The notes below the pieces were generated by a model. That model was not told where the DNA came from. It worked only from the letters and a program-made list of their open reading frames with translations, and did not search any database. This document shows positions 1 through 49,202 of a stretch of 49,202 nt of DNA, in pieces. The stretch lies in contig DATKDW010000077.1 in NCBI GenBank assembly GCA_035512495.1, forward strand, positions 1-49,202, read 5' to 3'. A program made the translations under genes and the position numbers. Position 1 is the first letter of the stretch, and each line of letters starts with the position of its first letter. This DNA is from Acidimicrobiales bacterium. Lineage in GTDB: Bacteria; Actinomycetota; Acidimicrobiia; Acidimicrobiales; CADCSY01.

Positions 1-224
1 CCACGGTGCCGCCGGGCGTCCACCGGGTGCTGCGCCAGATCCCGCCGGCGGCGCTGGCCGCCCTCGTGCTGCCCGCTCTGCTCCGCCCGGAGGGCACCCT
101 CGACCTCGTCCAGCCCCGACTCCTCGCCGGAGCCGTCGCCGCCGCGGTGGCCTGGCGGTTCCGAAGCGTCGCCCTCACGCTGGTGGTGGGCATGGCGGTG
201 CTGCTGTCCGTCGAGGCCCTCTGA
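1..224 (+). CDS. azlD: AzlD-like branched-chain amino acid export subunit, 3' end only
   Basis: The window opens inside this gene; only about the last 74 codons are present. The reading frame is open from the first base and ends at TGA 222-224. The residues (LRQIPPAALAALVLPALL, then a hydrophobic stretch ending in VVGMAVLLSVEAL) match the C-terminal half of AzlD/LivH-type small membrane proteins, which pair with AzlC to export branched-chain amino acids. Two hydrophobic segments are visible. It is convergent with mrp, with a 2-bp gap. The partner azlC would lie upstream, outside the window. The identification rests on a short fragment. Confidence 0.65.
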   Translation, partial: TVPPGVHRVLRQIPPAALAALVLPALLRPEGTLDLVQPRLLAGAVAAAVAWRFRSVALTLVVGMAVLLSVEAL

Positions 225-226
225 AC

Positions 227-1378
227 CTAGATCACCTTCAGCTCTGGGTGCCGCCGCTTGGTCGGGGCGAGGTCCTCGTCGATCTGCTTGGCGATGGCGG
301 CGAAGGCCATGGCGACCTCACCGTCGGGGTCGGCCACGGTGATGGGCCGGCCGACGTCGCCGCCCTCGCGCAGCTCGCGCACGAGGGGCACCTGGCCGAG
401 GAGCGGCACACCGAGGCGGTCGGCCAGCACCTGACCACCGCCGGCCCCGAAGAGCTCGTAGCGGGTGCCGTCGTCACCGGTGAACCAGCTCATGTTCTCG
501 ATGACACCCTGCACCGGGATCTTGAGCTGGTCGCTCTGGAACATGAGCCCGGCTCGCTGCGCCACCCGCTGGGCGGCCGACTGCGGCGTGGTGACGATGT
601 AGGCCTCCGACCGCGGGAGGAACTGGGCGATGGAGAGGGAGATGTCGCCGGTGCCGGGCGGCATGTCGACGACGAGGAAGTCGGGGGCACCCCAGTAGAA
701 GTCGGTGAGGAACTGCTCGAGGGCCTTGTGGAGCATGGGGCCGCGCCACACCACCGGCTGGTCGTCGCGCACGAAGAACCCGATCGAGGCGACCGTGATG
801 CCGTTGGCCGTGGGCGGGATGATCATGGTGTTGTCGACCAGGGTGGGCGGCCGGTCGACACCGAGCATCGGCGGGATCGAGAACCCCCACACGTCGGCGT
901 CGACGACCGCCACCCGCTTGCCGCGCTGGGACAGCGCGACGGCGAGGTTGACGGTGACCGACGACTTGCCCACGCCGCCCTTGCCCGAGGCGACGAGCAG
1001 GACGCGGGTCCGGTTGCCGGGGTCCTGGAAGGGCACCGCCCGGCCCTGGGCGTGGCCGTGGGCGGGCCCGCTTCCGGCGGTGGCGGCGGGGTCGCCGTGG
1101 AGGCGCAGGCGGAGATCGGCGCGCTCGTCGTCGCTCATGGCCACCAGGTCGACGGCCACGTCGCGCACCCCCTCGACCGCTCCCACGGCCTCGCCGGTGC
1201 GGGCGATCAGCTCGTCGGGCTGGGCGTAGTCGTCGACGATGACGGCGAGGGTCACCGCCACCCTCGACCCGTCGACCGACACCCGCCTGACCATGCCGAG
1301 ATCGGCGACGCTCTGGTGCAGCTCGGGGTCGGTGACACCCCCGACGGCATCGAGGATCTGGGCTTCGGTGACGGCCAT
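227..1378 (-). CDS. mrp: Mrp/NBP35-family P-loop ATPase, Fe-S cluster carrier
   Basis: The protein has 383 aa. An N-terminal MIP18/DUF59-like domain (about residues 1-80, with the GGVTDPEL motif) is followed by a deviant Walker A (SGKGGVGKS, about 132-139), DADVWG, and the D-M-P-PGTGD motif, the standard layout of bacterial Mrp/ApbC Fe-S cluster carriers. The CxxC that holds the cluster in ApbC is absent: after VIENMSWF comes TGDDGTRYELFG with no cysteine. This is also seen in other actinobacterial Mrp proteins. ATG 1378 is preferred over an in-frame ATG 15 codons upstream because that one lies in the divergent operator. The gene faces the SufR-like regulator across a palindrome, which supports a role in Fe-S homeostasis. 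Confidence 0.92.
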   Translation of the reverse strand: MAVTEAQILDAVGGVTDPELHQSVADLGMVRRVSVDGSRVAVTLAVIVDDYAQPDELIARTGEAVGAVEGVRDVAVDLVAMSDDERADLRLRLHGDPAATAGSGPAHGHAQGRAVPFQDPGNRTRVLLVASGKGGVGKSSVTVNLAVALSQRGKRVAVVDADVWGFSIPPMLGVDRPPTLVDNTMIIPPTANGITVASIGFFVRDDQPVVWRGPMLHKALEQFLTDFYWGAPDFLVVDMPPGTGDISLSIAQFLPRSEAYIVTTPQSAAQRVAQRAGLMFQSDQLKIPVQGVIENMSWFTGDDGTRYELFGAGGGQVLADRLGVPLLGQVPLVRELREGGDVGRPITVADPDGEVAMAFAAIAKQIDEDLAPTKRRHPELKVI

Positions 1379-1411
1379 GCGAGCGTCGCTCTCCTTGGTT
1401 GCGGGGATTTC

Positions 1412-1427
1412 ACCTACGCGCATAGGT
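1412..1427. promoter_or_regulatory. 16-bp near-perfect palindrome, candidate SufR-like operator
   Basis: ACCTACGCGCATAGGT matches its own reverse complement at 14 of 16 positions (consensus ACCTAYGCGCRTAGGT). It sits in the 61-bp gap between divergent mrp and the SufR-like gene and touches the -10 box TAGAAT (1427-1432) of the latter. This is the expected position for an autoregulatory site that also controls mrp. Binding is inferred, not shown. Confidence 0.65.
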
Positions 1428-1432
1428 AGAAT
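1427..1432 (+). promoter_or_regulatory. -10 box TAGAAT of a leaderless promoter
   Basis: TAGAAT ends exactly 7 bp before the GTG start at 1440, so transcription would begin at or near the start codon. No Shine-Dalgarno sequence is present. The same spacing recurs at many genes in this window. Confidence 0.6.
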
Positions 1433-1439
1433 ACCGGCC

Positions 1440-2183
1440 GTGCCGAGTGACCCCCTCGCCGTGGAGCCCGCCCCCAGGGTGCCCTTCTCCGCCGACGACT
1501 TCACCTCGGCCGTCACCGCCATCACCTCGGCGTTCGGCGACCCCACCCGCCGCCAGATCTACCTCTTCGCCCACGAGCGGACCGAGGGCGTGACCGCCTC
1601 CGAGGTGGCCGAGCACTTCGACCTCCACGCCAACGTCGCCCGTCACCACCTCGACAAGCTCGCCGGCGGCGGCTACCTCGAGGTTCGGGTGGGGCGCGGC
1701 AGCGGCGGCGCCGGCCGGCCGTCCAAGCGCTTCGCCGTCGCCGAGACCGACGTGGCCCTCGACTTCCCCGTCAAGCGCGACGACCTGGTCCTGTCGCTCC
1801 TGAGCCGGGCACTCGAGCTGCTCCCCCAGGAGGTCGCCGAGGCAATGGCCGAGGACGTCGGCGTCAGCTACGGCAAGGCCCTGGCCGCGTCGCTCCAGCC
1901 CGGTGGCGCCCAGCGCTCGTTCCGCGCCGCCCTCCACGCCGTGGCCGACGCCCTCACCGCCCACGGCTTCGCCGCCCACACCGAGGAAGGGGGCGACGGC
2001 GTGCAGATCGTCTCCGACCACTGTCCCTTCGGCGGGGCGGCGGTGGTCTCGCCGGTGGTGTGCGCGGTCGACCGCGGGATGGTCAAGGGCATGCTCGGGG
2101 CCCTCTACGGCGAGACCGACCCCGAGACGTCCATGTCGAGGGCCCTCGGCGACGACACCTGCATCACCGCGGTCCACGGCTGA
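1440..2183 (+). CDS. SufR-like Fe-S-sensing transcriptional repressor
   Basis: The protein has 247 aa. Residues about 30-80 form an ArsR/DeoR-like winged helix-turn-helix (GDPTRRQIYLF, then EVAEHFDLHANVARHHLDKL) followed by a wing (VGRGSGGAGRPSKRF). The C-terminal half carries cysteines at about 195, 208 and 241, with a C-x12-C spacing typical of SufR, whose cluster occupancy controls DNA binding. The GTG start follows a TAGAAT -10 box by 7 bp; a longer in-frame ORF would run into mrp. It lies 2 bp upstream of the cysteine desulfurase gene and opposite mrp. The SufR assignment rests on the cysteine pattern plus the Fe-S neighbourhood; the effector is inferred. Confidence 0.8.
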   Translation: MPSDPLAVEPAPRVPFSADDFTSAVTAITSAFGDPTRRQIYLFAHERTEGVTASEVAEHFDLHANVARHHLDKLAGGGYLEVRVGRGSGGAGRPSKRFAVAETDVALDFPVKRDDLVLSLLSRALELLPQEVAEAMAEDVGVSYGKALAASLQPGGAQRSFRAALHAVADALTAHGFAAHTEEGGDGVQIVSDHCPFGGAAVVSPVVCAVDRGMVKGMLGALYGETDPETSMSRALGDDTCITAVHG

Positions 2184-2185
2184 GC

Positions 2186-3322
2186 GTGGCCGGCCGGGCC
2201 TACCTCGACCACGCCTCGACGTCGCCCACCCGGCCGCGGGCGGTCGAGGCGATGCTCCCCTGGTTCGCGGCCGCCGCCGACCCGGGACGGATCCACAGCG
2301 AGGGCCACGCGGCGCGGGTGGCGGTCGAGGTCGCCCGCGAGCAGGTCGCCGCGCTCCTCGGCGCCCGGTCGCGCGAGGTGATCTTCACCAGCGGCGCCAC
2401 CGAGTCGATCGTGACCGCCACCTGGATGGCCACCGAGCGGGGCGACCACGTGGTGGTGCCGGCGGTGGAGCACTCCGCCGTCCGTGAGGCCTCGGCCCGC
2501 CACCGCGTGACCGAAGTGGGCGTCGACCGCCTCGGTCGGGTCGACCCCGACGCGGTCCTCGCCGCGATCGAGGCCGGCACCGCCCTCGTGCACCTGCAAT
2601 GGGGCAACCATGAGGTCGGCACCCTCCAGCCGGTGGCCGAGGTCGTCGCTGCTTGCCGACAGCGGGGCGTGCTCATCCACGTCGACGCCGCGTCGGCCGC
2701 CGGCCACGTCCCGATCGACTTCGTCGGCCTCGACGCCGACCTGCTCTCCGTGTCGGCCCACAAGCTCGGCGGCCCGCCCGGGGTGGGCGCCCTCCTCGTG
2801 CGCCGAGGCCTGCGGCTGCGGCCCCTCCTCGTCGGCGGCGACCAGGAACGTGCCCGCCGCGCCGGCTACGAGAACGTCCCCGGTGTGGCCGGCTTCGGCG
2901 CGGCGGCGGCGGTTCTCGCCGAGGGGGCGCTCGACCACGAAGCCGCGGACGCCCGCCGCCGCATCGCCCGGGTGACCGACGCAGCAGCCTCGGGCGCGCT
3001 CGGACCGGGCGTCGACGTCCTCGGTGACCCCGACCCGGGCGGCCGGCTCCCCCACCTGGTCTGCCTGGCGGTGGCGGGGGTCGAGGCGGAGCCCGTCCTG
3101 TTGGGGCTCGACCAGGCGGGTGTCGCCGTGCACTCCGGGTCCTCATGCTCCTCAGAGTCGCTGGAACCCTCACCGGTGCTCGAGGCCATGGGCGTCGACG
3201 CCTCGCGCTCGCTGCGCGCCTCGGTGGGGTGGTCCACCACCGACGACGAGGTCGAGGCCTTCTGCGCAGCGCTGCCGGGCGTGGTCGACCGGCTGCTGGC
3301 GCTGGGCCGCCCCGCCGGCTGA
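2186..3322 (+). CDS. Cysteine desulfurase, NifS/IscS type (PLP-dependent)
   Basis: The protein has 378 aa and should release sulfur from cysteine for Fe-S cluster or thio-cofactor assembly. Visible active-site features: YLDHAST near the N-terminus, His95 (VEHSA) that stacks on PLP, Asn141 (WGNHEVGTLQP), Lys193 (SVSAHKLGG) for the Schiff base, and Cys321 in the loop HSGSSCSSE carrying the persulfide. The Cys-loop sequence and overall length fit group I (NifS/IscS) rather than SufS. GTG 2186 starts 2 bp after the regulator's stop, so the two genes are probably cotranscribed and Fe-S regulated. Whether it is IscS or a dedicated tRNA-thiolation desulfurase cannot be told from the sequence. Confidence 0.92.
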   Translation: MAGRAYLDHASTSPTRPRAVEAMLPWFAAAADPGRIHSEGHAARVAVEVAREQVAALLGARSREVIFTSGATESIVTATWMATERGDHVVVPAVEHSAVREASARHRVTEVGVDRLGRVDPDAVLAAIEAGTALVHLQWGNHEVGTLQPVAEVVAACRQRGVLIHVDAASAAGHVPIDFVGLDADLLSVSAHKLGGPPGVGALLVRRGLRLRPLLVGGDQERARRAGYENVPGVAGFGAAAAVLAEGALDHEAADARRRIARVTDAAASGALGPGVDVLGDPDPGGRLPHLVCLAVAGVEAEPVLLGLDQAGVAVHSGSSCSSESLEPSPVLEAMGVDASRSLRASVGWSTTDDEVEAFCAALPGVVDRLLALGRPAG

Positions 3323-3348
3323 CCCCGCCCCAGCGCTCACCCGACGCC

Positions 3349-3397
3349 TTCTGGCACCAGAAGCGCGCTGATAAGCAGCGCGATCCTGGTGCCAGAA
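3349..3397. repeat. 49-bp long hairpin between convergent genes
   Basis: Left arm 3349-3370 and right arm 3376-3397 are complementary at 20 of 22 positions around a 5-base loop (ATAAG); the outer 12 bp (TTCTGGCACCAG) are perfect. It lies between the convergent desulfurase and YceH-like genes. There is no T-run on either side, so it could be a factor-assisted bidirectional terminator or an extragenic palindromic repeat. No second copy was noticed in the window. Confidence 0.7.
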
Positions 3398-3423
3398 CCG
3401 TCCGGTGCACCTCCTGACCAAGG

Positions 3424-4113
3424 TCAGAGCCCGGGCAGGTCCTCGCCGATGGCCTCGTAGAGCTGCGCCAGCTGTCGGCGGAGGGTGGCGACCTCCCGCT
3501 CGAGGCGCTCGATGCGATCGGGGTCGACCGACGAGCGGGACGACCCGCTGGCTGCGGGCGCAGCCGATGCCGCCTCCACCACGACCGCATCGGGACCGCT
3601 GAGGAGGTGGGCCCAGCGAGCCTCCTTCTGCCCGGGCTGGCGAGGGAGGTGCACGGCGAGGGGCTGGTCGCGGCCGGCGAGGCGCTCGAGCACCTCCTCC
3701 ACCTCGGCGAGGCTGGCGAAGGCGTGCAGCCGCTCGGCACGGGTCCGCAGCTCGCCGGGCGCCTGCGGGCCGCGCAGCGCCAGCACGGCCAAGAGGGCGA
3801 GCTCGTCGGGGGCCAGGTCGAGCGCCTCGTCGAGCACGTGACGGTAGCGGGTGGTGCGGGCACCGGCACCGGGGTGCACGAAGCGGAGCACCTTACGGGC
3901 CTTGAGCGAGTCGAGCGCGTCCATCACGGTGCGCTCGTCGTACGCCACCACCGGGAAGCGGCTCGTGCTCTGGTTGCACGCCGACCGAAGGGCGTTGAGG
4001 GTGAGGGGATAGCTCTCGGGCACCGTCGCCTGCTTCTCGACCAGGCTCATGACGACCCGGAGCTCGGCGTCGCCGAGTGGCAGGATCGGCGGCGGCGGTG
4101 CCTCGTCGGTCAC
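3424..4113 (-). CDS. YceH-like UPF0502/DUF480 protein
   Basis: The protein has 229 aa. It shows the DUF480 signature: LGDAELRVVMSLVEKQATVPESYPLTLNAL at the N-terminus, the ACNQ(S/K)TSR block, and a second winged-helix half with LRGPQAPGELRTR. The family folds as tandem winged helices; its function is not established. A C-terminal coiled-coil-like stretch (about residues 195-225, RIERLEREVATLRRQLAQLYEA) extends it, as in many family members. The GTG start overlaps the TGA of the LVIVD gene (GTGA), implying translational coupling to a secreted protein of quite different type. Confidence 0.9.
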   Translation of the reverse strand: MTDEAPPPPILPLGDAELRVVMSLVEKQATVPESYPLTLNALRSACNQSTSRFPVVAYDERTVMDALDSLKARKVLRFVHPGAGARTTRYRHVLDEALDLAPDELALLAVLALRGPQAPGELRTRAERLHAFASLAEVEEVLERLAGRDQPLAVHLPRQPGQKEARWAHLLSGPDAVVVEAASAAPAASGSSRSSVDPDRIERLEREVATLRRQLAQLYEAIGEDLPGL

Positions 4114-5819
4114 GACCCCGATTGACGACAGGTGCTGCGCCGCTCCAGGCGGCGTAGGCCGAGGGCCGCGCCGGCGGCGGCCAGCCCTGCGAGGACGGGC
4201 AGCACCGCGCCCGTGGCCGGGATCTGCGACCGCGGCGGTGCCCCGTCGCTGGGGGCCGCCGTGGGGGTGGCCGCGTCGGCGGCCAGGGCCTCCGGCGGGT
4301 CCCAGACGCCGTTGGTGAGGCGGACCGCGTAGAACCCGCTGTTGCCGTCGGAGTACCAGATCTCCCTTCGCTCCGGCGCGAAGGAGGGGCTGGCCATGGC
4401 GTAGGCGCCCTCGCTGACGGGCGCGGCGCTCGCGTTGATGGGCCCGTTGAAGTAGGCGATCTCGCGCGGCTGGGCCGGGTCGCGGATGTCGAACACGCGC
4501 AGCCCCGACAGGATGAAGGTGCAGGCGACGATCCCAGGATCGACCCGGGACGGCACGTCGCAGTAGTGGCCGGTGTAGTTCTGGAGCGAGCCGGTGCCTG
4601 GGTCGTCGGCCTGCTCGCCGCGGTGGGCCTCGGCCTGGTTGACCTCGAGGCGGATGTCGGAGACGATCACCGGCGCCGTCTCGTCGGCGATGTCGATGAT
4701 GCGCGCCGCGCCGACGCGCTCCTCGCTGCCCCGGAACTCGTCCATCTCGACCAGGTACGGGTGGCCGTCGATGGTCACCGGGACGTTGATCTGAGGGGTG
4801 CTCACCAGCGCCCAGGTGCTCCTGGAGAGGACCTCGACCGTGGGGTTCGGCTCCCTCGACTGGATCTCGCTCACGTCGAGGACCAGGAGGCCCTTCGGGC
4901 TGTTGGACGACTCGTTGCCGTTGGCCGCCATGTACAGGCGGTTGCCGTCGTCGCTGAGGTTGATCCCGTGGGAGTTGAAGTCGTAGATGCCGAGGGGCAG
5001 CGGGACCGTGGGGTCGCTGACGTCGATGGCCGTGACCGTCCGGCCGGACAGCGACGAGATGTAGAGCGTGTTGCCGTCGGGAGCGAAGCCGCTCTCGTGG
5101 CCGAGGACACCCACCGCAGCACTGGCCTTCAGCGTCGGCTGGCGGCAGTCCTCGGTGAGGTCGTAGATGTCGACGATGCCCGGGTAGTAGATCGGGTTGG
5201 CGGTCACGGCGGCCAGGAGGCCCCGCTCCTGGTTGAGGACCAGCGACTCGTGCGGCGACTGCATGGCCGGGCTCACGAGCGTCGTCGTCTTCACCGGTTC
5301 GGACGGGTCGGACATGTCGAGCACGGCGACGCCGGTCAGGTCGCCGCCCGACAGGTTGATCACGTTGGCAGGGAAGAGGAGCGTCGTGTCGTAGTAGGCG
5401 CACTCGTTGCCCGAGGTGTCGACGTAGCGCTCCACCTTGTAGCCGCCGGTCTGGCCCACGTGTGAGACGAGCTCGGCGTTGCACCAGTAGCCCTCCGCCG
5501 CCCGACCGCTCTCGACCTCGCTGCGCGGGACCCGTCCCTGGGCGCCCGTCTCGGGGTGGGAGCCGGGACCGCACTCGGCACGAGGCGTGGGCTGGGCGTC
5601 GAGGCCGGCCGTGCCGTCGATCGTCTGAACGGGCACTTCGAGGCCGGTGATGCGACCGCTCGGGTTGACCTCGGCCTCGGTCACGGTGCTCGCCGCGCGG
5701 GCGGCGGCGTCGCCGTGGGCGCCCACCGGCGGGGCCACCGCGAGGGCGGCGGCCGCGGTGACCACCATCGTGACCACGAGCAGCGCCCGCGGGGTCCGCT
5801 GTCCGTTTCGTGGTCCCAT
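4110..5819 (-). CDS. Secreted LVIVD-repeat (beta-propeller-like) protein with a possible sortase signal
   Basis: The protein has 569 aa. The N-terminus is a signal peptide (RTPR then ALLVVTMVVTAAAALAV, cleavage near VGAHG). The body contains repeated units of the LVIVD type (GVAVLDMSDPSEP, VTAIDVSDPTVPL, LLVLDVSEIQ, RVFDIRDPAQP), which are thought to build a beta-propeller on the cell surface. The C-terminus runs IPATG, a hydrophobic stretch and RRLERR, the layout of a cell-wall sorting signal with an unusual pentapeptide. ATG 5819 follows AGGGAAG at good spacing. The substrate or ligand is unknown. It is cotranscribed with the downstream YceH-like gene. Confidence 0.85.
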   Translation of the reverse strand: MGPRNGQRTPRALLVVTMVVTAAAALAVAPPVGAHGDAAARAASTVTEAEVNPSGRITGLEVPVQTIDGTAGLDAQPTPRAECGPGSHPETGAQGRVPRSEVESGRAAEGYWCNAELVSHVGQTGGYKVERYVDTSGNECAYYDTTLLFPANVINLSGGDLTGVAVLDMSDPSEPVKTTTLVSPAMQSPHESLVLNQERGLLAAVTANPIYYPGIVDIYDLTEDCRQPTLKASAAVGVLGHESGFAPDGNTLYISSLSGRTVTAIDVSDPTVPLPLGIYDFNSHGINLSDDGNRLYMAANGNESSNSPKGLLVLDVSEIQSREPNPTVEVLSRSTWALVSTPQINVPVTIDGHPYLVEMDEFRGSEERVGAARIIDIADETAPVIVSDIRLEVNQAEAHRGEQADDPGTGSLQNYTGHYCDVPSRVDPGIVACTFILSGLRVFDIRDPAQPREIAYFNGPINASAAPVSEGAYAMASPSFAPERREIWYSDGNSGFYAVRLTNGVWDPPEALAADAATPTAAPSDGAPPRSQIPATGAVLPVLAGLAAAGAALGLRRLERRSTCRQSGS

Positions 5820-5953
5820 GGTCTTCCCTGCGCTCGTCCCGACTCCGCTGCCAACCTACCGACTCCCTCGGGTGCGACCTCCATCGCCGCCGGCTTGCCC
5901 GGCGCACCGGGGCGCCGGTGCACCGGCGCGCCGACCGTCGCTACCGTGCCGCC

Positions 5954-7354
5954 ATGACCGTGACCGACGCACCCTGGCCGGGCGATACCTGCTCGCTCGT
6001 CGACGCCTTCCGCAGTGGCGAGCGCAGCCCTGCCGAGGAGCTCGAGGCCACCCTCGCCGCCATCGACGCCTCCGAGCTGAACGCCTGGTCGTTCCGGGAC
6101 GACGAGGTGGCACGCCGGACGGCCGCCGAGGCCGACGTGTCGCTGCCCTTCGGCGGTGTGCCCATGGGCATCAAGGAGCTCGACCATGTCGCCGGGTGGC
6201 CCTTCACCAACGCCTCGGTCCCCCTCGCTGACCAGGTCTCGGCCTACGACGCCACCAAGGTCAGCCGCCTCCGGGATGCCGGCGCCGTGCTCGTCGGCAT
6301 GACGACGGCCAGCGAGTTCGGGGGCGTGAACCTCACCCGCACCGTGCTCAACGGCATCACCCGCAACCCCTGGCAGCCCGATCGCACACCCGGAGGCTCC
6401 TCGGGTGGCACCGCCTCGGCGGTGGCCGGCGGCCACGTCACCATCGGCACCGCCGGCGACGGTGGTGGCTCGATTCGGATCCCTGCCGGCTTCACCGGCA
6501 TGGTCGGGCTCAAGGTCACCTACGGCCGCATCCCGAAGGGTCCCCACTCCGAGATCGGCTCACTCACCGCCGTGCCCGGCTGCATCAGCCGCTCGGTGCG
6601 CGACAGCGCCCGCTGGCTCGACGTCTCCAACGGCCACGACCGGCGCGACCCACTCAGCCTGCCGCGCGTCGAGGGATGGGAGGCCGGTCTCGGCTCGCAC
6701 CTCGGCGACCTCCGCGGCGCGCGCGTGGCCGTGCTGCCCACCTTTGCCGACGCCACCGTGGCGCCCGACGTGGTGGGGATCGTCGACGAGCTCGGGGGCT
6801 GGCTCACCGACCACCTGGGCCTGACGCGCGTCGACGTCGACGTGCGCATCCCCTCCATGGGCACGGCCTGGGCCCTGGCCGGCCTGCTGGCCGAGTTCGC
6901 CGCCCTCGGAGACCGCTGGCCCGACTGCGAGGACCAGCTCACCCCCCAGATCCGCCACGGCCTGCGCTTCGCCCACGACCGCTACGGCATCGACGCCCGC
7001 ATCCTGCTGGAGCAGCGCCGCACCGAGCTGTTCGAGGCCATGGCCGGCCTCTTCGACGACGTCGACCTGGTGGTCACCCCCACCAACCCCGACGTGGCCT
7101 TCGCCGCCGAGGGGCCGCTGCCCGACACCTTCGGCGGCATCAAGTCCGAACCCGGCAACAACGGGCGCCTCACCATCCCGGGCAACATCTACGGCAACCC
7201 CGGCATCTCCATCCCCGCCGGCACCGTCGGCGGCCTGCCGGTGGGCGTGCAGGTGATGGCGCCACACCACCAGGAAGCAGTCCTGCTCGACGTGGCCCTG
7301 GCCGTGGAGCGCGAGCGACCATGGCCCCTCGTCGCCCCCGGCTCGCCGTCGTAG
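5954..7354 (+). CDS. Amidase signature (AS) family hydrolase
   Basis: The protein has 466 aa and should hydrolyse an amide bond. The Ser-cisSer-Lys triad of the AS family is visible: Lys74 (MGIKELD), the GGSSGG loop with Ser149/150, and nucleophile Ser173 in GDGGGSIRIPA. The C-terminal part has the usual DVDLVVTPTNPD strand. ATG 5954 lies 6 bp after TACCGT, a leaderless arrangement. Gat subunits A are of similar length, but no gatB/gatC lies nearby and the sequence looks like a general amidase. The substrate cannot be assigned. Confidence 0.9.
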   Translation: MTVTDAPWPGDTCSLVDAFRSGERSPAEELEATLAAIDASELNAWSFRDDEVARRTAAEADVSLPFGGVPMGIKELDHVAGWPFTNASVPLADQVSAYDATKVSRLRDAGAVLVGMTTASEFGGVNLTRTVLNGITRNPWQPDRTPGGSSGGTASAVAGGHVTIGTAGDGGGSIRIPAGFTGMVGLKVTYGRIPKGPHSEIGSLTAVPGCISRSVRDSARWLDVSNGHDRRDPLSLPRVEGWEAGLGSHLGDLRGARVAVLPTFADATVAPDVVGIVDELGGWLTDHLGLTRVDVDVRIPSMGTAWALAGLLAEFAALGDRWPDCEDQLTPQIRHGLRFAHDRYGIDARILLEQRRTELFEAMAGLFDDVDLVVTPTNPDVAFAAEGPLPDTFGGIKSEPGNNGRLTIPGNIYGNPGISIPAGTVGGLPVGVQVMAPHHQEAVLLDVALAVERERPWPLVAPGSPS

Positions 7355-7431
7355 CGGCCGCACCAGCTGGAGACAGGCGCCGGCGCCGCCCGGCGGGGAA
7401 TCAGCGGCGGGCGCCCTCGGTTGCACCGGCC

Positions 7432-7854
7432 ATGCCCGACGATGTGCTCCGCCAACTGATCGCCGATCACCACCGGGGCGTGCTGGTGACGCTCAAGCGC
7501 GATGGGCGACCGCAGCTGTCCAACATCATGTACGCCCTCGGCGATGACGGGATCGTGCGGATCTCGGTGACCGACGGCCGGGCCAAGACGGCGAACCTGC
7601 GGCGCGACCTGAGGGCGAGCCTGCACGTCACCAGCGACGACTTCTGGTCCTACGCCGTGGTGGAGGGCGACGCCGACCTGTCGGCGGTCGCCGCCGACCC
7701 GGGGGACGACACGGTCGAGGAGCTGGTGGCGCTGTACCGGTCGCTTCAGGGCGAGCACGACGACTGGGACGACTACCGCGCCGCCATGGTGCGCGACCGG
7801 CGCCTGGTGGTGCGCCTGCCGGTCGGGCACCTCTACGGGATGGCCCGCGGCTGA
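7432..7854 (+). CDS. PPOX-class (F420/FMN) flavin reductase
   Basis: The protein has 140 aa, the usual size for a small split-barrel flavoprotein. Motifs LVTLKRDGRPQLSNIMYA at the N-terminus, ISVTDGRAKTANLRRDLRASLHV in the middle and a C-terminal VVRLPVGHLYGMARG are those of the actinobacterial PPOX-class F420-dependent enzyme family. The reaction is probably a two-electron reduction using F420H2 or FMN; the substrate is unknown. No operon partner is evident: the amidase ends 77 bp upstream and the ABC exporter genes begin 94 bp downstream. Confidence 0.88.
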   Translation: MPDDVLRQLIADHHRGVLVTLKRDGRPQLSNIMYALGDDGIVRISVTDGRAKTANLRRDLRASLHVTSDDFWSYAVVEGDADLSAVAADPGDDTVEELVALYRSLQGEHDDWDDYRAAMVRDRRLVVRLPVGHLYGMARG

Positions 7855-7948
7855 CCCATGGCCCAGGACCCACGGGGTCGCGCCTAACCTGCCCCACCCC
7901 CCGGTCAGCCCGGCCGGGGCCGGTCGGCGCGCGCCAGGGGGCTCGGCA

Positions 7949-8752
7949 GTGCGGTTGTTCTGGGAGCTCACGCGGCGGTCGTTCCAGCGATGGTCGACCT
8001 ATCGCGCCGCCATGCTCGGCGGCCTCGTGCCCAACGTGGCGTTCGGCTACATGCGGGCCTACATCCTCCTGGCGGTCGTCGCCCAGGCCGGGCCCATCGG
8101 CGGCTTCGACGAGGCCGGCGTTGTCACCTACAGCTTCTACAGCCAGGCGCTGATCGTCCCCATCGCCATCTTCGGCGGGGGCGGGCCCGACATGGGCCTG
8201 GCCGAGCGCATCAAGACCGGCGACGTCGCCATCGACCTCTACCGCCCCGTCGACTTCCAGCTCTACTGGCTCAGCCAGGACCTGGGCCGGGCCGCGTTCG
8301 GCTTCCTGTCGCGCGGCGTGGCCAGCTTCGCCGCCGGCTTCCTCGCCTTCTCACTGGTGGTGCCCTCAAGCCTCGGCGGGATCGCGGCGTCCGCCCTCGT
8401 GCTGGTGCTGGCGGTGGTCGTGAGCTTCACGTGGCGATTCATCATCTCCCTCACCACGTTCTGGCTGCTCGACGACCGGGGGATGCAGACCCTCGCCGGC
8501 GTCACCGCCATGTTCTTCTCGGGCTTCCTGATCCCCACCACGTTCTTCCCCGGGTGGCTCCAGGGCGTGGCCGCCGCGCTGCCGCTACGGGCGATGGTGC
8601 AGCTGCCGGTGGAGGTGTTCCTCGGCCTCCACGACGCCCGGGGGGTGGCGGGCGTGGTGGCCGTGCAAGTGACCTGGATCGTGGTGCTCGGCCTCGCCGG
8701 GCGGGCGCTGGCGAACCTGGCCCTGCGCAAGGTGGTGGTCCAGGGTGGCTGA
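7949..8752 (+). CDS. ABC-2 exporter permease, first subunit (DUF990-like)
   Basis: The protein has 267 aa with about six membrane segments. It starts with a short cytoplasmic RLFWELTRRSFQRWSTYRAAM amphipathic stretch, followed by segments ending in GLAGRALANLALRKVVVQGG. This pattern fits ABC-2 family permeases of the DUF990/PF06182 group, which occur as two different permeases plus one ATPase. GTG 7949 has a purine-rich AGGGGGCT upstream. It overlaps the second permease by 8 bp, so the three genes form one operon. The exported substrate is unknown; characterised relatives export drugs or lipidic compounds. Confidence 0.85.
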   Translation: MRLFWELTRRSFQRWSTYRAAMLGGLVPNVAFGYMRAYILLAVVAQAGPIGGFDEAGVVTYSFYSQALIVPIAIFGGGGPDMGLAERIKTGDVAIDLYRPVDFQLYWLSQDLGRAAFGFLSRGVASFAAGFLAFSLVVPSSLGGIAASALVLVLAVVVSFTWRFIISLTTFWLLDDRGMQTLAGVTAMFFSGFLIPTTFFPGWLQGVAAALPLRAMVQLPVEVFLGLHDARGVAGVVAVQVTWIVVLGLAGRALANLALRKVVVQGG

Positions 8753-9566
8753 CGTGGTCGAGGCGACCGCGCGCAACGCGCGGCTGTGGCGGCGGCTCAT
8801 CGGCGCCCGCATCCGCAGCGACCTCCAGTACCGGACGTCGCTGGTCATGCTGGCCACCGGCACCTTCCTGGTGACCACCATGGACTTCGCCATGATCGCC
8901 GTGATCTTCGGCAGGGTGCCGTCGTTGGCGGGCTGGTCCCTGGCCGAGGTGGCGTTCCTCTACGGCACCGCAGGGATCGCCTTCGGCATCGCCGACCTCT
9001 TCGTCGGCTCGGTCGACAAGGCCAGCGAGCGCATCCGCACCGGGAGCTTCGACATCATCTTGCTGCGGCCGGTGGGGACCCTCCTCCAGCTGGTCACCGA
9101 TGAGTTCGCCCTTCGGCGCGCCAGCCGGCCCCTCCAACCGCTCGTGGTGCTCGTGATCGCCATGATGGCCCTCGACGTGGCATGGACCCCGTTGCGCCTG
9201 GCCATGATCGCCCTGATGATCGTGGGCGGCACCGTGATCTTCAGCGGCATCTGGGTCATCAGCGCGGCGGCCACGTTCTGGACCGTCGAGGGACGGGAGG
9301 CCGCCAACGCGGTGACCTATGGCGGTGGCTTCCTCACGCAGTACCCGCTGCCGGTCTACGGGGAGGTGGTGCGCTCGCTGGCGTTCGTGGTGCCGCTCGC
9401 CTTCGTCAACTACGTCCCCGCCCTCGCCGTGCTCGGCAAGGACGACACGCTCGGGATCCCCGGCCCCCTCCGCTACGCCGCACCCCTCGTCGCCGTCGCC
9501 CTGACCGTCGTGGCCACCGTCACCTGGCGCGTCGCCGTCCGCCACTACCGCAGCACCGGGAGCTGA
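8745..9566 (+). CDS. ABC-2 exporter permease, second subunit
   Basis: The protein has 273 aa with about six membrane segments and belongs to the same DUF990-like family as its upstream neighbour, but is clearly divergent in sequence. Typical features are the N-terminal LIGARIRSDLQYRTSLVML stretch, the cytoplasmic SERIRTGSFDIILLRPVG motif (compare AERIKTGDVAIDLYRPVD in the first subunit), and the FVNYVPALAVLGK segment near the end. The GTG start lies inside the end of the first permease gene (8-bp overlap), and the ATPase gene begins 2 bp after its stop. Confidence 0.86.
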   Translation: MADVVEATARNARLWRRLIGARIRSDLQYRTSLVMLATGTFLVTTMDFAMIAVIFGRVPSLAGWSLAEVAFLYGTAGIAFGIADLFVGSVDKASERIRTGSFDIILLRPVGTLLQLVTDEFALRRASRPLQPLVVLVIAMMALDVAWTPLRLAMIALMIVGGTVIFSGIWVISAAATFWTVEGREAANAVTYGGGFLTQYPLPVYGEVVRSLAFVVPLAFVNYVPALAVLGKDDTLGIPGPLRYAAPLVAVALTVVATVTWRVAVRHYRSTGS

Positions 9567-9568
9567 CC

Positions 9569-10522
9569 GTGGGCCTCATCACCCTCGACGAGGTCGAGAA
9601 GACGTTCGTGCTGCGCCGCCGGGCCGGTCGCCTGCGGCGCGAGCGGGTGACGGTCCACGCAGTCGACGGGATCACCCTCGACGTCGTCCGGGGCGAGATG
9701 GTCGGCTACATCGGCCCCAACGGCGCCGGCAAGTCGACCACGGTCAAGCTCCTGACCGGCATCCTCGTGCCGTCGGCGGGCACCGTCCGCGTCGCGGGCC
9801 TCGACCCGTCGCGCCGGCGCATCGAGCTCACCCGGCGCATCGGGGTGGTGTTCGGCCAGCGCACCCAGCTGTGGTGGGACCTGCCGCTGCGCGACTCCTT
9901 CGCCCTCCTGCGTCACATCTACGACGTGCCCGCCTCTCGCCACGCCGAGAACCTGGCGGCCTTCACCAAGCTGCTCGACATGGGTCCGTTCCTCGACACG
10001 CCCGTGCGCCAGCTCTCCCTCGGCCAGCGCATGCGCGGCGACCTCACCGCCGCCCTCCTGCACGACCCCGAGATCCTCTACCTCGACGAGCCCACCATCG
10101 GCCTCGACGTGGTCTCGAAGTCCCGTGTGCGCGACTTCCTGGCCGAGGTCAACGCGGAGCGAGGCGTCACCGTGCTGCTCACCACCCACGACCTGGCCGA
10201 CGTGCAGCGGCTGTGCCGACGACTGGTGGTCATCGACCACGGTCGGGTCGCCTACGACGGCGAGGTGACCGAGCTGCTGCGAGCCCACGGTGCCCACCGC
10301 ACCCTCGTGGTCGACCTCGAGACGTCGATGCCGCCGCTGCAGCTCGCCGACGCCGAGGTGGTCCGGGTCGAGGGCCCCCGCCAGTGGCTGCGCTTCGACC
10401 GCACCCGCACCACCGCCGCCGAGCTGGCCTCTGCGGTCGGCGCCCACGCCCGCCTCGTCGACCTCGCCGTCGAGGAACCCGACATCGAAGACGTCGTCCG
10501 TCGCCTCTACGGCGGGCGGTGA
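9569..10522 (+). CDS. ABC exporter ATP-binding protein
   Basis: The protein has 317 aa and is the nucleotide-binding subunit for the two permeases just upstream. Walker A GPNGAGKST, the Q-loop region VFGQRTQLWWDLP, signature LSLGQRMRGD, Walker B EILYLDEPTIGLD and switch-His TTHDL are all present. The LSLGQRMR signature and the QLWWDLP stretch are typical of the ATPases that accompany DUF990-type permeases. About 80 residues after the nucleotide-binding domain form a small C-terminal domain seen in drug/lipid exporters. GTG 9569 fits the 2-bp operon spacing. Confidence 0.92.
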   Translation: MGLITLDEVEKTFVLRRRAGRLRRERVTVHAVDGITLDVVRGEMVGYIGPNGAGKSTTVKLLTGILVPSAGTVRVAGLDPSRRRIELTRRIGVVFGQRTQLWWDLPLRDSFALLRHIYDVPASRHAENLAAFTKLLDMGPFLDTPVRQLSLGQRMRGDLTAALLHDPEILYLDEPTIGLDVVSKSRVRDFLAEVNAERGVTVLLTTHDLADVQRLCRRLVVIDHGRVAYDGEVTELLRAHGAHRTLVVDLETSMPPLQLADAEVVRVEGPRQWLRFDRTRTTAAELASAVGAHARLVDLAVEEPDIEDVVRRLYGGR

Positions 10523-10566
10523 CACAAGGCGCGCGTAGCGCCACGACCCCGCGGCATGCTGGTCGG

Positions 10567-11244
10567 ATGGACGGTCCGATCGTCGACCCCACGGGCGTCG
10601 TCCGCGTCGATGCCGACGCCACCATCGAGCGCCTGGCGCTCGACGAGGGGTCGTGGGTCGACACCAGCCGCGGCTGGCTGCGCGGCGCCGACCACCTCTT
10701 CGACGTGCTCCTCGCCGAGGTGCCGTGGCGAACGAGCCGGCTCTTCCGATACGACCACATGGTCGAAGAGCGACGCCTCGGTTCGTCCTGGAAGCGCGGG
10801 CGGCCCCTCCCCCACCCTGCCCTGGCGGAGGTGACGCGGCTCCTCCAGCGTCGATACCGCGCCACCTTCGACGGCTTCGGGATCATCCAGTACCGCGACC
10901 ACCGCGACGGCCAGGCCTTCCACCGCGACACCGACATGCGCTGGCTCGACGACACCGTCATCGCCGTGCTCAGCCTGGGGGCTCGCCGCCCGTGGCTCCT
11001 GCGGCCCCGAACCGCCCGCCACGACCACTCCGAGGGCCGGGGCGCCGTCCACGATCTGGCGCCGGGGCCCGGCGACCTGCTGGTGATGGGCGGTCGCTGC
11101 CAGGCCGACTGGGAGCACAGCGTCCCGTACCTGCGCGAACCGGTGGGCACTCGCATCTCCCTCCAGTGGCGGTTCACGACCCGGCGGGGCCGGCCCTTCG
11201 TGGGTGCCTCGTACCGAGCACCGCGCCACTACGGCCGGGGGTAG
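10567..11244 (+). CDS. AlkB-like 2-oxoglutarate/Fe(II) dioxygenase
   Basis: The protein has 225 aa. The iron-binding triad His119-x-Asp121 (AFHRDTD) and His184 (WEHSVP), and the 2OG-binding Arg196 in GTRISLQWRFT, match AlkB-family dioxygenases that repair alkylated bases or demethylate RNA or protein. The substrate-lid region before them is SSWKRGRPLPHPAL. ATG 10567 lies 6 bp after a CATGCT box. It follows the ABC operon by 44 bp and may be a separate unit. The true substrate (DNA, RNA or protein) is not decidable here. Confidence 0.87.
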   Translation: MDGPIVDPTGVVRVDADATIERLALDEGSWVDTSRGWLRGADHLFDVLLAEVPWRTSRLFRYDHMVEERRLGSSWKRGRPLPHPALAEVTRLLQRRYRATFDGFGIIQYRDHRDGQAFHRDTDMRWLDDTVIAVLSLGARRPWLLRPRTARHDHSEGRGAVHDLAPGPGDLLVMGGRCQADWEHSVPYLREPVGTRISLQWRFTTRRGRPFVGASYRAPRHYGRG

Positions 11245-11286
11245 CAGGCGTTCGGATCCGGCCGGGGCCCGGGTACCGTCGGCGCC

Positions 11287-12921
11287 ATGGCCCCCGGGAC
11301 GACACCGACGAGCACCGGCGAGCTGGTCACCGACCTCGACCGGCTGCCGTTCGACAACCGCTTCACGTCGCTGCTCCCGGCCGACCCCGACACCTCCGGA
11401 AGCCGGCGCCAGGTCCACGGTGCCGCCTACAGCCGGGTCCAGCCCACGTCGGTCGCCGCGCCCCGCACCCTGGCCTGGTCACCCGAGGTCGCCGACCTCC
11501 TCGGCCTCGACCCCGAGCTGTGCCGGTCGCAGGACTTCGCCGAGGTCTTCGCCGGCAGCCGCATCCCAGCGGGCGCCGACCCCTTCGCCATGGTCTACGG
11601 CGGCCACCAGTTCGGCAGCTGGGCGGGCCAGCTCGGCGACGGGCGAGCCATCGCCCTCGGTGAGGTGGTCGACCGCGAGGGAGGCCACCAGATGCTGCAG
11701 CTGAAGGGTGCGGGGCCGACCCCGTACTCCCGCACCGCCGACGGGCGAGCCGTGCTGCGGTCGTCGATCCGCGAGTTCCTCTGCAGCGAGGCCATGCACC
11801 ACCTCGGCATCGCCACGACCCGGGCGCTCTCCCTGGTGACCACCGGGGACCAGGTCGTCCGCGACGTCCTCTACGACGGCAACCCGGCGGCCGAGCCGGG
11901 CGCCGTGGTGTGTCGGGTGGCGCCATCGTTCACCCGGTTCGGCACCTTCCAGCTGCCCGCCTCGCGGGGCGACCTCGAGCTCCTCCGCCAGCTCGTCGAG
12001 GTCACGCTGCGGACCGACTTCGCCCACCTGGTCGACGACGCCGTGCCGCTCGCCGGGCAGGTAGCGGCCATGTTCGCCGAGGTCTGCGACCGGTCGGCCG
12101 AGCTGGTCGTCGACTGGATGCGGGTGGGGTTCGTCCACGGCGTGCTCAACACCGACAACATGTCGATCACCGGCCTCACCATCGACTACGGCCCCTACGG
12201 GTGGCTCGAGAGCTTCGACCCAGGGTGGACGCCCAACACCACCGATGCGGGCATGCGTCGCTACCGCTACGGCGCCCAGCCGCAGGTGGTGCAGTGGAAC
12301 CTCTTGCAGCTGGCCAACGCCCTGGTCGCCCTCACCGACGACCCGGGCCCCTTCGAGGCCGCCCTGCACGACTACGGCGACACCTATCACCGGCGCTTCC
12401 GGGAGATGACGGCGGCGCGCCTCGGCTGGGGGGCGCCGCGCGACGGCGACGACGCCCTGACCGAGGCGCTCTTCGGCGTGCTCGTGCGCACCGAGGTCGA
12501 CCAGGTGCGGTTCTTCCGCGACCTCGCCCGGGTGCCCGTCGACCCCGACGCCGGCGACGACGACCTCCTCGCGCCCCTCGACGGTTCCTGGTACCAGCCC
12601 GACGAGGTGGTGGGCGACGTGCGCGAGGCCATCGTCGGGTGGCTGCGGTCGTGGGGCGAGCGGGCGGCCGCTGGCGGTCTCGACGACGACAAACGCCGCC
12701 ACCGCATGGACGCCCTCAACCCCCGCTTCGTGCTGCGCAACTACCTGGCCCAGGAGGCCATCGACCTGGCCGAGCAGGGCGATGCCTCGCTCGTCACCGA
12801 GCTGCTCGACGTGCTGCGCCGGCCCTACGACGAGCAGCCCGGACGGGAGCGCTTCGCCGACCGTCGGCCGGAGTGGGCCCGCGACCGCGTGGGCTGCTCC
12901 ATGCTCTCCTGCAGCAGCTGA
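11287..12921 (+). CDS. selO: SelO/YdiU protein adenylyltransferase (pseudokinase)
   Basis: The protein has 544 aa and should transfer AMP from ATP to protein hydroxyl groups. The family hallmarks are all readable: YGGHQFGSWAGQLGDGRAIALGE, QLKGAGPTPYSR, SSIREFLCSEAMH, HGVLNTDNMSITGLTIDYGP with the metal-binding Asn and Asp, and the C-terminal CSMLSCSS, where eukaryotic relatives carry selenocysteine. SelO acts in oxidative stress and redox regulation in E. coli and mitochondria. ATG 11287 sits exactly 7 bp after TACCGT (leaderless). Confidence 0.95.
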   Translation: MAPGTTPTSTGELVTDLDRLPFDNRFTSLLPADPDTSGSRRQVHGAAYSRVQPTSVAAPRTLAWSPEVADLLGLDPELCRSQDFAEVFAGSRIPAGADPFAMVYGGHQFGSWAGQLGDGRAIALGEVVDREGGHQMLQLKGAGPTPYSRTADGRAVLRSSIREFLCSEAMHHLGIATTRALSLVTTGDQVVRDVLYDGNPAAEPGAVVCRVAPSFTRFGTFQLPASRGDLELLRQLVEVTLRTDFAHLVDDAVPLAGQVAAMFAEVCDRSAELVVDWMRVGFVHGVLNTDNMSITGLTIDYGPYGWLESFDPGWTPNTTDAGMRRYRYGAQPQVVQWNLLQLANALVALTDDPGPFEAALHDYGDTYHRRFREMTAARLGWGAPRDGDDALTEALFGVLVRTEVDQVRFFRDLARVPVDPDAGDDDLLAPLDGSWYQPDEVVGDVREAIVGWLRSWGERAAAGGLDDDKRRHRMDALNPRFVLRNYLAQEAIDLAEQGDASLVTELLDVLRRPYDEQPGRERFADRRPEWARDRVGCSMLSCSS

Positions 12922-12991
12922 CCGGTCGCACTGCCCGGCCAGACCACCCGGTGACGGGTTCCGGGCACTCGCGGCCTACGCTGCAGCACCG

Positions 12992-13459
12992 ATGGCCCTC
13001 CACATCGTCCGTCACGCCGAAGCCGGCGTCCGGCCCGCCTGGGACGGCCCTGATGACCTCCGCCCCCTGACCGACGAGGGATGGGGCCAGGCTCACCGCC
13101 TCGCTGATCACCTCGCCTCGTTCCCGGTCAAGCGGATCCTCTCCAGCCGCTTCGCCCGCTGCACCCAGAGCGTCGAGCCGCTGGCTGCACGCCTCGGCAT
13201 CGACGTGGAGACGGTCCCCGCCCTGGCCGAAGACGCGCGGATCGAGGCATCGTGGGCCCTGCTCGCGGACCTGGCCGGCACCGAGGCGGTGCTGTGCAGC
13301 CACGGCAACGTGATCGGCGCGCTGCTCGACCGCCTCCACCGGCGCGGCGTCGACCTCGTCGCCGACGAGTGGTCGTGCAAGAAGGGCTCGATCTGGTCGA
13401 TCGACGTCGGCCCCGGCGGGAACTTCGCCGCCGCCCACCTGGCCCTCGAACGGGCCTGA
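12992..13459 (+). CDS. SixA-like histidine phosphatase
   Basis: The protein has 155 aa. The phosphatase RHG-type motif appears as HIVRHAEAG at the start, and the second catalytic histidine lies in AVLCSHGNVI; the Arg in SSRFARC completes the phosphate pocket. The size and the RHA motif fit SixA-like phosphohistidine phosphatases or small histidine-phosphatase-fold hydrolases that accompany Nudix domains. A substrate cannot be named. ATG 12992 follows TACGCT by 9 bp. It converges with ccmH, 23 bp downstream. Confidence 0.87.
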   Translation: MALHIVRHAEAGVRPAWDGPDDLRPLTDEGWGQAHRLADHLASFPVKRILSSRFARCTQSVEPLAARLGIDVETVPALAEDARIEASWALLADLAGTEAVLCSHGNVIGALLDRLHRRGVDLVADEWSCKKGSIWSIDVGPGGNFAAAHLALERA

Positions 13460-13482
13460 CCGGGCCCGAGCGGACCAACGCC

Positions 13483-14454
13483 CTACGGGGTGGTCGTGGT
13501 CGTGGGTGTGTCGGGGGTGGCCGTGGTCGAGAGGAACGACTCGATCGACTCCCGCAGCGCGGGGGGCGGGTCGGCATCGAGCGCCCGGGCGAAGGCGTCC
13601 TCGGCTCCGCGGTCGTCGCCCTCGAGGCGCAGCGCCAGGCCCAGGTAGAACAGCGATCGGGGGTCGTCGGGGCGCAGGGCGAGGGCCCGCTCCACCGACT
13701 CCTTCCCCGCCTCGAGCAGCACCGGGCGCCCGGTGGCCTGCCCGAGGGAGACCAGCAGCAGGCCGCGCTCGCCCAGGGCCTCGACGTTGTCCGGGTCGTC
13801 CTCGAGCAGCCCGTCATAGACCTCGAGCGCCTCGCGCACCTGGCCCTCCTGTGCGAGCAGGGCGGCCCGCCGGAGCTCGGAGGAGGCGGTCGGGCGGATC
13901 TCCCCGGTGAAGGTCTCGCCCGGCAGCCTGGTGCCCGACGACGCGGCCACCGCCACGCCGGCGCCGACCGCCAACGTCACCACGGCCACGACGACCGCTG
14001 CCTGCCGCGGCCAGCCGCCCCGTGGCGACCGGGCCGCCGCGAAGGCGGCCCGGTCCTCGTCGATCGCCGGCACCCGCCGGCGGCGGAAGGCAAGCCCGAG
14101 GGCGGCCGCCGTGCCCAGCAGCGCCGCCACGGGCAGCACCCACACCAGGCCCGCGACCCCACCGCGGGGAGGGTTGAGCAGGATCCACTCCCCGTAGCTG
14201 CTCGCGAGGGCAGCCCGGATCTCGTCGTCACCCTGGCCCTCGGCCACGCGCCGCGCGATCTCACCGCGGATGTTGGTGGCGGCCGCGGCGTTGGAGGCGG
14301 CGGCCGACTGGCCGGCGCACGTCGGGCATCGCACGGTGGCGGCGATCGACCGCACCCGCTCCTCCGGCTCCGCCGGCGGGCCACCACGGCCACCGGCCAC
14401 AAGGGTGGCGCCGACCACGACGACGAGGGCCAGCCAGGGCAGCCAGCGACGCAT
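13483..14454 (-). CDS. ccmH: CcmH-CcmI-type cytochrome c maturation protein with TPR tail
   Basis: The protein has 323 aa. After a signal/anchor segment (WLPWLALVVVVGATLVA) comes the CcmH redox motif with Cys43 and Cys46 (VRCPTCAGQS), which reduces apocytochrome c CxxCH. It is followed by the conserved EIARRVAEGQGDDEI and SYGEWILLNPP blocks, two membrane segments, and a TPR-like region (about residues 190-300, EALEVYDGLLEDDPDNVEALGERG) of the CcmI type that holds apocytochrome. The C-terminus is a Thr/Pro tail. ATG 14454 overlaps the stop of ccmG by 1 bp (TGATG). It is the last gene of the ccm operon. Confidence 0.92.
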   Translation of the reverse strand: MRRWLPWLALVVVVGATLVAGGRGGPPAEPEERVRSIAATVRCPTCAGQSAAASNAAAATNIRGEIARRVAEGQGDDEIRAALASSYGEWILLNPPRGGVAGLVWVLPVAALLGTAAALGLAFRRRRVPAIDEDRAAFAAARSPRGGWPRQAAVVVAVVTLAVGAGVAVAASSGTRLPGETFTGEIRPTASSELRRAALLAQEGQVREALEVYDGLLEDDPDNVEALGERGLLLVSLGQATGRPVLLEAGKESVERALALRPDDPRSLFYLGLALRLEGDDRGAEDAFARALDADPPPALRESIESFLSTTATPDTPTTTTTP

Positions 14455-15059
14455 CAGCGGGTGACCCCGTCGCCGGCCTGGACCCGGGCGAGGAGCTCGT
14501 CGAGCTCGGTGGCCGAGATGCCGCCGATGATCTTGGCCCGGACGGTCCCCTCCGGGCCAACGAGGTACGACTCCGGCGGCTGGGCCACCCCCCAGGCCAC
14601 CGCCAGGCGGCCACCGGGGTCGTCGAGCACGGGCCAGTCGCCACCCTCGCGCTCGAAGAAGCGCTGCACGGCCCGGGGGTCGTCCTGGAGGACCACGGTC
14701 ACCACCCGGGCGTCGCCGCGCGCCTCGCCGGCCGCGGCGAAGCGCACCAGCTCGGGGTGCTCGACGATGCACGGGGGGCACCACGTGGCGAAGAAGTTGA
14801 CGAGGGTGTAGCGGCCGTCGGCGTCGGCCAGGTCGAACTCAGCGTCGCCGACGATCGACGTGCCCGCCGTGGCCGGCGCCGGCCGGCCGATGAGGGGGCT
14901 GCTCACCGTGCGGTCCCCGGTGGGGCCGGTGGCCAGGAGAGCGATGAGGGCCACGAGGACGGCCCCCACAGCAAGGGCGACGAACAGGGCGGAGCGCCCG
15001 CGGCGGGGCTCGTCGCCGGGGAGGCCCGGGTCGTCGAGCCCGGCGGTGGAGGCAACCAC
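14454..15059 (-). CDS. ccmG: CcmG/DsbE-type membrane-anchored thioredoxin
   Basis: The protein has 201 aa. An N-terminal membrane anchor (about residues 24-44) precedes a TlpA/DsbE thioredoxin fold with Cys94 and Cys97 in FFATWCPPC and the cis-Pro region VAQPPESYLVGPEG. It keeps the haem-binding cysteines of apocytochrome c reduced for ligation. GTG 15059 is chosen because it begins 1 bp after the ccmF stop; earlier in-frame codons would lie inside ccmF. Confidence 0.93.
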   Translation of the reverse strand: MVASTAGLDDPGLPGDEPRRGRSALFVALAVGAVLVALIALLATGPTGDRTVSSPLIGRPAPATAGTSIVGDAEFDLADADGRYTLVNFFATWCPPCIVEHPELVRFAAAGEARGDARVVTVVLQDDPRAVQRFFEREGGDWPVLDDPGGRLAVAWGVAQPPESYLVGPEGTVRAKIIGGISATELDELLARVQAGDGVTR

Positions 15060-15060
15060 G

Positions 15061-17093
<2,033 letters not shown>

Positions 17094-17097
<4 letters not shown>

Positions 17098-17615
17098 GTC
17101 TCGCAGCCCTCCTCAGCCGCCTTCTCGAGGCGGTCGGCCTCCTCGGCGGTGTACTCCTCGGTGTGGCGCACGAAGATGCGGTCGCTCTCGTAGGTGTCGC
17201 CGGTCTCGCCGAAGGCGCCCTCGAGCACGACGGGGATGCCGTTCTGGAACAGCTCGGGGCGGCTGCCGGTGTGACGCACGGCCACCCGCTCGCAGTGGAA
17301 CTCCACCTCGAAGAGCACCGCCGGATCGGCGACGCTGCCGACCTCCTGCACCGAACCGGGCACGACCGTGCCCTGGAGCCGGAAGCGGCTGGTCCCGAGC
17401 TCGTCGCGCTGGGCGACGGCCTCGTCGGCGTTGCGGAAGAAGGTGGTGGCCTCGCCGAGGCCCTGGATCACCAGGAACGCCAGGGCGCCACACACCACAG
17501 CGATGGCCACGCCGAGGCGGAGGCGGTTGCGCTGGAACTGGCGGCGGGGCGAGGAGGCGTCGGGGCCGCCCTGCTCGTCGGCGCTCGGCGTGCCGTGGTC
17601 GTCGGCGTCGATCAT
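17094..17615 (-). CDS. ccmE: Haem chaperone CcmE
   Basis: The protein has 173 aa: a membrane anchor at about residues 33-51 followed by the OB-fold haem chaperone. The haem-binding motif is of the common HxxxY type, with His151 and Tyr155 (RHTEEY); the Cys variant found in some anaerobes and archaea is not used here. The C-terminus is short and charged. ATG 17615 overlaps the ccmD stop (ATGA). CcmE receives haem from CcmC and passes it to CcmF/H. Confidence 0.93.
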
Positions 17616-17728
17616 CGCTTGCGCTCGTCGACGGCCCGGCCGAGGGCGCGACCGCGGCGCAGGAGGTGGGCGGCATACGCGGCCAGGGCCACCAGGGTGA
17701 TGCCGTAGCCGGCGGCGACGTAGCCCAT
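17612..17728 (-). CDS. ccmD: CcmD-like 38-aa membrane protein
   Basis: This tiny ORF is locked between ccmC (TGATG overlap) and ccmE (ATGA overlap). It encodes MGYVAAGYGITLVALAAYA followed by a basic tail ending in DERKR. One membrane helix plus a positively charged tail, preceded by a Tyr/Gly-rich start, is the CcmD pattern (YVxxAYGxT). In the known system CcmD releases holo-CcmE from the CcmABC complex. Its position between ccmC and ccmE is the classical one. Confidence 0.85.
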   Translation of the reverse strand: MGYVAAGYGITLVALAAYAAHLLRRGRALGRAVDERKR

Positions 17729-18471
17729 CAGCCCACCACCGCCTCGCGCCGGCGCTCCTCGATGGCCGCGGCGAGGGCGTCGTCGTCGAGCGCCTCCTCG
17801 AGCCGGGCGACGCGGACGCGGTGGCCGAGGAACCAGCCGTACAGCAGGGTCATGGCGAGGAAGCCCATCGCCATGGCCCCGATGAAGGCGCCGTCGAGCT
17901 CGCTGGAGGGGTTCATCTGGGCCAGCGAGCGGCCCTGGTGCAGGGTGCGCCACCACTCCACGGCGAAGTGGTTGATGGGCACGATCGTGACGGCCAGCAG
18001 GGCGGTGACCGCCGAGCGGCGTCCCCGGACCTCGGCGTCGGCGGGCACCCGGCGCAGCGCCAGGTAGCCGAGGTAGATGGCGAGCATGAGGGCCGAGAGG
18101 GTGAGGCGGGCGTCCCACACCCACCAGACGCCCCAGGTGGGCCGGCCCCAGATCGAGCCGGTGGCCAGGGTCAGGGCGGTGAACAGCACGCCGATCTCGG
18201 CGGAGGCGCCGGCGGTGAGGTCCCAGGTGAGCGAGCGGGTGGTGGGCCAGAGCCACAGGGCGCTGGCGAGGGCGGTCACCCCGAAGGCGATGTACGACGC
18301 CCACGCCAGGCCGGGGTGGATGGCGATGAGTCGGGCGTACTCGCCCTGCTCGACGGTGGCCGGGAGCGTGAGGCCGAGGCCCACCGTGACGGCAAGCGCC
18401 ACCAACCCGGCCAGGCCGAGGCTCAGCGTCAGCGCGCTGCCGGCGCCCGCTCGCTCCTGTGTCTGCGTCAT
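17728..18471 (-). CDS. ccmC: Haem-handling membrane protein CcmC
   Basis: The protein has 247 aa with six membrane segments. The tryptophan-rich WWD motif RPTWGVWWVWDARL, the first haem-ligand His52 (AIHPGLAWASY) and a later His in VPINHFAVEWWRTLHQ identify it as CcmC, which loads haem onto CcmE. ATG 18471 overlaps the ccmB stop by 4 bp (ATGA). The cytoplasmic C-terminus has an acidic and then Arg-rich tail. Confidence 0.95.
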   Translation of the reverse strand: MTQTQERAGAGSALTLSLGLAGLVALAVTVGLGLTLPATVEQGEYARLIAIHPGLAWASYIAFGVTALASALWLWPTTRSLTWDLTAGASAEIGVLFTALTLATGSIWGRPTWGVWWVWDARLTLSALMLAIYLGYLALRRVPADAEVRGRRSAVTALLAVTIVPINHFAVEWWRTLHQGRSLAQMNPSSELDGAFIGAMAMGFLAMTLLYGWFLGHRVRVARLEEALDDDALAAAIEERRREAVVG

Positions 18472-19142
18472 GCTTCCTCCATCAGGGGCCCGAAGGCCAC
18501 GACCCCAAAGGCCACGTACACCACGGCGAACACGCCGAGGAGCCCGATCCAGTCACCCGTGGCCACGTCGAGGGTGACCCCCGTGAGGGCCGCCTCCGAG
18601 GCACGGGTCGCCGCGATCAGCACCGGCGCCGTCACCGGGAGGAGCAGGAGCGGGAGCAGCGTCTCTCGCACCCGCAGCCCGGCGGCGAGCACCCCGTAGA
18701 GGGTACCTGCGGCGGCCAGCCCCACGGTCGCGACCAGGGCGGTCACGACGAGGGTGCCGAGACCGGCCACGTCGACGTTGTAGAGGATCACCACGCCGAA
18801 GCCCAGCAGCACCTCGAGCACCAGCAGCTGGGCGGCGACCGCCGCCGCCTTCCCGAGGAAGATCCCCGCCGGGTCGAGGCCCGAGAGGCGGAGGGCGTCG
18901 CGCGCGCCATCGCCCGACTCCACCGCCTGGGAGCGCTGAACGGCGAGCAGGGCCGAGAACAGCACCGCGACCCAGAAGAGCCCGGCCGAGGCCCGGACCA
19001 GGACCCCGCGATCGGGGTCGAGGGCGAAGGCGAAGAGCACCAGGACGAGCACCCCGAAGGGCGCCACCTGGTTGAGGGCCACGCGTGACCTCGCCTCGAT
19101 GCGGAGGTCCTTGCCGGCCACGAGGAGGGCGTCACGCAACAT
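18468..19142 (-). CDS. ccmB: CcmB permease of the haem release ABC complex
   Basis: The protein has 224 aa with six membrane segments. The N-terminal LLVAGKDLRIEARSRVALNQVAPF stretch and LFWVAVLFSALLAVQRSQAVE are those of CcmB. It forms an ABC complex with CcmA, CcmC and CcmD that uses ATP to release holo-CcmE. The gene overlaps the end of ccmA by 11 bp and the start of ccmC by 4 bp. Confidence 0.93.
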   Translation of the reverse strand: MLRDALLVAGKDLRIEARSRVALNQVAPFGVLVLVLFAFALDPDRGVLVRASAGLFWVAVLFSALLAVQRSQAVESGDGARDALRLSGLDPAGIFLGKAAAVAAQLLVLEVLLGFGVVILYNVDVAGLGTLVVTALVATVGLAAAGTLYGVLAAGLRVRETLLPLLLLPVTAPVLIAATRASEAALTGVTLDVATGDWIGLLGVFAVVYVAFGVVAFGPLMEEA

Positions 19143-19818
19143 GGGCCCGCCCCCCTGACGCCGGCACCGGCGGACCGGAGTCGTCGACGACGCGGCCGCC
19201 GGCGATGGTGACGATGCGCCCGGCGACGGCGGCGGCGCGCTCGAGCTCGTGGCTGGCGAGCAGGATGGTGGTGCCGGCGCCGGCGGCCTCGGCCACCAAG
19301 GCGTCGAGCGTGTCGCGACCCTCGGCGTCAAGGCCGGCGTGGGGCTCGTCGAGCAACCAGAGCGACGCCCGGCGGGCGAGGAGGCCGGCCAGGGCGGTGC
19401 GGCGACGCTGGCCGGCGGAGAGGCGGCCGGCAGCCACGTCGGCGAGGCGGCCGTCGAGGCCCAGGCGGGCCATGGCCGTCTCGGCGTCGGCGGCGGTGCC
19501 ACCGGCGGCGCGGGTCCAGAACCGAAGGTTGTCGGCCACCGTGAGGTCGTCGTAGAGGCCACTGGCGTGGCCGAGCATGGCCACGTCGCGGCGCACGGCC
19601 CGCCGGTCGCGGCGCAGGTCGCGACCGAGCACCACCGCCTCGCCGGAGCTGACGGGCACCAGGCCGGCCAGCGCCCGCAGGAGGGTCGACTTCCCCGCCC
19701 CGTTGGGGCCGCGCACCAGCACCACCTGACCCGCGCCGACGTCGAGGTCGAGGCCGGCGAGCGCGGGGAACCGGCCGAGAAGGCAGACCGCGGAGCGGAG
19801 GTGCACAGCGTGGTCCAT
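19132..19818 (-). CDS. ccmA: CcmA ATPase of the haem release ABC complex
   Basis: The protein has 228 aa from ATG 19818; an in-frame ATG 3 codons earlier (19827) is an equal alternative. Walker A is GPNGAGKST (about 37-45), the signature is RLSAGQRRR, Walker B is SLWLLDEPHAGLD, and the switch His is in ASHELERA. CcmA energises release of holo-CcmE. It is the first gene of the ccm operon. The minus-strand -10-like TAGCGT (19837-19832) lies just upstream, back-to-back with the sortase promoter. Confidence 0.93.
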   Translation of the reverse strand: MDHAVHLRSAVCLLGRFPALAGLDLDVGAGQVVLVRGPNGAGKSTLLRALAGLVPVSSGEAVVLGRDLRRDRRAVRRDVAMLGHASGLYDDLTVADNLRFWTRAAGGTAADAETAMARLGLDGRLADVAAGRLSAGQRRRTALAGLLARRASLWLLDEPHAGLDAEGRDTLDALVAEAAGAGTTILLASHELERAAAVAGRIVTIAGGRVVDDSGPPVPASGGRAHVA

Positions 19819-19902
19819 GGCGACCATGGCAACGCTACCGGCGCCCTCGAAGGTCCACCAAGGCGCGGTGGAGGCGCGACGCAGGGCGTTTACGCTGCTC
19901 AC

Positions 19903-20922
19903 ATGCGTCTGGCGCGGGTGGTGGGGGCCGTGGGCCGGGTCCTGATCACCGTGGGCGTGCTCGTCCTCGCCTTCGTGGCCTACCAGCTCTGGGGCACCGG
20001 CCTGCAGGAGGCCAGGGCCCAGTCCCAGCTCGAGGCGGAGTTCGAGGCGGCGCTGACGCCGACCACCGTCCCTGGCACCACCACCACGACCACCACCGGG
20101 CCCGAGCCGACCACGACCACGACCACGACCGCGCCCCCGCCGGTCAAAGGTGACGCCGTCGCCCGGCTGCAGATCCCCCGCATCGGGGTCGACAAGGTGG
20201 TGGTCGAGGGCGTGAGCCTGGACGACCTCAAGCGGGGACCCGGCCACTTCCCCGGCACGCCCCTGCCCGGCGAGCTCGGCAACTCGGCCATCGCCGGCCA
20301 CCGCACCACCTACGGCGCGCCCTTCTACGACATCGGCGAGCTCGAGGAGGGCGACGAGATCCTGGTGACGACCCCGCGCGGGGAGTTCCGCTACCTGGTG
20401 TCGTCGGTGACGGTGGTGCGCCCCGACCAGGTGGAGGTGCTCGACCCCAGCGACGACGCCCGGCTCACCCTCACGACCTGCCACCCGCGCTTCAGCGCCC
20501 GCCAGCGACTCATCGTGGTCGCCACCCTCGACGGCGAGGCGCTGGAGCCCGCCACCCCGCCGGAGGCCCCGACGCTGCCCGCCCTCCCCGACGACGGGCC
20601 GGATGGCGACGACCCGGATGGCGACGACCCGGAGAGCGACGACGAGCAGGAGGGCGACGACCCCGCCGGGACGGGCGGCGACCGCGTGATCAGCGGCCAG
20701 GTCATCGGGGAGAACGCTGCGGCCGGCCTCTCCGGCGACCCCACCGCCCGGGTGCCCGCCCTGCTCTGGGGGCTCGCCGCCGCCACCATCTGGCTGGCGG
20801 CCTGGTTCGTCTCCACCCGCTGGCGGCGGTGGCCGCCCTACCTGTTGGCCTTCCCGTTCTTCGCCGTCGCCCTCTTCCTCTGCTTCGAGCAGGTAGGCCG
20901 CCTCTTCCCCGCCAACATCTGA
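19903..20922 (+). CDS. Class E-like sortase with acidic tail and extra C-terminal membrane helices
   Basis: The protein has 339 aa. Order: membrane anchor (about 9-30), a Thr/Pro linker with two runs of threonines (about 53-80), then a sortase domain with catalytic His133 (SAIAGHRTTYG), Cys193 (LTLTTCHPRFS) and Arg200/202 (SARQRLIV), as in actinobacterial class E sortases. An Asp-rich linker with a tandem 15-bp repeat (20601-20630, encoding GDDPD twice) leads to two hydrophobic helices at about 285-335. The usual class E enzyme ends soon after the catalytic domain, so the acidic linker plus two helices are unusual. ATG 19903 follows TACGCT by 6 bp. The LVIVD protein at 4110-5819 is a possible substrate. 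Confidence 0.9.
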   Translation: MRLARVVGAVGRVLITVGVLVLAFVAYQLWGTGLQEARAQSQLEAEFEAALTPTTVPGTTTTTTTGPEPTTTTTTTAPPPVKGDAVARLQIPRIGVDKVVVEGVSLDDLKRGPGHFPGTPLPGELGNSAIAGHRTTYGAPFYDIGELEEGDEILVTTPRGEFRYLVSSVTVVRPDQVEVLDPSDDARLTLTTCHPRFSARQRLIVVATLDGEALEPATPPEAPTLPALPDDGPDGDDPDGDDPESDDEQEGDDPAGTGGDRVISGQVIGENAAAGLSGDPTARVPALLWGLAAATIWLAAWFVSTRWRRWPPYLLAFPFFAVALFLCFEQVGRLFPANI

Positions 20923-20930
20923 CCGACGGG

Positions 20931-21659
20931 CTACCGACCCTCGAACCGCGGGGACCGGCGCTCGTGGAACGCGGCCTGGCCCTCCCGGAGGTCGGCGCTG
21001 CCCCACGCCCGAGCGAAGGCGCCAGCGATGACCTCATCGTCGGCCGGTGGGGGCTCCAGCCGGTCGAGCATCGCCTTGGTGCCGGCGATCGTGAGCGGCG
21101 CCAGGGCGCTGATCTCGTGGGCCCACGCCACGGCGTCGGCGGGCGTTCCGAGGCGCTGCACCAGGCCGAGGCGGTGGGCCGACGCGCCGTCGATCGACTC
21201 GGCGGCCAGGAGCATCGCCCGCGTGGGCCCGTCCCCGGCGAGCGACTTCAGGCGCTGCAGCGTCCGGGCGTCGACCATCAGGCCGAGCTTGGCGGCGGGG
21301 ATGCCGAAGCGGGCGTCGGGGGTAGCGACCCGGAGGTCGCACGACACCGCCAGCTGGGTGCCGAGGCCAAGGGCAGCGCCCTCCACGGCGGCCACGGTGG
21401 CGATGGGCACCCCGGCGAGGAGGTCGAGCACCTCACGGAGCACCACCGTGAACCCGACGTCCTCGAGCGTGGTGAGGTCGGCTCCGGCGCAGAAGTGCCC
21501 GCCCGCACCGGTGAGCACCAGCGCCCGTGCCCGCGACTCGAGCGCCGACGACACCGCCTCGCGCAGCTGCTCGAGCGCCTCGTGGTCGACGGCGTTGCGC
21601 CGCTCGGGGCGGTCGATCGTGACGACCGCCACCTGCTCGTCGATGGCCAGGTGGATCAC
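20931..21659 (-). CDS. Enoyl-CoA hydratase/isomerase family protein
   Basis: The protein has 242 aa of the crotonase fold. The oxyanion-hole blocks HFCAGADLT and AAVEGAALGLGTQLAVSCDLRVA are clear. The residue equivalent to Glu144 of rat mitochondrial hydratase falls in FGIPAAKLGLM, where no Glu is seen at the usual site. It may therefore be an isomerase, a thioesterase-like member or another branch of the family. GTG 21659 has GAGGAG 5 nt upstream and is preferred over the longer in-frame ORF. It converges with the sortase gene (8-bp gap). Confidence 0.88.
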   Translation of the reverse strand: MIHLAIDEQVAVVTIDRPERRNAVDHEALEQLREAVSSALESRARALVLTGAGGHFCAGADLTTLEDVGFTVVLREVLDLLAGVPIATVAAVEGAALGLGTQLAVSCDLRVATPDARFGIPAAKLGLMVDARTLQRLKSLAGDGPTRAMLLAAESIDGASAHRLGLVQRLGTPADAVAWAHEISALAPLTIAGTKAMLDRLEPPPADDEVIAGAFARAWGSADLREGQAAFHERRSPRFEGR

Positions 21660-21706
21660 ACCGCTCCTCGAGGTCGGGCCGGGCCGGGCCGGGCACACTA
21701 CCGGCC

Positions 21707-21961
21707 ATGGAGATCATCCTCGTCCTGCTCGCCCTCGTCCTCCAGGGCCTCGTAGTCGGCGCCCTCGGCCGCCTGGCGATCCCCGGGCCCAACCCCATGT
21801 CGATCGGCCAGACGATCCTGGTGGGCATCGGCGGCTCGTTCCTGGGTGGCCTCGTCGGCCTCCTGGTGTTCCGCGAGCCCGGTGGGCTGCTGCTGGGCGT
21901 CCTCGGCGCCGCGCTCATCGTCTGGCTCCTCGAGCGCCGGAGGGAACCCTCGGAGCGCTGA
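21707..21961 (+). CDS. GlsB/YeaQ/YmgE-like small membrane protein
   Basis: The protein has 84 aa and three hydrophobic, glycine-rich segments (VLQGLVVGALGRLAIPGPNPM, TILVGIGGSFLGGLVGLLVF, GGLLLGVLGAALIVWLLERR). The glycine pattern and length fit the transglycosylase-associated/GlsB-YeaQ family, often stress induced and of unknown mechanism. It is divergent from the enoyl-CoA hydratase gene and appears to stand alone. Confidence 0.75.
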   Translation: MEIILVLLALVLQGLVVGALGRLAIPGPNPMSIGQTILVGIGGSFLGGLVGLLVFREPGGLLLGVLGAALIVWLLERRREPSER

Positions 21962-22154
21962 GCTCCGCCCTCTTCCCGGCATCCTCGGCACCCTCCGCTC
22001 CTGCGACATGCCGGGGTCGACCACGCGCAGCCCGTGGGAGGGAGACCCAGACCCGATGGACTCGCCCGACCACGTCGCCGACGGCACCTGACGATTCGGA
22101 TCGGCGATGATCAAGGTCGAGCCCGCGGTGGCAGGTCACTCGTAGGCTGTCGAC

Positions 22155-22577
22155 GTGGTTGCACCCCGGGTCCGAGTCGAGGGGGCCTGCCTCGAGCTCG
22201 GTCGGCCCGAGGTCATCCGACGATGTCGCATCTTGCTTGCCGGGGGTGCTGCAGAGCCCGATTTCATCATCACGCTCGGGGGACCTGCGGCGATCCGCTA
22301 CCTCAACGATGGCCAGCCGGAACACCAGGCGTATTGCCTTCGCGTCTGGGGAGGGCGTGGGTTGCTGTGGGCAGGGCCCGGCACAGACACCACGGTGCTC
22401 CGAGAGGCGCTCCGCGACGAGCATTGGCGGGTCCGGGAGATGGCCTGCAAGGTCATAGCCCGGCATCGGATGGGAGACCTCCTCGACTCTGTCGCCGCCT
22501 TGGAGTCGGACCCGATCCCGCGAGTACGCGCCGCCGCAACGCGAGCTGCCTCGACCATCGTCGAAGCCGAGGGGTGA
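22155..22577 (+). CDS. HEAT-like repeat protein, hypothetical
   Basis: The protein has 140 aa. The C-terminal 60 residues show two HEAT/PBS-lyase-like units (TTVLREALRDEHWRVREMAC and DLLDSVAALESDPIPRVRAA). The N-terminal half (LGGPAAIRYLNDGQPEHQAYCLRVWGGRGLLW) is unfamiliar. GTG 22155 is 6 bp after TAGGCT, a leaderless arrangement. Codons are less GC-biased than in the flanking housekeeping genes, which fits an acquired or variable gene. The function is unknown; binding to another protein is the general HEAT role. Confidence 0.65.
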   Translation: MVAPRVRVEGACLELGRPEVIRRCRILLAGGAAEPDFIITLGGPAAIRYLNDGQPEHQAYCLRVWGGRGLLWAGPGTDTTVLREALRDEHWRVREMACKVIARHRMGDLLDSVAALESDPIPRVRAAATRAASTIVEAEG

Positions 22578-22578
22578 T

Positions 22579-22677
22579 CTACCGGAGAACGGCACGCATG
22601 GGCGGCGAGGTCCGTTCCCACTCGTCGGCGACGCAGAAGTGGTTGCCTTCCGGGTCGAGCATCTGCTTCAGGTTCCC
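22579..22677 (-). pseudogene. 3' remnant of a VOC (glyoxalase-like) protein gene
   Basis: The minus strand reads LKQMLDPEGNHFCVADEW and on to a stop at 22579-22581. DPEGN(H/E)FC is the typical final beta-strand region of VOC/glyoxalase-superfamily proteins. The frame is cut off upstream by an in-frame TAG (22678-22680), and the gene for the Clp-N protein begins right beyond. Only about 33 codons remain, so this is a relic of a larger gene lost when the neighbouring accessory genes arrived. Confidence 0.6.
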
Positions 22678-22705
22678 CTAGCGTCCTGGCTGCCATCCCG
22701 CTTCG

Positions 22706-23254
22706 CTACGTCACGAGCGTTCGCTCGATGGCGCTTCGGAGATCCTCGATGTCGATGTCGAGCTGTCGGAGGATCTCGACCGGTTCGGTGTGATCGCCAC
22801 ACAGGCCGAGAGCAAGGTGTCCGGGTGTGATCATGCGTTGCTTGCGGTGGATGGCCTCGCGGAGGGCCAGCTCGAGGACCTCTTTGCTGCTCGGCGAGAA
22901 GGGCGGGGCGCCGCTGCCGCGCCCAAGCTTGGGCGCGGGACGGTCGAGAGCTCCGGGGCCGAACACCTCCTCGGTCGCGCGGCGGACCTCCTCGAGGTCG
23001 ATTCCGATGCCGGCAAGGGCTTCTGCGTCGTCGTCGCTGATCCTCGCTGGAGCGTCGTGACGCTGCTGGACGACGCGACGAACAGACGGGTAGCAAGCCC
23101 CGGCTTCGTTGAGCACAGCTCGTGCGGGGCTCTCGACACTCGCCACGCCGAGCAGGATGTGCTCAGGACCGATGCACGAGCTCGCGAGACATCGCGCTTC
23201 GCTGTGCGCGGTGATGATCGCATCGCGAGCGTCGCGCGTGAACCGTTCGAACAT
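22706..23254 (-). CDS. Stand-alone Clp N-terminal (ClpC/ClpA-type) domain protein
   Basis: The protein has 182 aa: two copies of the Clp N repeat and no AAA+ module. Repeat 1 is MFERFTRDARDAIITAHSEA, then GPEHILLGV. Repeat 2 is FSPSSKEVLELALREAIHRK, then TPGHLALGL, with an acidic/Gly linker between them. Such isolated ClpN proteins may act as adaptors or decoys for the ClpC unfoldase. ATG 23254 follows GGGGAGG. The gene directly follows a small HTH gene (5-bp gap), a pairing common in actinobacteria. Confidence 0.85.
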   Translation of the reverse strand: MFERFTRDARDAIITAHSEARCLASSCIGPEHILLGVASVESPARAVLNEAGACYPSVRRVVQQRHDAPARISDDDAEALAGIGIDLEEVRRATEEVFGPGALDRPAPKLGRGSGAPPFSPSSKEVLELALREAIHRKQRMITPGHLALGLCGDHTEPVEILRQLDIDIEDLRSAIERTLVT

Positions 23255-23259
23255 CGCTG

Positions 23260-23493
23260 CTACCTCCCCAGTCTGCGAGCCAGGCGACCCGCGGCGAACT
23301 TCTTGTGGACGGCTTGCTTGCTCACCCCGAGGGCGTCGGCGATCTCCTGCCACGACCAGCCGGCGGACCTTGCGCCGTCGACCTGAAGCGCCTCGAGACG
23401 CTCCAGCAGCACTCGGAGCGCAGCCACCGCTTGCAGTCCCTTGGTGGGGTCCGACCCGCCTGCCGCCTTGGCCAGGGTCGTCGCGTCATCCAT
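23260..23493 (-). CDS. Small helix-turn-helix DNA-binding protein
   Basis: The protein has 77 aa. The C-terminal half is a helix-turn-helix of sigma-70 region-4/AsiA-like style (WSWQEIADALGVSKQAVHKKFA) and the N-terminus is a short helical stretch with LRVLLERLEAL. ATG 23493 starts 5 bp from the tandem palindromes at 23498-23540, so autoregulation is likely. It is cotranscribed with the Clp-N gene and is probably its regulator. Confidence 0.82.
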   Translation of the reverse strand: MDDATTLAKAAGGSDPTKGLQAVAALRVLLERLEALQVDGARSAGWSWQEIADALGVSKQAVHKKFAAGRLARRLGR

Positions 23494-23497
23494 AGAA

Positions 23498-23540
23498 GTC
23501 AACCTACGTTGACCTAGGCCGACTGTCAACAGAGGTTGAC
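23498..23540. promoter_or_regulatory. Tandem identical operators GTCAAC-N4-GTTGAC
   Basis: Two perfect 16-bp palindromes, 23498-23513 (spacer CTAC) and 23525-23540 (spacer AGAG), have centres 27 bp apart. They lie between the divergent HTH and Phd antitoxin genes, immediately before the HTH start. They are most likely binding sites for the small HTH protein; binding is inferred. Confidence 0.75.
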
Positions 23541-23548
23541 TCAGCCTT

Positions 23549-23565
23549 GTAGCACGTGGTGCTAC
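23549..23565. promoter_or_regulatory. Palindromic operator GTAGCAC-N3-GTGCTAC of the Phd-VapC unit
   Basis: Perfect 7-bp arms around GTG lie just before the antitoxin start, overlapping a likely -10 TACTTT (23563-23568). The position and form are those of a Phd/YefM-type autoregulatory operator. Confidence 0.75.
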
Positions 23566-23574
23566 TTTGTTGGC

Positions 23575-23829
23575 ATGAGTCGTGAGATCACCCAGCGGGA
23601 GCTCCGCAACGAGAGCGGGAAGATCATGCGAGAGCTCGACAAGGGCGAGAGCTTCATCGTGACGCGCCGGGGCACCCCGGTCGGCGAGCTCAGTCCCCTG
23701 CGGCGTCATCGCTTCGTGCCGGCAGAGTCCGCCGTCGCGCTGTTCCGGTCTGCGCCAGCGGTGGACTACGAGCGCCTGCGCCGTGACCTCGACGAGATCG
23801 TCGAACAAGGCATCGCACCCCGTGGCTGA
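23575..23829 (+). CDS. Phd/YefM-family antitoxin
   Basis: The protein has 84 aa. The N-terminal DNA-binding part reads REITQRELRNESGKIMRELD, then GESFIVTRRGTPVGELSP, the classic Phd/YefM fold. The C-terminal helices (DYERLRRDLDEIVEQ) would bind and neutralise the toxin. ATG 23575 lies 7 bp after a TACTTT -10 box. The end overlaps the toxin start by 8 bp, coupling the two. Confidence 0.9.
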   Translation: MSREITQRELRNESGKIMRELDKGESFIVTRRGTPVGELSPLRRHRFVPAESAVALFRSAPAVDYERLRRDLDEIVEQGIAPRG

Positions 23830-24238
23830 GCATGCACGGCGCCACGCTCGAGGAGTCCTCGACACGTCGGTGTTGATCGATCTCGAGGACATCGACGCCG
23901 ATTCGCTGCCGGCAGAGGTCGCGGTGAGCTCGCTCACCATGGCAGAGCTGGCTGCTGGGCCACATGCGACGACTGACTCAGACGAACGGAGCCGGCGGCA
24001 AGATCGGCTGCAGCGAGCAGAAGCGGCCTTCGACCCCCTCCCGTTCGACAGCGGTGCCGCACGGGCGTACGGAAGAGTGTTCGCCGCGGTCACAGCCTCT
24101 GGCCGCAAGGCGCGAGGGACCCGGGCAGTCGACCTGCTGATCGCCGCAACGGCGGTGGCAGAGGGCATTCCCCTCTACACGCGGAACGGGCGGGACTTCG
24201 ATGCACTCGAGGACCTCCTCACCGTCGTCGTCGTGTAG
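23822..24238 (+). CDS. vapC: VapC-type PIN-domain ribonuclease toxin
   Basis: The protein has 138 aa. The PIN catalytic acids are visible: Asp14 (GVLDTSVLIDL), Glu42 (TMAELAAG), Asp104 (RAVDLLIAATA) and Asp125 (TRNGRDFD). Such toxins cut tRNA or rRNA when the antitoxin is degraded. GTG 23822 is read from within the end of the antitoxin gene. Confidence 0.92.
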   Translation: MAEHARRHARGVLDTSVLIDLEDIDADSLPAEVAVSSLTMAELAAGPHATTDSDERSRRQDRLQRAEAAFDPLPFDSGAARAYGRVFAAVTASGRKARGTRAVDLLIAATAVAEGIPLYTRNGRDFDALEDLLTVVVV

Positions 24239-24254
24239 GCCCAGGTTCGCCGCC

Positions 24255-25037
24255 TCAGCCCTGCCGCCAGCTGGGCGGGCGCTTTTCGGTGAAGGCGGCG
24301 ATGCCCTCGGTCGCCTCCTCGGTGGCGGCCGTGACGCTCAGCATCGGATGCAGCAGCCGCAGGGCGTCGGCCGCCGCCAGGTCCCACACCGCGTAGAAGG
24401 CGTCGCGGCCCAGCTTGACCACCGCCGGCGGCTTGGCGGCGAGCGTGGCGGCCAGCTCGTCGACGGCGGCGTCGAGCTCGTCGACGGGGACGACCCGGGT
24501 GACGAAGCCGATGCGCTCGGCCTCGGCCGCCCCCACCCGGCGACCGGTCAGCATCAGCTCGAGCGCCACCTTGGGCGGCATCGACCGGGTAAGGGGCACG
24601 GTGATCATGTGGGGCCAGAGCCCCACGTCGATCTCGGGGGTGCCGAAGATGGCGTCATCGGCTGCCACCACCAGGTCGCAGGCGAGCGCCAACCCGAAGC
24701 CCCCGGCGAGGGCGTAGCCCCGCACCCGGGCGATGGTCGGCTTGCCGAGCGACCAGAGGTCCTCGAAGAGCCGGGCCAGCTCGCCACGCGCCTCGTGCTG
24801 CTCCACCACGCCCGCCCCCTCGCCCATGCCCGCAAGGTCGGCGCCGGCGCAGAACGCCCGATCGCCGGCCCCGGTGAGCACCACCACCCGCACCTCCGGG
24901 TCGGCCCGGACCTCGGCGAGGGCCTGGCGGAGCTCGGCGACGAGCGCCCACGAGAGCGCGTTGCGGCGCTCCTCCCGCTCGATGGTGATACGCCCCACGT
25001 GGTCGGCCACCACGAGCGACAGTCCCTGGTACGCCAT
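24255..25037 (-). CDS. Enoyl-CoA hydratase/isomerase family protein
   Basis: The protein has 260 aa of the crotonase fold. The oxyanion-hole elements RAFCAGADLAGM and GYALAGGFGLALACDLVVAAD are intact. A Glu lies in IFGTPEIDVGL, at the position of the catalytic acid of hydratases. ATG 25037 is 7 bp from TAGCGT (minus strand), so the transcript is leaderless. It converges with the vapC gene and diverges from the DUF5317 gene. Substrate chain length cannot be judged. Confidence 0.9.
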   Translation of the reverse strand: MAYQGLSLVVADHVGRITIEREERRNALSWALVAELRQALAEVRADPEVRVVVLTGAGDRAFCAGADLAGMGEGAGVVEQHEARGELARLFEDLWSLGKPTIARVRGYALAGGFGLALACDLVVAADDAIFGTPEIDVGLWPHMITVPLTRSMPPKVALELMLTGRRVGAAEAERIGFVTRVVPVDELDAAVDELAATLAAKPPAVVKLGRDAFYAVWDLAAADALRLLHPMLSVTAATEEATEGIAAFTEKRPPSWRQG

Positions 25038-25044
25038 GGGTCGG

Positions 25045-25054
25045 ACGCTACCCT
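25045..25054. promoter_or_regulatory. Overlapping divergent -10 boxes
   Basis: The + strand reads ACGCTACCCT. Its complement gives TAGCGT (25050-25045), 7 bp before the enoyl-CoA hydratase ATG. The + strand gives TACCCT (25049-25054), 9 bp before the DUF5317 ATG. The two boxes share a TA step, so RNA polymerase could occupy only one promoter at a time. Confidence 0.5.
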
Positions 25055-25063
25055 CGGCGCCCG

Positions 25064-25738
25064 ATGGGCTTCACGAGCATCGCCGTGGTGGTGGGCTTGG
25101 CCCTCGCGCTCGCCATGGGCGGGCGGCCCGCGAACGTGGCCGACCAGCGTCTCCGCTGGCTCCCGGCCCTCGTCGCCGGGGCCGCCCTCCAGCTGGGCGC
25201 CGAGGTGCTCGACCTCACCGACGCGCTCGCCATGGCCGTCGTCGCCGCGTCGTACCTCGCCCTTGGCGCCTTTGCGGTGGTCAACCTCCGTCTCGTCGGG
25301 ATGCCGGTGGTGCTTGTCGGCCTGGCCCTCAACGCCCTCGTGATCGGCGTCAATGGGGGGATGCCCGTGCGGGGCGATGCCATCCGGGCGATCCGGGACG
25401 TCGAGCCTGCCGAGCTGGCGGCCATCGACTTCGGCGCCAAGCGCCACCTCGAGGGCCCGGACGACCGCCTGACGGCCCTCGGCGACATCATCCCGGTGCC
25501 CCCCCTCGGCGAGGTCCTCTCGTTCGGCGACCTGGTGCTGGCCGTCGGGGTGACCAACGTGGTCTTCCGCCTCCTGCGGCCCCGGCGGGACGCTCCCGTC
25601 CTCCGCCAGCGACCCGGCCCGGGGCGTCCGGCGGGGCCCGTCGTGGTCCTGCCCGACCGCGGCCCCGCCCCCGCGACCCCGACCGGGGATGGACACGGGG
25701 GCGCCGACGACGGCATGCCCGTCGCCCCCGGCTCTTGA
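25064..25738 (+). CDS. DUF5317 membrane protein
   Basis: The protein has 224 aa. The N-terminus has four hydrophobic segments (IAVVVGLALALAMGG, WLPALVAGAALQLGAEVL, ALAMAVVAASYLALGAFAVVNL, MPVVLVGLALNALVIGVNGGMP); the NGGMPV turn followed by a soluble loop (ALGDIIPVPPLGEVLSFGDLVLA) is characteristic of DUF5317. The C-terminal ~50 residues are Arg/Pro-rich and probably cytoplasmic. The function is unknown. The family is common in actinobacteria and some Firmicutes. Confidence 0.8.
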   Translation: MGFTSIAVVVGLALALAMGGRPANVADQRLRWLPALVAGAALQLGAEVLDLTDALAMAVVAASYLALGAFAVVNLRLVGMPVVLVGLALNALVIGVNGGMPVRGDAIRAIRDVEPAELAAIDFGAKRHLEGPDDRLTALGDIIPVPPLGEVLSFGDLVLAVGVTNVVFRLLRPRRDAPVLRQRPGPGRPAGPVVVLPDRGPAPATPTGDGHGGADDGMPVAPGS

Positions 25739-25817
25739 CCCCGGCTTCTGACCGCCCGGCGCGGCCCGCTGGGCTGTTCGACCTTGTCACCAGGAACCAC
25801 AGGGGTTACCTTCTCTC

Positions 25818-25864
25818 CCACTGCCAACAGTGGCAACACCAAGTGGTGGGCAGACCGTTGGCAG
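25818..25864 (+). other. Mutually exclusive hairpins in the upstream leader region
   Basis: Stem A pairs CTGCCAAC (25821-25828) with GTTGGCAG (25857-25864) and encloses CACCA/TGGTG (25837-25848). Stem B pairs CCACTG (25818-25823) with CAGTGG (25828-25833). A and B share bases and cannot form together. It lies between the DUF5317 stop and the 29-codon ORF. No named riboswitch class was recognised. Confidence 0.45.
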
Positions 25865-25940
25865 CGGTCCCGAAATCCCCGGAGAGCTCCCTCAACAAGG
25901 TCTCATTCGGGCTGAAGGGACTGAAAGCACGCACGTTGAC

Positions 25941-26189
25941 AATCGAGTCGAGAAGGAGACGGCGAAAGCGCGCCATCCCATCACCAGCGGAGCGAAGCGT
26001 CACCCGCCACTAGCGGACGCGGGAAACCATTCGCAAGGGAGGTGATGTGACATGAAGAACGCACGCGTCCGTGCCGTGGCCATGCTGGCCGGCCTGGCGA
26101 CCCTGCTGCTCTCGAGCGGCGCCAACTTCCGCTGGAAGTAATCCAACGCTCAGCTGACGCGCTTTCGCCGCCTCTTTCCCGACCCGATC
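25941..26189. repeat. 34-bp imperfect inverted repeats enclosing a tiny ORF (MITE-like or RNA stem)
   Basis: Arms 25941-25974 and 26156-26189 match as reverse complements at 28 of 34 positions; all six differences are transitions. CACGTTG occurs directly at both outer sides (25932-25938 and 26190-26196), like a 7-bp target duplication, although the left copy is separated from the arm by AC. The segment holds the 29-codon ORF and its Shine-Dalgarno sequence. It may be a degenerate mini-transposon or a long-range RNA stem. Confidence 0.6.
26052..26141 (+). CDS. 29-aa exported-peptide-like small ORF
   Basis: The ORF encodes MKNARVRAVAMLAGLATLLL, then SSGANFRWK and TAA. The layout is a basic N-terminus, a hydrophobic core of about 14 residues and a short polar tail, like a signal peptide with almost no mature protein. 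A 9-nt perfect anti-SD match GGAGGTGAT (26038-26046) sits at ideal distance, striking in a window where most starts look leaderless. It is 88 bp upstream of the first HD-domain gene. If a signal peptidase cut after SGA, the pentapeptide NFRWK would be released; this is speculative. It could instead be a leader or regulatory ORF. Confidence 0.5.
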   Translation: MKNARVRAVAMLAGLATLLLSSGANFRWK

Positions 26190-26229
26190 CACGTTGCCGG
26201 GGACCCGCCCCAGGCGTCAGGAACTGCCC

Positions 26230-27573
26230 ATGAAACACCGGAGCGCGCTGCTGCAAGGGGCCGTCGTGCTCGCGGCCGCCTCCGCCCTGGTGGGGGCCCT
26301 GCGGCTCGACGGCGGGGTCGACTGGCCGATCGTGGCCGCGTTCGTCGCCTTCCTCATCATGGCCGAGAGCACCTCGGTGCTCATGGGCGTGGCCATGAGC
26401 GTCAGCCCGGGCTTCATGATCATCATGGCCTCGATCGCGGTCCTCGCCGCAGACGGACCGAGCGGTGCGGTCGCCGGCGCAGCCGTCATCGGTTGCAGCA
26501 GCGGCCTCGCCCTCGACGACCTGCGGTCCCGCAACCTGCGGGCCATCGTCATGAACAGCGGGCAGATCCTCCTGGCCGCCGCCGGCGGCGCGCTGGCCTA
26601 CGTCACCGTCCTCTCGCTGGGCGGCTGGGCCTTCGTCGCGGCCGTGGTCGCCGTGGCCGTCTACGGCTCGCTCAACATCGGGCTCCTCATCGGGCTCCGC
26701 TCGCTCAGCACGGGCCCCTCGGCGGCGGTGCTCTGGGCGGACATGCGCCCAGCGGTCCCCAACTACCTGGCCTTCGGCCTCCTCGGTGTCCTGATCGGCC
26801 AGATCGGCGCCGAGCTCGGCGCGGTGGCCGTCCTCCTCCTCGCCATCCCGGTCGTGATCGGCCGGTGGACCTTCCGGTCCTTCGAGCGGACCAGGGACGC
26901 CCACGACGCCTCGATCCGCCTCTTCATCCGCCTCATCGAGGCCAAGGACCCCTACACCGCGGGCCACACCGAGAGGGTCGCGAAGTACTCGTGCTACATC
27001 GCCGAGGAGATGGGACTCTCGCCCGACCGCATCGCCCACCTCCGCCAGTCGGCGCTGATGCACGACGTCGGCAAGCTGGCGGTCCCGAGTCGGCTGCTCA
27101 ACAAGCCCGGCCGCCTCACCGCCGACGAGTGGGAGATCGTCCGCCGTCACAACGACGCCGGCATCGGCATCCTCGGCCGAGTGAACTTCATGCGCGACAT
27201 GGCGGTGGTGGCCTCGGACCGCGCCGGACGCTTCGAGCACGACACCGCCGGCATGGCCGCCGAGCTGGTGCTCGAGGGCCACATCGTCGCCGTGGCCGAC
27301 GCCTTCGACGCCATGACCTCCACCCGTTCGTACCGTCAGGCGCTCGACCAGGACATCGCCTTCGAAGAGCTGCGCAAGAACGCAGGCACCCAGTTCAACC
27401 CCACCTGCACCGAAGCACTCATCGCGGTGATCGAGCAGCGGGGCGAGCGCTACGGCCGCGGCTTCGAGGTCGATGCCCACGCCTTCGCCGTCGCCCCGCC
27501 CGACGTCGGGGTCGGCTCGGCCGGCCTGGGTGACCTCTCCGACGAAGCGACCGCCGCGGGTTCGAGCTCGTGA
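26230..27573 (+). CDS. Membrane HD-domain protein with degenerate HD-GYP motif
   Basis: The protein has 447 aa. Residues 1-215 form about six membrane helices. The C-terminal domain is of HD-GYP type: AGHTERVA (His246), LMHDVGKLAVP (His278/Asp279/Lys282), LLNKPGRLTADEWEIVRRH (His307) and VADAFDAMTSTRSYR (Asp357). The canonical HHExxDGxGYP segment is replaced, without any length change, by a stretch starting ASDRAGRFEHD (about 328-338), so the HH pair and the GYP are lost. Cyclic di-GMP hydrolysis is therefore doubtful; it may bind a nucleotide or act by another reaction. ATG 26230 has no clear SD. The end overlaps the next gene (GTGA). Confidence 0.85.
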   Translation: MKHRSALLQGAVVLAAASALVGALRLDGGVDWPIVAAFVAFLIMAESTSVLMGVAMSVSPGFMIIMASIAVLAADGPSGAVAGAAVIGCSSGLALDDLRSRNLRAIVMNSGQILLAAAGGALAYVTVLSLGGWAFVAAVVAVAVYGSLNIGLLIGLRSLSTGPSAAVLWADMRPAVPNYLAFGLLGVLIGQIGAELGAVAVLLLAIPVVIGRWTFRSFERTRDAHDASIRLFIRLIEAKDPYTAGHTERVAKYSCYIAEEMGLSPDRIAHLRQSALMHDVGKLAVPSRLLNKPGRLTADEWEIVRRHNDAGIGILGRVNFMRDMAVVASDRAGRFEHDTAGMAAELVLEGHIVAVADAFDAMTSTRSYRQALDQDIAFEELRKNAGTQFNPTCTEALIAVIEQRGERYGRGFEVDAHAFAVAPPDVGVGSAGLGDLSDEATAAGSSS

Positions 27574-28859
27574 GCGCCCCCGACAGCGGCCGCCGGTTGA
27601 GCCCCGTGCTCGTCGCCGCCGTCGGCGTCACCGTCGGCGCCGCCATCGCTGCGACGGGACCCGACCGAGCGCGGGTGCTCGTGGGCGTCGCCGTGGCCCT
27701 CGGGGTCGGCCTGCTGGTGACCGTCCCCGTGCCCTGGGGGGGCAGCGTCCCGATTGGATTCGCCCTCGCCATGGCCGTACCCACCACGCCGCTCACCTTG
27801 CAGGAGCAAGGGATCGTGGCCGTGGCCGCCCTCACGATCGCCCTCGCCGTGACCGCCAACCGCCACGACCTCGCCGAGGTGGGCCGGGTGGGGTCGCGGC
27901 TGGCACTCGCGCTGCTCGCCGCCGGCGCCGCCGTGTTCGCGTTCGACCTGGTGGTGCCCGAGGCCACCGTGCTCGCCCGGGCCGGGGCCGGCATCCTCGG
28001 TCTCGTGGCCGTCGACGCCCTCGTCACCCGTTGGGTCCTGGTCGACGGCGAGCACCTCGAGCTCAAGTCGGCGGCCCCGGTCCACCTCACGTTGGCCTGT
28101 GCCGCCGCCCTCATCGCCGTGGCAACCGACCAGGTGGGCGTGGCCATGGCCGCGGTCGCCGGCCTGCCGCTGCTCATCGCTCGCTTCTCCTTCCTGCGCT
28201 ATGCCAGCGCCACCGACACCCTGGGCCAGACCGTGCAGGCGCTCGGTCTGGTACCGGAGCTGGCCGGGCTCTCCCCCCTCGGCCACAGCGAGCGAACCGC
28301 CTGCTACGCCGACGTCGTGGCCGGTGAGCTCGGGTTCGACCGGGCGACGAGGCAGCGGATCGTGACCGCCAGCCGGCTCCACCGGCTGGGAGCCGTGCCG
28401 CTCGACGACAGTACCGGCGAGGCCGTCCCGGCGACCGACGCCGCCGACGACCACACCACCGTGGCCGTCCAGGGCGCCAGCATCCTGCGCGACGTGGGCT
28501 TCACCAGCGAGGTCGCCGACCTGGTCGAGTCGGCCAAGGCCGGGTCCCTCGAGGGTCCGGCCCCGTCGCTGGAGGCCGCCGTCGTCCGGGTGGCGGTGGC
28601 CTTCGACATGGTGGTCGGCGACGACCCTGACCTCGCCGACCGGGGGCTGTCCCTGCTGACCGGCGTGGCCCGTGATGGCGCCACCCGACGGGCGACCGCC
28701 GCGCTGTTCCGGCTCATCGCCGACCGACCGGCGACCGTCACCGACGCCATCGCCGCCGGCGACCGCTTCCGCCAAGCTGCCAGCGGCCTCGACCTCGAGA
28801 GCCTCGTGGCCGGTGGGGGCGACATCCTCCCCTTCACCCGCCGGAAGAGCGCGCTCTGA
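27570..28859 (+). CDS. Second membrane HD-like protein, catalytic residues lost
   Basis: The protein has 429 aa and is a diverged paralogue of its upstream neighbour: about seven membrane segments to residue 205, then an HD-like domain. The first metal His is kept (LGHSERTACYADVV, His239), but HDxGK has become HRLGA (His271-Arg272), there is no GYP, and VADAFDAM has become VAVAFDMVV. It should be catalytically dead and could be a regulatory partner of the first HD protein. The GTG start overlaps the upstream stop (GTGA), implying equal, coupled expression. Confidence 0.8.
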   Translation: MSAPDSGRRLSPVLVAAVGVTVGAAIAATGPDRARVLVGVAVALGVGLLVTVPVPWGGSVPIGFALAMAVPTTPLTLQEQGIVAVAALTIALAVTANRHDLAEVGRVGSRLALALLAAGAAVFAFDLVVPEATVLARAGAGILGLVAVDALVTRWVLVDGEHLELKSAAPVHLTLACAAALIAVATDQVGVAMAAVAGLPLLIARFSFLRYASATDTLGQTVQALGLVPELAGLSPLGHSERTACYADVVAGELGFDRATRQRIVTASRLHRLGAVPLDDSTGEAVPATDAADDHTTVAVQGASILRDVGFTSEVADLVESAKAGSLEGPAPSLEAAVVRVAVAFDMVVGDDPDLADRGLSLLTGVARDGATRRATAALFRLIADRPATVTDAIAAGDRFRQAASGLDLESLVAGGGDILPFTRRKSAL

Positions 28860-28920
28860 GCGCCTCCCAGGTGCCCGACGGTCCCCGATCCCCGGCGGGC
28901 CGGTCGGTACGCTCGACCCG

Positions 28921-29730
28921 GTGAACGACCTCGACCTGCGCTCCGTCGAGCGCGAGCTGTGCCGCATCCCCGACGTGCGGGCGGCCCGCATCGTCGTGGG
29001 CCCCGACACCGAACCGGTGGAGGTCCACATCCTCGCCGTACCGGGCAAGCACGCCAAGCAGGTGGTACGCGACATCCAGTCGGTCGCCATGGCCAGCGTG
29101 GGCCTCGAGATCGATCACCGCATCGTGAGCGTCGTCCAGCTCGAGGACCCGGTGGTCGAGCCCCCCGCGTCGCCTGGCGCACCAGCGGCGCCCGCGTCCG
29201 CGGCCCAGGCACCCGAGGCCGTGGCAGTCTCCGCAGCGCCAGGACCCGCCCCGGTCCCACCAGCCGCCGACCCCGAGGGCGCAGCCTCCTCCAACGGCCG
29301 GGCCGAGGCGGCACCCACCTCGCCGCCTGCCGGGACGAACACCGGTGAGCGCCCCGTCGTCGAGAGCGTCCACCTGCTGCGGCGCGGCCCCCGCTGCAGC
29401 GCCGAGGTCGCCCTGCGCGCCGGCGAGGTCGAGGCCACCGGCACCGTCGAGGGGTCAGCCGCCGCCAGCGCAACCCTCCGCCTCGTCGCCGAGGCAACCC
29501 TCGACGCCCTCCGCCAGCTCGACGGCACGGCCGCCCAGGTGACGGTCGAGACCGCCACCGTCACCTCCTTCGGCGACCGGCCGGTGGCCATGGCCGTGCT
29601 GGTCCTGATGGTGCCGCCCTACGAGGAGCTCCTCACCGGCTCGGCGCCGGTGCGCAGCATGGGCGAGCACGAGGCGGTGGCCCGCGCCGTGCTCGACGCC
29701 ACCAACCGCCGGCTCCGCCCCCCGAGGTAG
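28921..29730 (+). CDS. Unrecognised two-domain cytoplasmic protein
   Basis: The protein has 269 aa. Domain 1 (about 1-75: LRSVERELCRIPDVRAARIV, then VHILAVPGKHAKQVVRDIQS) and domain 2 (about 145-265: VVESVHLLRRGPRCSAEVAL, then EEL and EHEAVARAVLDATNRRL) are both alpha/beta-like and joined by a 65-residue Ala/Pro/Ser linker. No signal peptide or membrane helix is present. GTG 28921 is exactly 7 bp after TACGCT (leaderless). I do not recognise a family; similarity of domain 2 to small regulatory ligand-binding folds is only an impression. It follows the HD pair at 61 bp and may belong to the same pathway. Confidence 0.7.
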   Translation: MNDLDLRSVERELCRIPDVRAARIVVGPDTEPVEVHILAVPGKHAKQVVRDIQSVAMASVGLEIDHRIVSVVQLEDPVVEPPASPGAPAAPASAAQAPEAVAVSAAPGPAPVPPAADPEGAASSNGRAEAAPTSPPAGTNTGERPVVESVHLLRRGPRCSAEVALRAGEVEATGTVEGSAAASATLRLVAEATLDALRQLDGTAAQVTVETATVTSFGDRPVAMAVLVLMVPPYEELLTGSAPVRSMGEHEAVARAVLDATNRRLRPPR

Positions 29731-29749
29731 CAACCCACCGTCGAGCCGG

Positions 29750-30637
29750 TCACACCCGTCGCAGGTGATCGGGCAGCACCGCGCCGGGATCGAGCACCTC
29801 GGGCGCGTCGATGGCGGCCCGGACCGCGAGGTACTGGGCGGTGCCGGCCACGTCGTGGACCCGCAGCAGCGACGACGGCGCGGCGGCGGCCAGCGCCCCG
29901 GCGACGGCCAGCGTGCCCGGCGCCCGGTCGAGGGGGCCGGTCATGGCGATGGCGCCGATGAAGTCCTTGCGGGAGATGGCGAAGAGCAGGGGCCCCTCGA
30001 TCGCGGCGTGGAGCGCCCCGGCGCGGTGGACCAGCTCCAGCGACTGACGAGGGGTCTTCCCGAAGTCCAGACCCGGATCGACGATGACCTGGTCCGGGTC
30101 CACGCCCGCCGTGGCCAGCTGCGAGAGCTTGGCGTCGACGAACGAGAGGACAGCGCTGACGACGTCGTCGTACCGGTGAGGATCGAGGATCTTCGACTTC
30201 GGTGGCCCGACGGTGTGCATCAGGACGTAGCCGGCGCCCCACGAGGCGACCACGTCGGCGAGCTCGGGGTGGTGCAGGCCGCTGACGTCGTTGATGACGT
30301 CGGCGCCGGCCGCCAGGCACGCGTCGGCCACTGCGGGCTTGTAGGTGTCGACGGAGATCACCGCGTCGCTGGCCGCGCGCACTGCCTCGATCAACGGGAC
30401 CACGCGGGCGACCTCGTCCTCGACGGCCAGCGTCGGCGTCCTGGTGTTGGCCGACTGGCCCCCGATGTCGACGACGAGGGCGCCGGCGGCGACCTGCCGG
30501 AGGGCGAGGTCCACCTGCACCTGCAGCTCCGAGCTCCCGTCACCGGAGAACGACTCCGGGCTGGCGTTGACGATCCCCATGAGGGGCGTCCCGTCGACGA
30601 CCACGGTGCGCCGACAGGCCACGAACGTCCGCTTCAC
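29750..30637 (-). CDS. folP: Dihydropteroate synthase family protein, divergent
   Basis: The protein has 295 aa. TIM-barrel dihydropteroate synthase motifs are present: LMGIVNASPESFSGDG, GADVINDVSGL, VIVDPGLDFGKT, AISRKDFIGAI and LLRVHDVAGT. The pterin/pABA loop that is usually DIGGESTRPG reads DIGGQSANTRTP here, and LMHMRGTP reads VLMHTVGPPKSK. It may therefore be a FolP2-like paralogue or a folate enzyme with altered specificity. GTG 30637 follows GAGG and a TAGTCT -10 box. No other folate genes are in the window. Confidence 0.8.
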   Translation of the reverse strand: MKRTFVACRRTVVVDGTPLMGIVNASPESFSGDGSSELQVQVDLALRQVAAGALVVDIGGQSANTRTPTLAVEDEVARVVPLIEAVRAASDAVISVDTYKPAVADACLAAGADVINDVSGLHHPELADVVASWGAGYVLMHTVGPPKSKILDPHRYDDVVSAVLSFVDAKLSQLATAGVDPDQVIVDPGLDFGKTPRQSLELVHRAGALHAAIEGPLLFAISRKDFIGAIAMTGPLDRAPGTLAVAGALAAAAPSSLLRVHDVAGTAQYLAVRAAIDAPEVLDPGAVLPDHLRRV

Positions 30638-30747
30638 CCTCGTGAGACTAGGGGTGCGATGCCGACCGCCTGCCCGCCCCCGACTGCCTGCCCCGTTCCC
30701 TTGGTGTCGACCCCCGCCGGTGGCCACCGGTCTGGTAGGAACCTCTC

Positions 30748-31002
30748 ATGGCCGCCGACCCCGTCCGCCACCAGCGCGCCCGGGTCGCCCGCCACACGGC
30801 GACGGCCAAGCGGGTGGGCTATGCGCTGTGGGTGCTGGCCATCGTCGGCTTCTTCGCCGGCCTCGCCACCCGGTTCACCGACCTGCTGGCCAACGCCGTC
30901 ATCGCTGCGCTCGTGCTCGGCGGCGTGATCCTCGCCCCGGCGATCATCCTCGGCTACGCGGTCAAGGCCGCCGAGCGCGACGACCGCGAGCGAGGCCTCT
31001 AG
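30748..31002 (+). CDS. Small two-helix membrane protein, hypothetical
   Basis: The protein has 84 aa: a basic N-terminus (HQRARVARHTATAKRVG), two hydrophobic helices (YALWVLAIVGFFAGLATRF and LANAVIAALVLGGVILAPAIILGYAV) and a charged C-terminus (KAAERDDRERGL). ATG 30748 follows TAGGAA by 6 bp. No family is recognised. It is divergent from folP. Confidence 0.65.
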   Translation: MAADPVRHQRARVARHTATAKRVGYALWVLAIVGFFAGLATRFTDLLANAVIAALVLGGVILAPAIILGYAVKAAERDDRERGL

Positions 31003-31082
31003 GAGCGATTCCCAGGTCTCGCCTGGTCCCCGGCGGTGTGCCACGATGCGGCTGACACCACCATCATCGAAGGGGAACACCA

Positions 31083-32189
31083 ATGGTCAAGGCCGCAGTG
31101 CTGGCAGGGGTCGGGCAGCCGCTCGAGATCCGGGACGACATCGAGATCGAGGCGCCGCACGCCGGTGAGGTCAAGATCAAGATGGGCGCCGCCGGCGTCT
31201 GCCACTCCGACCTCTCCATGCAGAACGGCACCATGTTCCCCAACTGCCCCATCGTCCTCGGCCACGAGGGCGCCGGCGTGGTGGAGGAGGTCGGCGAGGG
31301 CGTCACCAGCGTGAAGCCCGGCGACCACGTGGTGGTGTCGTGGATCCCCCAGTGCGGTGAGTGCTTCTTCTGCCAGCGCGACGAGGGCTACCTGTGCGAG
31401 AACGCCGGCGCCGCCCTGGCCTCCGGCGGCCTGCTCGACGGCACGCCCCGCTTCACCTCCCAGGGCGCCCCGCTGCACCAGATGGCGGCGGCTGGCACCT
31501 TCTCGGAGTACTCCATCATCCCCGCCATCGGTGCGGTGAAGATCGACGACGACATCCCGATGACCATCGCCGCCCTCATCGGCTGCGGCGTGCTCACCGG
31601 CGTGGGCGCCGCCCTCAACACCGCCGACATCAAGGAAGGCGACACCGTCGCCGTCGTCGGCTGCGGTGGTGTGGGCCTCAACGTGATCCAGGGTGCCCGC
31701 ATCGCCGGTGCCAAGGAGATCATCGCCGTCGACATGAACGACACCAAGCTGGAGATGGCCAAGAAGTTCGGTGCCACCCAGACCGTCAACGCCAGCGAGG
31801 GCGACCCCGTGAGCAAGGTCATGGGCATGACCGGCGAGCGCGGCGCCGACGTGGCCTTCGAGGTCATCGGCCTGCAGCAGACCATCGACCAGGTCATCGC
31901 CATGACCCGCCGTGGTGGCGAGGCCGTGCTGGTGGGCGTCCCCAAGATGGACGCCATGGTCACCATCCCCGCCTTCCTCGGCTTCGTGCTCCAGTCGAAG
32001 ACGATCAAGGGCTGCTGGTACGGGTCGTCCAACACCCACACCGATGTCACCCGCATGGTCGAGCTCTACCGATCGGGTCAGCTCATGCTCGACGAGCTCA
32101 TCTCCTCGACCATCTCGCTCGAGGACGTCAACGACGCCTTCGAGACCATGGGCAAGGGTGAGATCGCCCGCCAGGTGATCGCCTACTAG
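31083..32189 (+). CDS. Zinc-dependent alcohol dehydrogenase (MDR; NDMA-type)
   Basis: The protein has 368 aa. Catalytic zinc ligands Cys40 (GVCHSDLS) and His61 (LGHEGAGVV), the structural-zinc cysteines 91, 94, 97 and 105 ([16 protein letters not shown]), and the Rossmann GCGGVGLNV are present. The sequence resembles actinobacterial NDMA-dependent or other class III-type alcohol dehydrogenases, which oxidise primary alcohols or aldehyde adducts. Codon use is strongly biased (many AAG and GAC/GAG), suggesting high expression. It has GAAGGGGAAC before ATG 31083 and is followed by strong hairpins. Confidence 0.92.
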
Positions 32190-32191
32190 AG

Positions 32192-32274
32192 GTGATCGGG
32201 GCCCGTCACCGACGGAACCCTCCCACCCTCCGCAGGCTCCGGGCGGGTCCCTTCCGTCGGTGCCACCCGATCAC
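32192..32274 (+). terminator. Nested long hairpin downstream of the alcohol dehydrogenase gene
   Basis: Outer arms GTGATCGGG (32192-32200) and CCCGATCAC (32266-32274) and inner arms CACCGACGGAA (32207-32217) and TTCCGTCGGTG (32252-32262) are both perfect. They enclose a 34-base C-rich loop. It begins 3 bp after the stop codon. It is probably an mRNA 3' stabiliser or factor-assisted terminator; no U-run follows. Confidence 0.6.
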
Positions 32275-32317
32275 GAGATCCGGCGTCGCCTGGTCGTGCT
32301 GTGGGGATCTGAGGGGA

Positions 32318-32345
32318 CTCGGCCTTCGGCCGAGGCCTTTCTCTA
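32318..32345 (+). terminator. Intrinsic terminator-like hairpin
   Basis: CTCGGCC-TTC-GGCCGAG (32318-32334) is a 7-bp GC-rich stem with a three-base loop followed by GCCTTTCTCT. It lies downstream of the alcohol dehydrogenase gene and also just past the stop of the small minus-strand ORF, so it may serve both directions. Confidence 0.65.
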
Positions 32346-32513
32346 CCAGTCGGGGTCGGTGCCTCCGGCGCGGGGCAGGCCCGACCGATAGCGACGGCGG
32401 TGCACCTTCAGTGCCAGCAACGTCACCCCAGCGTGCTCCGCCGGCAGCGGCCGGAGGGGCTCGGGGGGTCGGGTCCTCTGCTTGGCCGGACCGGGCCGTC
32501 GTGTGCTCGCCAC
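32343..32513 (-). CDS. 56-aa basic hypothetical protein
   Basis: From GTG 32513 the ORF encodes VASTRRPGPAKQRTRPPEPL, continuing with a HAGVTLLALKVHRRRYRSGL core and ending GGTDPDW. AAAGG lies 7 nt before the start. The C-terminal half looks protein-like (a hydrophobic strand followed by an Arg-rich patch), but in such GC-rich DNA short ORFs arise easily. No family is recognised. It is divergent from the TetR gene. Confidence 0.45.
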   Translation of the reverse strand: MASTRRPGPAKQRTRPPEPLRPLPAEHAGVTLLALKVHRRRYRSGLPRAGGTDPDW

Positions 32514-32562
32514 GAGTGAACCTTTCGCCGCGGCACGGCGCCGTTCCTGCACGACCGGCCTT

Positions 32563-32578
32563 GTTACTCTTCGGTAAC
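32563..32578. promoter_or_regulatory. Palindrome GTTAC-N6-GTAAC before the TetR gene
   Basis: The 5-bp arms GTTAC (32563-32567) and GTAAC (32574-32578) end 2 bp before the TetR ATG, overlapping a possible -10 TACTCT. The position fits autorepression by the TetR protein. Confidence 0.5.
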
Positions 32579-32580
32579 TC

Positions 32581-33168
32581 ATGAGCCTCCGCCTCCCCGC
32601 TGCCGCCCGGCGCCGCCAGCTCCTCGACCACGCCCTCGAGGTGTTCGCCGAGCGGGGGTTCCACTCCACGTCGATGAACGACGTGGCCGAGGCCGCCGGC
32701 GTGACCAAACCGGTGCTCTACCAGCACTTCGGCTCGAAGCGCGACCTCTACCTCAAGCTGCTCGACGACGTGGGCGGCCAGCTCCAGGAGCAGATCCTCC
32801 TCGCCACCGCCGCCGCCGAGAGCCCGCGCGGCCAGGTCGAGGCCGGATTCGCGGCGTACTTCCGGTTCGTGGTCGAGCACCGGAGCGCCTTCTCGCTGCT
32901 GTTCGGCAGCGACAACCGCTTCGACGTCGAGTTCGCCGGCACCGTGCGGCGGGTGGAGTCGGCCATCGCCGAGGCCGTCGCTGGGCTGATCGAGGCCGAC
33001 CTCGACCACGAGCACCGGCGCACCCTCGCCTACGGCGTGGTGGGCCTCGCCGAGGTCACCAGCCGCCACCGCATCGCCGACGGCGTCGAGCTCGACCCGG
33101 GCCGCCTGGCCCGCCAGATCGCCGACCTGGCCTGGGCCGGCCTGCGAGGCGTCCGCCGCCTCGAGTGA
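32581..33168 (+). CDS. TetR-family transcriptional regulator
   Basis: The protein has 195 aa. The N-terminal DNA-binding domain is canonical (RRRQLLDHALEVFAERGFHS, then TSMNDVAEAAGVTKPVLYQHFGSKRDLYLKLL). The C-terminal ligand domain has FRFVVEHRSAFSLLF, resembling TetR_C members near fatty-acid or alcohol metabolism. ATG 32581 is placed directly behind the palindrome, giving at most a very short leader. The ligand is unknown. Possible targets are itself and the minus-strand small ORF. Confidence 0.92.
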   Translation: MSLRLPAAARRRQLLDHALEVFAERGFHSTSMNDVAEAAGVTKPVLYQHFGSKRDLYLKLLDDVGGQLQEQILLATAAAESPRGQVEAGFAAYFRFVVEHRSAFSLLFGSDNRFDVEFAGTVRRVESAIAEAVAGLIEADLDHEHRRTLAYGVVGLAEVTSRHRIADGVELDPGRLARQIADLAWAGLRGVRRLE

Positions 33169-33178
33169 CCCGAGTGTC

Positions 33179-34027
33179 CTAGACGGCCAGTGTGGTGGTC
33201 TCGGGCTTGGGTGGGCGGCGGGGGGCGGTGGCGAGGAGGGCGTCGAGGTCGCCGCCGTGGGCGGGGCACGACGGCTTGAACGAGCACCAGTCGCACAACA
33301 CGCTGGGGGTGGCCTCGAACTCGCCGGTCTCGCAGCAGCCGGAGATCGACCGGGCGGTGGCGACGACGACCTCGGTGGCCGACGCCAGCGCCTCGGGGGT
33401 GACGGATCGGACGACCTCGCCGGCCCGCTGTCCGAGGTAGAGGTGGCGCACGGCGGTGACCCGTCGACCCTCGACCGGGGGCTCCTGGCCCAGCAGGATG
33501 GCGTAGATCCACACCCCGAGGAGGCGGTCGTCCTGGTAGGCGACGCCCGGCTTCTGACCAGTCTTGTAGTCGGTGACGGTCAGGCCGCCGTCGGCGGTGG
33601 CGTCGAGGCGGTCGACGATGCCCCGCAGCGCCACCCCCTCGACCTCGCCGCGCACCCACAGCTCGGTGCCGGTGACGTCGATCTCACGCGGGTCCTCCAG
33701 GGCGAACCAGCGCTGCACCGCCTTCCAGGCCCGGCGCTTCACGCCGGGGATCTCCGCGGTGTCGACGGCCAGGGCCCGCCACTCGTCGTCGTCGACGTGG
33801 AGCGACCAGGCCGCGGTGGCGGCGGCCCGGGCGGCGTCGAGGGTGCGCTCCTCGGCCGGGAGGTTGCAGAGGCGCTCGGCCACGGCGTGGACGAAGGTGC
33901 CGATGGACGCGTCGAGGCTGCCGACCCGCTCGAGGCGCTCGAGGTAGTCGAGCCGCCAGGCGAGGGGGCACGTGCGGAACGAGCCGATGCTCGACGGCGA
34001 CAGGTGCTCGGGTGCCTCCACGACCAT
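33179..34027 (-). CDS. RecB-like PD-(D/E)XK nuclease with Fe-S cysteines
   Basis: The protein has 282 aa. The nuclease active site is readable: GIVDRLD (Asp), then TVTDYKTG (Asp and Lys). The cysteines needed for a 4Fe-4S cluster are present: one in SFRTCPLAWR at the N-terminus and CDWC-x5-C near the C-terminus. This is the Cas4/AddB arrangement in a single-domain protein common in actinobacteria. No helicase or CRISPR genes are nearby, so a DNA-repair role is more likely than adaptation. ATG 34027 is 6 bp after TACCGT (leaderless). Confidence 0.9.
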   Translation of the reverse strand: MVVEAPEHLSPSSIGSFRTCPLAWRLDYLERLERVGSLDASIGTFVHAVAERLCNLPAEERTLDAARAAATAAWSLHVDDDEWRALAVDTAEIPGVKRRAWKAVQRWFALEDPREIDVTGTELWVRGEVEGVALRGIVDRLDATADGGLTVTDYKTGQKPGVAYQDDRLLGVWIYAILLGQEPPVEGRRVTAVRHLYLGQRAGEVVRSVTPEALASATEVVVATARSISGCCETGEFEATPSVLCDWCSFKPSCPAHGGDLDALLATAPRRPPKPETTTLAV

Positions 34028-34124
34028 GCCCGTACGGTAGGCCCCAGCTGTGACACCGGCGCGGACGGGGAGGCGCAGACGGGTCTGGGCGATGGGGACA
34101 GGGCGGTGCTCTAGCGTCCGGGCC

Positions 34125-34862
34125 GTGCCCGAGGACCCCTCCCCCGTCCTGTCGGTCGTGGTGCCGTGCTTCAACGAGGAGGCCACCGTGGCCGCGTGCC
34201 TCAAGCGGGTGCTGGCCTCCCCCTGGACCCGCGAGGTGGTGGTCATCGACGACGGCTCGACCGACGCCACCCTCGCCCGGATCGAGGCGGTCGACGACGA
34301 GAGGCTGCGGGTCCTCCGCCAGCCCGTCAACCGCGGCAAGGGAGCGGCCCTGCGCCGGGGCTTCGCCGAGACGACCTCGCCCTTCGTCATCGTGCAGGAC
34401 GCCGACCTCGAGTACGACCCCGCCGACTACGACCAGCTGCTCGGCCCGCTCGTCGACGGCAGCGCCGACGTGGTGTTCGGCTCGCGGTTCGTGTCCGACC
34501 GGCCCCACCGGGTCCTCTACTTCTGGCACTACGTGGGCAACCGGGCACTCACCCTCCTCTCCAACGCCTTCACCAACCTGAATCTCTCCGACATGGAGAC
34601 CTGCTACAAGGCCTTCCGGCGAGAGGTGCTCGAGGGGATCACCCTCGAGGAGGAGCGCTTCGGGATCGAGCCGGAGCTCGCCGCCAAGGTCGCCGGCGCC
34701 GGCTGGCGGATCTATGAGGTCGGCATCTCCTACAGCGGGCGCACCTACGAGGAGGGCAAGAAGATCGGCTGGCGCGACGGCGTGCACGCCCTCACGTGCA
34801 TCGTCCGCTACTCGAAGCCCGTACAGCGCCTTCGGGGCACGCTCCACCGACGCTCGGCCTGA
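34125..34862 (+). CDS. Family 2 glycosyltransferase (DPM1/DpgS-like)
   Basis: The protein has 245 aa. GT-A fold motifs: SVVVPCFNEE, VVIDDGSTD (nucleotide Asp), VQDADLEYDP (metal-binding DxD) and DMETCYKAFRREVL, a pattern seen in polyprenol-phosphate glycosyltransferases. No membrane helix is visible. GTG 34125 sits 7 bp after TAGCGT (leaderless). It is probably involved in cell-envelope glycan synthesis; donor and acceptor are unknown. Confidence 0.9.
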   Translation: MPEDPSPVLSVVVPCFNEEATVAACLKRVLASPWTREVVVIDDGSTDATLARIEAVDDERLRVLRQPVNRGKGAALRRGFAETTSPFVIVQDADLEYDPADYDQLLGPLVDGSADVVFGSRFVSDRPHRVLYFWHYVGNRALTLLSNAFTNLNLSDMETCYKAFRREVLEGITLEEERFGIEPELAAKVAGAGWRIYEVGISYSGRTYEEGKKIGWRDGVHALTCIVRYSKPVQRLRGTLHRRSA

Positions 34863-34931
34863 GCGCCGGAAGCGACCTCGCCGGTACCGTGGCTGGGCGC
34901 GGCCTCGACGCCCACCAGCCGGAGGACACCC

Positions 34932-36191
34932 ATGACGATGAACGTCAAGCCCATCCCCACCCTCGACGAGCGGATCAACGACATCCGCGGCCGTACGGCA
35001 AAGATCGTCAACGAGTGGATCGTGCCCAACGAGTCGACGCTGTGGGCCTCCCGCCGGACCGAGGACGTCGACGACGCGACCAGGGCCGAAGCGCGCAAGC
35101 TCCGCGAGGAGATCAAGTCCGAGGTCCGCAAGGACGGCCTGTGGGCCCCGCACCTGCCCCAGGAGTACGGGGGCATGGGCCTCGACTTCCTGGCCCACGC
35201 CTACATGAACGAGGTGCTCGCCTACGCCATCGGCGCGGCGTCGCTCTTCGGTGTGGTCGCCCCCAACTCCGGCAACCAGAAGATCCTCGTCAAGTACGGC
35301 ACCGAGGACCAGAAGCGCAAGTGGCTCTTACCGCTCATCGAGGGCGAGATGGAGTCCGGGTTCTCGATGACCGAGCCGCACAACGCCGGCTCCGACCCCC
35401 GCTCGATCACCACCTCCGCCGTGCGCGACGGCGACGACTGGGTGATCAACGGCCACAAGTGGTTCACCTCCAACGGCATCGCCGCCGACTTCTTCATCGT
35501 GATGGTTCGGGTCCACGACGACTCGCCCGACGCCGCCACCAAGCCCGGACAGATGGCCCAGATCATCGTCCCCACCTCCAACCCCGGCGTGGAGATCGTG
35601 CGCGGCATCGGCATCTGGGGCCGGCCCACCTCCGACCACTGCGAGGTGCGCTACCACGACGTGCGGGTGCCGGCCGAGAACATCCTCGGCGCCGTCGGCC
35701 AGGGCCATGAGGCGGCCCAGGAGCGTCTCGGCGCCGGCCGCGTCTTCCACTGCATGAACTCGATCGGCCAGATGTGGCGGGCGTTCGACCTCATGGTCGA
35801 GCGCACCCTCACCCGCGAGGTCCACGGCGGCCTGCAGAAGGACAAGCAGTTCATCCAGGGCTTCATCGCCGACAGCTACATCGACATCCAGGCGGCGCGG
35901 CTCATGACCATCCACGCCGCCGAGAAGGTCGACGCGGGCATGAAGGAGGCACGGACCGACATCTCCGCCATCAAGGTCTTCGTGCCCGAGGCCTACACCC
36001 GCGTGGTCGACCGGGCCATCCAGGTCTGGGGTGCCGCCGGGGTGTCCAACGACCTGCCGTTGGCCGGGATGTACCAGGGCGCGCGCACCCTGCGCCTGGC
36101 CGACGGGCCCGACGAGGTCCACAAGATCCTCATCGCCAAGAACGTGATCGGCCGCTACGAGCGCGGCGAGAGCTGGGACTTCGGCAACTGA
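34932..36191 (+). CDS. Acyl-CoA dehydrogenase (ACAD10/11-like)
   Basis: The protein has 419 aa. FAD and substrate motifs include GFSMTEPHNAGSDP, DWVINGHKWFTSNG and a C-terminal RLADGPDEVHK, the ACAD11-like form that places the catalytic base. ATG 34932 has GGAGG upstream. The following amidohydrolase and phosphotransferase genes fit a catabolic cluster; ACAD10/11-type proteins are often fused or linked to APH-like kinases, and one lies close by at 37463-38527. The substrate (branched or hydroxylated acyl chain) is unknown. Confidence 0.92.
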   Translation: MTMNVKPIPTLDERINDIRGRTAKIVNEWIVPNESTLWASRRTEDVDDATRAEARKLREEIKSEVRKDGLWAPHLPQEYGGMGLDFLAHAYMNEVLAYAIGAASLFGVVAPNSGNQKILVKYGTEDQKRKWLLPLIEGEMESGFSMTEPHNAGSDPRSITTSAVRDGDDWVINGHKWFTSNGIAADFFIVMVRVHDDSPDAATKPGQMAQIIVPTSNPGVEIVRGIGIWGRPTSDHCEVRYHDVRVPAENILGAVGQGHEAAQERLGAGRVFHCMNSIGQMWRAFDLMVERTLTREVHGGLQKDKQFIQGFIADSYIDIQAARLMTIHAAEKVDAGMKEARTDISAIKVFVPEAYTRVVDRAIQVWGAAGVSNDLPLAGMYQGARTLRLADGPDEVHKILIAKNVIGRYERGESWDFGN

Positions 36192-36280
36192 GCGGAGGCG
36201 GCCGGCACAGCGGCCACCGCGGTCGCTAGGTTCGGTGCACTGCAGCGGTGAGGCCGGCTCGCCCGGCGAGGAGGGGAACC

Positions 36281-37459
36281 ATGCCGTACGTGGAGGGACG
36301 AGTCGTCCACGATGCCGACTCGCACATCTTCGAGCCGCCCGGTTACGCCGAGCACTACGCCGACCCGGGCCTGCGGGCCCGCCTGACCGAGGCCCTCGGC
36401 CCGATCGTCGGCGACCAGTCGGAGCTCTTCGACGCCGCCCTGGCCAAGCAGGACGACCCCGAGTTCCGGGCGCACGACGCCGAGGAGGTGCTCCTGCGCA
36501 AGAACTTCGTGGCGCTGGGCGCGGTGCGCAACGCCGACCGGCCCGCCGCCCTCGACCACCTCGGATTCGCCAGCCAGCTGGTGTTCACCACCACCTACCT
36601 CGGGGCGCTCAACCGCCTCGACCACGGCGACGACGGCGAGCTGGCCTACGGCCTGGCCACCGCCCACAACCGGGGGATGGTCGACTTCTGCAGCGCCGAC
36701 CGGCGCCTCCTGCCGGTGGCGTACGTCCCGTTCACCGACATCGACGGTGCCGCCCGCTGCGCGGCCGAAGCCATCGAGATGGGCGCGGCAGCGCTGATGA
36801 TCGCCTCGGCACCGCCTCGCCGGCACTCCCCCAGCCACGTCGGCTTCGACCGCGTGTGGGCCCAGGCCGAGGAGGCCGGGGTGCCGATCGTGCTCCACGT
36901 TGGCGGGGAGAAGCCGATGGACCCCGTGTACAAGGAGAACGGGCTGCCCCCGGTCCCCGACTTCCACGGCGGTGACGCCAACTTCACCTCGGTCTCGTAC
37001 ATGGCCATCCCCTACTCCCCGATGCAGACGCTGTCGGTCCTCATCGTCGACGGGGTCCTCGACCGGTTCCCGGGACTGCGCATCGGTGTCATCGAGCTCG
37101 GCGCCAGCTGGGTACCCGGGTGGATGCGGTCCATGGACTCCGCCGCCGAGGCCTTCCGTCGCAACGAGGAGCGGTTGCAGCGCCTGAGCGCGCGCCCGAG
37201 CGAGATCGTCCGCCGCCAGATCCGGGTGACGCCCTACCCCCACGAGGATGCCGGCTGGATCGTCGAGCACACCGGCCCAGAGGTGGCGATGTTCTCCTCC
37301 GACTACCCCCACGTCGAGGGTGGACGGAACCCCATGAAGCGCTTCACCGCCAGCCTCGAGGGGCGAAGCGACGCCGAGCGCGACGCCTTCTACCGGGACA
37401 ACTTCGCCGACCTCATGGGTCCCACCCTCGACCGGGTCGGCATCTCGGCGCCGGTGTAG
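36281..37459 (+). CDS. Amidohydrolase family (ACMSD-like) metal-dependent hydrolase
   Basis: The protein has 392 aa. Metal-binding features: VVHDADSHIFEPP at the N-terminus (with the DxDxH variant), VPIVLHVGG in the middle, and FSSDYPHVEGG near the C-terminus, as in the amidohydrolase-2 family of decarboxylases and hydrolases. ATG 36281 has GAGGAGGGG upstream, the best SD in this neighbourhood. It follows the acyl-CoA dehydrogenase gene by 89 bp and converges with the phosphotransferase (3-bp gap). Confidence 0.9.
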   Translation: MPYVEGRVVHDADSHIFEPPGYAEHYADPGLRARLTEALGPIVGDQSELFDAALAKQDDPEFRAHDAEEVLLRKNFVALGAVRNADRPAALDHLGFASQLVFTTTYLGALNRLDHGDDGELAYGLATAHNRGMVDFCSADRRLLPVAYVPFTDIDGAARCAAEAIEMGAAALMIASAPPRRHSPSHVGFDRVWAQAEEAGVPIVLHVGGEKPMDPVYKENGLPPVPDFHGGDANFTSVSYMAIPYSPMQTLSVLIVDGVLDRFPGLRIGVIELGASWVPGWMRSMDSAAEAFRRNEERLQRLSARPSEIVRRQIRVTPYPHEDAGWIVEHTGPEVAMFSSDYPHVEGGRNPMKRFTASLEGRSDAERDAFYRDNFADLMGPTLDRVGISAPV

Positions 37460-37462
37460 CCC

Positions 37463-38527
37463 CTACAGGAGCGACGCCAGGTCGAGCTCGGTCACCGCCC
37501 GGACGAAGCGCTCGTTCATGCAGTCGAGGAGGTTCCGCTGGCGGGGGTCGTCGAGGTCCATGCCGCGGCTGGCCACGATGGGGTAGACGAGGCAGAAGAG
37601 GGCAGCGACGCGGTAGTCCTCCCACATCCGCCCCAGGTCCTCATCGGCCACGCCACCGGCGCGCAGCCCGGCGATCCAGCGGTCGAACAGGTCGCGCTCG
37701 TGGGCCGAGGCATCCTCCGAGCGCAGGCTCTGGGTGATGAAGTACGCCAGGTCGTAGGCGCCGCTGCCGGTGCCGATGAGCTGGAAGTCGAGCAGCACGA
37801 TCGAGCCGTCGGGACCAAAGAGGATGTTGTCGGCCCGGAAGTCGCCGTGGGTCACGGTGTTTGGCCCCTGGCTCAGGTGGGCGAGGAGGCCGGGGATGGC
37901 GTCGGCGAAGCGGGGGCCGACGTCGAGGATGGCGTCGTGGACGTCCATGCCGGTGGTGACCTTCTCCCAGCCCTCGGCAAAGACGAAAGGCAGCACCGCC
38001 GGGTACACCGGGTCACCGAGGCTCACGGTGGTGCCGGCGGCGGCGAGGCCCTCGGAGGGCTTGCCCCACCAGGTGGCGTGCCAGGCAGCCAGCTCGTCGA
38101 CGGCGCGCTCGGCGTCGGCGAGCTCCATGCCGTCGAGCTGGTCGACCATGCGCATGGTGCCCATGTCCTCCATCACCACCACGAAGCTGCTCGTCTCCTC
38201 GTCGACGGCGCCGTGGTAGCCCTTCGGCACCCGCACCGGCGACTCCGCCGCCAGCTGCTCGAAGAACCGGACCTCCCGGATGTACATGCGCAGCACCGTC
38301 GAGGTGAACACCGCCGCCTCGTCGAGCGCCGGCATCTTGATGATCACCGACTCGGGGCAACCGGTGCCGCCGGTGAGCCGGGCCCGGAAGAGGGCGCTGC
38401 TGACCCCGATGCCCACGCCGATCTGGGTGATCTCAGCAGTCTCGATCGGCAGGCCGGTCGCCGACGCCAGCCACGCTGGGGTGACCTCGTCGATCGTCGA
38501 AGGGATCGGGACCAGGTTGGTCGACAT
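37463..38527 (-). CDS. APH-like phosphotransferase
   Basis: The protein has 354 aa with a protein-kinase-like fold. VIIKMP supplies the Lys, TVTHGDFRADNILF the catalytic loop, and IVLLDFQLIGTGSGAYDLAYF the metal-binding Asp. The relatives are aminoglycoside-phosphotransferase-like and ecdysteroid-kinase-like enzymes. Near an ACAD11-like gene the likely role is phosphorylation of a hydroxy-acyl-CoA or another small hydroxyl compound, not drug resistance. ATG 38527 is the only good start. Confidence 0.88.
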   Translation of the reverse strand: MSTNLVPIPSTIDEVTPAWLASATGLPIETAEITQIGVGIGVSSALFRARLTGGTGCPESVIIKMPALDEAAVFTSTVLRMYIREVRFFEQLAAESPVRVPKGYHGAVDEETSSFVVVMEDMGTMRMVDQLDGMELADAERAVDELAAWHATWWGKPSEGLAAAGTTVSLGDPVYPAVLPFVFAEGWEKVTTGMDVHDAILDVGPRFADAIPGLLAHLSQGPNTVTHGDFRADNILFGPDGSIVLLDFQLIGTGSGAYDLAYFITQSLRSEDASAHERDLFDRWIAGLRAGGVADEDLGRMWEDYRVAALFCLVYPIVASRGMDLDDPRQRNLLDCMNERFVRAVTELDLASLL

Positions 38528-38586
38528 GGGGGCTCCTCGGGGACGGCGTGGTGGCGGTGCAGTATGGCCGGCGAGCCGGGTGGGGG

Positions 38587-40092
38587 CTACGAGAGCCCGA
38601 GGCGGACCAGCTGGTCGTCGGGTGCCTCGACGCTGCGCAGCGCCTCGCGGAGCAGCTCGGCGGCCTGGCGCTCCTCGCTCGACCCCGAGCGGTCCTCGGC
38701 CTCGGCCGGGTCATCGGCGAGGTCGAACAGGAGGTTGCCGCCAAACGACGTGAAGGCCCAGTACGGGAGCATGTCGCCGGGCGCGAAGGGCTGCCGGATC
38801 ACCGGGACCGACGACCCCGGCATCCGGTCGAGCCACGCCCGGTCGTCCGGTGCCGGCAGCCGGAGGTCGGGAAGCTGGTGGACCGGCATCGTGGACCAGC
38901 GGTTGGACCACATCGAGATCGGCGCGTTGTCGCCCGATGGGACGCGGGCGTACTTCAGCCGCCCGTCGGTCACGTGCACCTCACGGCCCCACACCCCGAA
39001 CAGCGCCCACTCGCGGATGTGGTCGGCAGCCCCGGTGATCAGTGGGACCAGCGACGAGCCGTGGGTCCGGTGGCTGGACGACACCTCGAAGACGTCGCAG
39101 AGGGTGGCGTGGAGGTCGACGCTGGTGGTCAGGGCGTCGCGGGTGCCGGCCGGCGTCCCCGGCCAGCGCACGAGCAGAGGGATGTGGCCGAGCGCCTCGT
39201 ACACCGGCGCGCCCGGCTTGCCGAAGAGGTCGTGCTCGCCGAGGTAGTGGCCGTGGTCGGTGCAGACGACCACGGCGGTGTCGTCGGCGAAGCCGTTGCG
39301 GTCGAGGGCGTCGAGGAGCCGGCCGAACCAGGCGTCGATCATGGTGAGCTTGCCGCCGTACTGAGCGCGGACCTGGCGCGCCTCCTCCGCGGTGAGCACC
39401 CCCTTCTCGAGGACCCGGGTGGCGTAGGGCGGCCAGATCAGCTTCGGGCCTTCCCACGACGGGTCGTACATCGAGGCGTAGGGCTCGGGCGTGTCGAAGG
39501 GCTCGTGGGGGTCGAACTCGTCGATGAACAGCAGCCAGCGGCCCTCCGCGCTCGCCTCCTCGTCGAGCCAGCGGGCGGCCGCCGCCATGGTGCGCGGGCC
39601 GGGGAAGTCGTCCTCTCCCCGGAACCACCCCCGACTGTCGTCGTAGGGCGAGTGGCCGCGACCGAACGACGGGGCGCCGACCCACGACGGGTCGGGCCTC
39701 GTCCGCCAGGCGTCGCCCTCGTGGCCGCGCTCGTAGTCCCAGGCGGTGAAGTCGACGTGGTAGTTCTCCCCGCCCGCCTCGAAGAGGTGGGGGTGGTCGG
39801 TCACCAGCTTGGTCACGACCCCAGCGCGCCGGAGGGGGACGGTGACGGCCTCCTCCCAGACCTCGATCGATCCCCACGGCTTCCAGAGGAAGTCGAGGGC
39901 GCCGCAGAGGATGTCGTGGCGAGCCGGCATGCACGGCAGTGAGCCGACGTGGTGGTTGGTGAACCGCAGCGACGAGGCGGCAAAGCGGTCGAGGTGCGGG
40001 GTCTCGAACTCGTCGCCCCCGTAGCAGCCGAGGAGGTGGCGGTTGAGGCTGTCGAGCAGGACGACGACGACGTTGCGGGGACGCTCGGTCAC
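38587..40092 (-). CDS. Sulfatase (type I, formylglycine-dependent)
   Basis: The protein has 501 aa. It begins with [19 protein letters not shown] (metal Asp) and carries the formylglycine motif CMPAR in [11 protein letters not shown]; the Cys must be oxidised by an FGE-type activator found elsewhere. [19 protein letters not shown] and VPLLIRW-like segments follow. No signal peptide is visible, so it is probably cytoplasmic. GTG 40092 is chosen because TACGGT lies exactly 7 bp upstream; an ATG 7 codons earlier also exists. It is divergent from xylA. The substrate is likely a sulfated sugar or alkyl sulfate. Confidence 0.9.
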
Positions 40093-40143
40093 CCCCCGGA
40101 CCGTACTGGGCATCACCGGCCGGCGATGAGGCAGGATCTCTCC

Positions 40144-41475
40144 ATGCCTGCGCCCTTCTTCCCCGATGTCGAGCCGGTGCCCTACCTCGGCCCCGACACC
40201 GACGACGAGCTCGCCTACCGCTGGTACGACGCCGGCGCGGTGGTGGCGGGGCGGACGATGGCCGAGCACCTCCGCCCGGCGGTCTGCTACTGGCACTCCT
40301 TCGCCTGGGCTGGCAACGACATCTTCGGCGACGGGACCCTCGACCGACCCTGGCTCGCCACCTCCGGCGACCTCATGGACCACGCCCGGTCCAAGATGGC
40401 CGCCGCATTCGAGGCGTTCGAGAAGATCGGCGTGCCGTTCTTCTGCTTCCACGACCGCGACATCGCCCCCGCCGGTGCCACGTTCCGGGAGTCGTGCGCC
40501 AACCTCGACGCCATGGTCGACGAGGCCGCCGGCCACATGGAGCGCACGGGCGTCGGCGTCCTCTGGGGCACGGCCAACCTCTTCACCCACCCCCGCTACG
40601 CCGCCGGCGCGGCCACCAACCCCGACCCCGAGGTCTTCGCCCACGCCGCCGCCCAGGTGAAGCACTGCCTCGAGGCCACCCATCGCCTCGGCGGGGCCAA
40701 CTACGTGCTGTGGGGAGGGCGGGAGGGCTACGAGACGCTGCTCAACACCGACCTCCGCCGCGAGGACGCCCAGCTGGCTCGCTTCCTGCACCTGGTCGTC
40801 GACCACAAGCACCGCATCGGCTTCGAGGGGCTCATCCTCGTCGAGCCCAAGCCGGCCGAGCCCACCAAGCACCAGTACGACCGCGATGCCGCCACCGTGC
40901 ACGCCTTCCTCGAGCGCCACGATCTCGTCGGCGAGGTCAAGCTGAACCTCGAGGTCAACCACGCCACCCTGGCCGGCCTCTCGTTCCACCACGAGGTCGC
41001 CTACTCGGTCGCCCACGGCGTCCTCGGCAGCATCGACGCCAACCGCGGCGACCCGCAGAACGGCTGGGACACCGACCAGTACCCGGGCAGCGTCGAAGAG
41101 CTCAGCCTCGCCCTCTACGAGATCCTCAGGGGAGGCGGCATCGGGACGGGGGGCTTCAACTTCGACACCAAGCTGCGCCGCCAGAGCGTTGACCGGGCCG
41201 ACCTCATCCACGCTCACGTCGGAGGCATCGACACCCTCGCCCGGGCGCTCCTCGTGGCCGCCGGCCTCCTCGAGGACGGCGACCTCCCCGGTGCCGTCGA
41301 CGAGCGCTACGCCGGATGGGAGCGCGGCCTCGGCCAGGAGATCCTCGACGGCAAGGCCGACCTCGCTTCGCTCCACGAGCTGGTGAGCCGTGACGACATC
41401 GACCCGGCACCGGTGTCGGGTCGTCAGGAGCGACTCGAGAACCTCGTCAACCGGCGCATCCACCGCCCCGCCTGA
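40144..41475 (+). CDS. xylA: Xylose isomerase
   Basis: The protein has 443 aa and should convert D-xylose to D-xylulose. The signature residues are readable: [11 protein letters not shown] (catalytic His), [19 protein letters not shown] (Lys and metal Glu), and [19 protein letters not shown] (metal Glu and His). The length fits class II xylose isomerases. ATG 40144 lies 51 bp from the divergent sulfatase start. The GH3 gene begins 6 bp after its stop, and xylB lies 3.9 kb downstream on the other strand. Confidence 0.95.
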
Positions 41476-41481
41476 AGCACC

Positions 41482-43839
41482 GTGACCGGCAGCAACCCCT
41501 ACCAGGACCCCTCGCTCCCGGTCGACGAGCGCGTCGACGACCTGCTCGGGCGGATGACCCTCGACGAGAAGCTGTCGCAGCTCGGCTGCGTCTGGGTCAC
41601 CGAGCTCGTCTCGGGAGACCGCTTCGACCCCGACGTCACCGCCGAGCGGCTGCGCCACGGGATCGGCCAGGTGACGCGCATCGGGGCCTCCACCGGTCTG
41701 CGCCCGGCCGAGAGCGCCGCGCTGATGAACGACATCCAACGGGTGGCGGTCGAGGGCACCCGGCTGGGCATCCCGGTCGTCGTGCACGAGGAGTCAACCG
41801 GCGGATACTGCGGCCGCGACGCCACCGTCTTCCCACAGGGCATCGGCCTGGCGTCCACCTGGGACCCCGCCCTCGTCGAGGAGGTGGCCGGCGTCATCCG
41901 CGACCAGCTCCGCGCCGTGGGTGCGCGCCTCACGTTGGCGCCGGTGCTCGACGTGGCGCGCGAGCCGCGTTGGGGCCGGGCCGAGGAGACCTACGGCGAG
42001 GACCCCTTCCTGGCCGGCGCCATGGGAACGGCGTACGTGCGCGGCATGCAGACCGACGACCTCGCCGGCGGGGTGATCGCCACCGGAAAGCACTTCCTCG
42101 GCTACGCCGTGTCCGACGGCGGGCGCAACCACGGACCGGTGCACCTGGGCCCCCGCGAGCTGCGCGAGGTGCACGCCGAACCGTTCGCCGCCGCCATCCG
42201 CGACGCCGGCCTGGCCGCGGTCATGAACTCGTACAGCTCGGTCGACGGGCTGCCGTGCGCGTCGTCGCACGCCATCCTCACCGGGCTGCTGCGCGACGAG
42301 CTGGGCTTCGAGGGGGTGGTGGTGGCCGACTACTTCTCGGTCGTCCTGCTGCGCAACCACCACCGCACCGCCACCGGGAAGGGGGAGGCCGCCGTCGCCG
42401 CCCTCAGCGCCGGCCTCGATGTGGAGCTGCCGTCGCTCGACTGCTACGGCGACCCGCTGCGGGCAAGGGTCGAGGCCGGCGCGGTGCCCATGGAGGTGGT
42501 CGACACCGCCGTGCGGCGGGTGCTGGAGGGCAAGGTCCGCCTCGGCCTCTTCGAGCGGCCCTACGTCGACGCCGACGCGGCCGGTGCCGTGTTCCAGACG
42601 CCGCCCCAGCGGGCGCTGGCGCGGCGAGCGGCGGCCGCCTCGGTCGTGCTCCTCACCAACGACGGGGTGCTGCCCCTCGGCCCGGACCTGTCGTCGGTGG
42701 CGGTGATCGGCCCCGGGGCCGACGACCAGCGCCTGCTCCAGGGCGACTACCACTACCCAGCCCACGTCGAGATCGTCTACGAGTCCGACGAGGACGCGGG
42801 CGGCGTCTTCCTCCCCGAGGCCGGCGGTGCCTTCGCGCCGGGACCGTACTTCACGCCGCACACCACACCCCTCGCCGGCATCCAGGCAGCGGCGCCACCC
42901 GGGTGTCGAGTCGAGCACGCGCCTGGTTGCGAGGTCAGCGGCGACGACCGCAGCGACATCCCTGCCGCCGTGGCGTTGGCCCAGGAGGCCGAGGTCGCCG
43001 TCGTGGTGGTCGCCGGCCGGTCCGGACTGCGCCCCGCCTGCACCGTCGGCGAGTTCCGAGACGCAACCTCCCTCGACCTCACCGGTGTGCAGGCCGAGCT
43101 CGTCAGCGCCGTGGCCGCCACCGGCACGCCCATCGTGGTCGTCGTCCTCTCGGGGCGGGTCCACACCCTCGCCGGGGTGGTCGACGACGCCGGCGCCGTC
43201 CTGCAGGTCTGGCCACCGGGAGAGGAGGGCGGTGCCGCCGTGGCCGACGTGCTCTTCGGCGCCGTGAACCCCGCCGGTCGCCTGCCGGTCACCCTGCCCC
43301 GCAACGTTGGCCAGCTGCCGGTGCACCACGGTCAGCGCGCCGGAGGCGACCGCAGCCAGTTCCTCGGCGACTACACCGACAGCCCCACCGCCCCGCTGTT
43401 CGCCTTCGGGCATGGGCTGTCGTACACGACCTTCGAGTACGGCGAGCTCGAGGTCGCCGCCTCGTCGACCGACGCGCCCGTCGAGGTGTCGGTGCGGGTG
43501 GCCAACACCGGTGACCACGACGGCGACGAGGTGGTCCAGCTCTACGGCCGGGACGAGGTGGCCTCGGTCGCCCGTCCCGACAGCCTCCTGCTGGGCTTCG
43601 CCCGGGTGCCGATCCCCGCCGGCGAGGCCCGCACGGTGACCTTCACCGTGCACCCCAGCCGGCTGGCGTTCTACGACGCCGCCATGCGCTTCGTGGTCGA
43701 GCCCGGCGGCCTCTCGCTCCACGCCGGCGCCTCGTCGGCCGACCTGCGCTCGAGCGCCCGGGTCGTGCTCGACGGTGACGTGATCGAGCACCGCCAGCGC
43801 GAGGTGGTGGCCACGCAGGTCACGATCACCGCCGGCTAG
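41482..43839 (+). CDS. Glycoside hydrolase family 3 (beta-xylosidase/beta-glucosidase)
   Basis: The protein has 785 aa. The N-terminal (beta/alpha)8 domain contains IPVVVHEESTGGYCGRDATV, KHFLGYAVSDGGRNHGPVHL and the nucleophile region VVVADYFSVV. An alpha/beta sandwich domain follows, and a C-terminal fibronectin III-like domain with VANTGDHDGDEVVQLYGRDE completes the protein. There is no signal peptide, so the enzyme acts on imported oligosaccharides. It is cotranscribed with xylA (6-bp gap), which favours a xylosidase role, but specificity is not proven by the motifs. Confidence 0.93.
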   Translation: MTGSNPYQDPSLPVDERVDDLLGRMTLDEKLSQLGCVWVTELVSGDRFDPDVTAERLRHGIGQVTRIGASTGLRPAESAALMNDIQRVAVEGTRLGIPVVVHEESTGGYCGRDATVFPQGIGLASTWDPALVEEVAGVIRDQLRAVGARLTLAPVLDVAREPRWGRAEETYGEDPFLAGAMGTAYVRGMQTDDLAGGVIATGKHFLGYAVSDGGRNHGPVHLGPRELREVHAEPFAAAIRDAGLAAVMNSYSSVDGLPCASSHAILTGLLRDELGFEGVVVADYFSVVLLRNHHRTATGKGEAAVAALSAGLDVELPSLDCYGDPLRARVEAGAVPMEVVDTAVRRVLEGKVRLGLFERPYVDADAAGAVFQTPPQRALARRAAAASVVLLTNDGVLPLGPDLSSVAVIGPGADDQRLLQGDYHYPAHVEIVYESDEDAGGVFLPEAGGAFAPGPYFTPHTTPLAGIQAAAPPGCRVEHAPGCEVSGDDRSDIPAAVALAQEAEVAVVVVAGRSGLRPACTVGEFRDATSLDLTGVQAELVSAVAATGTPIVVVVLSGRVHTLAGVVDDAGAVLQVWPPGEEGGAAVADVLFGAVNPAGRLPVTLPRNVGQLPVHHGQRAGGDRSQFLGDYTDSPTAPLFAFGHGLSYTTFEYGELEVAASSTDAPVEVSVRVANTGDHDGDEVVQLYGRDEVASVARPDSLLLGFARVPIPAGEARTVTFTVHPSRLAFYDAAMRFVVEPGGLSLHAGASSADLRSSARVVLDGDVIEHRQREVVATQVTITAG

Positions 43840-43844
43840 GGGTC

Positions 43845-44297
43845 CTACCAGCCTTCGGTCCCCTCCCAATCCCAGCCGGGCAGAGGAAGGTCGCTCGGCA
43901 CCTCGTCTGGCGTGGTCCATCGGTGATTCAGCATCGCCGTCGCCCAGGTGAACCAGGCGATGAGCTGGAACCGCAGACGGGGGTCGGTCGGGATGCCGGC
44001 GTCATCGAGGGCGAGCACAAATGCGGCGACCGCACGACCGTCCATCTGTTCATGCGGCCCGTTGCCGCTGTGGACTCGCACGACCTGGGAGTAGTCGCCG
44101 ATCGACTCCGTGTATGTGGCCGGCCCGCCGAGTTGCTCCGACCAGTAGGCAGCGAGTCGCTCGGTGTGCTGCGGGTGGACCCCGCCCTCAAAGGGATGGG
44201 CCAGGATCGGGTCGGCCAAGCAACGTTTGTGCCAAGCCTCAGCGAGGGCCAACAGTGCCTCGGCGCCACCCATCACCTCGTAGATCGTTCGCTCCAC
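43845..44297 (-). CDS. Truncated haemoglobin, group II-like
   Basis: The protein has 150 aa. TIYEVMGG opens a 2/2 globin with ILAHPFEGGVHPQHTERLAA and an F-helix His at about 76 (VVRVHSGNGP), and the G-helix Trp in LIAWFTWATAML. Compared with GlbO, the usual MRxRHxPF region is altered (VVRVHSGNGPHEQM). It probably binds O2 or NO. GTG 44297 is 8 bp after TACGAT. It converges with the GH3 gene (5-bp gap). Confidence 0.85.
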   Translation of the reverse strand: MERTIYEVMGGAEALLALAEAWHKRCLADPILAHPFEGGVHPQHTERLAAYWSEQLGGPATYTESIGDYSQVVRVHSGNGPHEQMDGRAVAAFVLALDDAGIPTDPRLRFQLIAWFTWATAMLNHRWTTPDEVPSDLPLPGWDWEGTEGW

Positions 44298-44412
44298 GAG
44301 CGACGATCGTAGGCGAGGCGCGGAGGTCGCTCCATCAGCAGGGGGCGGACTCAAGCGGTGGACGCGACGCGGGCGTTCGAGGTCGAACGTCGACCATGAC
44401 GCTTGCCGTTCA

Positions 44413-44431
44413 TAACGTGTGGCGTTACGCT
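44413..44431 (+). promoter_or_regulatory. HigBA operator overlapping the -10 box
   Basis: TAACG-TGTGG-CGTTA (44413-44427), a perfect 5-bp inverted repeat with half-sites like known HigA operators, overlaps TACGCT (44426-44431), which ends 7 bp before the GTG of higB. Confidence 0.65.
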
Positions 44432-44438
44432 GCGTCGT

Positions 44439-44720
44439 GTGCTGCAGTCCTTTCGCGACAAGGGCACCGAGCGGGTGTGGCAGCGCAAACGATCGAAACG
44501 GTTCGATCAACCGACCCAGCGTGCCGCTCTTCGAAAGTTGCTGATCCTGGACGCTGCCGATCAGCTCGGAGACCTCCGAGTCCCGCCAGGAAACACGCTG
44601 GAGAAGCTCAAGGGCGACCGCTCCAACACCTACAGCATCCGCATCAACGACCAGTGGCGCATCTGCTTCCGATGGACGACTGCGGGACCCGAAGACGTCG
44701 AGATCGTGGACTACCACTGA
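44439..44720 (+). CDS. higB: HigB-type (RelE fold) mRNA interferase toxin
   Basis: The protein has 93 aa. VWQRKRSKRF, KLLILDAADQLGDL, then LEKLKGDRSNTYSIRINDQW and RICFRW show the HigB/RelE toxin fold with the conserved basic residues that act on mRNA bound to the ribosome. GTG 44439 is 7 bp after TACGCT (leaderless). The toxin gene precedes the antitoxin, the usual higBA order. Confidence 0.92.
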   Translation: MLQSFRDKGTERVWQRKRSKRFDQPTQRAALRKLLILDAADQLGDLRVPPGNTLEKLKGDRSNTYSIRINDQWRICFRWTTAGPEDVEIVDYH

Positions 44721-44731
44721 GGGGAGACGAG

Positions 44732-45034
44732 ATGACCAGCGCACCAACCATGGCCCCGATCCACCCCGGGGAGATCCTGCAGCTCGAGTACCTCGAGCCG
44801 CTGGGCGTCACCCAGCACCGCGTCGCCGTCGCGGTCGGGGTACCACCGCGGCGGATAAACGAGATCGTGCACGGCAAGCGCGGCATCACCGCCGATACCG
44901 CCCTCCGTCTTGCCCGGTACTTCGGAACGAGCGAGCGGTTCTGGCTGAACCTGCAGAGCCGCTACGAGCTCGAGATCGAGCGTGACCGACTCGCAGGAGC
45001 CCTCGACCAGATCGAACCGCTCGCCGCCGGATAG
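44732..45034 (+). CDS. higA: HigA-type XRE-family antitoxin
   Basis: The protein has 100 aa. IHPGEILQLEYLEPLGVTQH, VAVAVGVPPRRINEIVHGKR and ALRLARYFGTSERFWLNLQS are the classic HigA helix-turn-helix. It neutralises HigB and represses the operon. ATG 44732 has GGGGAGA upstream, 11 bp after the toxin stop. Confidence 0.93.
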   Translation: MTSAPTMAPIHPGEILQLEYLEPLGVTQHRVAVAVGVPPRRINEIVHGKRGITADTALRLARYFGTSERFWLNLQSRYELEIERDRLAGALDQIEPLAAG

Positions 45035-45098
45035 ATCGGGCCCACTTGACTGCAGGTGTCACCGCGCGGCCCGATGGACAGGTCGTAGTGTCACCTCC

Positions 45099-45275
45099 CA
45101 CACGACCGTGGTCATCGGTGACATCGGGCAAGCCGTGTTCCATCGCACCACGCGTCGAGTGGCTCGGCTGCTTCCCCAATCCGAGACGGTGGATGTCTCC
45201 GAGAGTGGACACCTCATCGCAATCGATCAGCCCGTCGCCTTCGCCGCAACGGTGGGGGACGTCCTGGAGAGCTGA
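45099..45275 (+). pseudogene. 3' remnant of an alpha/beta-hydrolase gene
   Basis: The frame reads TTVVIGDIGQAVFHRTTRRV, then ARLLPQSETVDVSESGHLIA and IDQPVAFAATVGDVLES before TGA. TVVIGD and the SGHL(I) His box followed by xDQPxAFxxxVxxFL are the last strand and catalytic His region of alpha/beta hydrolases. Nothing upstream supplies the nucleophile or fold start: higA ends 64 bp before. It is a truncated relic left next to the higBA insertion. Confidence 0.7.
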
Positions 45276-45336
45276 AGCCGACCGCGGTGCGCCGGGCTCA
45301 CCGACGGCTGAACCGCGGGCGCTGCCGGTGGCGGGG

Positions 45337-46758
45337 TCAGGTGCCGTGGAGGGTCGCCCGGGCCCGGTGGTGCCGGTCGAGGGCACCGTCATCGCGCGCC
45401 ACCGGGTCCAGCACCCGGCCCGCTCGACCGCCGAAGCGGCGGGCCACGTCCATCAGGTCGTCGCCGGTGAGGCAGGCAGCTGCCTGGACCGCCGCCCCGA
45501 GCGCCACCAGCTCGTCGGCCACCGGCACCTCGACCGGGCGGCCCGAGAGCCGGCCCACGACCTCCTGCCAGATCTGGCTGCGGGCGCCACCGCCGATGAG
45601 CACGATCGGTCGGGCCCGGTCCCCGGCGCCGTCGATGCGCTCCAGCGCGTCGAGCAGCGAGACCACCGCTCCCTCGTAGACGGCGCGCAGCACCTGCTGG
45701 CGGGTGGTGGCGTGGGTGAGCCCGAGGATCGAACCGGTGGCCGCCGGCAGGTCGGGCGTGCGCTCGCCGTCAAGGAAGGGGACCACCACGGCGGTGCCCG
45801 AGTCGCCGGCCGCATCATCGCGGTCGAGGTCGAGCCACGTCGCCACCCGCTCCACGGCGAGAGTGGCGTTGAGGGTGCAGGCAAGGGGCAGGTGCCGGCC
45901 GGTGGCGTCGGCGAAGCCGGCGACGACCCCCGTCGGGTCGGCCGCCGGTCGGTCAGTGACGGCGTAGGCGGTGCCGGAGGTGCCCAGCGAGATCACTGCC
46001 GTGCCGGGATCGAGGGCGAGGCCGAGGGCCGCGGCCATGTTGTCGCCGGTGCCGGGGCCGACGAGCGTTCCGGCGGCCAGGCCGGAGGCGGTCGCGGCGT
46101 CACCGATGACGGCACCGGCGCGCTCGGCGGGACCGTGGACCACCGGCAGCCACTCACGCTCGATCCGCACCCGCTCATGGGTCAACACGTCGTCGTGGTA
46201 CGCCCCCCGGGGCACCGACCACCAGCCGGTGCCCGAGGCGTCGCCGCGGTCGGTGACGGCCCCTCCACAGAGGCGCCCGGTGAGCCAGTCGTGGGGAAGG
46301 CGGAGGGCGCGGGTGGCAGCGGCGACGTCGGGCTCCACCCGCCGCAGCCAGGCCCATGACGAGACGGTGAACGCGGCGACCGGGACGCTACCGATCTCCT
46401 CGGCCCACCAGGGGGCGCCCAAGTCGGCCACCAGGCCGGCGGCATCGGACGCCGAGCGGGTGTCGTTCCAGAGCACGGCGGGGCGAAGCGGGTACCCGTC
46501 GGCGCCGAGGGCGATGAGGCCGTGCTGCTGGCCGCCAACTGACAACGCCTCGATCTGCGACGCCACGCCGGTGGCGGCCAGCGCCTCTCGCAGGGCGACC
46601 CACCACACCTCGGGGTCGGTCTCCGAGGCACCGGCCTCGTGGTGGACGGCGTGGCCGGCTCGGCCGTGGGCAACCTGCTCACCGGTCGCCACATCGACCA
46701 CCGTGACCTTGGTGGCCTGGGTGGAGCAGTCGACACCGGCAACGAGGGTCCTGGGCAC
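45337..46758 (-). CDS. xylB: Xylulokinase (FGGY family)
   Basis: The protein has 473 aa. It starts LVAGVDCSTQATKVTVVDVA, has SVGGQQHGLIALGADG, LWNDTRS, LPHDWLTGRL, LVGPGTGDNMAAALGLAL, ISLGTSGTAYAV and IVLIGGGARSQIW, all FGGY kinase signatures with the xylulokinase subtype. It phosphorylates D-xylulose made by XylA. GTG 46758 is the start. The orientation is opposite to xylA, with the haemoglobin/TA block between them, so it needs its own promoter. Confidence 0.92.
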   Translation of the reverse strand: MPRTLVAGVDCSTQATKVTVVDVATGEQVAHGRAGHAVHHEAGASETDPEVWWVALREALAATGVASQIEALSVGGQQHGLIALGADGYPLRPAVLWNDTRSASDAAGLVADLGAPWWAEEIGSVPVAAFTVSSWAWLRRVEPDVAAATRALRLPHDWLTGRLCGGAVTDRGDASGTGWWSVPRGAYHDDVLTHERVRIEREWLPVVHGPAERAGAVIGDAATASGLAAGTLVGPGTGDNMAAALGLALDPGTAVISLGTSGTAYAVTDRPAADPTGVVAGFADATGRHLPLACTLNATLAVERVATWLDLDRDDAAGDSGTAVVVPFLDGERTPDLPAATGSILGLTHATTRQQVLRAVYEGAVVSLLDALERIDGAGDRARPIVLIGGGARSQIWQEVVGRLSGRPVEVPVADELVALGAAVQAAACLTGDDLMDVARRFGGRAGRVLDPVARDDGALDRHHRARATLHGT

Positions 46759-46829
46759 GACCCCAGTGAAGCAGCGCGGCGGTACGGTTCACGTCGCTCC
46801 CACCAGCCAGCTATCGCGCAGAGGATCCA

Positions 46830-47570
46830 GTGACCAACCCCGACACCCAACCCGGCAGCCAGCACCCGTGGGACTTCAGCGACCTGCGGGCGTTGTTCCT
46901 CAACTGCACGTTGAAGCCCTCACCCGCACGCTCGCACACCGACGGCCTCTTCGCCATCGCCAGGCAGGTCATGGAGGGCGAGGGGGTGACGGTGGAAGAG
47001 GTCCGCGCCGTCGACTGGGACCTGCCGCCCGGCGTCTACCCCGACATGCGCGAGCACGGGTTCACCACCGACGCCTGGCCGGAGCTCGTCGAGCGGGTGA
47101 TGGCGGCCGACATCGTGGTCATCGGGACCCCAATCTGGCTGGGGGAGAAGTCGTCGGTGTGCAACCGGGTCATCGAGCGTCTCTACGGCAACTCGGCCGA
47201 GCTCAACGAGGCCGGGCAGTACTCCTACTACGGGCGGGTCGGGGGCTGCCTCGTCACTGGCAACGAGGACGGCGCCAAGCACTGCGCCATGAACATCCTC
47301 TACTCCCTCCAGCACCTGGGCTTCACCATCCCGCCCCAGGCCGACGCCGCCTGGCTCGGTGAGGTCGGTCCCGGCCCCTCCTACCTCGACGAGGGCTCCG
47401 GCGGCCCGGAGAACGACTTCACCAACCGCAACACCACGTTCATGGCCTGGAACCTGCTCCACCTCGCCCGCCTCCTCCTCGACGCCGGCGGCATCCCCGC
47501 CCACGGCAACCAGCGCAGCGAGTGGGACGCCGGCTGCCGGCCCGGGTTCGAGAACCCCGAGCACCGCTGA
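46830..47570 (+). CDS. NADPH-dependent FMN reductase/flavodoxin-like protein
   Basis: The protein has 246 aa. LFLNCTLKPSPARSHTDGLF gives the phosphate-binding loop, ADIVVIGTPIWLGEKSSVCN the second FMN loop, and YSYYGRVGGCLVTGNEDGAK the third, as in the flavodoxin-like NADPH:FMN reductase family. The GTG start has AGAGGA upstream. The substrate is unknown (quinone, nitro compound or metal). It is divergent from xylB. Confidence 0.85.
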   Translation: MTNPDTQPGSQHPWDFSDLRALFLNCTLKPSPARSHTDGLFAIARQVMEGEGVTVEEVRAVDWDLPPGVYPDMREHGFTTDAWPELVERVMAADIVVIGTPIWLGEKSSVCNRVIERLYGNSAELNEAGQYSYYGRVGGCLVTGNEDGAKHCAMNILYSLQHLGFTIPPQADAAWLGEVGPGPSYLDEGSGGPENDFTNRNTTFMAWNLLHLARLLLDAGGIPAHGNQRSEWDAGCRPGFENPEHR

Positions 47571-47598
47571 CGGCGGGCGCCCCCTTCGCTGGGTGCCA

Positions 47599-48552
47599 TC
47601 AGCGTCCGGTGACGTCGCGGAACAGTGGGGTCCAGGTCACGCCGTCCTCGGAGACGTAGATGGCGGTGGCGCCGTCATCGACAGCTGCGTAGACGCCGTC
47701 GTCGGCCACAAGCAGGGCCTGGGGGCCACCTCCGAGGCGTTGGCGAGCTTGCCACGCGTCACCCACAAGCTCGTGCACCTCCCCGTCGGCGCCAAGGCCC
47801 CACAGCCCCCGCTCCTCGTGCCAACCGAGGAACGCCAGCGCCGGCCCCTGTGCCGCGAACGGCGTCCAGCTGCGCCCACCGTCGACGCTCTCGAGCAGTC
47901 CCGCGGCAGTGGTGGCCACGATCCGGTCGGGGTCACCTGGGCTCACGGCGAAGTCCACCATGCTCTGTTGCGACCTGGCGTGCCACTGCTCGCCGTCGTT
48001 GCTGACCATGAAGACACCCGTCGCCGAGTTGAACCCGTACACCGCGCCGTGCGCAGCCGACAGCGAGTGGAAGTCGGCCTCGCCCAGCAGCGACAGCGGC
48101 TCCCACGTCTCCCCACCATCGACGCTCTCGATCAACCCCAGCAGGGGCGGGTGCCCATCGCGGCGGAGATCGTCCGACTTGAGACTCGGGTGACCGCTGG
48201 CCAAGAAGTGGGCGGCGCCGACCACCGTGAAGCCCATGAGGTCATGGGGTGCACTGACCAGCTGGGCCGAAGAGCTGTCCTCGATTCGGAACAGGCCGTG
48301 GTGAGTGGCGGCGTGGAGCGCCCCGTCAGCTGGATCCACACCGAGCCCGTGGACGTGGGCCACACCGGGTGTGCCGTCGGCAGCGGTCGGTACGTCCCCG
48401 TCGCCGCCAGCGCCGACGACCAGCACCGTCGCGACGACGGCCGCGACCACGATGCCGCCGACCCACAGGGCGACCGAACGCGCCCGCCCCGGTCCCCTGG
48501 TCGGGGTCGCTCCCTTGCGACCGCGCGTCGGGGGGTTCTTCGATGCGGTCAC
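47599..48552 (-). CDS. Membrane-anchored BNR/F510_1955-like beta-propeller protein
   Basis: The protein has 317 aa. A basic N-terminus and membrane helix (SVALWVGGIVVAAVVATVLVV) tether an extracytoplasmic repeat domain with Asp-box-like units (ESVDGGETWEPL, MVSNDGEQWHA, ESVDGGRSWTP, VSEDGVTWTPL), typical of sialidase-like or photosystem-assembly-like propellers and of the F510_1955 family. GTG 48552 has GAGGAGG 7 nt upstream and is preferred over the longer frame. The function is unknown. Confidence 0.83.
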   Translation of the reverse strand: MTASKNPPTRGRKGATPTRGPGRARSVALWVGGIVVAAVVATVLVVGAGGDGDVPTAADGTPGVAHVHGLGVDPADGALHAATHHGLFRIEDSSSAQLVSAPHDLMGFTVVGAAHFLASGHPSLKSDDLRRDGHPPLLGLIESVDGGETWEPLSLLGEADFHSLSAAHGAVYGFNSATGVFMVSNDGEQWHARSQQSMVDFAVSPGDPDRIVATTAAGLLESVDGGRSWTPFAAQGPALAFLGWHEERGLWGLGADGEVHELVGDAWQARQRLGGGPQALLVADDGVYAAVDDGATAIYVSEDGVTWTPLFRDVTGR

Positions 48553-48715
48553 GGACAAACCTCCTCGTCGGTGCGGCCGCCGCGCAGCTGGGCGAGCTCG
48601 ACGCTGGGCTGGGGACGGGCTGCACCTCCAGGCATGGCACAAGTGTGCCTCGGAGGGTGGGTAAGAGATCTCCACCGCCACGGCACCCTCTACGAGATCA
48701 GGTGACCGAACGCAC

Positions 48716-48814
48716 CTACTCGATGCGCAGGCCGCTGATGGCCCGGGCGATCACCAGCTGCTGGATCTGCTCGGTGCCCTCGAAGATGTCGAAGATCTTG
48801 GGCTTCTGTAACAT
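48716..48814 (-). pseudogene. 3' fragment of an acyl-CoA dehydrogenase gene
   Basis: Reading leftwards from 48814: MLQKPKIFDIFEGTEQIQQL, then VIARAISGLRIE and TAG. IFEGTEQIQ with its Glu is the C-terminal active-site motif of acyl-CoA dehydrogenases. Everything upstream of it is missing: beyond 48811 the sequence changes to a terminator hairpin and mobile-element-like DNA. The ATG at 48814 is supplied by the joined sequence, so a 32-aa peptide could be made but would not be an enzyme. This looks like the gene end displaced by an integrated element. Confidence 0.8.
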
Positions 48815-48843
48815 CCCCCGCTAAAAAGCAGGGGATTTTGTTG
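48813..48843. terminator. Hairpin with AT-rich flanks at the element edge
   Basis: ATCCCC-C-GC and GC-A-GGGGAT (48813-48836), stem with one mismatch around TAAAAA, followed by TTTTGTTGT on the + strand. It is a strong intrinsic terminator for transcription towards the right and marks the junction between the dehydrogenase fragment and foreign-looking sequence. Confidence 0.7.
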
Positions 48844-48846
48844 TAT

Positions 48847-48866
48847 TGGCGCTTAGGTGGCGCTTA
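48847..48866. repeat. Direct repeats TGGCGCTTA, period 11 bp
   Basis: TGGCGCTTA occurs at 48847-48855 and 48858-48866, about one helical turn apart. Such phased repeats near the element end suggest binding sites for the excisionase-like protein encoded 80 bp to the right. Confidence 0.55.
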
Positions 48867-48871
48867 CACTT

Positions 48872-48896
48872 GCGTCCTGGTGTCCGATAAGGACGC
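48872..48896. repeat. Inverted repeat GCGTCCT-N11-AGGACGC
   Basis: Perfect 7-bp arms (48872-48878 and 48890-48896) lie between the direct repeats and the excisionase-like gene. It could be an operator or part of the attachment region. Confidence 0.55.
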
Positions 48897-48947
48897 CCCG
48901 ATGCGTCCGCGAATGCGCTGGCGAGGCCGCTCTCCACCGTGTGGCCC

Positions 48948-49196
48948 ATGACCACAACCGAGAGTGCCCTGACCGAGACCAGCTGGACCAAGAAGCAGGT
49001 GGCCGCCTACTTGCAGATCTGTGAGCGCAGCGTGGACAACCACGTCGAGAGCGGCGAGCTCCCCGCACCGAAGCGCCTGGGGCGCAGCACCCGCTGGCAC
49101 CCCCAGACGGTGAGGGATTCCGTCGCCGCCGGCGACCGTCCGGTGACCCACACCGCCAAGCGACCCAAGCGAAAGGTCCACCAACGTGTCCGGTAG
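48948..49196 (+). CDS. Excisionase/AlpA-like MerR-type HTH protein
   Basis: The protein has 82 aa. WTKKQVAAYLQICERSVDNH with ESGELPAPKRLGRSTRWHPQ is the HTH_17/excisionase pattern (recognition helix plus wing ending in a conserved RW). The C-terminus is basic (KRPKRKVHQRVR). It starts at ATG 48948; a GTG three codons earlier is possible. Encoded right next to the junction with the dehydrogenase remnant, it most likely directs excision or regulates an integrase located to the right of the window. Confidence 0.8.
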   Translation: MTTTESALTETSWTKKQVAAYLQICERSVDNHVESGELPAPKRLGRSTRWHPQTVRDSVAAGDRPVTHTAKRPKRKVHQRVR

Positions 49197-49202
49197 CAAC
49201 AA
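49186..49202 (+). CDS. Possible start of the next gene (partial)
   Basis: GTG 49186 overlaps the end of the excisionase-like gene by 11 bp and has GAAAGG about 10 nt upstream. Only five codons (VSGSN) and two further bases are visible before the window ends. A following integrase or replication gene would be expected, but nothing can be confirmed. Confidence 0.3.

Follow-up and report, generated by a model that had tools for sequence, protein, structure and literature searches.

The locus described here probably encodes a new peptide-signalling cassette with cyclic-di-GMP output, as judged from sequence comparison. It lies in a 49,202-nucleotide stretch of an Acidimicrobiales bacterium (contig DATKDW010000077.1), which is referred to as the window. 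Comparison across Clostridia and Actinomycetota shows that an unannotated structured RNA (about 25942-26188), the micro-ORF enclosed by it, a gene for a membrane HD protein (TM-HD), a gene for a cytoplasmic protein (P4) and a DUF5317 gene form one cassette. An initial annotation had proposed four consecutive genes as a signalling unit, namely a 29-codon ORF with a perfect 9-nt Shine-Dalgarno (SD) site, an HD-GYP-type membrane protein lacking HH and GYP, an overlapping paralogue lacking the HD pair, and an unrecognised protein. All four are present as proposed, the first HD protein being verified by motif reading and the fourth protein, P4, having no above-threshold Pfam match, and they indeed belong to a real signalling-type unit. 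In the window this unit is larger than the four genes and additionally comprises the structured RNA and the upstream DUF5317 gene (Table 1).

Table 1. Features of the cassette, numbered from the first letter of the window.
Feature	Position	Strand	Remarks
DUF5317 polytopic membrane protein, cassette member	25064-25738	+	Pfam PF17248, E 1.4e-21
Long-range stem, 5′ arm	25942-25975	+	30 of 34 positions pair with 26155-26188
CATCACC, proposed SD-sequestering helix P1	25979-25985	+	Complementary to GGTGATG, 26041-26047
Conserved unpaired motif AGCGGAGCGAAGCG (AGCGRAGCG)	25986-25999	+	Columns of alignments A3 and A4
P2 hairpin CCCGC-CAC-UAGCGGA-C-GCGGG with conserved UAGCGGA loop	26003-26023	+	Covariation
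SD site of the micro-ORF, perfect 9-nt GGAGGTGAT	26038-26046	+	Sequence
Micro-ORF, 29-aa precursor MKNARVRAVAMLAGLATLLLSSGANFRWK	26052-26141	+	Leader MKNARVRAVAMLAGLATLLLSSGA and variable tail NFRWK
Long-range stem, 3′ arm	26155-26188	+	Pairs with the 5′ arm
TM-HD1, six-TM sensor domain and HD-GYP-type domain, presumed receptor	26230-27573	+	ATG start; Pfam HD_5, E 2.9e-23
HD2, overlapping paralogue of TM-HD1, HD pair lost	27570-28859	+	Starts in the GTGA overlap 27570-27573
P4, cytoplasmic two-domain protein	28921-29730	+	GTG start; co-occurs with the RNA

A homologous micro-ORF directly upstream of a homologous TM-HD gene is found in 9 of 98 related genomes (the window's own included) and in 36 of 291 Clostridia, where one further RNA match ends at a contig end. 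This goes beyond coincidence, and micro-ORF and HD gene are found together almost without exception. Searching the 291 Clostridia genomes with the RNA model gives 31 positive genomes with one element each. In all 29 regions fetched from RNA matches a short ORF is located at the model's end, flanked immediately upstream by P4 and immediately downstream by TM-HD (29/29), and DUF5317 directly follows TM-HD in 28 of these 29 loci located by RNA alone. P4 is present in 37 of the 291 Clostridia, comprising all 31 RNA-positive genomes and six others in which a short ORF within a similar RNA occupies the identical place. Behind P4, the RNA and micro-ORF follow immediately in 36 of these 37 genomes, and in the remaining one (G488) the RNA match lies at a contig end. 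P4 without a recognised element occurs in two draft genomes (G040 and G057). Actinomycetota also carry the cassette.

The micro-ORF is enclosed by a long-range stem; in 56 of 59 loci this stem exceeds the 95th percentile of a null computed across loci. Within alignments A3 and A4 the AGCGRAGCG columns are invariant except for R, and UAGCGGA is invariant too. Helix covariation amounts to 104 double-change cells versus 21.9 after shuffling (0 of 500), and P2 covaries in 46 sequences. The covarying P1 counted here has the Clostridia topology, with its 5′ side after AGCGRAGCG; the Acidimicrobiia pairing (CATCACC/GGTGATG) was read by eye, without a covariation count. Covariance model R1, trained on nine Clostridia elements and no other taxa, matches the window at 25986-26059 (E 4.7e-5) as well as Actinobacteria bacterium IMCC26256 (CP011489, E 7e-7). 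Rfam release 15, applied at lax thresholds to the window stretch and six relatives, gives nothing credible over the element, and the element pattern has no match in IMG/VR viral contigs. A mobile element is ruled out by the single site per genome, the fixed operon and the compensatory changes. Readings as a GEMM-type riboswitch or as a CsrA site were set aside; the GGA within AGCGRAGCG is not invariant. Pattern matches at L125, L137, L138, L141 and L145 are due to chance.

Hok-like type I toxin mRNAs are paired between their 5′ and 3′ ends, hide the SD and encode a small hydrophobic peptide. The 25-31-residue hydrophobic peptide, the sequestered SD and the long-range 5′-3′ pairing of the present element would also suit a toxin of this kind, but the element is a single chromosomal copy per genome within a fixed operon of signalling genes, which makes this reading very improbable.

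The peptide comprises a hydrophobic leader whose last residues are (G/A/S)-G-A, after which usually five variable residues follow. This leader end is common to 66 of 69 distinct peptides (G invariant, A in 63 and S in 3), 51 of which have a five-residue tail, and is absent from L144, L233 and L278. It resembles a signal-peptidase I site. Among the 69 peptides the tail positions are more variable than those of the leader end; the NFRWK-like tail, whose conservation the initial annotation had named as possible support, is the variable part of the peptide. Micro-ORF pairs of at least 60% amino-acid identity, a selection that biases toward low pN, show pS 0.56 and pN 0.17. By this comparison purifying selection acts on the leader of the peptide, which is also conserved across phyla.

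This conservation bears on the possibility that the micro-ORF acts purely as a leader, such that expression of TM-HD is controlled by attenuation or coupling through micro-ORF translation and RNA folding and the peptide itself is without function. The micro-ORF does lie within the TM-HD leader, its SD is paired, a terminator-like U-run succeeds the 3′ arm in several Clostridia, and L288, L289 and L293 retain an RNA-like stretch around an ORF that is non-hydrophobic. However, purifying selection on a peptide leader conserved across phyla is at odds with such a role, both stem arms are located outside the reading frame, and co-divergence of tail and sensor (see below) would not be predicted; we regard a mere leader function as improbable.

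HD-GYP domains are defined by the ligands H..HD..H..HH..D together with GYP (PMC8177086). All 42 distinct Clostridia TM-HD1 sequences share the ligands and GYP, whereas in the window copy H, HD, K, H and the final D are retained, HH and GYP are gone, and the region corresponding to HH..DGxGYP reads SDRAGRFEHDTAGMA. In HD2 the HD pair reads H-R ('RLHRLG'). The six-TM sensor contains no above-threshold Pfam domain, and HD2 gives no Pfam match. In some relatives the same element is found with the output module replaced by GAF-GGDEF-EAL. Since TM-HD1 of the window lacks HH and GYP, its output is uncertain, and with HD2 devoid of the HD pair the two proteins of this lineage more likely relay or bind than hydrolyse. 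The pair itself, initially taken as a core feature, finds no support as such, as all 42 readable distinct Clostridia loci have a single HD gene with HD-GYP intact, and HD2 is by this comparison an Actinomycetota-lineage duplicate. The initial annotation had named HD genes unpaired in most genomes as contrary to its proposal; with the decaying second copy added within Actinomycetota, this bears on the pair and not on the link between micro-ORF and HD gene.

The co-divergence of tail and sensor was compared in three alleles of one genus and in Clostridia pairs. In the congeners L274, L276 and L277 the leader and the RNA are about 97% identical, and identity breaks at the end of codon 20, giving way to a bounded divergent cassette of 4.6 kb that comprises the tail, HD1, HD2 and the N-terminus of the downstream regulator. 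Its boundaries coincide in all three pairs, with flanks of 79-83% identity. The near-identical Clostridia L206 and L213 differ chiefly in the tail and in the initial portion of the sensor domain, and the identical-tail pair L190/L191 is without a sensor-domain dip; L193 and L196 have identical tails, yet their sensor domains still differ in this initial portion. Tail and sensor correlate with 0.78 among 43 close pairs before controls, which shrinks to a weak partial r of 0.13 over all pairs with P4, HD and leader similarity fixed, and this all-pairs statistic is therefore not relied on. In the congeners and in L206/L213 tail and sensor thus diversify jointly between conserved flanks, as for a pheromone, and the pattern, as read from these alignments, is that of peptide-receptor specificity alleles. 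Because the C-terminal tail and the receptor sensor domain diverge together, a ligand precursor, one of the options initially offered for the micro-ORF, is favoured.

With three alleles of one genus and one Clostridia pair as its whole basis, the break might instead reflect a chance horizontal replacement of an operon segment without meaning for specificity. That the boundaries coincide at the leader/tail junction in all three pairwise comparisons, that the same junction appears independently in the Clostridia pair and that L190/L191, sharing a tail, show no dip renders this quite improbable. Co-divergence with the sensor would also be expected of any physical partner, for instance of a permanent small membrane subunit that tunes the TM-HD sensor in the same cell and is not released. 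Length, hydrophobicity and N-terminal charge of the peptide suit a bitopic microprotein, and the micro-ORF strictly adjoins TM-HD. A short, fixed-length and highly variable tail after a signal-peptidase-like end is more pheromone-like, however, and a permanent subunit appears rather unlikely.

The predicted model of P4 has an N-terminal domain of alpha-beta-beta-alpha-beta topology and a C-terminal domain which shares the fold of the LeuA_dimer regulatory domain. The latter matches LiCMS (3f6h) with Z 10.5 over 119 residues (rmsd 3.7), ranking above unrelated entries, and LeuA by Foldseek (E 5e-6); Pfam LeuA_dimer reaches 17.4 bits, under its cut-off of 24.9. Modules of dsRBD and uS5 type, which would fit an RNA-binding protein, are also among the structure matches, the LeuA-type regulatory fold scoring higher. 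DUF5317 contains two conserved Asp. With regard to an intramembrane protease, its AF2 model resembles no known fold and gives no Foldseek or VIA match, and no papers on DUF5317 were found in the open-licence PMC literature. This gene and the structured RNA around the micro-ORF had been overlooked by the initial annotation.

For peptide export, processing and binding, for the output in the window and for the roles of P4 and DUF5317 we infer the following mechanism. The micro-ORF would yield a membrane-directed precursor with a basic N-terminus, a hydrophobic leader, the (G/A/S)-G-A end and a short variable tail. Its translation would be gated by the RNA, in which the SD is hidden in a helix and the ORF is enclosed by the long stem, and a ligand or protein may bind at the conserved single-stranded motifs. 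The tail, released or exposed outside, would act as cognate signal for the six-TM sensor of TM-HD, and the cytoplasmic HD-GYP domain (GAF-GGDEF-EAL in some relatives) would convert it to a change in cyclic-di-GMP. P4 would serve as the conserved partner in the cytoplasm and may regulate the RNA, and DUF5317 would be the conserved membrane partner, possibly involved in processing or export. More tentatively, Clostridia and Actinomycetota may thus communicate by peptides from an RNA-gated 25-31-codon precursor, with a polytopic receptor that recognises the variable tail and has direct control of cyclic-di-GMP, and may swap tail and receptor together as cassettes that serve as specificity alleles.

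No match for the system was found in Rfam, Pfam, NCBIfam or open-licence PMC papers, and no paper in that literature was found on a microprotein with HD-GYP or on this gene set; the system, spanning two phyla, looks previously undescribed. If the proposed mechanism is true, it represents a new peptide-signalling family in two large phyla which has no part families in common with the agr, Com or RRNPP systems, directly couples cyclic-di-GMP enzymes to extracellular peptides, provides a conserved bacterial RNA element whose regulated product is its own ORF, and assigns a role to DUF5317, P4 and a family of micro-ORFs.

In agr quorum sensing, precursor, membrane partner and receptor are encoded in an operon in which the tail and the sensor co-vary and the rest is conserved. 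The present cassette likewise combines a small precursor, a membrane partner and a polytopic membrane receptor. It differs in that the receptor candidate carries HD-GYP or GAF-GGDEF-EAL, while AgrC is a histidine kinase, in that no cyclisation segment is seen in the peptides, and in that the precursor sits inside a structured RNA. AgrD and AgrB families are not among the Pfam and NCBIfam matches, the presumed membrane partner here being DUF5317. The agr system is described as conserved but polymorphic in PMC10482373. RRNPP/Phr precursors are similarly signal-sequence-like with a short C-terminal signal, and a single Clostridia peptide gives sub-threshold matches to Phr_nterm (13.0 bits against a cut-off of 25, E 0.11) and PhrK (E 0.08). 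The partner here is a membrane HD/GGDEF protein, though, and in place of an adjacent cytoplasmic TPR-type receptor the neighbours are P4, with an alpha/beta model, TM-HD and DUF5317. With LeuA/citramalate synthase, P4 shares the regulatory-domain fold in the predicted model but is devoid of the synthase domain.

The four genes proposed in the initial annotation as one signalling unit, namely a micro-ORF, a pair of HD genes and a two-domain cytoplasmic protein (P4), are all present in the window at the positions first assigned to them. TM-HD1, the presumed receptor, consists of a sensor domain and an HD-GYP-type domain, HD2 is its paralogue, and DUF5317 (PF17248) is a polytopic membrane protein. 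An ORF at 23783-24238 (forward strand; MTSTRSSNKASHPVAEHARRHARGVLDTSVLIDLEDIDADSLP...) has, as judged by eye, the appearance of a PIN-domain (VapC-like) protein.

Genes of the cassette in the window
Feature	Position	Strand	Remarks
DUF5317	25064-25738	+	adjoins the four genes upstream
Micro-ORF	26052-26141	+	perfect 9-nt SD at 26038-26046
TM-HD1	26230-27573	+	Pfam HD_5 match; six hydrophobic segments
HD2	27570-28859	+	GTGA overlap with TM-HD1
P4	28921-29730	+	

In the genomes of relatives, homologues of the micro-ORF lie 5' of the same type of HD gene, and in the loci compared the ORF is enclosed by a common RNA element comprising AGCGRAGCG, a hairpin with a UAGCGGA loop, the SD, the ORF itself and 5' and 3' arms. 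The arms are complementary to each other (30 of 34 positions paired between 25942-25975 and 26155-26188 in the window), and the SD is able to pair with a stretch upstream. Arm pairing lies above the 95th percentile of cross-locus arms in 56 of 59 loci; none of the 59 exceeds the highest cross-locus null value, which may stem from close relatives matched to one another. Both helices of a covariance model (CM) built from nine Clostridia elements show covariation on the nine training sequences. Across 46 matches, 94.2% of the cells are paired versus 75.0% after shuffling and 104 cells show double changes versus 21.9 (reached in 0 of 500 shuffles), in an alignment that was fitted to the structure and hence favours covariation. 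The SD-hiding helix of the window's clade, read by eye only, has a topology unlike that of the modelled helices. An Rfam search over the element from the window and six relatives gave no credible match, and no earlier description of the system was found among open-licence papers, so one may exist elsewhere.

A pattern scan over species genomes located the element in nine Clostridia-type contigs, in MAGs of the Acidimicrobiia type and in IMCC26256 (Actinobacteria bacterium; complete genome), all with an ORF of 25-31 aa. A further contig hit by the scan, L144, unplaced at first and later assigned to the window's phylum, has a 21-aa ORF. The Clostridia CM matches 31 of 291 Clostridia genomes, once per genome, as well as IMCC26256 (E 7e-7), the window (E 4.7e-5) and several Acidimicrobiia-type elements. 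L140, a record labelled Bifidobacterium breve and probably a mislabelled MAG, carries almost the same element as L129 and L142 (IMCC26256).

Gene content was read in 29 Clostridia regions picked by the RNA alone. In all 29 the CM match ends at a short ORF (25-34 aa), and P4 lies directly 5' and TM-HD directly 3' of the element, followed in 28 by DUF5317. P4 occurs in 37 of the 291 Clostridia genomes, among them all 31 RNA-positive ones; in the six others a short ORF lies within a similar RNA behind P4. RNA and micro-ORF were seen directly behind P4 in 36 of the 37, a count leaving out G488, whose RNA sits at the end of its contig and whose ORF went unread. Of 98 related genomes, the window's own included, 11 contain P4. 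The element was seen in nine of these 11 and in no genome lacking P4; in the other two, G040 and G057, no element was recognised. At E 1e-10 the P4 profile matches 59 of 296 Actinomycetota genomes, a good part of these matches being confined to the LeuA-like C-terminal part. Most of 20 Actinomycetota regions contain P4, the element, TM-HD1 and an overlapping or adjoining second HD gene, often together with DUF5317, and 16 have a short ORF, hydrophobic or related. No HD gene was seen in L290. In L288, L289 and L293 an AGCGRAGCG-bearing RNA-like stretch precedes TM-HD1 and the short ORFs are non-hydrophobic; here the peptide has possibly changed or decayed.

In the AF2 model of P4 (pLDDT 91.9) the C-terminal domain is folded like the regulatory domain of LeuA/citramalate synthase (3f6h, Z 10.5), and the N-terminal domain gave fold matches at noise level only. 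A fold search with the DUF5317 model (pLDDT 80.7) was without match.

Micro-ORF pairs of at least 60% amino-acid identity give a pS of 0.56 versus a pN of 0.17, the latter biased downwards by this choice of pairs. The peptide consists of a hydrophobic leader and a variable tail (NFRWK in the window). A common leader end is found in 66 of 69 distinct peptides, with an invariant Gly at -2 and Ala (63) or Ser (3) at -1, and exactly five residues follow in 51 of these 66. Trp occupies +4 in 30/64 and Phe or Trp +2 in 37/66. Entropy amounts to 2.5-3.4 bits at tail positions 1-5 and to 0-1.4 bits at the last five leader positions. In sequence, the leader end appears to resemble a signal-peptidase I site. 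The short peptides of L144, L233 and L278 (MKKIAAVVERLLSTEASVSWR, MTFLTMILDLFTRTIASISWW and MKIIVAAVERMLSAEAVWAWEGR) lack the usual leader end and retain a Trp near the C-terminus. The main rivals to a role as a signal are that the peptide is a membrane subunit, or that the micro-ORF encodes a leader peptide.

L274, L276 and L277, loci of one genus with P4 identities of 87-94%, are about 97% identical in the RNA and leader codons up to a break after codon 20, where the tails SYVVSR, FTKM and LKIPTQ begin. Over 20 kb, the upstream identity of 79-83% ends at this break and returns about 4.6 kb past it in all three pairs. Within the divergent block lie the tail, both HD genes (TM-HD1 and HD2) and the sequence for the N-terminal part of a regulator of about 1,100 aa, whose C-terminal part is encoded beyond it. 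This regulator, of STAND/MalT appearance as judged by eye, is encoded 3' of the HD genes (L294 10638-14039, L295 11325-14630, L296 11649-14948). Between the Clostridia loci L206 and L213, DNA identity is 94-98% over the RNA and leader and falls to 62-66% as soon as the leader ends; their tails are GFFWW and GFYWL. At the protein level, the HD domain and the final portion of the sensor domain are 97-100% identical. Of two pairs with identical tails, L190/L191 shows no dip after the leader and L193/L196 a milder one. All-pairs statistics point in the same direction and are weak once controls are applied. The simplest account, comparative throughout, would be that the variable tail is a peptide signal and the TM-HD sensor domain its receptor, both swapped as alleles, with the RNA, leader, P4 and DUF5317 as conserved parts for production and control.

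The output of such a receptor would be cyclic-di-GMP wherever the HD-GYP domain is intact. The full H..HD..H..HH..GYP..D set (as defined in PMC8177086) is kept in 42 of 42 distinct Clostridia TM-HD1 sequences. The second HD copies found in Actinomycetota no longer have all of it, and HH is lost from TM-HD1 itself in the window, G006, G007, G154, L140 and L142; the window's output is the least certain part because the catalytic residues are gone. In the genomes G018 and G024 the same element lies 5' of the same sensor domain fused to a longer C-terminus, which is GAF-GGDEF-EAL according to Pfam in G018 (L118 10814-13342) and of similar length in G024 (L114, reverse strand). In G077 and G048 the element and sensor domain are present and contig ends break off the remainder. 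G024 also carries, on contig C36 (L115 7310-8763), an HD-GYP gene and an HD2-like paralogue that belong to the same family and lack the usual TM domain; these genes are remote from the element, which is located on another contig with the different output.
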